A DNA stretch of 49,202 nucleotides from Candidatus Woesearchaeota archaeon (lineage in GTDB: Archaea > Nanobdellota > Nanobdellia > Woesearchaeales > JACPJR01): NCBI GenBank assembly GCA_016187565.1, contig JACPJR010000001.1, positions 1 to 49,202 of the forward strand, in the 5' to 3' direction. Position numbers and translations under genes: made by a program. Of this stretch, positions 1 through 49,202 are shown in pieces. Below the pieces are notes generated by a model. The model was given only the letters and a program-made list of their open reading frames with translations, was not told the origin of the DNA and did not search any database. Numbering within the stretch: the first letter of the stretch is position 1; each line of letters starts with the position of its first letter.

Positions 1-45
1 CAACATTTCATACCCCACCAGCTTGATGTTTGTTTCTTTTAGCAT

Positions 46-64
46 TTAGCTACAATGTAGCTAA
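46..64. promoter_or_regulatory. 19-bp palindrome
   Basis: A perfect inverted repeat: TTAGCTACA (46-54), a single central A, then TGTAGCTAA (56-64). The 1-nt centre makes a hairpin unlikely, so a dimeric protein-binding site is the better reading. It lies downstream of the restriction-enzyme remnant on the minus strand. The bound protein is unknown. Confidence 0.4.
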
Positions 65-103
65 CTACTATTTAATTTTTTTGGTACTAGAGGATATAGT
101 TTA

Positions 104-365
104 CTAGAATTTAAGATACCGAGAAGAGCTTAATACAAACGTTATTCCATAGAGTTTATATACTTCTTCGTCAATTTCATTCTCTATTTTCTGGATTTCT
201 GACATCCCAGCCCAACGCTTCAAAAAGTGGCTCAATAAATTCTGCTTTTGTATCTTCTTCTTTGTATCTATTGATAGAGCCGGATTCAACTATCCGATTA
301 TATTTATCAATTAGTTTTTTGACTTCCTCTTTCACTTGCTCTTTAGTTAATTGTCTTAAAACCAT
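104..365 (-). pseudogene. Remnant of a type IIG/Eco57I-like restriction-modification enzyme, internally deleted
   Basis: Two short reading frames in different phases follow one another on the minus strand. The first (365 down to about 195) reads like the N-terminus of single-chain restriction-methylase proteins, with the block EDTKAEFIEPLFEALGWDVRN. The second (from about 235 down to 104) contains EIQKIENEIDEEVYKLYGIT, which resembles the last residues of the same class of proteins. The middle, including any nuclease, methylase and target-recognition domains, is absent, so about 60 N-terminal residues are joined out of frame to about 25 C-terminal ones. I infer a large internal deletion of a gene once around 1000 codons long. 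Both matches are from memory of the family; the fusion has no likely function. Confidence 0.6.
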
Positions 366-482
366 AGATATAAAAGAAGTTATTTGATATATAAATGTTC
401 TTCCTTTTCGTAGGAACAGAAAAAATGGGTAGATTTAACACTTTGATTAAGTTTTTAAAGAAGTGCGAATTCTTGTGGATAC

Positions 483-1055
483 ATGAAAATAGGAAGATCC
501 CCAACAACTGATTTATTTATTGTTGAAGGAGACATTACCCGGTCAGGGATGGATGCTATTGTAAACGCTGCTAACGAGGACTTAGCAGGAGGTGGAGGAG
601 TAGATGGTGCCATCCATGCAGCAGCGGGTGAGAGAGAATTATACCGAGCTGCACAAACAGCCAAAGCAGAAAGAGGATGGAAAAAAGTCCCTACAGGAGA
701 ATCAGTCATAACACCAGGATTTAATCTTGCCAAGAGAGGTACTCGGTATGTCATTCATACCGTGGGACCCATACAATATGTTCATGGAGATCAAGCATTA
801 CCGCTTTTAGAAAATTGCTTGAGAACCAGCCTAGGTTTAGCTGAGCAGCAAGGAGATATTAGAAGTATAGCCTACCCTCTTATCAGTACTGGAATCTTCA
901 GTGTACCAGTCGCGACATTTGCCTATGCCGCACAGAATGTATTGCCCGGGTATGATTTCAGAAGCATAAACCATGTTGCTCTGTATGTTTTTCCAGGATC
1001 ACGTACACAACAAGAAACAATTCCCACATTGCGGCGTATTTTGGGCGTAAGGTGA
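483..1055 (+). CDS. Macro-domain protein (ADP-ribose/O-acetyl-ADP-ribose binding or hydrolysing)
   Basis: A 190-residue single-domain protein. The macro-domain signatures are clear: VEGDITRSGMDAIVNAAN near residues 14-31, the glycine-rich loop GGGGVDGAIHAAAG just after it, and the second ligand-binding loop YPLISTGIFSVP around 126-137. Macro domains of this type bind ADP-ribose and often remove ADP-ribose or acetyl groups from it in the cytoplasm. The Asn of NAAN and the aromatic residue in STGIF suggest an active deacetylase or de-ADP-ribosylase. No Shine-Dalgarno motif precedes the ATG; an AT-rich TTTTTAAAG box lies about 25 bp upstream, fitting a leaderless transcript. It stands alone between a restriction-enzyme remnant and an insertion sequence, so a defence role is possible but not shown. 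Confidence 0.9.
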   Translation: MKIGRSPTTDLFIVEGDITRSGMDAIVNAANEDLAGGGGVDGAIHAAAGERELYRAAQTAKAERGWKKVPTGESVITPGFNLAKRGTRYVIHTVGPIQYVHGDQALPLLENCLRTSLGLAEQQGDIRSIAYPLISTGIFSVPVATFAYAAQNVLPGYDFRSINHVALYVFPGSRTQQETIPTLRRILGVR

Positions 1056-1097
1056 ATTGTAGGGTGAATAAAATAACATTGCTTCGAGAATTAAATT

Positions 1098-1106
1098 CAA
1101 AACATA
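1098..1106. repeat. Left target-site duplication of the IS
   Basis: CAAAACATA immediately precedes the left end of the element and is repeated exactly at 3457-3465. The 9-bp duplication marks the insertion point in the spacer between the macro-domain gene and the membrane hydrolase gene. Confidence 0.85.
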
Positions 1107-1124
1107 TGCTTTGCCTCATAAGTC

Positions 1125-2369
1125 CTAATTTTCCCTGACTTCTGGGGCAGGCGATTGTCTTTTGAGGCAAAAATCAGGGTTTATTCCTAGCGTGTGCATT
1201 TCCATGATGACACAGCAGATATTATGGCAGATTACTTTGCACAATACCTCGTTTATCTGAGCAGTCCACTTTTTGCTTCTTACTGAATCACCAAACTTGG
1301 ATTTAATCATCATTATTGTAGTTTCTGAGTTGCTTCGCTTGTGGTAATGGTTTAGGAAGTCCTCGTTATTTAACATGAAGTAATGATACATTTTCTTCCA
1401 TACCATTCCATTTCCTGACGGTTGGCTGTTGCTTTTGAAGGGAATAAAAGCAGTTGCCCCTTTCTCATTAATCAATTCGAGATTATCTTGGCTTAGATAT
1501 GCCTTGTCACAGCTTATTTCATCCATATTGAAATGCTCGGCTGTCATGTTCACTAACTGCTTTAACTCAGGGCAATCGTTGTCAAATTCAGAGGTAATAG
1601 AAACGCTTGTTATCACATTTGTTTTGTGACCATTCATAAAGTGGCATTTAACCCATCTTCTTGATGAAATCTCTTTGCCGTGCTTGAAGGAATACCATCT
1701 TTGAAAGTTTGAAGTTCCAAAGCCCGTGCTGTCAATTCCAAAATCTTTTTCCACTGACTTTAAAGGCAAACTTGTGATAGTTACCATTTGGGATAACAAA
1801 GGCGTTAATTCCTCTTTCTGAAAATACCTGAACATACTGTTATAGGGTATTTTCTGCTCGGTAAGCTCATTTTCCTTTGCGAGTTCCAAATCAGTAGAGA
1901 ATCTTCTTCCTGAAAAGGTCGAATATACCTTGAAAATCATTGAATAGATTGTATCTCCTATGCTGTTGGAAGGTCGCCCAAATTCATAGGACGTGCTTTT
2001 AATTCTGCTCGTTATATCAGAAAGTAGTTTCATAAATAACTCTTTTTCATGCTGTTGGGCGACGTTGTACTGCTTCCAGTTCTGGGAATAAGTTTTCCTT
2101 ACTGTCTGCGTTATTGTTACATTCCCCTCATTGTCTATTTGTTGGGTAACAATCATTTCAACAGCCCACAAATGCTTACATTTGCATTTTCTTAATTCAT
2201 GGTCAGGACATGAGCATTTCGCTTCAAAGCCATTGCTTTCAACAATGTAAAACCCTGCTCCCGTCTGTGATGGTACTTTCCATTGTCCTTTATCGTTCTT
2301 GGTTATTCTCGACGTTTTGGCTATTTCAAGTCCCTTTGTTTTCCTTATCTCGATTTGTTCTTGTTGCAT
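1125..2369 (-). CDS. IS transposase with N-terminal SWIM zinc finger and DDE catalytic domain
   Basis: A 414-residue protein. Residues about 50-70 hold a SWIM-type zinc motif (CSCP, then CKCKHLW), expected to bind DNA or protein. The DDE domain follows: first Asp in FGIDSTGFG (about 212), second in ISCDKAYLS (about 285), and the Glu in HYHKRSNSETTIMMIKSK (about 347). This last block fits the Y-(2)-R-(3)-E-(6)-K signature of IS4-type transposases exactly. The stop codon lies only 18 bp from the left IS end, so the gene fills that side of the element. The ATG follows an AT-rich region shared with the divergent RHH gene. No frameshift or missing catalytic residue is seen, so it is probably active. 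Confidence 0.9.
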   Translation of the reverse strand: MQQEQIEIRKTKGLEIAKTSRITKNDKGQWKVPSQTGAGFYIVESNGFEAKCSCPDHELRKCKCKHLWAVEMIVTQQIDNEGNVTITQTVRKTYSQNWKQYNVAQQHEKELFMKLLSDITSRIKSTSYEFGRPSNSIGDTIYSMIFKVYSTFSGRRFSTDLELAKENELTEQKIPYNSMFRYFQKEELTPLLSQMVTITSLPLKSVEKDFGIDSTGFGTSNFQRWYSFKHGKEISSRRWVKCHFMNGHKTNVITSVSITSEFDNDCPELKQLVNMTAEHFNMDEISCDKAYLSQDNLELINEKGATAFIPFKSNSQPSGNGMVWKKMYHYFMLNNEDFLNHYHKRSNSETTIMMIKSKFGDSVRSKKWTAQINEVLCKVICHNICCVIMEMHTLGINPDFCLKRQSPAPEVREN

Positions 2370-2488
2370 TTTTGGTCACCTTCATATTAAGTATTATGGT
2401 ATTATGTAATACTATCTTATATATAAATCTATCGAAAATAGTATATACTACAGTACAATAATATTTATATACTACCTTAATACTATAA
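2370..2488. promoter_or_regulatory. Divergent promoter/operator region of the IS
   Basis: This 119-bp AT-rich spacer separates the transposase (minus) from the RHH gene (plus). It contains TATA-like stretches for both directions (TTATATATAAA and ATATTTATATAC) and several copies of a TAGTATA/TATACTA-type sequence, including the palindrome TAGTATATACTA. Ribbon-helix-helix repressors usually bind short tandem or inverted repeats in their own promoters, so I infer that the RHH protein represses transposase and itself here. Confidence 0.5.
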
Positions 2489-2656
2489 ATGAGTATGGAA
2501 CGTAAGACGACAAGCTTGAAAATTGACCCTGAATTGTGGAAGGAAGCAAAAAAGCACGCTATTGATAAGGATATTGAACTTTCAGAATATATTGAAGGAT
2601 TGATAAAGGCAGATATAACAAAAAGTGACAAATATAACGCAAAGTTTAAAAAGTAG
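2489..2656 (+). CDS. Ribbon-helix-helix (CopG/Arc-like) DNA-binding protein, IS passenger
   Basis: A 55-residue protein. RKTTSLKIDPELWKEAKKHA gives the N-terminal beta strand and first helix of a ribbon-helix-helix fold, and IELSEYIEGLIKADI the second helix; a Lys-rich tail follows. Such proteins bind DNA as dimers and are common autorepressors. It is transcribed away from the transposase from a shared promoter region with repeated TAGTATA elements. I infer a copy-control or transposase-repressor role. It could alternatively be an orphan antitoxin, but no toxin-like partner adjoins it. Confidence 0.75.
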   Translation: MSMERKTTSLKIDPELWKEAKKHAIDKDIELSEYIEGLIKADITKSDKYNAKFKK

Positions 2657-2699
2657 TCATACTTTACAGTATCTAAATACCTAATCGTAAATAATAGGA

Positions 2700-2880
2700 C
2701 ACTAAGAGAGTGTACACTGGATTCCACCCTTTTTCGCAGGATACGACATAGGGAATGGGTACAGTCTCTCTCAGTGGAGGCATTCCCTCCTCGCCTCAAA
2801 GGAGATTTATTCAATTAACTTAAATTAATATGCGGAACTGGGTTTCCTCGAGACAAGATTACTGCCCAGTTCCTTCATTG
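2700..2880. other. Inverted-repeat-rich stretch inside the IS, possible structured RNA
   Basis: No gene is visible here. Two clear stems occur: GGGAATG (2751-2757) with CATTCCC (2781-2787), and GGAACTGGG (2834-2842) with CCCAGTTCC (2865-2873) around a 22-nt loop. AGAGAGTGTAC near 2705-2715 can also pair imperfectly with GTACAGTCTCTCT near 2759-2771. A 14-bp palindrome ATTGATTAATCAAT follows near 2877-2890. The stretch lies between the end of the RHH gene and the end of the winged-helix gene, so it may be a terminator pair or an IS-encoded small RNA. Confidence 0.4.
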
Positions 2881-2895
2881 ATTAATCAATGATTA

Positions 2896-3309
2896 TTATT
2901 CAATCAATTTTCTTATTTTGTCTATAATCCGTAATAAATTTTCTCGACCATATTTTTCTTTAATCCTCAAAATAGTGTTAATATCCTCTAAATCAATATC
3001 ATCAATTATTTTTTCAGTTAATGGTGATTTGCTTTTTTGAGATTGTTCGGTAGATTTTATTGATGGAATAATAACTTCACCCGAACTCTGTTCAATGAGT
3101 TTAAGAGCTTTCTTTTGTCCAATTTCAGTTAATTGATATTTTCCATATTCGGTATTCACTATAAGATTATTCTTCTTCATCCCTTGAATGTATGAATTTA
3201 ATGTGGGTTTCTTAACATCCGCTTTCTCTGCGATTATCGCCCTACCTATTGAAGGGGTATCTAATAGTGTTAGCAAAATTCTATTTTCAATCTTCATTGT
3301 TTTCTTCAT
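2896..3309 (-). CDS. Winged-helix transcriptional regulator, IS passenger
   Basis: A 137-residue basic protein. Residues about 5-75 look like a winged helix-turn-helix: ILLTLLDTPSIGRAIIAEKA, then KPTLNSYIQGMKKNNLI as recognition helix and wing, ending LTEIGQKKALKLIE as in MarR/ArsR-like archaeal regulators. The C-terminal 60 residues hold a polar linker and an amphipathic helical segment (IIDDIDLEDINTILRIKEKYG), perhaps for oligomerisation. It lies within the IS ends and reads toward the transposase. Its ATG follows a TTTATATATAAG-like promoter near 3330. The target is unknown; control of transposition or of neighbouring host genes are both possible. Confidence 0.7.
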   Translation of the reverse strand: MKKTMKIENRILLTLLDTPSIGRAIIAEKADVKKPTLNSYIQGMKKNNLIVNTEYGKYQLTEIGQKKALKLIEQSSGEVIIPSIKSTEQSQKSKSPLTEKIIDDIDLEDINTILRIKEKYGRENLLRIIDKIRKLIE

Positions 3310-3456
3310 AACTATATCGAAAGGTGTAACTTATATATAAATCTTGTTGTTTTTACATCTTTTATATCTCAGATGAAGAAAGTATAGTTTTTATATAGTT
3401 CACTTTTGGGGCAGAATCAGGACTTTTGAGGCAAGTGGCAGTTTTGAGGCAAAGCC

Positions 3457-3465
3457 CAAAACATA
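3457..3465. repeat. Right target-site duplication of the IS
   Basis: CAAAACATA directly follows the right end of the element and is identical to 1098-1106. Confidence 0.85.
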
Positions 3466-3502
3466 ACAAAATATAAAAACAGGTCTTGATTTATCTCGTT
3501 GT

Positions 3503-3925
3503 ATGAACCCGCTCACCCATATTTTTTCCGTTATTGTGCTAGGTAAGCTTCTCCATTTAACCCCTCCTGAATGGGTGCTTGCTTTTATTTTTGGTGTTGC
3601 CCTGGATCTAGATCATCTCCTCAAACTCCCTCTTTTTTTGAAGTTAAAGAACTTTAAAGACCAGCGTCATCTCCATTGGCGTACACCACTTCAAGAACCA
3701 ATATCGTATCTGTGGGTTATTCCTCTGAGTATTTTTGTCAGAAGTTATATTCCGGTTCTCTTTTTTACCTTGCATTTACTCCTTGATTACTCGATGAGTT
3801 ACGCAAAATTGCCATTTTTTCCTTTTCATAATCATATAACAAAAGGAACACATCAGTATGCTCGTGATAGGGTTGTTGATGTCAGTTTAGGGGTGATTTT
3901 ATGTATTATAATATTCCTTATCTGA
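3503..3925 (+). CDS. YdjM/DUF457-like membrane-bound metal-dependent hydrolase
   Basis: A 140-residue integral membrane protein with about four hydrophobic segments. The conserved polar positions of the LexA-binding inner-membrane hydrolase family appear in order: ALDLDH near residue 33, RHLHWRTPLQEP near 54, HLLLDY near 90 and YARDRVVD near 119. These His and Asp residues probably bind metal; the substrate of the family is not well defined. The last 25 bp overlap the CDP-alcohol transferase gene, so the two are translationally linked, suggesting a role with membrane lipids. The IS lies 47 bp upstream and may have separated it from an older promoter. Confidence 0.7.
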   Translation: MNPLTHIFSVIVLGKLLHLTPPEWVLAFIFGVALDLDHLLKLPLFLKLKNFKDQRHLHWRTPLQEPISYLWVIPLSIFVRSYIPVLFFTLHLLLDYSMSYAKLPFFPFHNHITKGTHQYARDRVVDVSLGVILCIIIFLI

Positions 3926-4470
3926 CAAGACTTCAAGATAAGGCGGTTGAACCTTTTGTAAAAGTACTCTATGAACGATTGCGGATAGAAGCCCATAACC
4001 TCACCTACCTTAATCTTCTTCTCAGCCTTACTGCTGCAGTTTTCTTTTTCCTGAATTCGTGGCAATGGGGGTATGTCCTTCTTGCAACTGCTTTGTTTAT
4101 TGATTTTCTTGATGGGCCAATGGCACGAATCTATCAGAAAACATCAGTACAAGGCGAACGCTTGGACATGATGGTTGATCGTGTTGCAGAACTGACTATT
4201 TTTCTTGCCTTGGTGCTTAACGGAACCGTTAGCATCTTTCTCGCGTTGGCTGCTTATTATGCTATTATTCTCGTAACTGTACTCAGTAGGAAAACAAGAC
4301 TGGACCTTGGTGGTAAACGGACCTTTTTATTCTTTGGTATTTTTATGTCTTTTAATGTTGTATTTGCCCTGATCTTCTTCTTTAATCTAGGTGTGTTTAT
4401 TCTTCAGCTATTGGTTTTGGATTACAGAAATGATAAGAAAACCTACTTCAGTACTTCATCCTATAATTGA
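3901..4470 (+). CDS. CDP-alcohol phosphatidyltransferase family protein (archaeal phospholipid head-group synthesis)
   Basis: A 189-residue membrane protein. It carries the complete family signature D-x2-D-G-x2-A-R-x8-G-x3-D-x3-D: DFLDGPMAR, then GERLDMMVDR, at about residues 78-105. These Asp residues bind the two metals and the CDP moiety. The enzymes swap CMP on CDP-archaeol for an alcohol such as inositol phosphate, glycerol phosphate or serine; which one is used here cannot be read from the sequence. CDP-archaeol synthase, which would supply the substrate, is encoded convergently next door. The start has GGGGTGATTTT immediately upstream inside the preceding gene, a good Shine-Dalgarno, which fixes this ATG. 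Confidence 0.88.
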   Translation: MYYNIPYLTRLQDKAVEPFVKVLYERLRIEAHNLTYLNLLLSLTAAVFFFLNSWQWGYVLLATALFIDFLDGPMARIYQKTSVQGERLDMMVDRVAELTIFLALVLNGTVSIFLALAAYYAIILVTVLSRKTRLDLGGKRTFLFFGIFMSFNVVFALIFFFNLGVFILQLLVLDYRNDKKTYFSTSSYN

Positions 4471-4559
4471 GGACAATAGTTTTTACTATGTTTTTTCCTC
4501 AATTATATACTAGAAAACCTAACAAATAATATTAACCATTTAGGTTTTCTATTATAGGA
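4459..4559. terminator. Nested inverted repeats between convergent genes, probable bidirectional terminator
   Basis: Three stems are present. TATAATTGAGGA (4462-4473) pairs perfectly with TCCTCAATTATA (4496-4507). AGAAAACCTAA (4512-4522) pairs with TTAGGTTTTCT (4540-4550). An outer stem TCCTATAAT (4459-4467) pairs with ATTATAGGA (4551-4559) and competes with the first hairpin for the same bases. T-runs lie within and after the stems. It overlaps the last codons of the CDP-alcohol transferase and faces the end of the CarS gene. Confidence 0.55.
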
Positions 4560-4589
4560 TGTTTCATACATACATCTGTTTTATCGATC

Positions 4590-5138
4590 TTAGAGTACGG
4601 TAGGCTTTATACCAAAGACATAACCAAAGTAGTTCATCAGTACATGAAGGAGTCCGAAGAGGATGAGTCCTATTACCATAACCAGTAGCGGAATAGGAAT
4701 AACAAACCAGATGAAAACAATGGTGCCAATTATCCAATCAATCTGATCCCAAGGAATCCATACCTTTCCTTCAGGAATGTCATTTCTCCGTTTAAAGAAG
4801 CTTTCGATAAGGTCTCCAAACAAGGCACCAAAGCCAAACAAAAATCCAAGAGTAAAAGCGTTAACCTCTTCATAGTTGAACAAAGCGTATGTTTGTATCA
4901 AGGTAGATGACTCATAAAGTTTCTTTTGAATCACCAGAACGACAATAGCAGCAAGTATCCCAAAGAAAAATCCCCGATAGGTTTTATGTTCACCAAAGAT
5001 CTGCTTTCCTCTGTATGTCTTATGAGCATCAATGGGGGCATCAAGAAAGGCAAGCTTCATCACAAAAACAGGAGCCATATTGGCCATTCCCGCAGGGAGG
5101 AAAAACCAAAAAGATTGGAGGATAAGCGTTAGTAGCAT
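4590..5138 (-). CDS. carS: CDP-archaeol synthase (CTP:2,3-di-O-geranylgeranylglycerol phosphate cytidylyltransferase)
   Basis: A 182-residue polytopic membrane protein of the DUF46/CarS family, close to the usual length. Diagnostic blocks are PAGMANMAPVF at residues 16-26, GEHKTYRGFFFG near 49-60, GDLIESFFKRR near 108-118 and VWIPWDQIDWIIG near 125-137. CarS transfers CMP from CTP to the unsaturated archaetidic acid precursor at the membrane, giving the CDP-archaeol used by all head-group transferases. Five hydrophobic segments are visible. The ATG lies about 20-25 bp downstream of a TTTTATAATC box, with GAGG in between, so the transcript is short-leadered. It converges on the CDP-alcohol transferase, its likely pathway partner. 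Confidence 0.92.
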   Translation of the reverse strand: MLLTLILQSFWFFLPAGMANMAPVFVMKLAFLDAPIDAHKTYRGKQIFGEHKTYRGFFFGILAAIVVLVIQKKLYESSTLIQTYALFNYEEVNAFTLGFLFGFGALFGDLIESFFKRRNDIPEGKVWIPWDQIDWIIGTIVFIWFVIPIPLLVMVIGLILFGLLHVLMNYFGYVFGIKPTVL

Positions 5139-5192
5139 GGTTATCCATCCTCAGATTATAAAACACCCTTCATACCTGTCTTCCCATCAACA

Positions 5193-8100
5193 TTACGTGC
5201 TTCTTTCCTTGCCACCCTTGCCGGTTCTTTCTTGCATGTCTTCTTCTTCTCTTGTTCCTTGTTCTTTCATAGTGGCAACGTCTTTTATCAACCCAAGGAT
5301 CTTAAATGATTGGCTAAACGGTTCTACCTTAATTTTTCCGGTCGCAATTCCTGTACTGATTGTCGTAAAGGCGCTGATGGTTTTGACGACCTCTTTGACC
5401 ACTTCTTTTGGTCGTTCTTCCCATGGTGGATACTCTACAAAGCCTTCTTTTTCCTGTTTGCTGATCAGGTTATAAATAAAGTCGAAGTCAACCTCTACGG
5501 TCGCATCTGGTTCTTCAGTGTAGTTTTGGGGAAGAGGTTCTGCCCTGAAAATAACATCCTCATTAATCCTAACGAGCGCTTTAAAGATGTCTTCATCATC
5601 ATCTCTGATGCTGACCGTAAATACTGCACCGTTTTCAAATGAATCGCTGATCTCCTTAATCTTTGCCATTGCTCCAGGATCTGCTTTGATGGCAGCAACT
5701 TCAATAGTGCTTGGACCAAAGTATTTCTCTCGTTCTTCAGGCGGACCTGGCATATAGCCTTCTTCCCAGGATTCTTTAAATATTTCCTTGACAAGTTCTT
5801 TTGGTGGAAAAATGCTGATTTGCATGTACGGTGAAAAAATGACCTGCTTTTCATTTCCAAATTCTTGGGCAAACTCCTGGTTGAGTTCATTAAGGTTCAT
5901 GGTTGATTCTTCTTCCCAGATTTTGACTGATCCTAATTCCCCTTCATACGCTAACGAAAGAGGATGGTACTCTGATGGCCATTCATTGCTACCAAGACAT
6001 TGAAGCATCATTGCTGTTTCTCTGCTATTCTCGACCAATCCTTTCCAGTATACTTCGAAGATTCCACCAATGTATTGCTCAAAGTTCATCGGATTCTGAG
6101 TAATGTATTCAGTAAAGAACCAGTTCAGGAATGCATCATTCAAAGACGCTTCAAGTTCAGCACGCTCTTTTTTGAGGTTTTCTAATTCCCATGAACACCA
6201 TTCTTCTTGTCTGTTGCCATCAAATCTTTGTCCCTGAAGTTTTTCAAAAGGATCTCCCCACATATCGAAGTGAACATAACCATCGACTTTTCCGGTAGGA
6301 TGGACGTCACAACTTCCCGAAAGCTGGAAGACTCCTCGTTCCTCAACCCACGTGGGGCCTTGCTTACACGTAAACGCTATCACTCTGTTTCCCCACTCTT
6401 CACATCGTGGAGCAGCACAATCAGCGTCTGTTGTACAGCCATAGCATTCTTTTGTTGATTCGCATCCATCTTTCCAATCTCCGTTACAATCATTGAACCC
6501 TTCTTTACAACGGCAATCTCCGATTGCTGGATCACACCATTGATTAGGATTTTCGCAGCGCATCTCTCCGCATGGATCTTTAGTTCCACCACAGGTTGGA
6601 TCCTGCGATTCACAACCATTCATGAAGTTTCCATCACAATTGAAAAGCACAAGCATGTCATTCTCGTCCCCTTCCTGTCTACAGTGGCATTCATTACCCC
6701 AACAAGCTTGGGTGTTTGGATCAGGACAGTCTTCATTAGTTTCACACGAGCTGACACAAACGCCATAACGTTCTGAACGAGGTTCTCGTATACAAAATTC
6801 TCCGTCATCACAGTCCTTATGGTCACGACATTCATTTCCAGACGCAACAACACTTCCGGTTAATTTTTTTAATCGTTCTAAAAATGTTTCAGGTTCGTTT
6901 ATCATTGGTTCAGCACCAAGATAGACTTCACGTTCGCTTGATGCTTCACCCTCTGCTTCACCTTCTTGAGGTTGTTGTTCATTTTCTGTTGATTGGGAAG
7001 GTTCAGTATTTTTTTCTTCTTCACGCGGAACTTCTTCTCCTGGTGCATCTTCTCTTACTTCAGGTTGTTCCTCGTTCATGGGCTCTTGCTGTTCCTGGAC
7101 CCCTGCTTGTTCTGGTGGTGTCTGTTCTCCTGTTTCTTCACGTGGAATATTTTCTCTTCCTTCTTCGTTTTCTGTAGGCTCTTCCTGTTCTTCAGTAATC
7201 TCTTCTTCCGCTTCTTCTTCGAACGTTAAGGTAATACACTCACCAAGGGAGCAGACTTCTCCTGTTCCACAATCACTTATCAACACACATTCTCCTTCAT
7301 TGAGTTGTTCTTGTTCTCTTGTTACCAGAGGACAAACAATATTGGTCGGAACCCAAGCATTATCGATGCATTCTTCAGTCGTTATCGTATCACCGCTCTC
7401 ACAAGCTTCGGTCTTTGTTTCTCCTGGCAAACACACACGTTCAGTTGCTTCCTGCTGCTCTTGTTCTGTTTCTTCAGTTTGTTCTTGTTCTTCCTGCTCA
7501 CGTGGCATGCAGGTTCCATTGATTAAGACTTCATTATTAGCACATTCAGTGGTTATGTTCTGTTGTTCATTTGAGAGATTATCATTTGATCTATTATCTT
7601 GTTCAATTGTTTCCTCAGGTGATTCCTCTTGTTCTTCTCCTTCTCCAGTTTCCTCTTCTGGTTGTTGTTCCTCTGTTCCTTCTTCCTTTTCGAATTCCTC
7701 CTCTTCTTCAGGGACACAATCAAGGATACACGAGGCGTAATCCTCACCGTCTTCACAGACATCGTTTCCGCAGCAAGGCTTTTCTGCTCGGCAGACACAG
7801 GCTTCAGGATCGAGATATGCACATTCTCCACAGGAGATGCTGCATGCAGCAATGGGTAAACATTGCTGATTTTGACAGGTCTTAAAGTTTCCTACCTCAT
7901 CAACTCCACAGAGAGCATTCTCAGGACAATCAAGAAGGTCATTACAGTCCGCCATAAAGTCATCATCATCATCAGCCCTATTGTCACATTTTTCTCTACC
8001 GATTTTACACCTGCCTTCAGTCTCACACGATCCATCCTGATCACAATCTGACCATCCCTTCTCACAGGTACACGAGTTAGTTGCAGGATCTACCCGTTGA

Positions 8101-10505
8101 TGGAGAAGAACTTCACATTTAGGAATACCCTCACAGGGCGTACTTTGGATGACTCCATGACAGAGATAACTTTGTTCTCCAGGGCATTGTGTTTTTGAGG
8201 GTTTTCCATCACAGATGTAGATGACCTCTTCTTCTTCACAGGGCTTGTATTGCTTTTGTCCATCGCAGATATAGGAGTTTTCTTCTAAGCAATTTTTTAG
8301 GCAGACTTTATCATCTTCTCCCCCACAACTTCCCCTGCAATTAAGCACTGCACCATCAACAATCTCTTGGCCATCATAGCATTTTGTCAAACACTCATCA
8401 TTTTTCCAGCATTTCCATTTACAGCTTTCTTTCAGTTCCTCAGGAAGTTCTTCTCGGGATTGGCAGGTCATACAATTGTCACATTGTGGTTGACAGCTTG
8501 TGTTCATGGCCTCATTTCTGAGCTGCCCACAATTTTGGACGCTATTATCACAGTAACCAACTTCTTCATTGATACATGGCCAGCAGGTTTCACATTCAGC
8601 AAAACAGCGTTGATCCTCTGGCTTGCATGATTTGCGTGATTCACATCCATCCTTCCAATCTCCATTACAGTCATAAAATCCCTCTGTACATTCACAGAAA
8701 GCTTTCTCATCATTAAAGGCTTGGTTGTCCTGACAATCCCACATTCCTGCGGTATATTCACACTCTCTACAGGGTTTACAGAGTTCATCACATGCACCAG
8801 GATTATTGGCATTATTATTCTCTTCATTACATTCATTACAGGGCTTGCAGGTTTGACGACAACCCCCCCCATATGCTTGGTCTTCACAATTCCAGCACTC
8901 ATCACAGGCTTCTTGAATAGTATCTTGTTGGTTACATGGCCAGCAACTTTCTTGGCATATGGCTTCACATTTATTTGGATCTCCTCTATTTTCTTCTTGG
9001 CATTTGTTGCATGATGTACAGGAAGACTCACAAAGCTTTGAGGTTGTGTCCCAACATCCGCCGATCGGATTACAAACATCTTCGCAGGTATTACTTCCAC
9101 ATTCCCGGGTATTCAAACAGTCTGGATCTCCACAATCAACAATTTGATCTCCATCATCATCAACACGGTTTTTACAATCTTCTTCCCCACCCAGGGCAAA
9201 GATACATCCACCATTGAGACATCCTTCATCATCCTTACATTTTACCTCAGTGTTTTGACACCATCCATTTGTTCGCTCTTCAATATTTTCATAGATACGG
9301 TATTCATATCCTATTTGGGTAATTGGTTCCTCTTTTACGTCTCCATATTCCTGCATAAGTGACGTAATGAATGAAACCCGTTGTGTAAAAAACTCTTGTA
9401 CTTTTTCTGAGGATTTTTCTGGAGCACGATCACGGTGTTCCATTTCTCCCTGCTTCCTGTTAAGGAGATCATTAATGACATTGATTTCTTGTCGCGCCTT
9501 TTCGATAGTATTCCATGCATCTCGCTTTGATTGTTTGGTAGAAAAAACAAGGTCATCAGTTACTTCTCGTATCTTTTCGAAGAGTTCCTCGCTAGATAAT
9601 GTTTCATATCTTCGTCGAAGTTCTTCTTGTGATTGTTGTCCACCATTTTCCTGTTTCCCTTGTGGGCCTGGTCCACGTGATTCAAGTTCATACCAAGTAT
9701 TGACCCATTGGAATGGACAATCTTCACTGCAATATTCTGTTTGCATGATCAGCTCAAGATCATCAGTGCTGTATATAGGAACAGTTAACCGTACTTTATG
9801 TTGCTCGCCACTTTTTTTTCCGTCGAAGATTTCATTCATGACCCACTCACAGCTTCCTCTGTTTTGCTCAACATACTGGTTCAGCAAGTGTTCATCGGTT
9901 CCTACCTCCTTCATGATGGTTTCTGGACTCGTTTCATTAGCAACATATCCTTGAACACTATTACTCAAATCATTGAGGAGAGCATCTGTTTCAAGGGTAA
10001 ATACTTTCTTAAATGCAGGATCAAAATCAATATGATAGAAAAGCGTTGTCTTTTCATCTTCCACAATAACCTGGGGCCAGGCGTTCATGGTAATTTGTAT
10101 CTTGTTTCCGTCGAAAATCGTCTTTTCCCATCGGGGCACAGGAGCATCTAATCGGTACTCTTTCCGCAAATTTTCAGCTCTTGCCCAACTGGTTTCTTCG
10201 GTAGGCTCTCCGAAGATTGATCGTACTGCTTGCTCGCTTAAGCCACGTCTCCGGTCATGCTCATCTAATGTTACCTCAATGATTTCCTTCTCAAAGACTT
10301 TATTGATCTCCTCTCTTACCGCATTTGCATGTACCACCATTTGGGCATAGCTTATTTTTCCTTCTTCATACGCCTTGGCCTGCTCCACAAGAAAATGGAT
10401 TTTATCTTCAACAGTTGCTTCTTCAGCAAGAACACCTGGCAAAAAGAGAATAAGGCCTAGCATAACGATCACCACTAATGCCGTTTGTTCTTGTAACTTA
10501 CCCAT
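5193..10505 (-). CDS. Giant secreted Cys-rich, Glu-rich protein (1770 residues)
   Basis: The largest gene of the window; I do not recognise its function. The start MGKLQEQTA is chosen because a TTTATATA box lies about 32 bp upstream; the frame opens 39 codons earlier but that would precede the promoter. A signal peptide covers residues 1-27 (hydrophobic VVIVMLGLILFLPGVLA). Residues 30-410 form an ordered, partly helical domain. From about 410 to 925 there are dense cysteines in short repeats, including DDDGDQIVDCGDPDC and DDDDDFMADC, which look like Ca-binding loops seen in archaeal surface proteins. Residues 930-1210 are a Glu/Gln-rich low-complexity linker. A second Cys block (about 1215-1370) repeats DCNGDWKDGCES, already seen near 620. 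The last 400 residues form another Cys-poor domain. No C-terminal membrane anchor is visible. Probably extracellular, disulfide-bonded and stalk-like. Confidence 0.8.
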   Translation of the reverse strand: MGKLQEQTALVVIVMLGLILFLPGVLAEEATVEDKIHFLVEQAKAYEEGKISYAQMVVHANAVREEINKVFEKEIIEVTLDEHDRRRGLSEQAVRSIFGEPTEETSWARAENLRKEYRLDAPVPRWEKTIFDGNKIQITMNAWPQVIVEDEKTTLFYHIDFDPAFKKVFTLETDALLNDLSNSVQGYVANETSPETIMKEVGTDEHLLNQYVEQNRGSCEWVMNEIFDGKKSGEQHKVRLTVPIYSTDDLELIMQTEYCSEDCPFQWVNTWYELESRGPGPQGKQENGGQQSQEELRRRYETLSSEELFEKIREVTDDLVFSTKQSKRDAWNTIEKARQEINVINDLLNRKQGEMEHRDRAPEKSSEKVQEFFTQRVSFITSLMQEYGDVKEEPITQIGYEYRIYENIEERTNGWCQNTEVKCKDDEGCLNGGCIFALGGEEDCKNRVDDDGDQIVDCGDPDCLNTRECGSNTCEDVCNPIGGCWDTTSKLCESSCTSCNKCQEENRGDPNKCEAICQESCWPCNQQDTIQEACDECWNCEDQAYGGGCRQTCKPCNECNEENNNANNPGACDELCKPCRECEYTAGMWDCQDNQAFNDEKAFCECTEGFYDCNGDWKDGCESRKSCKPEDQRCFAECETCWPCINEEVGYCDNSVQNCGQLRNEAMNTSCQPQCDNCMTCQSREELPEELKESCKWKCWKNDECLTKCYDGQEIVDGAVLNCRGSCGGEDDKVCLKNCLEENSYICDGQKQYKPCEEEEVIYICDGKPSKTQCPGEQSYLCHGVIQSTPCEGIPKCEVLLHQRVDPATNSCTCEKGWSDCDQDGSCETEGRCKIGREKCDNRADDDDDFMADCNDLLDCPENALCGVDEVGNFKTCQNQQCLPIAACSISCGECAYLDPEACVCRAEKPCCGNDVCEDGEDYASCILDCVPEEEEEFEKEEGTEEQQPEEETGEGEEQEESPEETIEQDNRSNDNLSNEQQNITTECANNEVLINGTCMPREQEEQEQTEETEQEQQEATERVCLPGETKTEACESGDTITTEECIDNAWVPTNIVCPLVTREQEQLNEGECVLISDCGTGEVCSLGECITLTFEEEAEEEITEEQEEPTENEEGRENIPREETGEQTPPEQAGVQEQQEPMNEEQPEVREDAPGEEVPREEEKNTEPSQSTENEQQPQEGEAEGEASSEREVYLGAEPMINEPETFLERLKKLTGSVVASGNECRDHKDCDDGEFCIREPRSERYGVCVSSCETNEDCPDPNTQACWGNECHCRQEGDENDMLVLFNCDGNFMNGCESQDPTCGGTKDPCGEMRCENPNQWCDPAIGDCRCKEGFNDCNGDWKDGCESTKECYGCTTDADCAAPRCEEWGNRVIAFTCKQGPTWVEERGVFQLSGSCDVHPTGKVDGYVHFDMWGDPFEKLQGQRFDGNRQEEWCSWELENLKKERAELEASLNDAFLNWFFTEYITQNPMNFEQYIGGIFEVYWKGLVENSRETAMMLQCLGSNEWPSEYHPLSLAYEGELGSVKIWEEESTMNLNELNQEFAQEFGNEKQVIFSPYMQISIFPPKELVKEIFKESWEEGYMPGPPEEREKYFGPSTIEVAAIKADPGAMAKIKEISDSFENGAVFTVSIRDDDEDIFKALVRINEDVIFRAEPLPQNYTEEPDATVEVDFDFIYNLISKQEKEGFVEYPPWEERPKEVVKEVVKTISAFTTISTGIATGKIKVEPFSQSFKILGLIKDVATMKEQGTREEEDMQERTGKGGKERST

Positions 10506-10532
10506 TATGCCCCTTTTTCCATTCCTCTCAAC

Positions 10533-10543
10533 CATTACCCTTA
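10533..10543 (-). promoter_or_regulatory. TATA box of the giant Cys-rich protein gene
   Basis: On the minus strand the sequence reads AGATTTATATAAGG. Transcription would begin about 25 nt downstream, within some ten bases of the ATG at 10505, which supports that start and a very short leader. Confidence 0.55.
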
Positions 10544-10587
10544 TATAAATCTTTTTGATTTTTTTTTGAATGTTATTTTTCGCTTCT

Positions 10588-11280
10588 TTAGGTGGTGTTT
10601 GTATCTTTTTTCCGCTTTCCAAAAATGCCCTCTCCTATCCGCACCATGGTACTTCCTTCTTCAATAGCAATCTCAAAATCGCTGGTCATTCCCATGGAGA
10701 GATGAGGAATCTTGAGAATGGTTGCGAGTTTGCTCATTTCCATAAAATAAGGACGCGTTTCTTCTTGAGGTACATATGGAGCAAGCGTCATCAGACCATC
10801 AACCCGAAGATTTTGTAGTCGTAAGAGGTGATCATAGAAACCAGGTACATCATCTCGAGGGATGCCGCCTTTATTCTCCTCTCCTGCAACATTTACTTCA
10901 ATAAAAACAGGCATCAATTTTCCTGCATTCTGTGCTCTCTTGTTGATCTCTTTGGCAAGTTTAAGAGAATCAACACTCTGGATAACATCAAAGAGTTGTA
11001 CTGCCAATTTTACTTTATTTGTTTGGAGATGGCCAATCATATGCTTTACTACGGGAATATGATGTTGTCCTTGCTCTAGGTGGGGAAACTTATCATGTGC
11101 TTCTTGCACCGTGTTCTCTCCAATATGGTGAATTCCTAAGGCAAGGGCTTCATTAACGGTTGTTGCAGAAATCGTTTTTGTTGCTGCAAGCAGCGTCACG
11201 GTAGAGGACTCTCTGCCAACCTTTTGACAAGCGCCAGAAATCCTTTCATTGAGAGAGGTTATATTCTCCTTGAGTCCCAT
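10588..11280 (-). CDS. YggS/PLPBP-family pyridoxal-phosphate-binding protein
   Basis: A 230-residue single-domain PLP protein of the usual length. The PLP lysine sits in LLAATKTIS (about residue 36), followed by IGENTVQEA, the [10 protein letters not shown] block (about 80-89), [16 protein letters not shown], and the phosphate-binding C-terminal [28 protein letters not shown] region. Family members have no known catalytic activity; they buffer PLP and keep amino and keto acid pools in balance. The start at MGLKEN is preferred over an upstream in-frame ATG at 11292 because a TTTTATATA box near 11303-11311 predicts transcription starting around 11282, leaving a leaderless ATG at 11280. Several PLP enzymes occur elsewhere in the window. 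Confidence 0.9.
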
Positions 11281-11437
11281 ACGATCATCCAAAGTGAAGA
11301 TCTATATAAAATTATCTTTGGATAGTACGGATAGTACGTATTACGTATGGAGGAGGAGCACCCTCAGGTCGCTAGAAAAACTAAATATTTATAAATGCTC
11401 TACCAACTTTTCGGTTTTTATTCGAGAGGTAAGTACG

Positions 11438-12124
11438 ATGTTTCATCATTATCACATACAGAACCCTGAAAACCCCGGTATTGATTACCATGTCTTTGAC
11501 CGTGGAAGAACAAATCCAGTTGTTACACTTATTGGTAGGGCTACACGTATCGGACCTCCTGCAATCGATGACCCTGATCAGCAATTGTATGGAACAATCT
11601 CTTTTGATTTTAGTGGTCTACCATGCGAAAAGGTGTTGCGTATGCTTCAGAATTATCGTGATACTGGTATCCTGCTCTTTCCAGATACGCCTACAACAAA
11701 GGCGTTACTTGGGCCTCGTGTTCGGTGGACGGTCTATTTTGATCCCTATCCTGCCTTCGATACACTTGACAACCCTCAGGAACCAAGGCCTGCTACGTTT
11801 TTAACAACCGCACAAAAAATGTTTTCCTTTTATGCTGATCGTGTTAAGCTCAAGGAGCACCTTCATACTATGGGAAGTTATTCTCCTTTACGTCCAGAGA
11901 TAGTTCATCGTAGAACTCCGTACAACATTATTCATGATTTTCTTCATAGAACTAATCAAGGCTCATCCCCAGACTCCTCGAAAAAAACCAGAGACGGGGA
12001 GCATATCCCGGGAGCAAGTACTCATGCTTCGCTCGAGCAAAGAGTTGACCTTCCTGGACGATTTCTGGATGCTTCACTTCTTCTCCCACTTCTTCTTCCT
12101 TCTTCTCACTATCTTCGTAATTAA
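11438..12124 (+). CDS. Hypothetical protein
   Basis: A 228-residue protein that I do not recognise. The ATG is preceded by GAGAGGTAAGTACG, a fair Shine-Dalgarno, and a TATA box AAATATTTATAA lies about 50 bp upstream; the frame is open further upstream but would include the promoter. The first 150 residues look like a compact mixed alpha/beta domain (YGTISFDFSGLPCEKVLRML and VRWTVYFDPYPAF). A disordered, charged and Ser-rich linker follows (about 175-205), then a hydrophobic Leu-rich tail, LLLPLLLPSSHYLRN. No signal peptide or catalytic motif stands out. It converges on the Lrp regulator with 6 bp between stops. Confidence 0.6.
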   Translation: MFHHYHIQNPENPGIDYHVFDRGRTNPVVTLIGRATRIGPPAIDDPDQQLYGTISFDFSGLPCEKVLRMLQNYRDTGILLFPDTPTTKALLGPRVRWTVYFDPYPAFDTLDNPQEPRPATFLTTAQKMFSFYADRVKLKEHLHTMGSYSPLRPEIVHRRTPYNIIHDFLHRTNQGSSPDSSKKTRDGEHIPGASTHASLEQRVDLPGRFLDASLLLPLLLPSSHYLRN

Positions 12125-12130
12125 TAGCTC

Positions 12131-12574
12131 TTAGAGTTGAATCCCTTCTTCCTTAATGGTATTTAATACCAGCAATGTTTCTGTCCGTTCGACAAAATCA
12201 TAGGTCTGTATCTTCTTGAGAAAATTGTCCATATTTCTTCTGTTTTTAAATCGGGCAAGAATAGTAGCATCAAACTGGCCCGTATGGTCGTAAACTGCAT
12301 AGACATTCGGATTTGTTGCGATTTGCTTTTCGACTTGAAATAACTTCCCTTTTGAAACACGAAGCTCTATAATGACATGAATATCATAATCCAGTTTATC
12401 ATAATCAATAAGAGCACTGTATCGTTTAATAACACTTTCTTGCTCCAGGCGTTGGATGCGCTTCATGACGGTTGCCACAGACACATGGATGCGTTGAGCA
12501 ATTTGGCGATAGGACAAGCGTGCATGTTGTTGGAGCACCTGGATGATTGCTTTATCAATGTCGTCTATATCCAT
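12131..12574 (-). CDS. Lrp/AsnC-family transcriptional regulator
   Basis: A 147-residue protein of typical length. Residues 1-60 are the helix-turn-helix: DDIDKAIIQVLQQHARLSYR, then IAQRIHVSVATVMKRIQRLE as recognition helix region. Residues about 65-147 are the RAM ligand-binding domain (YDIHVIIELRVSKG, VYAVYDHTGQFDATILARF), which binds amino acids and drives oligomerisation. AAGGAGGG stands just before the ATG. It is divergent from glutamine synthetase with a 237-bp AT-rich spacer between starts, so it is a likely nitrogen or glutamine-responsive regulator of glnA and of itself. The ligand cannot be told from sequence. Confidence 0.92.
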   Translation of the reverse strand: MDIDDIDKAIIQVLQQHARLSYRQIAQRIHVSVATVMKRIQRLEQESVIKRYSALIDYDKLDYDIHVIIELRVSKGKLFQVEKQIATNPNVYAVYDHTGQFDATILARFKNRRNMDNFLKKIQTYDFVERTETLLVLNTIKEEGIQL

Positions 12575-12699
12575 AGAAAACCCTCCTTACGTGCCTTCGG
12601 ACATATCCATTTGTTTATTTTGAAAGCAATTTGTGCGTATAATTTGGACGAATATTTAAAATTTTCTTTTTTTATAAACATTTGTATACTTTTTTTTCA

Positions 12700-12811
12700 A
12701 TTAAATATATATATGTATCACTTTTCCAGATGCTATTCCTTTTCCTACGCTGGTGGGTTGCAACTGGTTGCGAGCATGCAATGAATGGACAGGAGGAGGA
12801 GGGGGCAGACC
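12700..12811 (+). promoter_or_regulatory. glnA promoter and leader
   Basis: A TATA box AAATATATATATG lies at 12703-12713, predicting a start near 12738 and a leader of about 75 nt. The leader contains the direct repeat GGTTGC-AACT-GGTTGC, a possible TTGCA/TGCAA stem, and a strong purine-rich Shine-Dalgarno AGGAGGAGGAGGGGG at 12791-12805. That Shine-Dalgarno, 6 bp before ATG 12812, decides the glnA start. Confidence 0.6.
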
Positions 12812-14158
12812 ATGGAAGAAACAACAAAGAAAAACCAAGACATTCTTGAACGCGTGAAGAAAGACAATGTTCGTTTTATTCAGCTCCAATTTACTGATAT
12901 GTTTGGCATTGTCAAATCAGTAGCCATTACCGTAGAACACCTTCCTGATTCATTAACCTATGGAACCTGGTTTGATGGTTCATCTATCGAAGGATTTACC
13001 CGCATTCATGAGAGCGATATGTATCTGAAACCAGATCCCGAGACGTATGCCCTCATGCCATGGATTTCGACACCTTCGGGAAATACAGCTCGATTTATCT
13101 GTGATGTCTATCTTCCCGATGGAAAGCCGTTTGAGGGAGATCCACGATTTATTCTGAAGAAGGCTATGGCAGAAGCGAAAGCACTGGGCTTTGTGTACAA
13201 TGTTGGCCCTGAACTCGAGTTTTTTCTCTTTAAAAGGGATAATGGGTTAAAAACACTTCCCCATGATACCGGAGGATATTTTGATCTGAACACTGATCAA
13301 GCCCATGTTATTCGTGCTGAGATGGTCAATGCACTTGAGAGTTTTGGTATCCAAGTTGAGGCAGCGCATCATGAGGTTGCCCTTGGTCAACACGAGATCG
13401 ATTTTCGCTATAACAATGCATTGAAAACAGCTGATAATGCCATAACGCTTCGTTTTGTGCTCAAGGCTATTGCCCAAAAATATGATCTTCATGCAACCTT
13501 TATGCCCAAGCCCATTCGTGGGATTAATGGTTCAGGGATGCATGTCCATCAAAGCTTCTTTGATGTTACTGAAAAAGAGAATCTCTTTTATGACCCAAAA
13601 GACAAGTATAAATTATCCAAGATAGCTTATCAGTTTATTGCCGGTCAATTAGCGCACGCACGTGGTATGTCGGCAATTATTTCTCCGACAGTTAATTCCT
13701 ACAAGCGTCTTGTTCCTGGCTATGAGGCTCCGGTTTATATCTGCTGGGCACGGATTAACCGTTCAGCTCTTATACGAATTCCCCAATACTTTACAGGGAA
13801 GCATCTTGCAACACGATGTGAATTACGATGTCCAGATCCAAGCTGTAACCCTTATCTTGCATTTGCCGTTATGCTCAAGGCAGGCTTGGATGGAATCCAG
13901 CGTTCATTACCGGTGTCAGAACCTCTTGAAGAGAATATCTATCATCTTGACAATGTAGCACGGATTCAGAAGAATGTAGAAACATTGCCAGAATCCTTGG
14001 GAGAAGCTTTGAAGATCTTCCAAACCGATAGCGTTATTAAAGATGCGCTTGGAAAACACACCACTGAGCAGTACATTGAAGGAAAGCAGGCAGAGTGGGA
14101 TGACTACCGCTTGCACGTGAGCCAGTGGGAGCTTGATAGGTATCTTGATGTCTACTAA
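12812..14158 (+). CDS. glnA: Glutamine synthetase, type I
   Basis: A 448-residue cytoplasmic enzyme, close to the length of the shorter GSI-alpha type. It makes glutamine from glutamate, ammonia and ATP. Visible signatures are the beta-grasp strand block FIQLQFTDMFGIVKSV, WFDGSSIEGF, the metal-binding GPELEFFLF and EAAHHEVALGQHEIDF, the ATP-binding NGSGMHVHQS, PGYEAPVYICWARINRS and RCELRCPDPSCNPYLAF. The NIYHLDNVAR loop replaces the adenylylation motif of GSI-beta enzymes, so control by adenylylation is unlikely; an Lrp regulator is divergent and a 51-codon gene overlaps the 3' end by 11 bp, both plausible controllers. The ATG at 12812 is set by the Shine-Dalgarno just upstream. Confidence 0.97.
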   Translation: MEETTKKNQDILERVKKDNVRFIQLQFTDMFGIVKSVAITVEHLPDSLTYGTWFDGSSIEGFTRIHESDMYLKPDPETYALMPWISTPSGNTARFICDVYLPDGKPFEGDPRFILKKAMAEAKALGFVYNVGPELEFFLFKRDNGLKTLPHDTGGYFDLNTDQAHVIRAEMVNALESFGIQVEAAHHEVALGQHEIDFRYNNALKTADNAITLRFVLKAIAQKYDLHATFMPKPIRGINGSGMHVHQSFFDVTEKENLFYDPKDKYKLSKIAYQFIAGQLAHARGMSAIISPTVNSYKRLVPGYEAPVYICWARINRSALIRIPQYFTGKHLATRCELRCPDPSCNPYLAFAVMLKAGLDGIQRSLPVSEPLEENIYHLDNVARIQKNVETLPESLGEALKIFQTDSVIKDALGKHTTEQYIEGKQAEWDDYRLHVSQWELDRYLDVY

Positions 14159-14303
14159 AAGTACTCAGAAAAAGCACCGTCATATGAAACAGTTAAGACG
14201 TCTCTACCTAGCGAGAGGGCTCACCTCATATGCCCCTAGCATTGACCAAACCCTTGGTGCTGAAGATTTCTTTACCCCTGAGGATCTTCTCGAAGATGAA
14301 TAA
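14148..14303 (+). CDS. 51-residue protein overlapping the end of glnA
   Basis: A small open frame starts inside the last codons of glnA (ATG 14148, glnA stop 14156-14158) and ends at a TAA followed by T-rich sequence. The protein has a basic N-terminal half (KSTQKKHRHMKQLRRLYLARG) and an acidic C-terminus (AEDFFTPEDLLEDE). The overlap implies translational coupling to glutamine synthetase. Small proteins that bind and tune glutamine synthetase are known: cyanobacterial inactivating factors IF7/IF17, which are small and basic, and sP26 in Methanosarcina. I see no clear sequence match to these, so the link is inferred from position and size. It could also be a chance frame, but its codon pattern and clean start argue against that. 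Confidence 0.6.
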   Translation: MSTKSTQKKHRHMKQLRRLYLARGLTSYAPSIDQTLGAEDFFTPEDLLEDE

Positions 14304-14345
14304 AAATCGCTTTTTCTTTTTTGTTTTTTCTTTTCTTTAGTTTTT
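14304..14345 (+). terminator. T-tract terminator after the glnA operon
   Basis: Five runs of four to six T (CTTTTTCTTTTTTGTTTTTT, continuing) follow the stop of the 51-codon gene directly. Oligo-T tracts without a hairpin are the usual archaeal termination signal. Confidence 0.65.
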
Positions 14346-14360
14346 CACGCCTACTTTTGT

Positions 14361-14370
14361 TATTTTTGAC
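14361..14370. repeat. Left 10-bp direct repeat of the MITE-like element
   Basis: TATTTTTGAC, repeated exactly at 14537-14546 on the other side of a 166-bp inverted-repeat element; it looks like a target-site duplication. Confidence 0.65.
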
Positions 14371-14536
14371 AGCTCCATCCAAAAATTCGTTACCGTTCAG
14401 GCTAGCAGCTTCAAAATTCTTGACCGGTGATGTGAAAGGGCTATGTTCCCGTAGGGAGCCACCCCTCATAACGCCCGTGATCATGTATGGAATTGAATTT
14501 TGACTTGAGGCTGCTAGCCCTTTTTCTGGATGGAGC
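14371..14536. mobile_element. MITE-like 166-bp element with long imperfect terminal inverted repeats
   Basis: The left arm AGCTCCATCC (14371-14380), GGCTAGCAGC (14400-14409) and TCAAAATTC (14411-14419) pairs with the right arm GAATTTTGA (14495-14503), GCTGCTAGCC (14510-14519) and GGATGGAGCT (14528-14537). Exact 10-bp direct repeats flank the structure. A further small hairpin sits at the centre (GGCT, TCCC gta GGGA, AGCC near 14439-14460). There is no gene inside. The element ends seven bases before the probable TATA box of the next gene, with the duplication in between, so its insertion or RNA could affect that gene. The ends do not match the IS at 1107-3456, so the transposase that moved it is elsewhere. 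Confidence 0.6.
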
Positions 14537-14546
14537 TATTTTTGAC
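14537..14546. repeat. Right 10-bp direct repeat of the MITE-like element
   Basis: TATTTTTGAC, identical to 14361-14370. Confidence 0.65.
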
Positions 14547-14582
14547 GTAACTCTTTTATATTCCAGAGGGAATACTTCTCCT

Positions 14583-16727
14583 ATGAGGAGACCTGATTAT
14601 AAACAATTTTCACGAATGATAAGATCCTTGGAGGACGATACTGAAGATCGTTATCTTGCTGCTGCTTTGGGAAAAGTTTATGGCTTTAGTGAACCTGAAG
14701 CTCGAGAACTTTTGCGTCTTAGTCTTGAAGTGGATGATCATAGAGTAATATCTACCTTAAAGAAAGTACTTTTTGATATTGATAGTGCATATCCGAAAAC
14801 ACTTCGACGATTCAGAGAGGAGCTCCAGTGTTACGAATCTGTTGCAGCATCTGCAGCTTCAAGTCCTTTAGTTCAACGAGTTCGTGAAAGAGAGATAGAT
14901 GATGATTCTCTTGAACAAGCACTTCTTGACGTACATGCGCCTATTGATCCAGATTCAGAAACTCCAGTGGGATCGATTTCCTGGGGTCTTGCCAAGAGAG
15001 ACCTCAGCAGTGTAGTTGATCTGTGGGATGATATTGGCGTGGCTCATTTGAAAGAAGTTACTGATTACTTAGAACACCTCTTTTCTGATGCAGGCCCTGA
15101 AATGACCACAACGTTTGTGAAAGCCTTTGTCGAAGAAATTAGGCGGGCAGAAATAGCCCTTATTTTTGAAACACCTGAATCAAAACAATTCTCATTAATG
15201 GAACGCACTGTTGCACGTGCGTTGTTTGAATGCGGTTCAGCAATTCCACCACTTCTTCAAAACGTGGATAGGTATCGTCCTTCCTATGTTGAGCTCAATG
15301 ATCGACACAAGCTCGTCATTTTTCAAACCCTTCCGTTAACAGTCTATAGAGATAGTTTCTCTGTGTGCTATACTGCTGAAAGGACAAGAGCAGTTGAGGA
15401 AGCTGGAATTGACCTTAAGCACCTTGTTGAACTTGTTCGTGCAGCACCAAGTGAAGTTTCTTATGAACTCCTTGATCTCTGTGCCCAAAGACCGCAAGTA
15501 ATAGTTCCCCATATAACACTCAAGCGTCACGGAATTACACCGCGTCAGTATGTTGATTTTCTGTTAACTACGCATGATGAGCCTTGGATTTCTGATGGCC
15601 ACCCGAAAACATTTGGCGACACTGTTGCTGAGTTTTCTCAAGGTTCTCGGGCACGCGCAGCTTCATTTATTGTTGAACATGGAGCAGAGCTTGTAGGAAT
15701 CCCTGATGCAAAGGCTGTTGCTGATATCCTTAGAGATTATACTGAGGCGAGTATCCTTTTGGGAGACTACCTCGGTGCAGTTAGAGCCAATCAACAACAG
15801 AGGGGACAGCTCTTACTCAAGATTGGACAAGCTGCTCCTGATGCTCCTCTTTTAAAGAATCTTCGAACTCTGTTGCGAACTACTCCTGAAAGTGGAGTCG
15901 CTGATATCCTTCAGGGATATGAGGGAGCAGACCGAACATTAGACCCGAAGGGTCTTGAAAGAAGACTTGGAAAATGTCGATCTTCTGCCTCGGTTTCAGA
16001 AAGAACAATACCAAGAGAGTATATTCCATGGCAGGATCTGGCAAGCCAAACTCTTGAAGGAGTCCCTCGAACCAGAGATGTCTTTCAAAGAGCTTTTGAT
16101 CAGCTTGAACCACAGGATCAGCACCAGCTTCGCAATATATGGAGAACTGAACGTGCATCACTCGAAACATTTTGTGATCATGTCGATCGATTTTACCCTG
16201 CGCCTAGTTACCGCTTAGTTCTAGGATCCCATACTCTTTTCACCGCTTATAAGAGCAGATTACGGATGCAAGATCCTAGGCTTACCGATGCTCTTACGGC
16301 AGTATGTAGTGCTGAGATTTCAAATCCTTTTCCTTTGCTCTACCAAGCCCTTTGTCCAGAGGTTGCTGAAGAAGAGTTACCAAGCGCTACGCTTCTATCA
16401 GAGCAGGATCATAAGGCAAGACAAAAAATACGTTGTTCTCGTTTATTAGTATGGGGTGGCCAATATAAGACAGAGGCAAGATCTCGGATCGAATCTGCTA
16501 TTCCTGGGTTACCGGTGGTGATCATGGACGACTATAATCGTCGACGAGAGATTAAAATTATTCGAGACGGAGATGGGGTCATCACAGTCACTACTTCCAT
16601 CAGCCACCCGCTCTACACAGCCGTTAAGCAACATTGTAAAACGAATGGTATTCCTTATGCTGATCATCACCAATCTGGCGTTGATTCGTTGCTTGCGATG
16701 ATCACTACCTCTGTAGAAAAAGCTTGA
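14583..16727 (+). CDS. Large protein with C-terminal DUF2325-like domain
   Basis: A 714-residue protein. The first 580 residues are a helical region I do not recognise, with no membrane segment or P-loop. The last 105 or so resemble DUF2325: RLLVWGGQYKTEARSRIE, then VIMDDYNRRREIKI, and ISHPLYTAVKQHCKTNGIPY followed by SGVDSLLAMI. DUF2325 domains have a Rossmann-like fold and turn up with nucleic-acid-handling and defence proteins; no activity is established. The start MRRPDYKQF is chosen because a TTTTATAT box at 14554-14561 predicts transcription starting close to 14583; the frame extends upstream into the MITE-like element but that part is not expected to be transcribed. The smc gene follows after 86 bp with its own promoter-like sequence. 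Confidence 0.7.
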   Translation: MRRPDYKQFSRMIRSLEDDTEDRYLAAALGKVYGFSEPEARELLRLSLEVDDHRVISTLKKVLFDIDSAYPKTLRRFREELQCYESVAASAASSPLVQRVREREIDDDSLEQALLDVHAPIDPDSETPVGSISWGLAKRDLSSVVDLWDDIGVAHLKEVTDYLEHLFSDAGPEMTTTFVKAFVEEIRRAEIALIFETPESKQFSLMERTVARALFECGSAIPPLLQNVDRYRPSYVELNDRHKLVIFQTLPLTVYRDSFSVCYTAERTRAVEEAGIDLKHLVELVRAAPSEVSYELLDLCAQRPQVIVPHITLKRHGITPRQYVDFLLTTHDEPWISDGHPKTFGDTVAEFSQGSRARAASFIVEHGAELVGIPDAKAVADILRDYTEASILLGDYLGAVRANQQQRGQLLLKIGQAAPDAPLLKNLRTLLRTTPESGVADILQGYEGADRTLDPKGLERRLGKCRSSASVSERTIPREYIPWQDLASQTLEGVPRTRDVFQRAFDQLEPQDQHQLRNIWRTERASLETFCDHVDRFYPAPSYRLVLGSHTLFTAYKSRLRMQDPRLTDALTAVCSAEISNPFPLLYQALCPEVAEEELPSATLLSEQDHKARQKIRCSRLLVWGGQYKTEARSRIESAIPGLPVVIMDDYNRRREIKIIRDGDGVITVTTSISHPLYTAVKQHCKTNGIPYADHHQSGVDSLLAMITTSVEKA

Positions 16728-16813
16728 AATCTCCCAACCTGCATGCGTGTATAACGAGCAAAACCTTTAAATAGTAACACGTTATGCTTTTGAGAAAAAG
16801 GAGAGCATCAGTG

Positions 16814-19800
16814 ATGACCAAAATTTTGAAGATTGAAGCAAAAGGTTTCAAGTCCTTTGCAAATAAAACAGAACTTCTCTTCGGGGATTCGTATAACTGT
16901 ATCCTAGGGCCTAATGGTTCTGGTAAGTCTAATGTCCTTGATGCGCTCTGCTTTGTTTTGGGAAAAGGGTCTGCAAAAGGTTTAAGGGTTGAGAAGGCAG
17001 CGAACCTTATTTACAATGGTGGTAAAAAGAAGCAGCCTGCAAAGGAAGGTGAGGTTGCTATCTATTTTGATAATGAAAAAAAGGAATTCCCACTGACTGA
17101 TACGGTTATTAAAATCTCTCGTTTAATCAAACAGAGTGGTCAAAGCAAGTACCTGATTAACAATCAGGTACGGACACGACAACAAATCCTTGACCTTCTT
17201 GCCAGTGCAAAAATAAATCCTGATGGATATAATATCATTCTCCAAGGAGATATTGTTCGCTTCTGTGAGATGTCTCCAGAAGAGCGTCGAAAAATCATTG
17301 AGGAAATTGCCGGGATTTCTATTTATGAAGAAAAAAAGGAAAAAGCACTGCGAGAGCTTGAAAAGGTTGATGGAAAGCTGACTGAGGCGGATATTGTTCT
17401 TGCTGAGAGAAAAACCTACTTACAGGAACTCAAAAAAGATCGTGATCAGGCATTAAAGTACAAAGATTTGAAGAACAAGATTGACAGCAATCGGGCAACC
17501 TTGCTTTACCATGAGATGAGCAAGCGGCAGAAGAAACTTACTGCCATTGAAGAAGAACTGAGAGGATATGCCACTCGTATGAGCGAGCTCCAAAAAGAGA
17601 TAAGCAATAACAAAGCTGCAATTCAAGAAAAAAAGGATGCTATTGAGGCCATTAACAAGGAAGTTGAGGAAAAAGGAGAAAAGGAACAGGTAGTGATCCA
17701 CAAACAGGTTGAGCAATTAAAGATTGATATTGCTACAGGTAAAAACAGAGTTGATTCTTGTCAGAACGAAATTAACCGTATTAATCAGAGAAAACAGCAG
17801 CTCCAGCAAAATCTCAATGAACTTGAGCAAAAAACAACAACCTTGCGGAACGAGCAGAAAGATATTGAAGAGAGAATTAAGAAAAAAACGACAGAGCTTG
17901 ATGCGATAACCAAGGCTCTTGAAGAATTTAAGAAAAAAAATAAAATTAATGATGCAGGAACACTGGAACAAGATATTGAGGCCTTAGATAAAGAAGCAGA
18001 AGAAAGGCAAGGAGTTATCCATAAACTGCGAGAAGAGCAGCAAGAATATGTGCGTGAAAAAGACAGGCTTGAATTTCAGGTTCAAAGTGTTGATGAACGA
18101 ATAGCTAAAGTTGTGGAGGTTCAAAAGCAACACACTGCGCAACTTGATGAACTAAAGGTAAAAAAGGAGCGTTTTAAGGCATGTACCCTTGAACTCAATA
18201 AATGCTTGAATGAGGATTCACTGCTGGCATCACAGACCGGGTCTGCACGACAAAAACTTCTCCAGGTTAAGGAGGAATTAGCGAAGCTTCAGGCACGGAA
18301 TGCAACCATTATGGAGAATATTGCCGGAGGAACTGCTATTCAGCGAATCCTTGCATTGCGAAAAAGCCAGGAAGGGATCTATGGAACGGTTTCAGAACTT
18401 GGAAATGTCCAGAGCAAGTATGCACAGGCTCTGGAAGTAGCAGCCGGGCCAAAAATCAAAAGTATTGTTGTTGAAACTGATAAAATCGCTGCAGATTGTA
18501 TCAAGTTTTTACGCACGAATCGACTTGGTGTTGTTACCTTTCTACCACTTAATAAAGTAACTGCTCCTCATGAAACAGATGCTTCCTCATTAACTAAAAC
18601 TCAAGGAGTCCATGGTTTAGCGGTTAGTCTTGTATCCTACCAGCCTAAGTTTAAGAAAATCTTTTCCTATGTTTTTGGCAGTACTCTTGTTGTTGACACT
18701 ATTGATGTTGCACGCCGTATTGGTGTTGGCAAGGCACGAATGGTAACCTTAGATGGAGACCTTCTTGAATTAAGTGGAGCAATGCAGGGAGGTTATCGTG
18801 ACAAAAAGCGCCTTATGGGCTTTCAGGAAAGCGAGATTACAGCTGATATTACCAAATACGAGCGTGACGAAGCAGAACTTACTGAGAGAATGCATACGTA
18901 TGAACAACGGAGAACGCACATCCAAAATGAAATTTCGCGATTACGTGAAGAGAAAGCAACCCATGAAGGTGAGATTATCAAGATGGAGAAAAGCCTGCAT
19001 CTTGAATCAGGTGATCTGGACGTCAGCAAGAAGCTTAAAGAGGAGTTCCTTGCAAAGGTTGGTGCCTTGGACAAGAATATTGATGCAGTCCAGCGAAAGA
19101 TTTCTGATGAAAACAAGCATTTAGCACAGCTAAAAATCAAGAAACAGCAGTTGAGAACGCAAGTGAGCGAGATGAGAAGTCCAGCCTTACTTGCACAATT
19201 GAATACCTATGAACAAAAAAAGCAGGAATTGCGTGAAGGAATCCAAGAGCTTCATGGTGAGCTTAAAAATATTGATACCCAGACAAAAACTATTCTTGGG
19301 CCTGAACAGGAAAATATTCTCAAGATTTTAAAACAACACAAAAAAGAAGAGGAAGGATTCCTTGTGGAAATGGAGCAAACCAAATCACTCATTCTCAAGC
19401 AGGAGAAGGACTTAAAAGATAAAGAGAAGAGTGAGCAAGAGTTTTATGCACAATTCAAACAGCTCTTCACCAAACGAAATAAAGTTAGTGAAGCTCTTCG
19501 AAGCCTGGAAAACGAGCTTACGGGACGTGAAGAGCAAATAAGAAGCGTTGAGCTAAAGAACAACATGGTTTCACTTGAAAGTGCTCGACTCAAAGCAGAG
19601 CTTGCCGGATACCACGAAGAGCAAAAACAGTACAAAGATGCGGTTGTTCAGCCAGAAAAGCCACTTGATGAATTGAAACGTGAGATTAGTGAATTTGAAA
19701 AGATGGTTGCTGACATTGGTAATGTGAATTTGCGTGCGCTTGAGGTTTACGATGCAATTGAACGGGAATATCAAGGACTTCTTGAAAAGAAAGATATTCT

Positions 19801-20305
19801 CCTCAAGGAGAAGGTTGATGTTGTCAATATGATGAAAGAGATAGAAGATAAGAAAAAATCTTTATTCATGAAAACGTATGAGGTCATTGTTGGAAACTTT
19901 AAAAATATCTTTTCTGCATTGACCTGGAAAGGAGAGGCCTTCTTACACCTCGAGAATGAGGAAGATCCGTTTGTAGCTGGCGTTCGTTTCCAAGTACGAA
20001 TCTCTGGAAAAAAATTCTTGGATATTCGTAGCCTTTCGGGCGGTGAAAAGACCTTAACTGCCCTTGCCTTTATCTTCGCTATTCAGGAGCATGAACCTGC
20101 ATCATTTTATGTTCTTGATGAAGTTGATGCTGCCTTAGACAAGCATAACTCAGAGAAGTTTGCAAAACTTATTCGAAAGTATGCCAATGGTGCTCAGTAC
20201 ATTATTATTTCCCATAATGATGCCGTCATTAGTGAAGCTGACAATCTCTATGGGATTTCTATGAATGAGCATGGGATGAGCAAAGTAGTTAGTCTAAAGA
20301 TTTAA
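16814..20305 (+). CDS. smc: Chromosome segregation/condensation ATPase SMC
   Basis: A 1163-residue protein of usual SMC length. Residues 32-39 are the Walker A GPNGSGKS; a Q-loop (IILQGDIVRF) follows near 147. Long coiled coils run to about 480, the hinge domain covers roughly 500-640 with glycine-rich LSGAMQGGYRDKKR near its end, and a second coiled coil returns to about 940. The C-terminal ATPase half has LRSLSGGEKTLTALAF (about 1070-1085) and Walker B YVLDEVDAALD (about 1100). SMC dimers with ScpA/B-type partners organise and segregate chromosomes. The ATG at 16814 follows GGAGAG by nine bases; the frame opens ten codons earlier without such a signal. A TTTAAATAG box lies about 50 bp upstream. 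Partner genes are not in the window. Confidence 0.97.
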   Translation: MTKILKIEAKGFKSFANKTELLFGDSYNCILGPNGSGKSNVLDALCFVLGKGSAKGLRVEKAANLIYNGGKKKQPAKEGEVAIYFDNEKKEFPLTDTVIKISRLIKQSGQSKYLINNQVRTRQQILDLLASAKINPDGYNIILQGDIVRFCEMSPEERRKIIEEIAGISIYEEKKEKALRELEKVDGKLTEADIVLAERKTYLQELKKDRDQALKYKDLKNKIDSNRATLLYHEMSKRQKKLTAIEEELRGYATRMSELQKEISNNKAAIQEKKDAIEAINKEVEEKGEKEQVVIHKQVEQLKIDIATGKNRVDSCQNEINRINQRKQQLQQNLNELEQKTTTLRNEQKDIEERIKKKTTELDAITKALEEFKKKNKINDAGTLEQDIEALDKEAEERQGVIHKLREEQQEYVREKDRLEFQVQSVDERIAKVVEVQKQHTAQLDELKVKKERFKACTLELNKCLNEDSLLASQTGSARQKLLQVKEELAKLQARNATIMENIAGGTAIQRILALRKSQEGIYGTVSELGNVQSKYAQALEVAAGPKIKSIVVETDKIAADCIKFLRTNRLGVVTFLPLNKVTAPHETDASSLTKTQGVHGLAVSLVSYQPKFKKIFSYVFGSTLVVDTIDVARRIGVGKARMVTLDGDLLELSGAMQGGYRDKKRLMGFQESEITADITKYERDEAELTERMHTYEQRRTHIQNEISRLREEKATHEGEIIKMEKSLHLESGDLDVSKKLKEEFLAKVGALDKNIDAVQRKISDENKHLAQLKIKKQQLRTQVSEMRSPALLAQLNTYEQKKQELREGIQELHGELKNIDTQTKTILGPEQENILKILKQHKKEEEGFLVEMEQTKSLILKQEKDLKDKEKSEQEFYAQFKQLFTKRNKVSEALRSLENELTGREEQIRSVELKNNMVSLESARLKAELAGYHEEQKQYKDAVVQPEKPLDELKREISEFEKMVADIGNVNLRALEVYDAIEREYQGLLEKKDILLKEKVDVVNMMKEIEDKKKSLFMKTYEVIVGNFKNIFSALTWKGEAFLHLENEEDPFVAGVRFQVRISGKKFLDIRSLSGGEKTLTALAFIFAIQEHEPASFYVLDEVDAALDKHNSEKFAKLIRKYANGAQYIIISHNDAVISEADNLYGISMNEHGMSKVVSLKI

Positions 20306-20367
20306 CACGTCGATCTATCGATGTTGGTTCTATCATTCTGAAATAAGATTGGCATAGAAAACTTTGA

Positions 20368-21444
20368 CTAAATGATCTTTCCAAAGAAGCTTCCCAAAAG
20401 TTTGTTAGCTAAGAAGAAAATAATTATAGAGCAGATAATAAATATGGGAATATACTTCCATCCTTCCTTGACATTTCCGTACTTAATTACTGATACCATC
20501 ATGCCTGAAAAGAGTGAGGTTAGGAAGAGCGATGCATAAACAAAAATGGCAAAATCATCCTGTGTTAATATCGGCTCACTGAAATTAATTGGGAGCGAAC
20601 TGACGCTTGTTGTTTCAGGTACAATAACACTTCCCATAACATTATGGATGACTCCCAAAATCTGGGAGGCTAGTCCAAAGAGAATTGGTGCGGCTACCAC
20701 GGCAGCGAAACTAATAAAGATAATGTACGTGGTAACATTCGCGCTCATCTCTTGTTTCATGATCCTCGATTCTTGGATATTAGAGGCAATTTTGTTCAAC
20801 AGATCGCCGACTTCACCACCTGCTTCGATACCCTCGATAAGAATGTGAACAGATTGCTTAATTATATCGGAATCATATTTATCTGCAAATTGGGTAAGCG
20901 CTACTTTAAGATCAACACCGGTTAATGTTTCTTTAGCCACAATCTCAATCTCTTTCGCGAGAATACCAAAACGTGGGCGGACTGCATACCAGAGTGCTTT
21001 ATCAATGGTCATTCCTGCACGGATATTGGCAGAGGTTAACTGTAAAAAGTCAGGAAAGACTTCTTCAATTTGCAGCCTTCGTTGATACATGAGGAGGTCA
21101 ACATAAATGTACAGGAAGGTGTATATGAGAAATACAAAAAAAACCGCTAATGCAACCCAGCCTATGATAAAAAAGAACACAATAAGACCTGCTGAATAAT
21201 ACTGAGTAGCGTCTGCTTTGAAGAGAACAAGAAGAATGGCAAGCGCTCCTAAAATGATACTGGCAAGAATAACGCGTTTGTTGAGTGCACCTTCTTCTAT
21301 AGTCAGGCCTGCCTTTTCTAAGTACGATCGCAGCATTCGTTTTATCTGCGATTTTGTTTTCTTTTCCTTCTTTGGCTTCTCTTCTTGGAGGTTTTCTTTT
21401 GGGACTGGCTTGTGAAACTTTTTGAAGTGGTCTAAGGGATTCAT
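20368..21444 (-). CDS. Type II/IV secretion system F-domain membrane protein (TadC/PilC-like)
   Basis: A 358-residue protein. After a Lys-rich cytoplasmic N-terminus (about residues 15-50), two membrane segments lie near 60-120, then the cytoplasmic T2SSF helical domain (FPDFLQLTSANIRAGMTIDKA and IEGIEAGGEVGDLLNKIA), and three more membrane segments near the C-terminus. Such proteins form the inner-membrane platform that the pilus ATPase acts on. The start MNPLDHFKKF is preceded by AGGAG seven bases upstream, inside a 10-bp gap after the TadB-like gene. It is the last gene of the pilus operon, converging on smc. The family pair TadB/TadC is usual for Tad-type and archaeal pili. Confidence 0.85.
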   Translation of the reverse strand: MNPLDHFKKFHKPVPKENLQEEKPKKEKKTKSQIKRMLRSYLEKAGLTIEEGALNKRVILASIILGALAILLVLFKADATQYYSAGLIVFFFIIGWVALAVFFVFLIYTFLYIYVDLLMYQRRLQIEEVFPDFLQLTSANIRAGMTIDKALWYAVRPRFGILAKEIEIVAKETLTGVDLKVALTQFADKYDSDIIKQSVHILIEGIEAGGEVGDLLNKIASNIQESRIMKQEMSANVTTYIIFISFAAVVAAPILFGLASQILGVIHNVMGSVIVPETTSVSSLPINFSEPILTQDDFAIFVYASLFLTSLFSGMMVSVIKYGNVKEGWKYIPIFIICSIIIFFLANKLLGSFFGKII

Positions 21445-21454
21445 GGTGAGGCTC

Positions 21455-22282
21455 CTAAAACTGTACTGCTGGTCTCTGGGCCTTGACGACCGAGACAAAG
21501 ATGAATTGAACAAAGCCAACAAATCCTGCAAACATTAAAAAAACGGGAAGGGAAATTTGAAGTCCAATAAAGGTAGAAAGGATAAGGAAGATGGTCGCTC
21601 CTAAGGAAGGCATGATTATCGCGAACATAAGATAAAACATGGCAAGTGGGTTTAACTTCCTTCCATAGGCACTTACTTCAATTCGTTGTTCTTGCACAAC
21701 CTGATCGATAACAGAGTTTAATGATTTTGAGATATCACTCCCTGTTTTTAAGGAATTTAAAATCTGCCACAGAATCTTTCGTAGATTTGCTGAAGGAGTT
21801 ATTTCAGTTTCTTCATTAATGGCTTCCTCGAGCGACGTCCCTAAATCTACTTTGTCCACGATTCGCTTAAAACTTTGTCCTATGGCTTTGTAATGCTGTG
21901 AAGCATTGACCAGAGCATTGTACAAGGGAACGCCTGATTCCAATTCAATGATCAGAAATCTGCCTGCAAAAACAATCTCTTTTCGTATCTCTTTGTCGAC
22001 ATGAATCGCTTTTAAATCAGGAATCCGCATCAAATAATTAAATAAGACTATAAACACGATGGGAGCTCCAATAAGGATAAGAATCGGAGGAATATCTGAC
22101 TTTCCAAGAAACAGAAACAAGATAATCACAACAGCTAATGTTACGTAGAGCGACGTCATGAATGTTTTCTGGATAAATACCTCTGGCTCATCAGGCATGG
22201 ATGCTTGCTGGAGCTTTATCTTTAATCCACTATAACGTTCGCTTAACCCTTTGAAAAAGACTTTTATCCCTATGGCAATCAC
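21455..22282 (-). CDS. Type II/IV secretion system F-domain membrane protein (TadB-like)
   Basis: A 275-residue protein: a short cytoplasmic N-terminus, two membrane segments near residues 45-85, the T2SSF domain (FAGRFLIIELESGVPLYNALV and LNSLKTGSDISKSLNSVIDQ) and two membrane segments at the end. With its downstream paralogue it would form the membrane platform of the pilus machine. Its first codons overlap the end of the ATPase gene by 4 bp (ATGA-type junction), so the two are translationally coupled, supporting a physical complex. Confidence 0.85.
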   Translation of the reverse strand: MIAIGIKVFFKGLSERYSGLKIKLQQASMPDEPEVFIQKTFMTSLYVTLAVVIILFLFLGKSDIPPILILIGAPIVFIVLFNYLMRIPDLKAIHVDKEIRKEIVFAGRFLIIELESGVPLYNALVNASQHYKAIGQSFKRIVDKVDLGTSLEEAINEETEITPSANLRKILWQILNSLKTGSDISKSLNSVIDQVVQEQRIEVSAYGRKLNPLAMFYLMFAIIMPSLGATIFLILSTFIGLQISLPVFLMFAGFVGFVQFIFVSVVKAQRPAVQF

Positions 22283-23895
22283 CCAAACTTCCTATTCGGG
22301 ATGACGTAATTCTTCATCAGGGCATCCTTGTTGGTGTAATACTCTGCCATGATGCGTCCAACACTATCAACCGTGTCAATGTTGTTAGCAACAAGGTAGG
22401 AAAGGACCATTTCTTTCTCCTTGAGGATAACGCTGATTTCTTTCGGGCTAAAGCCGGTGTACATCTGTAACGTGTTTAATAATGATCGTGAGGGATTAAC
22501 CCTTTTCAGGGTATCTTCTCTGGTGTCAAATTGCATGAGCACATTTGTTTCTCCAGTAGGCAGGATCTCGGCAATTTGGAATGTTCGCCTGAATCCTAAT
22601 CGACGATTTCTAAATTGGGTTACAATTAAGCTGATGGCTGGCATAAGCACTTTAGGTATATCAATGGGAGGGCTGGTTAGCCTTGTTATGGCTTCTTCAG
22701 CATTATTCGCGTGGAAGGTAGCATAGACACTATGACCCGTATGAATTGCTTCAAACAAGACCTCTGCTTCTTTTTTTCTTCTTACTTCTCCGACTAAGAT
22801 ACGGTCTGGTCTCTGTCTCAGCGAGTTAACGAGTAGATCAAGCATGCTGATACCACCCTTTCCTTCAGGGTTTGGCTGTCGGGTTGACATGGGCAACCAG
22901 TGCAAAAATTTTGGTAACTGAATCTCTCGCGTATCTTCAATAGAGATAATACGTTGATTTGGTGGGAAGAAATTTGAGACAACATTGAGCATACTTGTTT
23001 TTCCTGATGCCGTACCTCCTGCAATAATTGCTGAAAGCTCATACTGAATAGCAAGCCAGATGAGGGATGCTGCGGGAATCGAAATCGTTCTTGATGTAAT
23101 AAAACGCGTAATCGTCCATGGGTCTCGGGAGAATTTTCGGATGGTTATCGTATTTCCTCGAGTAGAAATCGGACTGAGCGTAGCGTTTACTCGGTCTCCT
23201 TCATCAAGATGTGCATCAAGTAATGGCTCTAAAAGCGTAACCTGACGACCAACCTTTCGTGCGATCATGGTGGCATAATGCTTTGTCTGATTTTCATCTT
23301 TGAGGTAAATGTTTGTTTTTAGCCATCCATGTTTTCGATGGTAAACCCAGACGGGTTCTTCACTCTGGTTAATAGCGATCTCTTCCAGGTTTGCATCACT
23401 CATAAGAATCTCGATACTTCCCAAGCCAAGGCTTTTCTGGATCAAGTAGCTTGCAAGAAATTCTTTTGTTTCTACTTCCATATCCGGGAAATACTTCTCA
23501 ACCAGTTCTTTAATAGTCTCGCTGAACTTGTTCTCGATAACTCCTGTCTCTTTTGTACTCGTTAAATCAACCATACCGAGTGTTACTTCCTTGATGAGTT
23601 CCCTTCTTATCTTTTCGAGAATGATTTCTGTTGTCTTGCTAATCTTTGATAAGGAGACTTCATAAACCGGAACGAACTCCTCAGCAATCATATGGATGCG
23701 AACCATGACCGGAATTTTGTTTGAGACAAAATCATAGGCCTCAATAAGCTTTTGTTCTTGTTCTTGTGGCACTTTTTTTACTAATAGTTTAGAAGAAGGA
23801 TCTTCAGAAATCTCTGGTTTATTTTTCTCTCCTTTTTGTGGAGGAAACTTTGGTTTAGCCTCTTTTGTATCAACTACCTCTTTTTTTTCTACCAT
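22279..23895 (-). CDS. Type IV pilus/secretion ATPase (VirB11/CpaF/PilT-like)
   Basis: A 538-residue cytoplasmic hexameric ATPase. The first 60 residues are Lys/Glu-rich and disordered. The N-terminal domain carries YLIQKSLGLGSIEILMSD and ISTRGNTITIRKFSRDPWTI. The motor domain has Walker A GGTASGKTS (about 293-301), ISIEDTREIQLP as Asp box, LLVNSLRQRPDRILVGEVR with the Walker B region, and the His box IHTGHSVYATFHANNAEEAI. It would power pilin insertion into a growing fibre. It heads the platform-protein genes and follows the coiled-coil gene by 81 bp. No dedicated retraction ATPase is seen nearby. Confidence 0.93.
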   Translation of the reverse strand: MVEKKEVVDTKEAKPKFPPQKGEKNKPEISEDPSSKLLVKKVPQEQEQKLIEAYDFVSNKIPVMVRIHMIAEEFVPVYEVSLSKISKTTEIILEKIRRELIKEVTLGMVDLTSTKETGVIENKFSETIKELVEKYFPDMEVETKEFLASYLIQKSLGLGSIEILMSDANLEEIAINQSEEPVWVYHRKHGWLKTNIYLKDENQTKHYATMIARKVGRQVTLLEPLLDAHLDEGDRVNATLSPISTRGNTITIRKFSRDPWTITRFITSRTISIPAASLIWLAIQYELSAIIAGGTASGKTSMLNVVSNFFPPNQRIISIEDTREIQLPKFLHWLPMSTRQPNPEGKGGISMLDLLVNSLRQRPDRILVGEVRRKKEAEVLFEAIHTGHSVYATFHANNAEEAITRLTSPPIDIPKVLMPAISLIVTQFRNRRLGFRRTFQIAEILPTGETNVLMQFDTREDTLKRVNPSRSLLNTLQMYTGFSPKEISVILKEKEMVLSYLVANNIDTVDSVGRIMAEYYTNKDALMKNYVIPNRKFG

Positions 23896-23976
23896 AGCGA
23901 TTCCCTCGCGTTATTTTCCTTTATGTTTAGGTGTCATTTAAAGGTATCTGCTCTTTTAACATTATAGGAACTTGAG

Positions 23977-25131
23977 TTATTTCTTTTTGACAAGGCTCAC
24001 CAGTTTTTCTAAGGTTCGTGAAAGCTTATTTCGCTTTTTATTGAACTCTTCCAGTTTTTCCTCTAATCCTTTGATATGCTCTGTTACGGTTGTTGAACGT
24101 GAGCTAATGTCAAACAGTAATGCTTTTTTTGTTAATTCCTTTAATTCTTTTCGTAAAGCATCTCTTTCTTTATCAATCTTTCCAATTGTTTCTTCCATTA
24201 CACTTTTCTTTTCGAGGAATGCGTTAAACTCCTGTGCAATGTCTGTTGTTTTGTTCATATCCTTTGTTAAAAACTCTTTTTTTTCTTTGAGCTTTCTGAC
24301 AATTGCTTTCTGGATTTCAAGTACTTTCTCTTCATGTCCTTTACTCTCTGCAATGAGCTTGGTAATCGTATCCTTTTTTGCTTGGATCTTTTGTTCAATG
24401 TCTGTTGCCTGTTTTGTTAAGTTGGTAATATGATCTTCGCTTACTTTAATAGTCTTATCATCAGTATTTACTTCTTCTTTGATTTTGTCAATTAAATCAC
24501 GATATTGATCAAGCTTGTTTTTCAGAATTTTCTCCTGCTCTTGCATAGTTGCCATCTTGAGCATGGTCTCGCTCAGCCGTTTTTCCTCACCGCTAATTCC
24601 GCTAATGACATCCTTGAATCTTCGTTGCTCTCTCTCGACAACTTTATGAAGTTCCAGAATTTTTTGATGGAAAAGCTCCTCTTGCTTTGCCATCTCAGCA
24701 TCAATATTCTTTTTGATATCGTCGTACTTCTCAAGCTGTTCTAATTCGTCCTTGACATGAGAAGCCCGAGACTCCATTTTTTGCTTGAGTTCCTCAAATC
24801 GTGCTTTGATTTCATCAAGGCTTATTGTTTCTTGGTCAAGATTTATCAAGGCCGTCTTTACTTTTCTTACAAAGAGGTCCTTATGTTTCTGGAAATCATC
24901 TTCTTTCTTTTCAATGTCTTTTTTGGTTAACTTTCTAACAACAAGATAGGTTGTGGCCAGTTTATACTCAATACTGAGCAATCTTTCTTCTTCTAAGAAT
25001 TCAGCCCATTCTTCGATAACAGGAACAAGGACGCCAAGCTCTTTTGCAGCGTCAGCAACAGAAATACGTTTTCGTTCTTCAACTAACTTTACGAGCTTAT
25101 CAACACCCGTTTCAATCATCGCATTCTTCAT
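23977..25131 (-). CDS. Coiled-coil protein with N-terminal winged helix
   Basis: A 384-residue protein. Residues about 5-65 look like a winged helix (VDKLVKLVEERKRISVADAA, then LGVLVPVIEEWAEFLEEERL). From about 75 to the end it is an almost unbroken, strongly charged coiled coil (repeats such as EKKEDDFQKHKDLFVRK and KIQAKKDTITKLIAE), with no membrane segment. GAGG eight bases before ATG 25131 supports the start. It sits between the pilin-like genes and the ATPase in the pilus operon. I infer a cytoplasmic structural or assembly factor of the pilus machine; a role in chromosome or membrane organisation is also possible. Confidence 0.6.
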   Translation of the reverse strand: MKNAMIETGVDKLVKLVEERKRISVADAAKELGVLVPVIEEWAEFLEEERLLSIEYKLATTYLVVRKLTKKDIEKKEDDFQKHKDLFVRKVKTALINLDQETISLDEIKARFEELKQKMESRASHVKDELEQLEKYDDIKKNIDAEMAKQEELFHQKILELHKVVEREQRRFKDVISGISGEEKRLSETMLKMATMQEQEKILKNKLDQYRDLIDKIKEEVNTDDKTIKVSEDHITNLTKQATDIEQKIQAKKDTITKLIAESKGHEEKVLEIQKAIVRKLKEKKEFLTKDMNKTTDIAQEFNAFLEKKSVMEETIGKIDKERDALRKELKELTKKALLFDISSRSTTVTEHIKGLEEKLEEFNKKRNKLSRTLEKLVSLVKKK

Positions 25132-25254
25132 TCGTGTGTTCCTCTCTTATCCGCCGATTATCTCCATGAATACTTCACAGGTAGAGTTCTCCTTCATTTA
25201 AATAGTTTTCGTAACCAATTCTTTCATCGTACCATCTATATGCTGTCTTTTGGA

Positions 25255-26223
25255 TTAGGGGGTGAAAACCATATTTTGCGGTATCCCATAGTAATTTAAT
25301 CTTCCACTTTCATTATCGATGAGAACCCAATCAGGTGTTTGGTTGATTCTATAAATGGGGCTTGGCTCAACCCCGTTCCAATAGTAAAAGTCAACAATAG
25401 TCCTATTTTTAATAAACCTTATCTCACTAATATTGGCAACAGCAACAAGGCTTTCTATACCATAAGGAGATGGCGTTAAGTTATATTCAAAACGCATGAG
25501 AAAACTGGGTGAAATATTGGTAGCAATGTAGTACCCTTTACTGATGTGCTCCATCAGTGGTGAGGTATCATTTCCAATGACAAAGACATTTATCGGACTC
25601 TTGACAATGCGGTTAAATTCTGTTCCTTCGCTCTTGATGCTATAGATCGGATCATCAAAATCAGTGATATTAATCTGTGTTTTTGTGCTGGTATTTACTT
25701 CCCATTGTGCTAATCCTTTTGTATCCACAACGGTGAAACTGATGTTAAGGTCAACGGTAACAAACCACGGATCTTCTTGGTAGAGCGTAACGTTAATATT
25801 TGAAAAACTGATGTTTACCCCAATTTCATTTCCTTCTTGATTAATAGCTTCCAACCATCTGGTCAAATGAGAGTCATTAATAAAGAGCATTGGATCTCCA
25901 AATAAGGTGCCGTTCATGACAAGCTCGGTAAAGGCCTCTTGCGTATTGCTGAGATAGGTTTGGTTTTGCGATGTGTATGCTTGTAGTGCTAAGAAGCTTC
26001 GAAACGAGGCTATGTATAACGCCCGTTCAAGATCTCGGTTCACATCTTTAATAAACGAGTTCATGGTAAGCACCCGTGTTTCGATGACATAAGCCCGTTC
26101 TCTCAAGCTATACTGAGTTCTTATGGTTACTGCGAAGACCGCAAGCCCTATCAATAAAACAGCAATAATCGTAAAAAACATTCCCCGTTTGTTCTGATGT
26201 ATCTTCTTCATATGTCGTATCAT
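25255..26223 (-). CDS. Pilin-like membrane-anchored protein of the pilus operon
   Basis: A 322-residue protein. The N-terminus KIHQNKRGMFFTIIAVLLIG is a short basic stretch, Gly, then a single hydrophobic helix (about residues 15-33), as in class III signal peptides of pseudopilins. The remainder is extracellular, largely beta in character with many Asn-x-Ser/Thr sequons (NQT, NGT, NDS, NIS) and an amphipathic helix right after the membrane segment. It lies 38 bp after the vWFA protein gene. I infer a minor pilin or pilus-tip protein. No close family is recognised. Confidence 0.6.
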   Translation of the reverse strand: MIRHMKKIHQNKRGMFFTIIAVLLIGLAVFAVTIRTQYSLRERAYVIETRVLTMNSFIKDVNRDLERALYIASFRSFLALQAYTSQNQTYLSNTQEAFTELVMNGTLFGDPMLFINDSHLTRWLEAINQEGNEIGVNISFSNINVTLYQEDPWFVTVDLNISFTVVDTKGLAQWEVNTSTKTQINITDFDDPIYSIKSEGTEFNRIVKSPINVFVIGNDTSPLMEHISKGYYIATNISPSFLMRFEYNLTPSPYGIESLVAVANISEIRFIKNRTIVDFYYWNGVEPSPIYRINQTPDWVLIDNESGRLNYYGIPQNMVFTP

Positions 26224-26261
26224 TTGTGTAATTACTCGTCCTGCAGTATTTAGTTATGTAT

Positions 26262-29200
26262 TTATTGCCATACCCGTACTTCTACCATGGTAGGCCCATG
26301 TAAGTAGGGAACTCGGGAAATTCTCGAGACTTCTACGACTAATCCGGTGGTATTAAATCGGATATCAGTTTTGTTATTTGCATTGAAATCAATCTTGTTG
26401 AGAAGCTGGTAAACCACATCTTGATAGGAATCATTGATATTATAGGAAACCATCGTACTCGTAAAAGAACAGGCGTTGCTTCCAAGATAATTTTCCGGTA
26501 CGGTAAGGTTTGACGTACCTGCTATTTCATGTTCAATCTCCCAGGTGCATCCTTCTGAAAGTGGGTATACTTCAGAGTAAGGAACAAGCGTGTTTAACAT
26601 GCCGGTGTAGATTAAGGAGTTGTTTGCAGAACATTCCTGACTGCTTGAAGGATCATTACCTATGGTAAGCGTAATATTATTGGTCGTATTAGAGGCAACC
26701 ATTCCATAGGGGATTGTTACCTCGAAAGGATCTCCTAAGGTACTGTAGGTTTGGCCATACAAGGTCAGATTATAGGCTATATTGTTGTTTACCGTTAATA
26801 GTCGTGTCCAGTATGAACCTGAGTAGGAAGTAATCTTTGCATTGATTACCCTAAATGCATCTCCGACTGGTAGTTCTTGGCTGCAATTGGTATTTCCATT
26901 TCTGCGGTCAAAATCAAGAGAGATCTCTCCGTATTCTATGGGATCAAGCTCTGGAGTAAAATTTATTTTAATGTAGGAATCTGGATAGAGCTTTGTTGCC
27001 GTAATATCGCTACTGACGTTTGCCTGTTGTCCTGAGTACGTCACATTCAGAATGTCTTCTGAAAGGTTGCTATAGGCCTCTAAAAGTTCTTCATAGCTTC
27101 CGGCATAGAAGTAGGTTCCATTTCCAGACTGACTCATGTTTCGTAAGAAAAATTCAGTATACAGAACTTCTGGACCAAAGCCAATAGTGTCAACCCTGAT
27201 GGAATAGTTCTTCCATGCAATATTTGCCGATTTATTGGCCGATAACCCGGGACCTACATACTGCTCGCCAAGCGAAGGAATGGTCATATTTTTCCCATAG
27301 AATTCAGCATCACAGCTTGGTACGGTTGGTACTCCGTCAGTCATCATGATGATGAATTTTGCTCGATCTGCTGAACTTAAATTTGCCGTGAGATTGATCG
27401 CTTTGTACATACCGCAGCAGATGCATGTTTGGAGTAGCCATGTTTGGTTCCAGGTTGTTTGAAGGTACTGGTTCACTAAAGAAAGATTTGTCGTAAAGTT
27501 CAACCAGCCACTGACCCCATCATCTGTATGTGTATAGTTGACATATTGCTCATCCATTGTTTGGGTAAAAGTAACCATACCGCTACTATCATCACCATCA
27601 AAAGGAAGGTCCCAATAGGTACCATTGGTGCATGGTCCTGTGGTTGTATTTGCCAAAAAACCAGGCCCGGCAAAATCTACCAACCCAATCTTATTACCGC
27701 TTACATTTAAAATCGTGTTGATAAAGAAGGAAACTGCATTCTTCAGTGCCTCAACTTTCTTGACATTGGTATAATTCTGAAATGCCGTATAGTCTCCAAA
27801 CGGTCTTTGGAAAACATCAATGGGATCAGAGGCTTTTTCTGTACCCACAAAAATGGTTGCGTTGTACTCTTTAAAACCAATTACTGGTAAATTTCCCTCA
27901 TTGACAATCAGAAAGGAGGGAGTCATAGTACAGGTGAGATTAACGATAAATCCATCAACATTCTCAGGATCAGTAAATCCAAAGAGATAGCTGACATTAG
28001 AAACTATTCCCGGTACAGGGACTTGTGCTGTTGCTAGGTAAAGCTCATTTAAGGTAGTGCCATTATAGGGGAAGGTTGTTGTATTTCTTGGTCCGAAGGT
28101 AACATTCCCACTGGTAACTGTATCTGGATAGATTCTTGGCGTGGTGAGATCAGTTTCAAGACTGTAACCAGAGAGAGCAGTCACATTACACCCGAGAAAG
28201 AAAAGAGTGCCAGCAACTGCACCGTCAAAGCCAGTGGTGTTGCTCATGGTCATGACGCGAAGCGACATATTGAGGGTTACTGAATCATTGATGACATGGT
28301 CTCTAAACATACTGAAGCTTTTACCCTGCTCTTCAACATATGTTCTGTTGACAACCTCTTGTGGACAATAGGAAACGGCTTGTTGGTAGCTACAGATGGT
28401 TTGTTTGGTTATGGGATGGGTGCCTTGGACTGCATAGTCTGTTTCTCGATAGCCATCAACCATGCACCACTCCATACTTCCTGAGAAATCATTGACCAGA
28501 ACAACATCAGCGTTCCCATTAAGCAGAAATTCACTAAAATTTGCAAATCCAAAACGGAAGGGAACAGTACTTTTCGTGAATGCATTATAATTAATGACAC
28601 CCCCTAGATAGGTACTATTGAGTCTTATCTGCTGGGGAGGGGTTGCATTCTCTTCACTATACACTGTCGTATTAGCAACGCTGAAGACCAGTACTTGTGA
28701 ACTATTACTAAAGTTTACCCAATAGTTAAGGTAGATCTCCATTCCGGTTAATGTTCCTGGAACATAGAAGGATGAGAAGACATTAATTAAGCCGTTGATG
28801 CCAGGTAAAGGATAAACCCAACTCCCATTCTTTGCACTCAACTGGTAGTATTTTGGATTAATCAGTTGATTGGTTTCATATCTTACTCGGATAAATCCTC
28901 CAGCCACAAATGCATCACTTAGTGTTCCAGAGGCAAAGGCTAAGGTAAAGTTGTTCTGGTTTCCATATCCTTTCACCAGAGAAGAAGCGCAGGAGGTCAC
29001 ATTCCAATAATCTGCTGTGAGGTTACCCCCTATAGGTACCATATCGTTACAATGGATGTCATTAATAGAGAGGTTAAATGGCACTTCGAGATCACCCTCT
29101 ATCTCAACTGAAACAATGGTTGCATCGTCAGGAATATCGTCAATTACCTTGGTGATGTTTCCCTGGCCTTCAAAGCCACCAAAATAAGCATAACTGGAAA

Positions 29201-29705
29201 GTGTCCTATCGAGAATCTTGGTGAGGTGGACTTGTGTGGTAACACCTTCAACTGGTTTTCCTAATTCAATACCCGTTACCATCCGTTTAGAGGTAATGGT
29301 TGCTTTTGCTGTTGTTGTTTTATTTCTCTGGTAGACGGATTCTCCGCCAACAAGGACTTCAAAGCCATAACGTGATGGAATATACTTCTCAAGGATGGTT
29401 GCCGAGAGATTTCGAGCAAGCTCTGTTTCATTCTTGACTACATATATTCCAATCATTTCCAAAACACTTGCCGTGGTATCAGTTGCATCACTTCCATTGA
29501 TGAGATAGGCAAGATAAGAGCTTTCGAGTTCTCCCACTTTTATTGTTGCAAGAAAGTCAACAGCATCCTGTGAGCTATACGTAGACTGGAGAATTGGTTC
29601 TTCAGTCACCAAAAAAACAGTTAAGAGGATCATGCCGAGGACAAGGAGAGCAATGCCAAGGATTGCGTCTGTTACAAACAGTACACCTTTTTTTCGACGT
29701 GTCAT
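26262..29705 (-). CDS. Large vWFA-domain surface protein, likely pilus-associated adhesin
   Basis: A 1147-residue protein. The N-terminus TRRKKGVLFVTDAILGIALL is a basic stretch, Gly and hydrophobic helix resembling a class III (pilin-type) signal. A beta-rich Asn-glycosylation-sequon-dense region covers about 50-390. The von Willebrand factor A domain starts around 395 with VVLVNDFSGSMEW, where DFSGS is the metal-ion-dependent adhesion site, and contains large insertions; FIIMMTDGVPTVPSCDAEFY near 780 is the later conserved strand. A further beta-rich C-terminal region follows. Such proteins bind ligands through the metal site and cap pili or tether cells. It is flanked by pilin-like genes on both sides. 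I infer an adhesin; the target is unknown. Confidence 0.75.
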   Translation of the reverse strand: MTRRKKGVLFVTDAILGIALLVLGMILLTVFLVTEEPILQSTYSSQDAVDFLATIKVGELESSYLAYLINGSDATDTTASVLEMIGIYVVKNETELARNLSATILEKYIPSRYGFEVLVGGESVYQRNKTTTAKATITSKRMVTGIELGKPVEGVTTQVHLTKILDRTLSSYAYFGGFEGQGNITKVIDDIPDDATIVSVEIEGDLEVPFNLSINDIHCNDMVPIGGNLTADYWNVTSCASSLVKGYGNQNNFTLAFASGTLSDAFVAGGFIRVRYETNQLINPKYYQLSAKNGSWVYPLPGINGLINVFSSFYVPGTLTGMEIYLNYWVNFSNSSQVLVFSVANTTVYSEENATPPQQIRLNSTYLGGVINYNAFTKSTVPFRFGFANFSEFLLNGNADVVLVNDFSGSMEWCMVDGYRETDYAVQGTHPITKQTICSYQQAVSYCPQEVVNRTYVEEQGKSFSMFRDHVINDSVTLNMSLRVMTMSNTTGFDGAVAGTLFFLGCNVTALSGYSLETDLTTPRIYPDTVTSGNVTFGPRNTTTFPYNGTTLNELYLATAQVPVPGIVSNVSYLFGFTDPENVDGFIVNLTCTMTPSFLIVNEGNLPVIGFKEYNATIFVGTEKASDPIDVFQRPFGDYTAFQNYTNVKKVEALKNAVSFFINTILNVSGNKIGLVDFAGPGFLANTTTGPCTNGTYWDLPFDGDDSSGMVTFTQTMDEQYVNYTHTDDGVSGWLNFTTNLSLVNQYLQTTWNQTWLLQTCICCGMYKAINLTANLSSADRAKFIIMMTDGVPTVPSCDAEFYGKNMTIPSLGEQYVGPGLSANKSANIAWKNYSIRVDTIGFGPEVLYTEFFLRNMSQSGNGTYFYAGSYEELLEAYSNLSEDILNVTYSGQQANVSSDITATKLYPDSYIKINFTPELDPIEYGEISLDFDRRNGNTNCSQELPVGDAFRVINAKITSYSGSYWTRLLTVNNNIAYNLTLYGQTYSTLGDPFEVTIPYGMVASNTTNNITLTIGNDPSSSQECSANNSLIYTGMLNTLVPYSEVYPLSEGCTWEIEHEIAGTSNLTVPENYLGSNACSFTSTMVSYNINDSYQDVVYQLLNKIDFNANNKTDIRFNTTGLVVEVSRISRVPYLHGPTMVEVRVWQ

Positions 29706-29752
29706 TTTATTGTATCCTCTGTTACTTTATCCCTATTATGAGCGTATCACTA

Positions 29753-31279
29753 TTAGGTCCAGACTAAGAGAACCATGGCAACCGTGTCAGACTCATAGAT
29801 CGGTAAGCGTACGATCTTTGCCAAATGTTCAGATTCCATAGTGAAAACAGGATCACCACATTGCGTGGTAATAAAGTTTGCTGCTCCTTCTTTGAGTTCA
29901 TCTTCAATGGTTGGTTTTCCTTGGTAAGTTGCATTCATCCGGCCAAAATAATAGATCCTACTTCTCCCATAATCCCAGGATGCTATAGTCTCATGTGAAT
30001 TACATGATCCACCTCCCGAATAATTTCCAAGAGCCACATAATTCAATGCCCCTATATGGCTCCATACACATGTATGATCCCCATTGTAACTCATGTTTTC
30101 CCCTAGGCGAAAAGGCAATGCAGAGTCTTCTGCAATAATTGTCGTTGTGCCACTACTACTTACTCCTTTTAACTGAACGCTGAATGCATTATAGTTTCCA
30201 GTGCCTCGAATAGAACCTACCATAAATGTAGTAGCCATTGTGTTCGAAACAACTGGTTGTACTAATGAAAGGTCAGCTGTACTAAACTCAGGATCTTCAA
30301 AGAGTATAAATCCATACTTACTTGCATTATTGAGCAGGTCATTTAAGTCTCCGTTAATATCTCCGGTTGTGCTGTAAAGGTCAGCTCCTAAATCGATCAT
30401 TTCATCCCGCATAACACTATTCGTATTCCAATAGTATGCAGCATCGCTGGTTATATTGATGACAACTTCCGGACTTCCAATGCCACAGACCCCTCCGATT
30501 GAAACAAGATGCTCGTCAGGAATGTTGCCGTTGATCCTATAGGAATCTACCGTAACCTTTGAGGTTCCTACACAACTTGCTCCAGCATTACAGCTACTAT
30601 TCATAGAAATGGTTGTTGTTGGTGCAGTAAAGGGAAATAAGGTCGGAAAGCTGTACTCATACCATCCATCAGAAAATCCCTGGTCTCCCCTAGTTTGACT
30701 GATACCTCCAATAGTTACACTTACGTTTTGCATGGTCTGGCTTAGGTTTTCTTGGAAATGGTAGGTAAAGGTAAGATTCCCTTCGACTGGTAACCCTGAA
30801 TGACTCACATTGAGCCATCCTGAACCATCGGCTACCCAACACGAGGAGCTGTCACAGCCAGAAGAACCTCCCTTACTGGTAACGGTAAGGTTATTCAACA
30901 ACCCAGTCTCATTGATTCTTCGTTCATACTGTTGGAAGTACACAAAATAATCAAAAGAAGTTCCGAGCAATGTTCTTGTTTGGTCATAGTCAAGGCTGGC
31001 AAACTCAGCAACCTTACTCTCATTGATGCGATTATCACTGTTCGTAATCCCAATCCGACTGACATTCGTACTCGTCCAATTAAACGGATAGCCCCTGACC
31101 ATCAATTGATTTGCAATGATTTTTGCGTCAACCTTAAGGTCATTGTAGGAAAGCCCTTGTTTAGGGAAAAAGTTCATGTAGAATTCAAAAAAAACCAAGA
31201 CAACCACAATGAAGAGGACCATGGCTAGAATAAAGTCAAGATCCCATGCTTGTCCTTTTTGTTGTTTTAGTAGCGACAT
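29753..31279 (-). CDS. Large pilin-like surface protein
   Basis: A 508-residue protein. LKQQKGQAWDLDFILAMVLF at the N-terminus is a class III signal: basic residues, Gly, and a hydrophobic helix with Asp where pilins usually carry Glu5. The rest is extracellular, rich in Asn, Ser and Thr, with many N-glycosylation sequons and paired Cys (CDSSSC, CNAGASC), predicted mostly beta. The segment near residues 265-420 (VVINITSDAAYYWNTNSVM and later AALNYVALGNYSGGG-like turns) resembles a globular domain but I cannot name it. It is the third pilin-type protein in the operon and is probably a minor pilin carrying a large head. Confidence 0.6.
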   Translation of the reverse strand: MSLLKQQKGQAWDLDFILAMVLFIVVVLVFFEFYMNFFPKQGLSYNDLKVDAKIIANQLMVRGYPFNWTSTNVSRIGITNSDNRINESKVAEFASLDYDQTRTLLGTSFDYFVYFQQYERRINETGLLNNLTVTSKGGSSGCDSSSCWVADGSGWLNVSHSGLPVEGNLTFTYHFQENLSQTMQNVSVTIGGISQTRGDQGFSDGWYEYSFPTLFPFTAPTTTISMNSSCNAGASCVGTSKVTVDSYRINGNIPDEHLVSIGGVCGIGSPEVVINITSDAAYYWNTNSVMRDEMIDLGADLYSTTGDINGDLNDLLNNASKYGFILFEDPEFSTADLSLVQPVVSNTMATTFMVGSIRGTGNYNAFSVQLKGVSSSGTTTIIAEDSALPFRLGENMSYNGDHTCVWSHIGALNYVALGNYSGGGSCNSHETIASWDYGRSRIYYFGRMNATYQGKPTIEDELKEGAANFITTQCGDPVFTMESEHLAKIVRLPIYESDTVAMVLLVWT

Positions 31280-31324
31280 AGGTTATTTTCCCCAATGATG
31301 GCTGGCAGATAAGATCTGCTTATC

Positions 31325-31735
31325 CTACGAATTCAGGAACAATGTTCCTCCTCTATTGGAAAGGTTATTGTACTGCCCTAACACAAATAAGCCGGTTACT
31401 GGAGGTACAATACGGACATGCTCAAAATTCTTTGTTGTTATGATTAATCGTTCATTGGTCATCGTAACATTAAAATGGACTCCTTTGATAGTATCAGGAA
31501 CATAAAACTCGCGGAAATAATTAGGCTCGACTTCAGCAGCAAGATACAGCTCAGTTTGCAGAGAGAAAGCCAGGTCTCTACCTACATTAAATTCTTGTTG
31601 CTGTCGAAGCGTCTGAACTTCTTCTCCAACGATGATGAATATGAGTATCAAAACAAGAAAGCCAAATGCTATGAGCATGAAAAATTCAAAGGTTAATTGT
31701 GCTCGTTGCTTAGGAATCGGTAATCGTAACACCAT
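31325..31735 (-). CDS. Small pilin-like protein with class III signal
   Basis: A 136-residue protein. The signal PIPKQRAQLTFEFFMLIAFG carries the archaeal pilin pattern of basic residues, a small residue, Gln and Glu (QLTFE), then a hydrophobic helix. Cleavage is expected just before QLTFE. The C-terminal 90 residues form a compact beta-rich head. The start MVLRLPIP is preferred; an ATG nine codons upstream would lengthen the overlap with the preceding pilin gene from 26 to 53 bp. The overlap shows the two pilins are co-translated. Confidence 0.7.
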   Translation of the reverse strand: MVLRLPIPKQRAQLTFEFFMLIAFGFLVLILIFIIVGEEVQTLRQQQEFNVGRDLAFSLQTELYLAAEVEPNYFREFYVPDTIKGVHFNVTMTNERLIITTKNFEHVRIVPPVTGLFVLGQYNNLSNRGGTLFLNS

Positions 31736-32120
31736 TTTCGGTTGCCTGAATAACAATTTCATGGAACCCTGATACCGGAGAAAGTGAACCTGTTAAGTTT
31801 ATCCGAGAGATCTTAACCATATCAGAAATGCCTGCACGTGTTTCTAGGGTGAAAACAAGTGCATTACTGACGATCGTTACATTCTCAATGGCATCAGGAA
31901 AGTAAGCCTTCAACGTTGTTTTTGATGGTTCGCCTAGATAATAGACTTGATCGGCAGCTTCAATAATCTTGTCGCCAATGGCACTGGTCTGGGCAACACC
32001 AACATCTTCACTGCTCTCTGCAGACTGTAATGAGAAAATGTAAATAATAGGGATCAGTAAGAGAAGCGTAAATCCCATGAGGGTGAGGTATTCCATACTT
32101 ACTTGGGCTTTTCTCCACAT
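31710..32120 (-). CDS. Archaeal type IV pilin (QxSxE motif)
   Basis: A 136-residue protein. MWRKAQVSMEYLTLMGFTLL contains the QxSxEYL motif that follows the cleavage site of archaeal prepilins, processed by PibD/EppA-type peptidases. The hydrophobic helix packs into the fibre core, and the rest (about residues 40-136) is the exposed head. I place the start at 32120 because GAGG lies eight bases upstream; an ATG two codons earlier (32126) is possible but too close to that signal. It is probably a main structural subunit of the pilus built by the genes downstream. No prepilin peptidase is in this window. Confidence 0.78.
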   Translation of the reverse strand: MWRKAQVSMEYLTLMGFTLLLLIPIIYIFSLQSAESSEDVGVAQTSAIGDKIIEAADQVYYLGEPSKTTLKAYFPDAIENVTIVSNALVFTLETRAGISDMVKISRINLTGSLSPVSGFHEIVIQATENGVTITDS

Positions 32121-32152
32121 CTCCATGTCCTCTTTTTTTACTCATGCGAAGA

Positions 32153-32758
32153 TCATTGACCTTCAGCAATCTCACGAATGATTTTATCCCATTCGGTCTC
32201 ATGTCCTGAGTGCTCTTTATTTATCTCTTCTTTTTTAGTTACTTCGTTTGTTTCTTGTTTCTCTGTCTTTTTTGGTTGTTCATGTGCCTTTGTTTCTTCC
32301 TTCTTCTTTGTCTCTCGTTTACTGTGTTTATTATCGTCTCTTTCACTCTCTTCCTCTTTTTTTTGTTTTGTACCTTTTTCAGGAGTATGAACGCTCTCTT
32401 CCTTCTTTTCTTCTGTGTTATCCTCTAGTTCTTTTACTTCTTTGTTCTCTTCTTCTTTTCCTTCTTTTTTTTCCTGATGGTTATGCTCTTTACTGTCTTT
32501 TTCGTTATCTTTCTTTGGTGATTGTTCCTGAACCGGTTGTGGATGTACTGCTGCTTCTTGTTGAGGTTGGACAGTGACCTGCTCTTCAATGTTGTGTTTG
32601 AGTATGTCCTTGACCAAAAAATACCCACCGACAACAATAATTGCTATGATGCTTGGGTAAGCTGCGATAGGAAAAAACTTCACTAAGACAACAATGAGAC
32701 ATAATTCTAAAAGAATACAACTCTTAACCATGACTCTACTGAGATAGGGATTGACCAT
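32153..32758 (-). CDS. Membrane protein with long Lys/Glu-rich cytoplasmic tail
   Basis: A 201-residue protein. Two hydrophobic segments lie at about residues 10-28 and 33-50. From 60 to 185 it is low-complexity and highly charged (runs such as KKEGKEEENKEVKELEDNTE), then a short conserved-looking amphipathic end, ETEWDKIIREIAEGQ. It is the first gene of the pilus operon, with a TATA box about 60 bp upstream. I do not recognise a family. The C-terminal amphipathic motif after a flexible tether suggests a docking peptide for a cytoplasmic partner, perhaps the ATPase. Confidence 0.55.
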   Translation of the reverse strand: MVNPYLSRVMVKSCILLELCLIVVLVKFFPIAAYPSIIAIIVVGGYFLVKDILKHNIEEQVTVQPQQEAAVHPQPVQEQSPKKDNEKDSKEHNHQEKKEGKEEENKEVKELEDNTEEKKEESVHTPEKGTKQKKEEESERDDNKHSKRETKKKEETKAHEQPKKTEKQETNEVTKKEEINKEHSGHETEWDKIIREIAEGQ

Positions 32759-32815
32759 TTTCCGTCTTTTTTGTTTCTCTTTTCGAGAACGTCCTCTCCT
32801 GTCAAAGACGATTAA

Positions 32816-32831
32816 CCACTATATAAATCCT
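32816..32831 (-). promoter_or_regulatory. Promoter of the pilus operon
   Basis: On the minus strand AAGGATTTATATAGTG contains TTTATATA (32820-32827). Transcription would start near 32797, giving a leader of about 40 nt before the ATG at 32758. All following minus-strand genes to 20368 have short gaps or overlaps, so one long operon is likely. Confidence 0.6.
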
Positions 32832-32840
32832 TCGAACCAC

Positions 32841-33794
32841 TCATGGGTTACTAATGAGACGGCATAATTGCATCCTATCATCACCAGTTTTCATAACAAC
32901 GCCAGACATCAATAATTCTTCAATTGCTTCTTTGACTTGTTCAGTTGTAATGTTTGGATCACGAAGAGATGCATATCCCTTATAGAGATTCGTGTAATCA
33001 CCAACGACTCCTTCATACGTTCTTCTCAGGTCTCTTAAAAACGTAGTCTGAACTGAGAGGGTTGGATCATTAGTAAAAACATCACCTAGGTAAGGGCAAG
33101 AAGATGACTCTAAAAAAACAACGAGAGGGCGTAGTGCATTCACCCTACTCTCTGCCTGGATTTCTGCAATCAATGTCTCATAACAAGGAGAGCCATTAAA
33201 GCTAAAAGAAGATCCAAACCAATTATCAAGAACCGTAATACCATATCCCTGAGGGATGGTGGACATCATCTTCTGTATAAGCGAAGGTTTCCCCTTATTC
33301 CTCAAGAGACGGCTTACAGGATTTCCATTCTCATACTTTGGTTGTACATAATAGCCATGAGATGGGATACAAGAGAAAACAAGATCGTACGTTGAACCTG
33401 CAAGCCATGGTGACTCTTTAAAGTTATTAAATCCAGGGGAATCTGTTTCTGTAGAGAAAAAAGGTATTCCCGTACCGAATTCGTAAGTAGCTAATCCTCC
33501 TTGCTGGGTAGTGCCAAGGTCATTATCTCCAAAATCCTTGAGTGCATCGAAGATTTCTTGCTCCCAACTTGTCCGAGCGTTTTTTTTTGGCTTGGCTCTG
33601 ATTCGCTCGATAATTTCTTCAAGTCCAATTTGGTGAAGCACAGGAGAATCAGTCATCCTTTGGATACGTTGAAGGACATAAGCCCAGAAACGGTGCTCTT
33701 CCATCTCTGCAGGAATGGGATCTCCTAAGATCTGTGAAGGGTTTTCAAGAATAGTGGTATCTGTTTGAGCTCCATGTTGCATGCGGAGTTTCAT
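32841..33794 (-). CDS. Hypothetical protein
   Basis: A 317-residue soluble protein that I do not recognise. Residues 30-80 are helical and charged. The middle contains STYDLVFSCIPSHGYY, reminiscent of motif IV of SAM-dependent methyltransferases, and a later hydrophobic strand ALRPLVVFLESSSCPYLGD, but no glycine-rich SAM loop is visible. The last 50 residues look helical (ITTEQVKEAIEELLMSGVV) and could be a degenerate winged helix. It is upstream of, but separated by a promoter from, the pilus operon and is divergent from the MBL-fold gene. No function is proposed. Confidence 0.6.
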   Translation of the reverse strand: MKLRMQHGAQTDTTILENPSQILGDPIPAEMEEHRFWAYVLQRIQRMTDSPVLHQIGLEEIIERIRAKPKKNARTSWEQEIFDALKDFGDNDLGTTQQGGLATYEFGTGIPFFSTETDSPGFNNFKESPWLAGSTYDLVFSCIPSHGYYVQPKYENGNPVSRLLRNKGKPSLIQKMMSTIPQGYGITVLDNWFGSSFSFNGSPCYETLIAEIQAESRVNALRPLVVFLESSSCPYLGDVFTNDPTLSVQTTFLRDLRRTYEGVVGDYTNLYKGYASLRDPNITTEQVKEAIEELLMSGVVMKTGDDRMQLCRLISNP

Positions 33795-33907
33795 GGTTTG
33801 GTCTCTGTAGATTATTTAGTTTATGACCAGTAATGCATAGTCTCTTTTAAATCTTCAGGTAAATCTTTAAATAAAAGTACTGCTTATACGGAGATGAGGT
33901 GATGGCA

Positions 33908-34510
33908 ATGGTTGAAGGATTACGATGGTTGGGGCAGTCTGGATTTATGCTGCGTGGTCATAAAATCATTTACCTTGATCCATGGCAGATTAAGGAAACA
34001 CAAAAAGCAGATTTTATTTTTATTACCCACAGCCACTATGATCACTGCGACAGGGCAAGTGTTCAACAGATCCTTGACAAAAAAACAATCATCTATGGAC
34101 CAGCAGATTGTGGAAAAATTCTTGGGATGCCTGTTCATACCGTGAAACCAGGAGATAGTTTTACTGTTGAGGGAATTGCTGTTGACGTAGTTCCTGCCTA
34201 CAACATCAACAAACCATTTCATCCAAAAGCAAATGCTTGGGTTGGTTACATTCTTACGGTTGAAGGGAAACGGTATTACCATGCTGGCGATACTGACAAC
34301 ATTCCTGAAATGCAAAAAATAAAAAACATTGATGTTGCTATGTTCCCCGTCGGTGGAACATACACGATGAATGGCAAAGAAGCAGCTGATGCAGCCAATA
34401 TTATTCAACCAAAACTTGCTCTACCGATACATTGGGGAAAAATTGTTGGCACGAAAGCAGACGCAGAAACGTTCAAAAAGAATTGTAGTTGTTTTGTTGA
34501 GATCTTGTAA
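33908..34510 (+). CDS. UlaG-like metallo-beta-lactamase-fold hydrolase
   Basis: A 200-residue single-domain protein, typical of the short MBL-fold group related to UlaG. The metal ligands are visible: THSHYDHCD (HxHxDH motif, about residues 41-49), YYHAGDTDN with the bridging Asp near 120-128, and the final His in ALPIHWGK near 175. Enzymes of this group hydrolyse lactones, phosphodiesters or nucleotides; the substrate here is unknown. GAGGTGAT, a near-perfect Shine-Dalgarno, precedes ATG 33908 by five bases; GTG 33899 and ATG 33902 are in frame but overlap it. A TTTAAATAAAA promoter box lies about 35 bp upstream. Single gene. Confidence 0.85.
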   Translation: MVEGLRWLGQSGFMLRGHKIIYLDPWQIKETQKADFIFITHSHYDHCDRASVQQILDKKTIIYGPADCGKILGMPVHTVKPGDSFTVEGIAVDVVPAYNINKPFHPKANAWVGYILTVEGKRYYHAGDTDNIPEMQKIKNIDVAMFPVGGTYTMNGKEAADAANIIQPKLALPIHWGKIVGTKADAETFKKNCSCFVEIL

Positions 34511-34644
34511 GATCTGCAAGATGTTTTCAACGGTTTCAAAATGCAAAGTTTTATATATAACAAATATTTTACAAATTGCTAAAGTGAACGAATGCTTGTC
34601 AAAAAAAAGGCAGGGTGTGACTTTCGTAAACTAACAGCGTAGAG

Positions 34645-35400
34645 ATGGACCAAATAATTGCACTGAAACGCGCACCATCAATGGCGCTTGTCAACAGCAG
34701 GAAAGGGGCGTCTCAATCCGTTTTTTCTCCATTACAGACGTTGATACAGCACCTCTTCTTGCCAAAGCCTTTTCGGAGGCGTGGGCGTCAAAGATATGTA
34801 CTCATGGCTTCTCCTGAGGAGCACGGACAAGGGCAGAGTGACCTCTATCCGTTGTCTTCACAGCTCAACCAGAGAGGTCTAGTTATTGGAAATAGAATTC
34901 CCCGTGATTACTTTGTTACGAAGGGAAGCGGAGAAAGCGATATTACTGTTCACGCTGGTTCTTATCATTTGGCACTGAAGTCTGCAGGTATTGAGAGGTA
35001 TAATATTATGACCTACTCTTCTATCTTGCCTGCTATTGCCACTGAAGTTCCCCAACAAGGTGCAATGATTCACGGTTCTGTCATGGAAACTATTATGGCA
35101 GTTGCGCATGCAAAAAAAGGTCAACGCGCAACAGCTGGTATTATTTATGGTTGGTTGTATGACAAACAGACCGGAGAGAAATATGGAGGATTAGTTTGCG
35201 AACACAATGGAACTATTTCTGAGCAAGAAGTACAACGAAGGCTGAATGCAAGCTTGCAGGAACTCTATACCAATGGGTTTTCAGAAACCTATGAACTGCG
35301 TGATATAACGCTTAAGACAGAGAGTTTCTTCGTACGCAAGAAGTATGGGACAGCTCTTGTTGCGTTGTGTTTTACGAATTATCTGTATCCTGTTCTGTAA
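34645..35400 (+). CDS. pdaD: Pyruvoyl-dependent arginine decarboxylase
   Basis: A 251-residue proenzyme. The core IPRDYFVTKGSGESDITVHA, then ALKSAGIERYNIMTYSSILP, matches the PvlArgDC family. Self-cleavage between Ser125 and Ser126 (in YSSILP) would generate the pyruvoyl cofactor on the larger chain, as shown for the Methanocaldococcus enzyme at Ser52-Ser53. It converts arginine to agmatine and CO2. The first 75-80 residues are an extra basic, Arg-rich segment not usual in the family; in-frame ATGs at 34681 and 34804 could be the true start. A TTTTATATATAAC promoter lies near 34549. An agmatinase-like gene and deoxyhypusine synthase follow, pointing to an agmatine-based route. Confidence 0.85.
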   Translation: MDQIIALKRAPSMALVNSRKGASQSVFSPLQTLIQHLFLPKPFRRRGRQRYVLMASPEEHGQGQSDLYPLSSQLNQRGLVIGNRIPRDYFVTKGSGESDITVHAGSYHLALKSAGIERYNIMTYSSILPAIATEVPQQGAMIHGSVMETIMAVAHAKKGQRATAGIIYGWLYDKQTGEKYGGLVCEHNGTISEQEVQRRLNASLQELYTNGFSETYELRDITLKTESFFVRKKYGTALVALCFTNYLYPVL

Positions 35401-35447
35401 GTAAAACTCTTCTCTGATAATAGCTACTGAAAATTGATCTAATCAAA

Positions 35448-36311
35448 ATGGCCATCAATCAATTTGGAGATTTTCCTCCATCATCCACTGACTTCAAGAA
35501 AGCTAAGGTAGTTATTGTTCCTGTGCCTTATGATGGTACTAGCACATGGATAAAAGGTGCCGACAAAGGACCAGCCGCGTTAATGTATGCTTCTGGATAC
35601 ATGGAACTCTATGATATTGAGACTGATAGTGAGGTACATCGTCAAGGTGTTGCGACTGATAAACCAGTAACTGAAGCAAGATCACCTGAAGCAATGGTTA
35701 CGGCAGTAGAGCAGTGCATAACTTCTCATCTTCAGCAAGGAAAGTTTTGTGTTGTTGTTGGCGGTGAACATTCAGTAAGTGTGGGTACGATCAAAGCTCA
35801 TGCTACAAAATATCCAGATCTGGCAGTACTTCAGCTTGATGCCCATACTGATTTGCGGCAAAGTTATAAAGGCTCTCAGTATAATCATGCCTGTGCAATG
35901 GCCAGGGCCCAAGAGCACTGTCCTGTTATCCAGGTTGGGATTCGAAGTATGGATGCTTCTGAAAAACCTTATCTTAAAAAAGGAAAGGTATTCTTTGCAG
36001 AAAACTTGGATGCTCAGCGCAAATGGATTCCACAGGTTCTTGCACAATTACCAGAACAGGTCTATATTACTATTGATCTCGATGTCTTTGATCCAAGTAT
36101 TATGCCCTCTACTGGTACACCTGAACCTGGGGGCTTGTTTTGGTATGATGTTCTTGCATTGTTGAAAACAGTAGCAAAAAATCGTCAGATTGTTGGTTTT
36201 GATGTTGTTGAACTGTGTCCGAATGAACATAATAAAGCACCTGATTTTCTTGCTGCAAAATTAATCTATAAGTTGTTAAGTTATAGATTTGAGGGAGGGA
36301 AAAAGCAATGA
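35448..36311 (+). CDS. speB: Agmatinase-like ureohydrolase
   Basis: A 287-residue enzyme of the arginase/agmatinase fold. The binuclear Mn ligands are all present: GGEHS (about residue 104), LQLDAHTDLR (about 128) with YNHACAMA after it, and TIDLDVFDPS (about 205). Agmatinases release urea from agmatine to give putrescine. The start codon overlap with the next gene (stop TGA within ATGA at 36308-36311) ties it to deoxyhypusine synthase. In haloarchaea the agmatinase-like protein is proposed to remove urea from an agmatine-derived intermediate on eIF5A, so the substrate here may be the modified protein rather than free agmatine. Confidence 0.9.
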   Translation: MAINQFGDFPPSSTDFKKAKVVIVPVPYDGTSTWIKGADKGPAALMYASGYMELYDIETDSEVHRQGVATDKPVTEARSPEAMVTAVEQCITSHLQQGKFCVVVGGEHSVSVGTIKAHATKYPDLAVLQLDAHTDLRQSYKGSQYNHACAMARAQEHCPVIQVGIRSMDASEKPYLKKGKVFFAENLDAQRKWIPQVLAQLPEQVYITIDLDVFDPSIMPSTGTPEPGGLFWYDVLALLKTVAKNRQIVGFDVVELCPNEHNKAPDFLAAKLIYKLLSYRFEGGKKQ

Positions 36312-37330
36312 ATAAAAAGGATCTTTTGAAAGAAACTGTTCGTCATATTGATATTACAAGTTTTGATAGTACCCCTATTATTACTGCTATGGCACAGATG
36401 TCTTTTACTTCTCGAGACACGGCACGGGCAGCACAGATACTTAACCAAATGATTACCGAAAAAGACTGTAGTATTATCTTAACACTTGCCGGTAGCACAA
36501 GCGCAGGTGGCTGTATGCAGGTCTATGCTGACATGATAAAATATAATATGGTTGATGCTATTGTGGCAACCGGTGCATCTATTGTTGATATGGATTTTTT
36601 TGAAGCCTTAGGCTTTAAGCACTATAAGGGAAGCCCGTTTGTGGATGATAAAACACTTCGTGACGTGTATGTTGACCGTATCTATGATACTTATATTGAT
36701 GAAGATGAACTCCAAATCTGTGATGCAACTATTCAAAAGATTGCTGATAGCCTGGAACCAAAGCCATATTCTTCCCGCGAATTTATCAAAGCAATGGGAA
36801 ACTATTTGACAGCTCATGCAAAAAAGAAGAATTCATTAGTTCAGACTGCATACGAACATCAGGTTCCGATCTTTTGTCCAGCCTTTTCGGACTCAAGTGC
36901 AGGATTTGGTTTGGTAATGCATCAATGGAAAAACAAAGAAAAGCATGTCACGATTGACTCTGTTCGCGACTTTCGTGAGCTCACCATGATTAAGATTGAG
37001 GCACCTACTACGGGATTGTTTATGATTGGTGGTGGGGTTCCTAAAAATTTTGCTCAGGATACGGTTGTCTGTGCAGAATGCCTTGGAAAGAAGGTACCGG
37101 TCCATAAGTATGCGGTCCAGATTACCGTAGCAGATGTCCGTGATGGTGCATGTTCAAGTTCAACCTTAAAAGAGGCCTGTTCTTGGGGAAAGGTTGATAC
37201 AGTCTATGAGCAGATGGTCTATGCTGAGGCAACCTCAGTATTGCCCTTGATCGTAAGCTATGTGTATCATCAGGGAGCTTGGAAAGACCGAAAAAGAATG
37301 GCATGGAGTACCTTATTTGCAAAGCAATAA
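36308..37330 (+). CDS. dys: Deoxyhypusine synthase
   Basis: A 340-residue NAD-dependent enzyme. It transfers an aminobutyl group to one lysine of aIF5A, needed for translation. Visible blocks are LTLAGSTSAGGCMQVYADMI (NAD-binding region, about residues 58-77), VDAIVATGASIVDMDF, ICPAFSDSSAGFG-like FCPAFSDSSAG near 195, and GGGVPKNFAQD with the candidate active-site lysine (Lys246), followed by DGACSSSTLKEACSWGKVD. Compared with the human GGGVVKHH and DGSDSGA blocks, the pattern is that of the bacterial/archaeal branch. It overlaps the agmatinase-like gene by 4 bp. No spermidine synthase or aIF5A gene is in the window. Confidence 0.92.
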   Translation: MNKKDLLKETVRHIDITSFDSTPIITAMAQMSFTSRDTARAAQILNQMITEKDCSIILTLAGSTSAGGCMQVYADMIKYNMVDAIVATGASIVDMDFFEALGFKHYKGSPFVDDKTLRDVYVDRIYDTYIDEDELQICDATIQKIADSLEPKPYSSREFIKAMGNYLTAHAKKKNSLVQTAYEHQVPIFCPAFSDSSAGFGLVMHQWKNKEKHVTIDSVRDFRELTMIKIEAPTTGLFMIGGGVPKNFAQDTVVCAECLGKKVPVHKYAVQITVADVRDGACSSSTLKEACSWGKVDTVYEQMVYAEATSVLPLIVSYVYHQGAWKDRKRMAWSTLFAKQ

Positions 37331-37349
37331 GTAAACCTTAGTAAATAGA

Positions 37350-37922
37350 TTAGTGGTTAATTACCTCTAATATTTCATTAACCCTTCCCTCAATATCTTT
37401 TGATTGCAGACGATAAACCTTGTCCATTGGTACATCAAGCTCTTGTAAAGCAACTCTCACCTTGTCATCAACTTCCCTTTGAAAATCAGGTCTACAAGGT
37501 CTCATCTGATCGCCAGAAAGTGGAAAAACACCAATTGGAAAGTACACAAACGTATCTATGAGTGAAGCATAGTGCCTCGACATATGTCTTATCAATTCTG
37601 CAACACCATTATCTCTTTCTGTTTTTAATGACAAAAAATAGGCATAACCCTCTATTGCAGAACGATCAGTTATAATTGTTCTTGTCGGGTCCAGTGTACT
37701 GTTTACCGCGGGATCTATGACACTCCATGAGTTCAGGTTCATTAATTCAAAAGCACCAATCCCTATTCGATCGATTATATCATACGGGCTTTCAAAACCA
37801 AAAGAAGGAACTTGATGTCGAACTCCTTCCTGAAAATACTGAAATTCTGGATGTGTTACTCTGATTTGTTCGAAGACGGTTGTTTTTCCAGTTCCGTGAG
37901 ATCCTATTAATGCGAATTTCAT
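37350..37922 (-). CDS. P-loop NTPase/kinase-like protein (AAA_28 type)
   Basis: A 190-residue protein. ALIGSHGTGKTTVFEQI at residues 4-20 is a Walker A with the HGTGKT variant typical of NadR-kinase-like AAA_28 proteins. TRTIITDRSAIEGYAYFLS (about 80-98) is the Walker B-like DRS strand, and the LSGDQMRPCRPDFQREVDDK segment resembles the lid of nucleotide or nucleoside kinases. It is likely to phosphorylate a small molecule; the substrate is not evident. It stands alone, convergent with deoxyhypusine synthase. Confidence 0.75.
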   Translation of the reverse strand: MKFALIGSHGTGKTTVFEQIRVTHPEFQYFQEGVRHQVPSFGFESPYDIIDRIGIGAFELMNLNSWSVIDPAVNSTLDPTRTIITDRSAIEGYAYFLSLKTERDNGVAELIRHMSRHYASLIDTFVYFPIGVFPLSGDQMRPCRPDFQREVDDKVRVALQELDVPMDKVYRLQSKDIEGRVNEILEVINH

Positions 37923-38148
37923 AGTATGACTTGCATTACTTAATTTTTAATTTTAGGAAAAGACATTAATTTTCGTAATCATCCGTATGTATTTTCCTAA
38001 AAAGCAGAGGACATAAGGTTGCGATTATTAGTGTCCTTTGCTATATTTATAAACCTTCTTCATAAGTCCGTCTCTTTATCCCTTCCGTTACTTGTCTCCT
38101 GTCTTTTTAATGGTAAACTATTTATACTTGTGCTCTTGTTAAGCATCT

Positions 38149-38769
38149 ATGGCCCTGCCTATTACCCTTTCCTCACTTAATTTTCAGGATGCAGTGAAGA
38201 CCATTGAACCGCTTGTACCATTTGTTGCTGCTATCGTTATCTACGCTCTCTTTATCTTTACCTTTTACCGTTGGCTAGCTCGGAAAGACATCTTTCGCAT
38301 GAACTTGGGGCAGTATAACACAGCATCCCGTCCTATCTTGAAAAAGGCTCTTGCTGTGCTTCTCTATGTTGTTGAGTATCTTTTTCTTTTCCCCATCTTT
38401 GCCTTTATCTGGTTTGCTGTTCTTACCACCCTTTTAGTCTTTCTTGCAAAGAATCAGGGAATCGACAAAGTTCTTTTCGCATCTATAACCATAGTTAGTG
38501 CTGTGCGAATCTCTACGTATTTTAGTGAGGATCTCTCCCGAGAGCTTGCAAAATTACTTCCGTTGACCTTGCTTGCTCTCTACTTTATGGATGTTACGTA
38601 TTTTTCTTTCAGTGCATCGCTCGCTATGCTCACGCAGACTGTTGGGCTTTATTCTACGATGATTTACTATCTTTTATTTATCATGATTATTGAGTTTACC
38701 ATGCGTATCGGATATATACTAGTACGTCCCTTAGTCAAGCAAGAAGCATCAACTTCTTCTGTGGCATGA
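38149..38769 (+). CDS. Integral membrane protein, unknown
   Basis: A 206-residue protein with about five hydrophobic segments: near residues 22-42, 64-92, 100-115, 130-150 and 160-192. A conserved-looking loop WLARKDIFRMNLGQYNTASR follows the first segment. I do not recognise the family, though proteins of this form are common in DPANN-like archaea. A TATTTATAC box lies about 30 bp before the ATG, suggesting a leaderless message. The spacer from 37923 to 38148 has no other gene. Confidence 0.6.
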   Translation: MALPITLSSLNFQDAVKTIEPLVPFVAAIVIYALFIFTFYRWLARKDIFRMNLGQYNTASRPILKKALAVLLYVVEYLFLFPIFAFIWFAVLTTLLVFLAKNQGIDKVLFASITIVSAVRISTYFSEDLSRELAKLLPLTLLALYFMDVTYFSFSASLAMLTQTVGLYSTMIYYLLFIMIIEFTMRIGYILVRPLVKQEASTSSVA

Positions 38770-38775
38770 TGCGAA

Positions 38776-38842
38776 ACAAATTTTTATAAAGAGCACATTA
38801 TTTCTTGTTTAGCTATATGTCTTATATACGGAGGTAGATACT
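38776..38842 (+). promoter_or_regulatory. lysW promoter and ribosome binding site
   Basis: GCGAAACAAATTTTTATAAA holds a BRE-like CGAAA and TATA box ending at 38790; transcription should begin near 38813. GGAGGT at 38830-38835 is a perfect Shine-Dalgarno seven bases before the ATG, implying strong translation of the carrier. Confidence 0.65.
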
Positions 38843-39007
38843 ATGGCAGACTGTCCTGTTTGTGGTGGAGATATTGAAGTAAACGACAAAGCCGTCAAGG
38901 GAGAATTGCTTGAATGCCCTGGTTGTGGTACTGAATTGGAAGTAAAGAAAACAAAGCCAGTACAGTTGGCTGAAGCACCCAAGGAAGAAGAAGATTGGGG
39001 TCAGTAA
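38843..39007 (+). CDS. lysW: Amino-group carrier protein LysW, with C-terminal Gln
   Basis: A 54-residue acidic zinc protein, the same length as Thermus LysW. Two zinc knuckles, CPVC (4-7) and CPGC (25-28), bind one zinc. The tail KEEEDWGQ corresponds to the invariant EDWGE end of LysW. In that family LysX joins the alpha-amino group of alpha-aminoadipate or glutamate to the gamma-carboxyl of the terminal Glu54, shielding it while LysZ, LysY and LysJ act. Here codon 54 is CAG, not GAA/GAG, so the attachment residue is encoded as Gln. Either the amide must be removed before loading, or loading occurs by transamidation, or this copy differs by mutation. It has its own promoter and terminator, separate from the enzyme genes. 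Confidence 0.93.
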   Translation: MADCPVCGGDIEVNDKAVKGELLECPGCGTELEVKKTKPVQLAEAPKEEEDWGQ

Positions 39008-39012
39008 TTGTT

Positions 39013-39060
39013 GATTTTTTCTTTTTTCAAGATTTTTTTCGTTCTTTTTCTTTTGTGTTT
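39013..39060 (+). terminator. T-tract terminator after lysW
   Basis: Repeated T-runs (GATTTTTTCTTTTTTCAAG, then ATTTTTTTCG and CTTTTTCTTTTG) directly follow the lysW stop. This suggests most lysW transcripts end here, allowing the carrier to be made in excess of the enzymes. Confidence 0.65.
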
Positions 39061-39116
39061 TGTCTGCATATCTTTGTCTAATGAATATTTATTTCTGATT
39101 AATATTAACAAGATAA

Positions 39117-39156
39117 TGTTATACCATTAACCTATTAATATTAATGTTGTATAACA
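39117..39156. promoter_or_regulatory. Inverted repeat upstream of the lys enzyme operon
   Basis: TGTTATAC (39117-39124) and GTATAACA (39149-39156) form a perfect 8-bp inverted repeat 24 bp apart. Between them is the palindrome ATTAATATTAAT. The arrangement looks like an operator, about 65 bp upstream of the TATA box at 39220-39227. Lrp-type regulators such as LysM control lysW clusters in Sulfolobus; an Lrp-like protein is encoded at 12131-12574, but a link is only a guess. Confidence 0.45.
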
Positions 39157-39212
39157 CTTTGATCCTAAATCCAAATAAATAACAACTATCAATAAATTTG
39201 TTAAATAATTAA

Positions 39213-39230
39213 CATTAAGTTTATATATGC
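39213..39230 (+). promoter_or_regulatory. TATA box of the lys enzyme operon
   Basis: CATTAAGTTTATATATGC has TTTATATA at 39220-39227. It overlaps the ATG at 39227, which excludes that ATG as the start of the downstream gene and predicts a leader of about 45 nt. Confidence 0.6.
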
Positions 39231-39289
39231 GCCCTGTTTTCTTCTACTCCTTCATGCAATATAATTGTAATAGGATCATGGGGGATACC

Positions 39290-40591
39290 ATGGAACAACA
39301 GACAATGGAAACACAAGCAGAACAAGCAGAACGTGCAGAAGAGAACACTTTACGTAACGATACTTTGCGTCAAGAACAGGCACGGGATTATTTTGAACGA
39401 ATCACTCAGGTTGCCTTAGCCCATGGTGCCTATCGTGCAGAATGTATTGGCTTAGTGCCAACGGAAAATCTCCTGAGTCCTGCTGCTAGAGCTATCATGA
39501 TGTCAGACCTCTCCCATCGTTATTTATTTCAGAATCCTATGTGGCGGTATGTGGGTGGGAAGTATCTTGCTGCCATTGAAGAAGCAACACTTGCATTAGC
39601 ACGACAGGTATTTCGAGCACAATGGGCAAATGTCCGAGCCCTTTCGGGAGAGAACTGTACGAATATTATGCTCCATGGGTTAGTCAGACCTGGCACGGTT
39701 TTTTATCATGTTGCTCAGGAACATGGGGGTCATTTTGCCGCAAAGACCATTGCCGAGGTATTACGGGCAAAGCGGTTTATCCTTCCTTATGACACCACGA
39801 GAGCTGAAATTGATATACAGGCATGTCAGCAGATGTTTGCTCAAAATCCTCCTGATGTTATCTACCTCGACAGTTCGATGATCTTATTCCCTCATCCGGT
39901 TCAACAACTTCGAGCAATAGCACCATCGCATACCCTTATTTGCTACGATGGTTCACAGGTATTAGGACTTATCGCTGGACAACAGTTTCAAGATCCTTTG
40001 AGAGAGGGTGCAGATTTCCTGAGTGGAAGTTGTCACAAATCCTTCCCAGGTCCACAAAAGGGGATTATTCTGACGAATAGATCAGACAAAACACGTGATA
40101 TTGAGGATGCCATTTTCCCAGGGTTAGTGTCAAATTTCCATCTTCATCATGTAGCAGCACTTGGCATTACCCTTGCTGAGGAGCTTGCGTTTGGCGAAGC
40201 ATATGCGCAACAGACCATTGCAAATGCCAAGGCATTAGCTCAGGCATTACATGCACGTGGCTTTGATGTTCAGTGCAGAAATCGTGGCTTTACCCAGAGC
40301 CATCAGGTATGGGTAAACATCAGACCAGTTTGTGACCCAGATCATGCAGTTGATGCACTCCATAAGGCTAATCTCATCGCGAACATTAACATGATTCCAA
40401 CCATCAATGACCGTGGTTTACGCTTAGGTGTACCTGAAATTACTCGTCTGGGAATGACTGAAGCAGATATGGATATCATTGCTGGTTTTATGGCAGCAGT
40501 TTTACTCGAAAGAAAAGATCCATGGTATGTTCGTGAAAAAGTAATTGAGTTTAGTGCACATTACAACAATGTCCACTACTGTTTTAAATGA
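39290..40591 (+). CDS. SHMT-like PLP enzyme in the LysW cluster
   Basis: A 433-residue fold-type I PLP protein resembling serine hydroxymethyltransferase. LVPTENLLSPAAR corresponds to the SHMT LIPSEN block, VRALSGENCTNIMLHGL to the Ser/Gly-rich cofactor loop, YDGSQVLGLIAG to the DxAH strand with Asp kept but His changed to Ser-Gln, and the PLP lysine is Lys250 in SCHKSFPGPQKG. The N-terminal 25 residues are Gln/Glu-rich. It lies 24 bp before an aconitase-family gene and in one operon with lysX-lysY-lysZ-lysJ. It may be the housekeeping SHMT, but the changed motifs and context suggest an aldolase- or transaldolase-type role in the pathway. ATG 39278 is an alternative start. Confidence 0.7.
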   Translation: MEQQTMETQAEQAERAEENTLRNDTLRQEQARDYFERITQVALAHGAYRAECIGLVPTENLLSPAARAIMMSDLSHRYLFQNPMWRYVGGKYLAAIEEATLALARQVFRAQWANVRALSGENCTNIMLHGLVRPGTVFYHVAQEHGGHFAAKTIAEVLRAKRFILPYDTTRAEIDIQACQQMFAQNPPDVIYLDSSMILFPHPVQQLRAIAPSHTLICYDGSQVLGLIAGQQFQDPLREGADFLSGSCHKSFPGPQKGIILTNRSDKTRDIEDAIFPGLVSNFHLHHVAALGITLAEELAFGEAYAQQTIANAKALAQALHARGFDVQCRNRGFTQSHQVWVNIRPVCDPDHAVDALHKANLIANINMIPTINDRGLRLGVPEITRLGMTEADMDIIAGFMAAVLLERKDPWYVREKVIEFSAHYNNVHYCFK

Positions 40592-40615
40592 TTGTGTTTA
40601 CAAGGAGTTTATGTC

Positions 40616-42481
40616 ATGCCAACCATCACCGAGCACCTGCTTGGTGGTCGTGCAGGAGAGACAAAGCTTATTCCTGTTGATCTTGTTATTACCGATGACT
40701 GGACTACTCCTTCTTTGCTTCGTTCTCTTGAGGAGCTTCGAGGCATTCCCCGACAAGGAAGGAGCAAGCTGATCTTGGTTTATGATCATGCCGTTGATCC
40801 TGCACGCTACCAAGGAAAGGATAGAGAACGAGTTTGTGAGAATTTACGACAGCTTGAGCTCTTTGAACAAGCATATACACCAACGATTATTCGTGGAAAG
40901 GGAATACAGCATCATGTTCTTCCGGAAGAAAATCTTCTAAAACCGGGTATGATTATTGTAGGAAATGATTCTCATACCTGCACCTTGGGGTGTTATCATG
41001 TCTATGCAAAGGCCATGCAGCCGATAGGAGTAGCAGTTGCCCTTCACACAGGAAAAATTCCAGTAACTATTCCCTATTCTCTCGGTGTACGGGTTAGTGG
41101 AAGATTGCGTCCAGGAGTTACGGTTAAAGATGCCATGTTGTATCTTCTTGCTCTTTTAGATAGAACCGGAAGGGCAACAGGCAGGGTTATTGAGTATTTT
41201 GGAGATGGCTTGGAAGATCTCAGTGTAGAAGAGGCTACGGTCTTTACGAACATGAGCTCTGAGGCAGTTGCGACAACAGCGCTCTTTCCTATGACTCAGT
41301 CCTTACAGAAGTACTATGAAACAAGAAATATTCCTTTGACAAGGATTTTTGCTGCTGATCCAGAAGCATACACAGAGATTGTTGAGCTTGACTTGCATGC
41401 TATCCTTCCGTGCATTGCGCAACAGGGAAGCCCTGCAGCTGTTGTTCCTGTTCATGAGCTTGAAGGTACTCATCTTGATCAGGTCTTTATTGGAACATGC
41501 ACGGGGGGGAAGTATGATGATATCAGACAGGCATGGGAACAGATTCGAGGAAAGCATGTCAAGATACCAACCTTGGTTTTTTTTGCTACTGAGGCTATCC
41601 GTCAGCGGTGCGAACAAAAAGGGATAATCCAAGATCTTCGTGAAGCAGGTGTTACGGTTATGTACAGTGGTTGTGGTCCTTGTTTTGGATTTGGAACCGG
41701 AAGAATGCAGCCTCACCAAGTAACCTTAAGTACTGGAAATCGAAATTATCAAGGAAGAATGGGCGATCAAACAACAAAGGTCCTTTTGGCAAGCAGTGTA
41801 ACCGCAGGCTATTCTGCAATTGCTGGTTGTTTACGTAACCCTTTTCATTATGATGCTGATATGCTTTCCCTGAACTCCATCCCTCATAATCTCACGAGTC
41901 AATCTTCTTCTTTTTTACGACATATCGATAACAGCACTCTTTGGTTAGCAGGAGACAGCATCAGTACAGATGATATTACTCCTTCATCGGTTCCCGGTAT
42001 TGGCACAACGTCAGCAACCGATCCGAACATCCTTCGTCAGCTTGCCTTTTATTACCTTTGTCCATCTTTTTCGCGTGAAGTCAAGCCAGGAGATATTCTC
42101 GTTGCAGGTCATAACTTTGGTAAGGGAAGTAATCGGGCCTCTTCTGTTTTGGCACTCCAAGCACTAGGAATTCGTGCAGTTATCGCAAAGAGTTTCTCTC
42201 CTCTGTATGCTGAGGGTGCACTCTTCTATGGATTTCCTCTTCTTACCCTTGAAGAAGACTTTTTTGAAGAATTTGAAGAAACCTTGCATTCTCGTGAGGA
42301 ATCTTCTGGTAGTAAGATAACACCTCACCTTGAGATTAATGGGGAAATTGATACAGTGACGATGAATGGTAAATCTTATAAGGCACGAGCGATTTCTCCG
42401 CTTATGCAAAAGATTATACAAAAGCATGGTGTTCTTGATCTCTTACGAGATGTTCAAGACTGGAAAAGAATGGAGGGATGA
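40616..42481 (+). CDS. Single-chain aconitase-family hydro-lyase (LeuC-LeuD fused, Aquifex-type length)
   Basis: A 621-residue protein with LeuC-like catalytic domains (about 1-410) and a LeuD-like swivel domain (about 445-605). Three [4Fe-4S] cysteines are in FIGTCTGGKYDD (about 300) and SGCGPCFGFG (about 360). Other blocks are TDDWTTPSLLRSLEEL, GNDSHTCTLG and GDSISTDDITPSSVPG. The substrate-binding loop reads GKGSNRASS where most family members have GSSRE/D, keeping the catalytic Ser and Arg but losing the acidic residue. It could be the homoaconitase of the alpha-aminoadipate pathway, aconitase itself, or a dehydratase for a modified intermediate. AAGGAG eight bases upstream sets the ATG at 40616; the stop is 3 bp before lysX. 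Confidence 0.8.
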   Translation: MPTITEHLLGGRAGETKLIPVDLVITDDWTTPSLLRSLEELRGIPRQGRSKLILVYDHAVDPARYQGKDRERVCENLRQLELFEQAYTPTIIRGKGIQHHVLPEENLLKPGMIIVGNDSHTCTLGCYHVYAKAMQPIGVAVALHTGKIPVTIPYSLGVRVSGRLRPGVTVKDAMLYLLALLDRTGRATGRVIEYFGDGLEDLSVEEATVFTNMSSEAVATTALFPMTQSLQKYYETRNIPLTRIFAADPEAYTEIVELDLHAILPCIAQQGSPAAVVPVHELEGTHLDQVFIGTCTGGKYDDIRQAWEQIRGKHVKIPTLVFFATEAIRQRCEQKGIIQDLREAGVTVMYSGCGPCFGFGTGRMQPHQVTLSTGNRNYQGRMGDQTTKVLLASSVTAGYSAIAGCLRNPFHYDADMLSLNSIPHNLTSQSSSFLRHIDNSTLWLAGDSISTDDITPSSVPGIGTTSATDPNILRQLAFYYLCPSFSREVKPGDILVAGHNFGKGSNRASSVLALQALGIRAVIAKSFSPLYAEGALFYGFPLLTLEEDFFEEFEETLHSREESSGSKITPHLEINGEIDTVTMNGKSYKARAISPLMQKIIQKHGVLDLLRDVQDWKRMEG

Positions 42482-42484
42482 TAC

Positions 42485-43348
42485 ATGAAGATTGGGTTTT
42501 TACATTCGCTGATTCGACCAGAAGAAAAAATGTTGATTGAGGAATTTCAACGCAGAAAAAACGTAGAGTTGGTTATGATGGATGACCGTGAATTCGAGTT
42601 TACCTTAGGAAAAACTACGTTTCCCGTTGATATTGTTATCGAACGTTGTATCAATCATTCACGTGCATTGCATGCCTTACGCTTACTTGAAAGTGCGGGT
42701 ATTCGATGTGTTAATAGCTATAAGGCTGCAACGATTTGTGGTGATAAACTCCTAACTTCAACAGTGCTTGCTGAGCAAGGAGTGCCACAACCAGAGGTAC
42801 GTATTGCCTTTACTGAGCCGTCTGCATTACATGCCATGGAAACCATGGGATATCCTGTTGTACTCAAGCCTGCGGTTGGTTCCTGGGGAAGATTGCTTGC
42901 AAAAATCAATGATCGCGATGCTGCAGAGGCAATACTCGAACACAAAACCGTCTTAGGAAGTTACCATCACTCTATATTTTATATTCAGAAGTATGTTGCC
43001 AAGAAACAAGGAAGAGATATCCGTAGTTTTGTGATTGGTGATCAATGTATTGCTGCAATTTATCGAACTTCCCCGCACTGGAAGACGAACACTGCATTAG
43101 GAGGAAAGGCTTCAAAGTGTGTTATCACCAAAGAACTTGCGGATATATCGGTTCGTGCTGCACGTGCTGTCCATGGTGATATTGTTGCCATAGATGTTTT
43201 TGAAACGAATGATGGCTTGGTAATCAATGAGGTTAATTATACCATGGAGTTCCGTAACAGTATTCAAACCACGGGTGTAAATATTCCAAAGCTCATTGTT
43301 GACCAGGTTATGAAGATTGGGGAGGAGGTTGTCCATGCCAAAAATTAG
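42485..43348 (+). CDS. lysX: LysW ligase LysX (ATP-grasp)
   Basis: A 287-residue ATP-grasp enzyme, typical of LysX/ArgX. It uses ATP to attach the alpha-amino group of alpha-aminoadipate (LysX) or glutamate (ArgX) to the C-terminal residue of LysW. Visible blocks are [17 protein letters not shown] (about 120-136), [35 protein letters not shown] (about 190-207) and the metal-binding [20 protein letters not shown] (about 250-269), close to the family consensus. I cannot assign aminoadipate versus glutamate by eye. It begins 3 bp after the hydro-lyase gene and overlaps lysY by 14 bp. Confidence 0.92.
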
Positions 43349-44381
43349 CGTCAGCATCGCTGGCGGATCAGGGTATGCAGGCGGAGAACTGTTACGCTTG
43401 CTCTTATTCCATCCACAGGTAGATATCAAGCAAGTAACCTCAGAGCGATTTGCCGGTAAACTGGTGACAAAGGTACATCCGAATTTACGAAAGGTATCAC
43501 TCTTGAAGTTTTCCCGTATTGATGAGCTTCAGCCCTGCGATGTGCTTTTCCTCTGTCTTCCTCATGGAACAAGTATGCAGCATATGGCTCAGTATCAGAA
43601 AATTGCTCCGAAGATTATTGACCTGAGTGGAGACTTTCGACTCAAGAGCAAGGAAGCGTATGAACAATGGTACGGACATCAGCATACTCATCCTTCTTTA
43701 CTTGGATCTTTTGTGTATGGCATTCCAGAACTCCATCGTGCAGAAATGCAGAAGGCTTCGCTCATCTCAAGCGCTGGATGTAATGCGACGGCAACTATCT
43801 TAGCATTGTATCCGTTATTCAAGCATCGCCTTGTTGAGGAACAGCAGACGGTTGTTGAAGTAAAGGCAGGATCCAGTGAAGGTGGAAATACGCCAAGCTT
43901 AGCATCCCATCATCCTGAAAGAACAGGTTGTGTCAGGAGCTTTAAGCCAACCCAACATAGACATATTGCTGAAATGCTTCAAGAGTTGAGCATGGGAAAA
44001 AAGGTTCAGATTCATTTTTCAGCTACTGCACTTGATCTTGTTCGTGGGATCTTGGCAACCTGTCATGTTTTCCTGAAGAAGGACTTGGATGAAAAGGAGA
44101 TCTGGAAGATCTATCGTGAAGCATATGGTGACGAGCCCTTTATCAGAATTGTGAAGGAGAATGAGGGAATCTATCGTTATCCAGAACCAAAGATTTTGAT
44201 GGGAACAAATTACTGTGATATTGGTTTTGAAAAGGATTCTGCAAGCAATCGACTTGTGGTGATGAGTGCTATTGATAATCTCATGAAGGGAGCTGCAGGC
44301 CAGGCAGTACAGGCCTTTAATATTATGCATGGCTTTCCTGAAACAACTGGCTTAACCTTTCCTGGATTACATCCTGTTTAA
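43335..44381 (+). CDS. lysY: LysW-aminoadipyl/glutamyl phosphate reductase LysY
   Basis: A 348-residue NADPH-dependent dehydrogenase of the ArgC family. [20 protein letters not shown] (residues 7-26) is the NADP-binding loop and [18 protein letters not shown] (about 145-162) contains the catalytic Cys. [20 protein letters not shown] is the family substrate loop and [18 protein letters not shown] the C-terminal conserved block. It reduces the acyl-phosphate made by LysZ to the semialdehyde while the substrate is bound to LysW. GGAGGAGGTT before ATG 43335 decides the start, which lies inside the end of lysX. Confidence 0.93.
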
Positions 44382-44432
44382 GATGAGTAATCGAAATAAG
44401 AGGAGTAATTGAAAGAAATATCACGAGGAACG

Positions 44433-45068
44433 ATGTGCAGATTATTGATGATACGGGCAAACCGTGCATTTCCCACTGCGGACTACCTCAAGGCCTTTGC
44501 TTTACTTGCGAAAAACAGCATGGAGTATCAAGGCCATGGCTGGGGATTAGCCTATCGAGCTAATAATCAGTGGAAACTCTACAAGAATATTCAACCTATT
44601 TGGGAAGACAACCTTACAATATTTCCAAGCACTACTTTTCTTGTCGTTCACGCCAGGAGTGCATTTCGTGATGAAGGAATTGTGGTTGAGAATAACATGC
44701 CCTTTATCTATGATGACCTGGTGTTTATTTTTAACGGTGAACTCCATGGTGTACGGATTACCTCTCCAGGGAGAATAGGTGCAGAAAAGATATTCAACTA
44801 TATCCTACGCTTTGCTCACGGTAATGTACTTACCGCACTTCAGCAGAGTATTCCCATTATCACCAAAAGAACACGGTATGTCAAGGCAATGAATATTCTC
44901 ATCAGTGATGCACAACAGATCTATGCAGCAACCCAATTTCAGGAAAGGCCAGCATACTTCACGTTGTACCATAAAAAAATAAAGGACATGGCTTTTGTTT
45001 GTTCAGATCCTTTTCCTGGTGAAAAGGACTGGCGTCCTATAGCTCATGGAACCATAGCGGCGTATTAA
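44433..45068 (+). CDS. Stand-alone class II glutamine amidotransferase-like (Ntn) enzyme in the LysW cluster
   Basis: A 211-residue protein with only the glutaminase domain. After Met removal Cys2 (MCRLLMIRANRAF) becomes the Ntn nucleophile. HGWGLAY (35-41), VVHARSAF with Arg75 (binds the alpha-carboxylate of glutamine in this family) and FNGELHG with Asn101-Gly102 (oxyanion hole) are present. The usual TDTE-type block, whose Asp binds the free alpha-amino group of glutamine, reads IGAE (115-118), so the Asp is replaced by Gly. This would suit a glutamine or gamma-glutamyl substrate whose amino group is in a peptide bond, such as the end of LysW. No synthase domain is attached. The start is set by the need for Cys2 and by GAGGA just upstream; the frame opens eight codons earlier. 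Confidence 0.8.
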   Translation: MCRLLMIRANRAFPTADYLKAFALLAKNSMEYQGHGWGLAYRANNQWKLYKNIQPIWEDNLTIFPSTTFLVVHARSAFRDEGIVVENNMPFIYDDLVFIFNGELHGVRITSPGRIGAEKIFNYILRFAHGNVLTALQQSIPIITKRTRYVKAMNILISDAQQIYAATQFQERPAYFTLYHKKIKDMAFVCSDPFPGEKDWRPIAHGTIAAY

Positions 45069-45105
45069 TCGTTTACCGAAAATACAGAGAGCAGAGCGTG
45101 ATACT

Positions 45106-45897
45106 ATGATGATCATTAAGATTGGTGGAGGCAAGGAAATTAACCTTCAAGGTATTGTTGCGGATTTAGCAAAGCTTGAAGAACCATTTATCATTGTTCA
45201 TGGAGCTAATGCTCTTCGTGATGAACTTGCAGAAAAGCTTGGCAAGCCAAAGCAAGTAGTAACTTCAGTGTCTGGCTACAGTAGTGTACTTACTGATACT
45301 GATGCTATGGATGTCTTTATGATGGCTTATCCAGGACTTCAAAATACCCGGTTAGTTGAGCTGTGCCAGCAACAGGGCATTAATGCCATTGGATTATCAG
45401 GATTAGATGGACGTCTTATTCAAGGAAAGCGGAATACAGGTATTCGTGTTGAGCAGAACGGAAAAAAAATGATCCTCAGGGATTATTCAGGAAAACCACA
45501 GGAAGTAAATGGGCAGCTCATAAAGCTTTTGCTTGACAATGAATACGTTCCTGTTATTTGTCCGCCGATCCTTGATGAAGAAGGAATTGCCATTAATACG
45601 GAAAATGATGATATTGTTCGTGTGCTCCAGCAGGTTGTGGGAGCGCAGCGTATCATATTCCTTATTGAAGCTCCAGGTTTTTTAGCTAACAAGGATGATC
45701 CAACAACCCTTGTTGAGCAGATAACTCCCCAAGAGTTGGCTGAACGAGAGTCGCATGTCGAAGGAAGAATGAAGCGGAAGATGTTAGCACTCTGTAAGCT
45801 CTTTGAGACAGGAGCTACCCCAGTCATTATCAGTGATGGACGCGTTGAGCATCCTATCCAAGAGGCATTGCAAGGCAAAGGGACGGTGATCCAATGA
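45106..45897 (+). CDS. lysZ: LysW-aminoadipate/glutamate kinase LysZ
   Basis: A 263-residue amino-acid kinase of the ArgB/LysZ family. MIIKIGGGKEI at the N-terminus is the ATP phosphate loop, FIIVHGANALRDELAEKLGK (about 28-47) and NAIGLSGLDGRLIQGKR (about 95-111) are substrate and nucleotide contacts, PVICPPILDEEGIAINTEND the conserved core, and EGRMKRKMLALCKLFETGAT the final block with the Lys of the active site. It phosphorylates the distal carboxylate of the LysW-bound amino acid. Its stop overlaps lysJ by 4 bp (ATGA). Confidence 0.93.
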   Translation: MMIIKIGGGKEINLQGIVADLAKLEEPFIIVHGANALRDELAEKLGKPKQVVTSVSGYSSVLTDTDAMDVFMMAYPGLQNTRLVELCQQQGINAIGLSGLDGRLIQGKRNTGIRVEQNGKKMILRDYSGKPQEVNGQLIKLLLDNEYVPVICPPILDEEGIAINTENDDIVRVLQQVVGAQRIIFLIEAPGFLANKDDPTTLVEQITPQELAERESHVEGRMKRKMLALCKLFETGATPVIISDGRVEHPIQEALQGKGTVIQ

Positions 45898-47048
45898 AAT
45901 CAATACGAGAAATTGAAGATAAGTACTTGTTTCCCATTTATCCTAAGCGACAAACCCTTCTTGCGAGAGGAAAAGGTGCACTTGTTTGGGATGATCAGGG
46001 AAGAGCATACATAGACTGTGTTGCAGGCCATGGTGTTGCTATTGTTGGTCATTGTCATGATCGTGTTGTTGCAGCACTCCACGCACAAGCCCAAACCTTG
46101 ATAACGTGTACTACCTCTTTTTATAATCCTGCACGAGCACAACTGTTACAGCGTTTGATAGAGATAACACCGGAGACATTGACGCGTGCATTTTTATGTA
46201 ATTCAGGAACAGAGAGTGTTGAGGCTGCCTTGAAGTTTGCTCGTTTTACCACCAAGAAAACCGAGTTCATCTGTGCGATGCGTAATTTTCATGGAAGAAC
46301 CTTTGGATCGATGAGTGCAACCTTCACTCCAGACTATCGAGAACCCTTTGAGCCCTTAGTTCCAGGATTTCATTTTGTTCCCTTTAATGATTTTGCAGCA
46401 TTGGAGCAAAAGATTACTGAACAGACTGCTGGTGTTTTGCTTGAAGTAGTGCAAGGAGAAGGTGGGGTCAATGTTGGTGATACAACCTATTTCCAACAGG
46501 TACGTGATATCTGTACCCAACGAAACATTCTCCTGATTATTGATGAGGTCCAGACTGGCTTTGGAAGAACAGGGAAATTGTTTGCCTGTGAGCACATGGA
46601 TATTCAACCTGATATCATGTGTATTGCTAAGGGCATTGCCGGTGGATTCCCCATGGGAGCAACCCTTTGCGCTGATAAGATTCTTGTTCCAACCGGTAGA
46701 CATGGAACTACTTTTGGTGGAAATCCCCTAGCGTGTGCTGCTGCATCTGCTGCCATTGAGGTAATTATAAGTGAAGACCTTCCAAAGCAGGCTGCTGAAA
46801 AAGGAGCCTATGCCTTACAGAAGTTACGTGCACAACAGCTTGACGTACGAGACATTCGTGGTTTAGGTTTAATGATCGGCATTGAACTCAAAGAAAAAGT
46901 GAAGCCCTCTATCCAGCAGTTAGAGGAACGAGGTATTTTAGCCATGGCAGCAGGCACAACCGTCTTGAGATTACTACCCCCTCTGGTTATTACCTATGAA
47001 CAATTAGACAAGGTTGTAGAGGAAATCGTGCATGTGCTGAAACAGTAA
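45894..47048 (+). CDS. lysJ: LysW-lysine/ornithine aminotransferase LysJ
   Basis: A 384-residue class III PLP aminotransferase of the ArgD/LysJ type. LCNSGTESVEAALKFAR (about 100-116) binds the PLP phosphate, MRNFHGRTFGSMSAT the ring, LLIIDEVQTGFGRTGKLFACE (about 208-228) includes the Asp that pairs with the PLP nitrogen, and the PLP lysine is in CIAKGIAGGFPMGA (about 245). It transfers the amino group of glutamate to the LysW-bound semialdehyde. Last gene of the operon; the hydrolase LysK that would free the product is not found in the window. Confidence 0.93.
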   Translation: MKSIREIEDKYLFPIYPKRQTLLARGKGALVWDDQGRAYIDCVAGHGVAIVGHCHDRVVAALHAQAQTLITCTTSFYNPARAQLLQRLIEITPETLTRAFLCNSGTESVEAALKFARFTTKKTEFICAMRNFHGRTFGSMSATFTPDYREPFEPLVPGFHFVPFNDFAALEQKITEQTAGVLLEVVQGEGGVNVGDTTYFQQVRDICTQRNILLIIDEVQTGFGRTGKLFACEHMDIQPDIMCIAKGIAGGFPMGATLCADKILVPTGRHGTTFGGNPLACAAASAAIEVIISEDLPKQAAEKGAYALQKLRAQQLDVRDIRGLGLMIGIELKEKVKPSIQQLEERGILAMAAGTTVLRLLPPLVITYEQLDKVVEEIVHVLKQ

Positions 47049-47077
47049 ATGTTGCAGATTTATAACTCTTGGAATTC

Positions 47078-47698
47078 TTATCCTTTCCGAAGTAATTGAG
47101 CAAGCACTTTTTTCTTTATTTTATACGTTCTAGGATTAAGCTCAAGGTATTTGAGATCAGTAAACGTGTTGATGATTCTCTCTAATCTCTTCTGAAAATG
47201 TTCGAGCTTATGTTTCTTGAGTAAATCTTTATAGGTCTGAAAGTTCATTGTTGAAAATAACAGCAGGGTCATGATATCTACCCTGTCTTTGGCTCCTTTT
47301 ACTGAGTATTCTCTGTCTTGCTCTGCGGCTTGCTTGAGAATCAGCAATACTTCAGGAGTAACAACACTAATGTTCTCTATGATTGTTGTGTATTTTTTTA
47401 TTTCAGTTATCGGCAAGGGAAGCTGCGAATAGTAGGGGATGTAGATAGCAACGTCAATTTCCTCAAAACGAATCTCGTATTTTTTTAAGTGATCATTCTT
47501 TTTGAGATCATATGCTCTTTTGAGGTATTCCAAATCCTCGAAGTCAGGAATAATAATATCAATATCTTTACTTTTATGGAGTTTTGTCCATAGGTATGCT
47601 GCCCAGCCACCGATAACAATAAAGTGGAATGGCTTCTTCTGGAGATCCTTCAAAATGTTCCATGATTTCTCTGTTAAGAGTGAGTTCCAGTATTCCAT
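47078..47698 (-). CDS. AbiEii-like nucleotidyltransferase, probable toxin of a two-gene pair
   Basis: A 206-residue protein of the polymerase-beta nucleotidyltransferase fold. FIVIGGWAAYLWTKLHKSKD then IDIII gives the hG[GS]...DxD signature (about residues 27-50), and RFEEIDVAIYIPYY supplies the third acidic strand. VVTPEVLLILKQAAEQDR and KGAKDRVDIMTLL match the helical part of AbiEii/DUF1814-like proteins. In type IV systems the nucleotidyltransferase is toxic and is countered by the upstream partner. The ATG at 47698 is one base after the stop of the regulator gene; a longer frame upstream overlaps that gene and is rejected. Confidence 0.75.
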   Translation of the reverse strand: MEYWNSLLTEKSWNILKDLQKKPFHFIVIGGWAAYLWTKLHKSKDIDIIIPDFEDLEYLKRAYDLKKNDHLKKYEIRFEEIDVAIYIPYYSQLPLPITEIKKYTTIIENISVVTPEVLLILKQAAEQDREYSVKGAKDRVDIMTLLLFSTMNFQTYKDLLKKHKLEHFQKRLERIINTFTDLKYLELNPRTYKIKKKVLAQLLRKG

Positions 47699-47699
47699 G

Positions 47700-48278
47700 T
47701 TACACCTGTATTCGTTTTTCCATGGCAAGTAAGAACTCCTTTGCATACCATTCTTTGAGATTCCACAGATCAACAAAGGTTTGCGCAAGGGTTGTTGTTT
47801 GGCCGTAACACTCCATGAGGTTATCTTTTTGTAGAACAAAAAGGTTTGGGGTGTTTTGGTTAGGTGGAAACCGTTTCTTTATTTCTTCGGTGTCGCCATA
47901 GATGTACATTTCCGAGTAATCTGCAGGAACATCACGGAAATGATATTTGTAGGCACTGTATGCTCCAAAGATAATCGTTGATGGCATTTCTGATTCAATC
48001 TTTGTAATTGGTTTATCAACACGTGTTGCGTAAATGATATCTTTACGAAGATTTCTGATTGATGCCCAATGATAGAGTATTTTTTTTGGATCGTTCATGG
48101 TAAAGTATCTTTGATGGACAGCAATTGCACCCATGTTCCGAAGAGGTTCAAGCGCATGATTGACCGTAGATAAGGATATTTGGAGCTTTTCTGCTAATGC
48201 AAGCTGCGTCAGCTGGTTATTTTTCTTTTCTAATGCTTGGTATACTATCTCTCGATAGACCCATTCAACCTTTTTCAT
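47700..48278 (-). CDS. AbiEi-like winged-helix protein, probable antitoxin
   Basis: A 192-residue protein. Residues about 20-55 are a winged helix (LTQLALAEKLQISLSTVNHA, LEPLRNMGAI). The remainder, TIIFGAYSAYKYHFRDVPAD, then MYIYGDTEEIKKRFP and TFVDLWNLKEWYAKEFL, resembles the antitoxin domain of AbiEi-type proteins. It would repress its own promoter and neutralise the downstream nucleotidyltransferase, with which it is joined by a 1-bp gap. An AT-rich promoter region with TTTATTTATAAATG precedes the ATG near 48298-48313. Confidence 0.7.
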   Translation of the reverse strand: MKKVEWVYREIVYQALEKKNNQLTQLALAEKLQISLSTVNHALEPLRNMGAIAVHQRYFTMNDPKKILYHWASIRNLRKDIIYATRVDKPITKIESEMPSTIIFGAYSAYKYHFRDVPADYSEMYIYGDTEEIKKRFPPNQNTPNLFVLQKDNLMECYGQTTTLAQTFVDLWNLKEWYAKEFLLAMEKRIQV

Positions 48279-48451
48279 GGTGTTTCTATTACTATTTACT
48301 TTTATTTATAAATGTTTCTATTTTATTCGAAAGATATAAAAATAAACGTTTCTTAAAAAGAAAGTTCTGGAACGATGTATTCCTTATCCATCTGGCCTCT
48401 TCAGCCTTTATGTTTTCTTTCCCATTCCTTTGGGATCTGGCGACCTAGAAA

Positions 48452-48462
48452 CATTTATAAGA
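48452..48462 (+). promoter_or_regulatory. tRNA-Thr promoter
   Basis: The box CATTTATAAG lies about 30 bp before the mature 5' end of the tRNA, the normal archaeal spacing. Confidence 0.6.
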
Positions 48463-48487
48463 CATTACGGTTTCCAGAGGTTGTCAT

Positions 48488-48560
48488 GCCCCTGTAGCAT
48501 AGTAGCTATTGCGACAGCCTTGTAAGCTGTAGGTCACGAGTGCAACTCTCGTCAGGGGCT
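48488..48560 (+). tRNA. tRNA-Thr (anticodon UGU)
   Basis: The 73-nt sequence folds into a cloverleaf: acceptor GCCCCTG with CAGGGGC, anticodon stem ACAGC with GCTGT around loop CTTGTAA (anticodon TGT), and T stem ACGAG with CTCGT. The discriminator is T, as expected for archaeal tRNA-Thr. CCA is not encoded. Two elbow positions are unusual: the T loop is TGCAACT, with G at position 55 where U (pseudouridine) is nearly universal, and the D loop has G18-C19 in place of G18-G19. The D stem has one weak pair (T13-T22). Confidence 0.9.
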
Positions 48561-48602
48561 TTACTTAAGTCAGTCTTTAACTGAAATACCTCATTCATAA
48601 AT

Positions 48603-48775
48603 CACACGCCGCGCCGATGGCAGCTGACGGATTTGCTTAACGGGCAAATCCTACGAAGCACCCCAAAGGGGGCCCGCTTCGTCAGCGCCCACGCGGCGTG
48701 CGACGAGCCGAGGCTCCTACGGAGTGGCGAGTAGGCTGCAAAGCAGCCGTCGCACCGCCATAACCGGCGCTGTAA
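48603..48775. ncRNA. GC-rich structured RNA candidate or repeat element
   Basis: No gene is seen in 48561-48882. This part is far richer in G and C than its surroundings and folds densely. CACGCCGCG (48605-48613) pairs with CGCGGCGTG (48692-48700); inside it GCTGACG (48623-48629) pairs with CGTCAGC (48680-48686), enclosing hairpins GGATTTGC/GCAAATCC (48629-48636 with 48644-48651) and GAAGC/GCTTC (48655-48659 with 48676-48680) topped by CCCC-GGGG. A second domain closes with TGCGACG (48699-48705) and CGTCGCA (48748-48754) and contains GGCTGC/GCAGCC and CTCC/GGAG hairpins. It does not look like RNase P, SRP or rRNA. The strand is not determined. Confidence 0.5.
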
Positions 48776-48882
48776 ATTTAAGATTTACTTTATTTACCTA
48801 TCTTTTGATTGGGTGTTTATACAAACCTCAGCAAATCCTCTTTTTGAAAAACCTTTTCCTGATCTCTTTTTTGATATTATGA

Positions 48883-49202
48883 TTAACCTGTGTGACTTAA
48901 TAATTCTCGAAGGAACGATGTCCTAATGGTTGGGACTGGTCCTCGGTATCCAATGCTGTCCAGTGTGTTTTGTATCTGTCGGTGCTCATACATTAATCTA
49001 CTCGCTGGGATGGCGATTGCTCCTAAAACAATGAGGTGAGCATTGTCTGGTTCACCACGTCCCATGAGCAAAGGCACACCATACAGTAACATACTACCGG
49101 TTGCACTTAATCTGCTTGTTTCATATATTCCTTGAAGCGTCTCACGTAGACGAAGTTTAGAATACGAATAAAGAGATGGTGCACCCTCTCGGTGGCTATC
49201 TC
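48883..49202 (-). CDS. Partial protein cut by the window edge, unknown
   Basis: An open frame enters at the right edge and ends at 48883; about 105 C-terminal residues are visible, beginning DSHREGAPSLYSYSKLRLRE. The middle is hydrophobic (SMLLYGVPLLMGRGEPDNAH, LIVLGAIAIPASRLMYEH) and the end basic. An internal ATG at 49092 could start a 69-residue protein, but the frame stays open upstream with sensible codon use, so I read it as the end of a longer gene. Not recognised. Confidence 0.5.
   Translation of the reverse strand, partial: DSHREGAPSLYSYSKLRLRETLQGIYETSRLSATGSMLLYGVPLLMGRGEPDNAHLIVLGAIAIPASRLMYEHRQIQNTLDSIGYRGPVPTIRTSFLRELLSHTG

Follow-up and report, generated by a model that had tools for sequence, protein, structure and literature searches.

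A probably selfish GTAG-tagged palindromic repeat with three-way-junction heads in an order of archaea

Results

A GC-rich folded island beside a tRNA gene

The window analysed here is the first 49,202 nucleotides of contig JACPJR010000001.1 of a Candidatus Woesearchaeota archaeon (assembly GCA_016187565.1). Downstream of a tRNA-Thr gene lies a stretch, 48603-48775, that a sequence-only reading had described as a GC-rich candidate for a folded RNA, with perfect stems forming two closed domains and no known RNA family recognised (Table 1). The composition bears this description out: GC content is 0.659 compared with 0.408 for the window and 0.38-0.41 for the flanks, and among all 173-base stretches of the window GC peaks in the one that begins at 48600. 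Direct reading of the sequence also showed that the stems and closed domains are correct. Beside the outer basal stem, the copy contains stems of 8 bp (GGATTTGC/GCAAATCC), 7 bp (GTGCGAC/GTCGCAC), 6 bp (GGCTGC/GCAGCC), and 5 bp (GAAGC/GCTTC). The outer stem of unit B, CAGCGCC/GGCGCTG, competes with CACGCCGCG/CGCGGCGTG of unit A; because the two overlap (48683-48689/48766-48772 versus 48605-48613/48692-48700), they are mutually exclusive.

Folding of 48595-48785 with RNA parameters gave a minimum free energy of -89.4 kcal/mol on the + strand (z -5.6) and -94.9 on the - strand (z -5.0), and on neither strand was any of 200 shuffled sequences as good. With DNA parameters the z value for 48603-48775 was -4.3. 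The only Rfam match in the window was the tRNA-Thr gene, and relaxing the threshold returned sub-gathering noise only, so that no known RNA family could be assigned to the stretch. Homology among copies, as seen by BLAST, reaches to about 48593 on the left and about 48790 on the right, and the repeat is therefore slightly longer than 48603-48775. Other copies have no tie to tRNA genes. The tRNA-Thr gene beside the window copy is a neighbour and no partner.

Table 1. Positions of the repeat copy, its parts, and the neighbouring tRNA gene in the window.
Feature	Position	Strand	Evidence
tRNA-Thr(TGT), neighbour	48488-48560	+	ARAGORN, Rfam
Whole repeat copy: two inverted three-way-junction units with short conserved A+T-rich tails	48593-48790		BLAST extent, end alignments
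Outer basal stem of unit A, 5' strand CACGCCGCG; pairs with 48692-48700, 9 bp	48605-48613		Sequence, RNA and DNA folds
Unit A (three-way-junction head)	48618-48689	-	Covariance model R1, 85.1 bits, E 1.3e-14
Arm 2 hairpin of unit A (GGATTTGC...GCAAATCC)	48629-48651	-	Sequence, co-varying helix 4
GTAGG tag of unit A, foot of arm 2	48650-48654	-	Sequence
Arm 1 hairpin of unit A (GAAGC...GCTTC, apical CCCC/GGGG)	48655-48680	-	Sequence, co-varying helices 2 and 3
Outer basal stem of unit A, 3' strand CGCGGCGTG; overlaps basal stem of unit B	48692-48700		Sequence, folds
Unit B (three-way-junction head), inverted relative to A	48695-48760	+	Covariance model R1, 44.5 bits, E 1.8e-6
Arm 1 hairpin of unit B (GCC/GGC, apical CTCC-TAC-GGAG)	48707-48728	+	Sequence
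GTAGG tag of unit B, foot of arm 2	48731-48735	+	Sequence
Arm 2 hairpin of unit B (GGCTGC-AAA-GCAGCC), followed by CCGTC	48734-48748	+	Sequence, co-varying helix 4

The stretch is one of many copies in its own genome

The sequence-only reading had proposed a genome-wide search for copies and a covariance model for compensatory changes, and we carried out both. For the first we searched the window's genome (1.94 Mb, 35 contigs). A BLAST search with 48590-48790 gave 35 matches, which fall into about 20 dispersed loci when merged and are 67-93% identical over the aligned parts, and a second query added further repeat fragments. The covariance model R1, described below, gave 37 matches at about 21 loci, intergenic and mostly in inverted pairs. 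Reading the copies revealed one unit present twice, the second time inverted. The gaps that contain them are of mixed type (6 divergent, 11 tandem, 2 convergent, and 2 undetermined) and no copy lies within a clear gene. There is no bias toward either gene end, and the neighbouring gene, the strand, and the gap type all vary. The mixed gap types do not agree with terminators or with a gene-specific RNA.

Some copies carry additional parts. Nested hairpin modules (CAACTGGTTACGCTCAGTTG... and others) occur at two different places of the repeat, either between the heads or inside arm 1, and extra modules (AACTGGTTACGCTCAGTT, GTGCAACTTTATGTTGCAC, GATCAAACTTTGGTAAA, and others) occur in varying combinations and places at loci L012, L014, L010, L017, L020, L004, and L023.

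The unit is a three-way junction maintained by compensatory changes

A bulged basal stem, a G-rich arm 1, a GTAGG linker, arm 2, and CCGTC together make up the unit, which forms a three-way junction and measures 65-90 nt. The basal stem has the consensus GGCG-NTGAC/GTCAN-C-CGCC with one bulged C. Arm 1 runs from a 5-bp stem through a G-rich strand to CCCC-TNC-GGGG. It is followed by the linker GTA, by arm 2, which starts with GG and ends with CC, and by GTC, which closes the basal stem; these together produce a GTAGG-hairpin-CCGTC pattern. The tag at the foot of arm 2 is GTAGG in 70 of 93 units and GCAGG in another 15.

R1 was built on 15 units, the subset of all units that aligned cleanly, and double changes were present at 14 of its 26 pairs. 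In an alignment of 62 units from other genomes (54 distinct), which was fitted to R1 itself, double changes were found at 22 of the 26 pairs and 93% of cells were paired. The covariation score for the 54 distinct units was 0.53, compared with 0.17 when shuffled and less than 0.10 with slid partners. A free RNAalifold run on the same 62-unit alignment recovered the same fold, in which 20 of 23 pairs were compensated. These data show that pairing in the head is kept by compensatory change and that its shape is conserved beyond its sequence. Many copies with decaying stems would have been expected of a simple repeat, according to the sequence-only reading; the copies are indeed many, but their stems are maintained rather than decaying.

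On the complementary strand the arm-1 loop reads GNA closed by C-G in 60 of 80 units. Such a loop is unusually stable in DNA, and this gives a small hint toward DNA over RNA as the folded form. Three-strand co-variation in arm 1, between the 5' G-strand and the C-strand, was weak (71 versus 64 expected with 3-mers and nothing with 4-mers) and for this reason we do not claim it.

The repeat is patchily spread over one order

Of 145 genomes sampled from the same order, 35, belonging to 33 genera, had matches to R1, with up to 27 matches per genome, and the other 110 genomes, most of them near complete, gave no match. In a phylum-wide sample of 279 genomes, whose make-up by order is not given, all 35 positive genomes listed belong to this order. 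The host was placed in this order by its 16S sequence, which is 84.3% identical to that of archaeon GW2011_AR15 and so within the range of 80-84% among members of the order; as AR15 belongs to Woesearchaeota, the host is probably a woesearchaeal (DPANN) archaeon. The ArgC gene of the window, being closest to bacterial copies, was a misleading guide to taxonomy, and 16S was preferred. Searches of viral contigs with two degenerate patterns of the repeat, and of plasmids, gave no match. The repeat is patchily spread over one order of archaea.

One head sits on many palindromic stems

The strands flanking the heads pair with each other: for 45 heads the alignment score was 20.9, compared with 10.5 (sd 2.9) for shuffled sequences. 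The stems that bear the head are of many kinds (AACAACAAT, AATCCAGCCAT, CACCACCACT, GCACGCCAC, CAATCCATTCAT, GCACGCC, and others), and in the genome labelled G106 the same head occurs on two stem types. Genome G175 has six 105-bp copies on one common stem with no duplication seen. The heads of G106, G175, G110, G033, and G003, and those of the two-head family in the window's own genome, occur without the GGCTTCATCC-type ends and the 9-bp duplication described in the next section. The head is not bound to one transposon.

Some heads travel inside elements with terminal inverted repeats

Genome G030 contains four 184-bp copies that are 99-100% identical, unrelated outside, and have a head in the middle of each. 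They start with GGCTTCATCCAAAAAAT and end with its inverse, forming 16-bp inverted repeats. Perfect 9-bp duplications flank all four, with another sequence in every case (CGTTGGCAA, TAACACTAC, CTCTTAAAC, and TAAAAGATG). This terminal repeat, with its GGCTTCATCC-type ends, occurs in 53 of 288 genomes, while controls gave hardly any match, and 23 times in the window's genome. The GGCTTCATCC...AAAT ends together with a 9-bp duplication presumably resemble IS903 of the IS5 family.

In the window's genome, 165-bp elements have G030-type ends and perfect 9-bp duplications and contain only a hairpin like arm 1 and no full head. Contigs C2 and C14 start with the identical end of a G030-type element, of which one end is visible, with a full head inside, and the first 141 bp of contigs C33 and C35, which contain another head, are identical to each other. 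The G030 duplications and the sharing of sequence between C2 and C14 and between C33 and C35 indicate that head-bearing elements moved recently, including in the window's genome. Membership of a MITE is established for the G030-type copies only.

For the window copy and its sisters we found neither a clear target duplication nor a terminal inverted repeat, nor did we see an empty site that matches the window copy. Near-matches of 9-11 bp are scattered around the two-head family of this genome at inconsistent offsets and were judged to be chance. The window copy and its sisters are old copies.

Within the window itself, a 167-bp MITE at 14371-14537 has the ends AGCTCCATCCAAAAA/TTTCTGGATGGAGCT, an arm-1-like hairpin inside, and a perfect 9-bp duplication, ATTTTTGAC, on its two sides (14362-14370 and 14538-14546). 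At least five more copies like it, with 9-bp duplications, are present elsewhere in the genome. Locus L280 (G000:C17, ~10130-10245) is a chimera of the left half of a 165-bp MITE and the right half of a head-type element. Its junction is the G-rich arm, as if the common arm-1 hairpin were the recombination point. Ends of IS200/IS605 type (GGGAGTATG...) directly abut the AAAAATAAA portion of the MITE terminal repeat on contigs C2 and C91 of G030 and at L031 of the window's genome, as if this IS family targets the MITE terminal repeat.

Search for a mobilising enzyme

We looked for a mobilising enzyme in two classes and found none. In the window's genome, all five Y1 (IS200-like) genes lack an R1 head within about 1.5 kb, and a RAYT flanked by heads was thus not found among them. 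The DDE_Tnp_1 loci from 12 genomes, including that at 1125-2369 (-) of the window, have neither a GGCTTCATCC end pair nor a head within about 1.5 kb. The search for an autonomous element with GGCTTCATCC ends, which is limited by the breaking of MAG contigs at such repeats, found none among the terminal-inverted-repeat loci of G030, G142, and the window's genome or around the DDE_Tnp_1 loci. The gene at 1125-2369 encodes a 414-aa DDE_Tnp_1 transposase with a weak match to a SWIM zinc finger and has no matching terminal repeats near it.

Discussion

The closest likeness we see is to the GTAG-tagged REP, REPIN, and BIME sequences, which have GT[AG]G at the hairpin foot and form inverted doublets (PMC6006769), and for which examples nested in longer palindromes are known from A. 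variabilis and H. neapolitanus (PMC3733652). The archaeal repeat shares the GT[AG]G on the 5' side of a hairpin foot, the many dispersed intergenic copies that are often inverted doublets, the patchy spread, and the occasional placement within longer palindromes (PMC3733652, PMC6006769). It differs in the form of its unit, a 65-90 nt three-way junction where a REP is a single hairpin of 20-40 bp (up to 65 nt), in having one arm of the head bordered by GTAGG as well as by CCGTC, and in that none of the five Y1 genes of the window's genome is flanked by heads. Because a single short hairpin and a cognate RAYT (Y1) gene flanked by repeats are defining features of REPs and neither was found here, we do not claim REP membership.

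Other systems are similar in part. Like DDE-type MITEs, the 184-bp copies of G030 have inverted repeats and target duplications, and the same kind of end occurs with a head in the window's genome; unlike such MITEs, most head copies have neither feature and the head is common to unrelated stems. In organelle DNA of Volvox carteri, selfish palindromes inserted in palindromes build larger composite repeats confined to non-coding DNA, which is similar to what we see here; these belong to another domain and compartment and, as described in PMC2670323, show no conserved three-way head. REP-like intergenic palindromes have been called in archaeal genomes by RepRanger, but these are generic stem-loops from a few cultured species, with no mention of Woesearchaeota, DPANN, or a three-way junction (PMC12306157). 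The REP survey names bacterial phyla only (PMC3733652). In the literature searched we found no prior description of an order-wide family of three-way-junction palindromic repeats, which we regard as a variant of the REP/MITE kind.

We think it probable that 48593-48790 is an old copy, immobile or rarely mobile, of a dispersed, REP-like, GTAG-tagged selfish palindromic repeat that also rides inside MITEs. GTAG at a hairpin foot, inverted doublets, and intergenic spread are marks of REPs, and it is in the form of single-stranded hairpins that Y1 proteins (RAYTs) recognise REPs (PMC6006769, PMC3733652). From these marks we propose that the head is read in the same way and acts as folded single-stranded DNA. 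By comparison of its many stems, it would be copied or inserted in trans at the tips of palindromes (hairpins) by a putative enzyme. Where the head lies inside a MITE with terminal inverted repeats, a DDE transposase, perhaps of IS5/IS903 type, would additionally move it; the 9-bp duplications show this step of MITE-borne movement, the identity of the enzyme excepted. Any benefit to the host would be incidental for a selfish repeat of this kind.

The repeat might instead be a plain MITE throughout, that is, a deletion derivative of a DDE transposon whose inner part, the head, is needed for transposition or packing, with the window copy having lost its ends. The G030 copies, the same ends with a head on C2 and C14, the occurrence of the terminal repeat in 53 of 288 genomes with hardly any control matches, and the arm-1-like hairpins in headless 165-bp MITEs with the same ends all speak for this idea. 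We nevertheless find it rather doubtful, since most heads, including those of five other genomes and the two-head family of the window's genome, lack both the ends and the duplication, and one head is found on many different stems. It seems unlikely, too, that in DPANN archaea the head moves as a module in its own right, neither REP nor MITE, in which three-way-junction DNA would insert at the tips of cruciform-forming palindromes, leaving no target duplication, by means of an enzyme so far unlinked to such elements.

The sequence-only reading had left a choice between a novel structured non-coding RNA and a repeat element. The second part of this proposal stands, given the copies at about 21 loci and the patchy order-wide spread, and the first is not borne out. 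A structured RNA, or an element carried in mRNA as a regulator, protein-binding RNA, or processing signal, that is multi-copy by happenstance would account for the strong fold and the covariation, and among bacterial REPs transcription is common, as is a role as RNA hairpins (PMC3733652). We judge it very improbable: the repeat matches no Rfam family, its neighbours, strand, and gap type are not constant, it occurs in inverted pairs, and its relatives have marks of mobility such as target duplications. A dedicated non-coding RNA role is therefore unlikely, and the folded stretch is most likely a genomic parasite rather than a dedicated RNA gene. Still further from probable, to the point of being hardly credible, is a transcription terminator or a supercoiling or gyrase-type site kept for the host. 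Long perfect stems in intergenic DNA and the position of the window copy 3' of a tRNA gene would suit such a site, but the mixed gap contexts and the many near-complete genomes of the order that have no match do not, and the absence of a 3'-end bias among the copies speaks against the role of terminator.

REP-type palindromes have been catalogued from bacteria, and an order-wide GTAG-tagged family would show such parasites thriving in the streamlined genomes of DPANN archaea. The family supplies a search model and young copies with which to find the enzyme that moves it. The repeat also explains a class of GC-rich folded islands that resemble novel RNAs in AT-rich archaeal genomes, and some of the contig breaks in these metagenome assemblies.

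Other loci

Two further observations concern genes rather than the repeat. At L031 (G000:C5, 2058-2780 and 2978-3379) and L033 (G000:C35, 489-1208), frames end in variable tails like those of C-type lectins. The tails contain near-repeated stretches of CTGCGTCTTTTCAGTCCTG type, and IS200-like Y1 genes adjoin the frames. On C5 the start of a reverse-transcriptase-like frame lies beside the variable frames, and the two variable proteins have no Pfam match. The variable frames with the reverse-transcriptase-like start look like a diversity-generating retroelement. In the window, 43317-44381 (+) encodes an ArgC/LysY-like protein that is closest to bacterial sequences (Calditrichota/KSB1, 73%), and the only archaeal match among the best 80 is from GW2011_AR15 (63%). 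This pattern of relatives suggests that the gene was transferred from bacteria.
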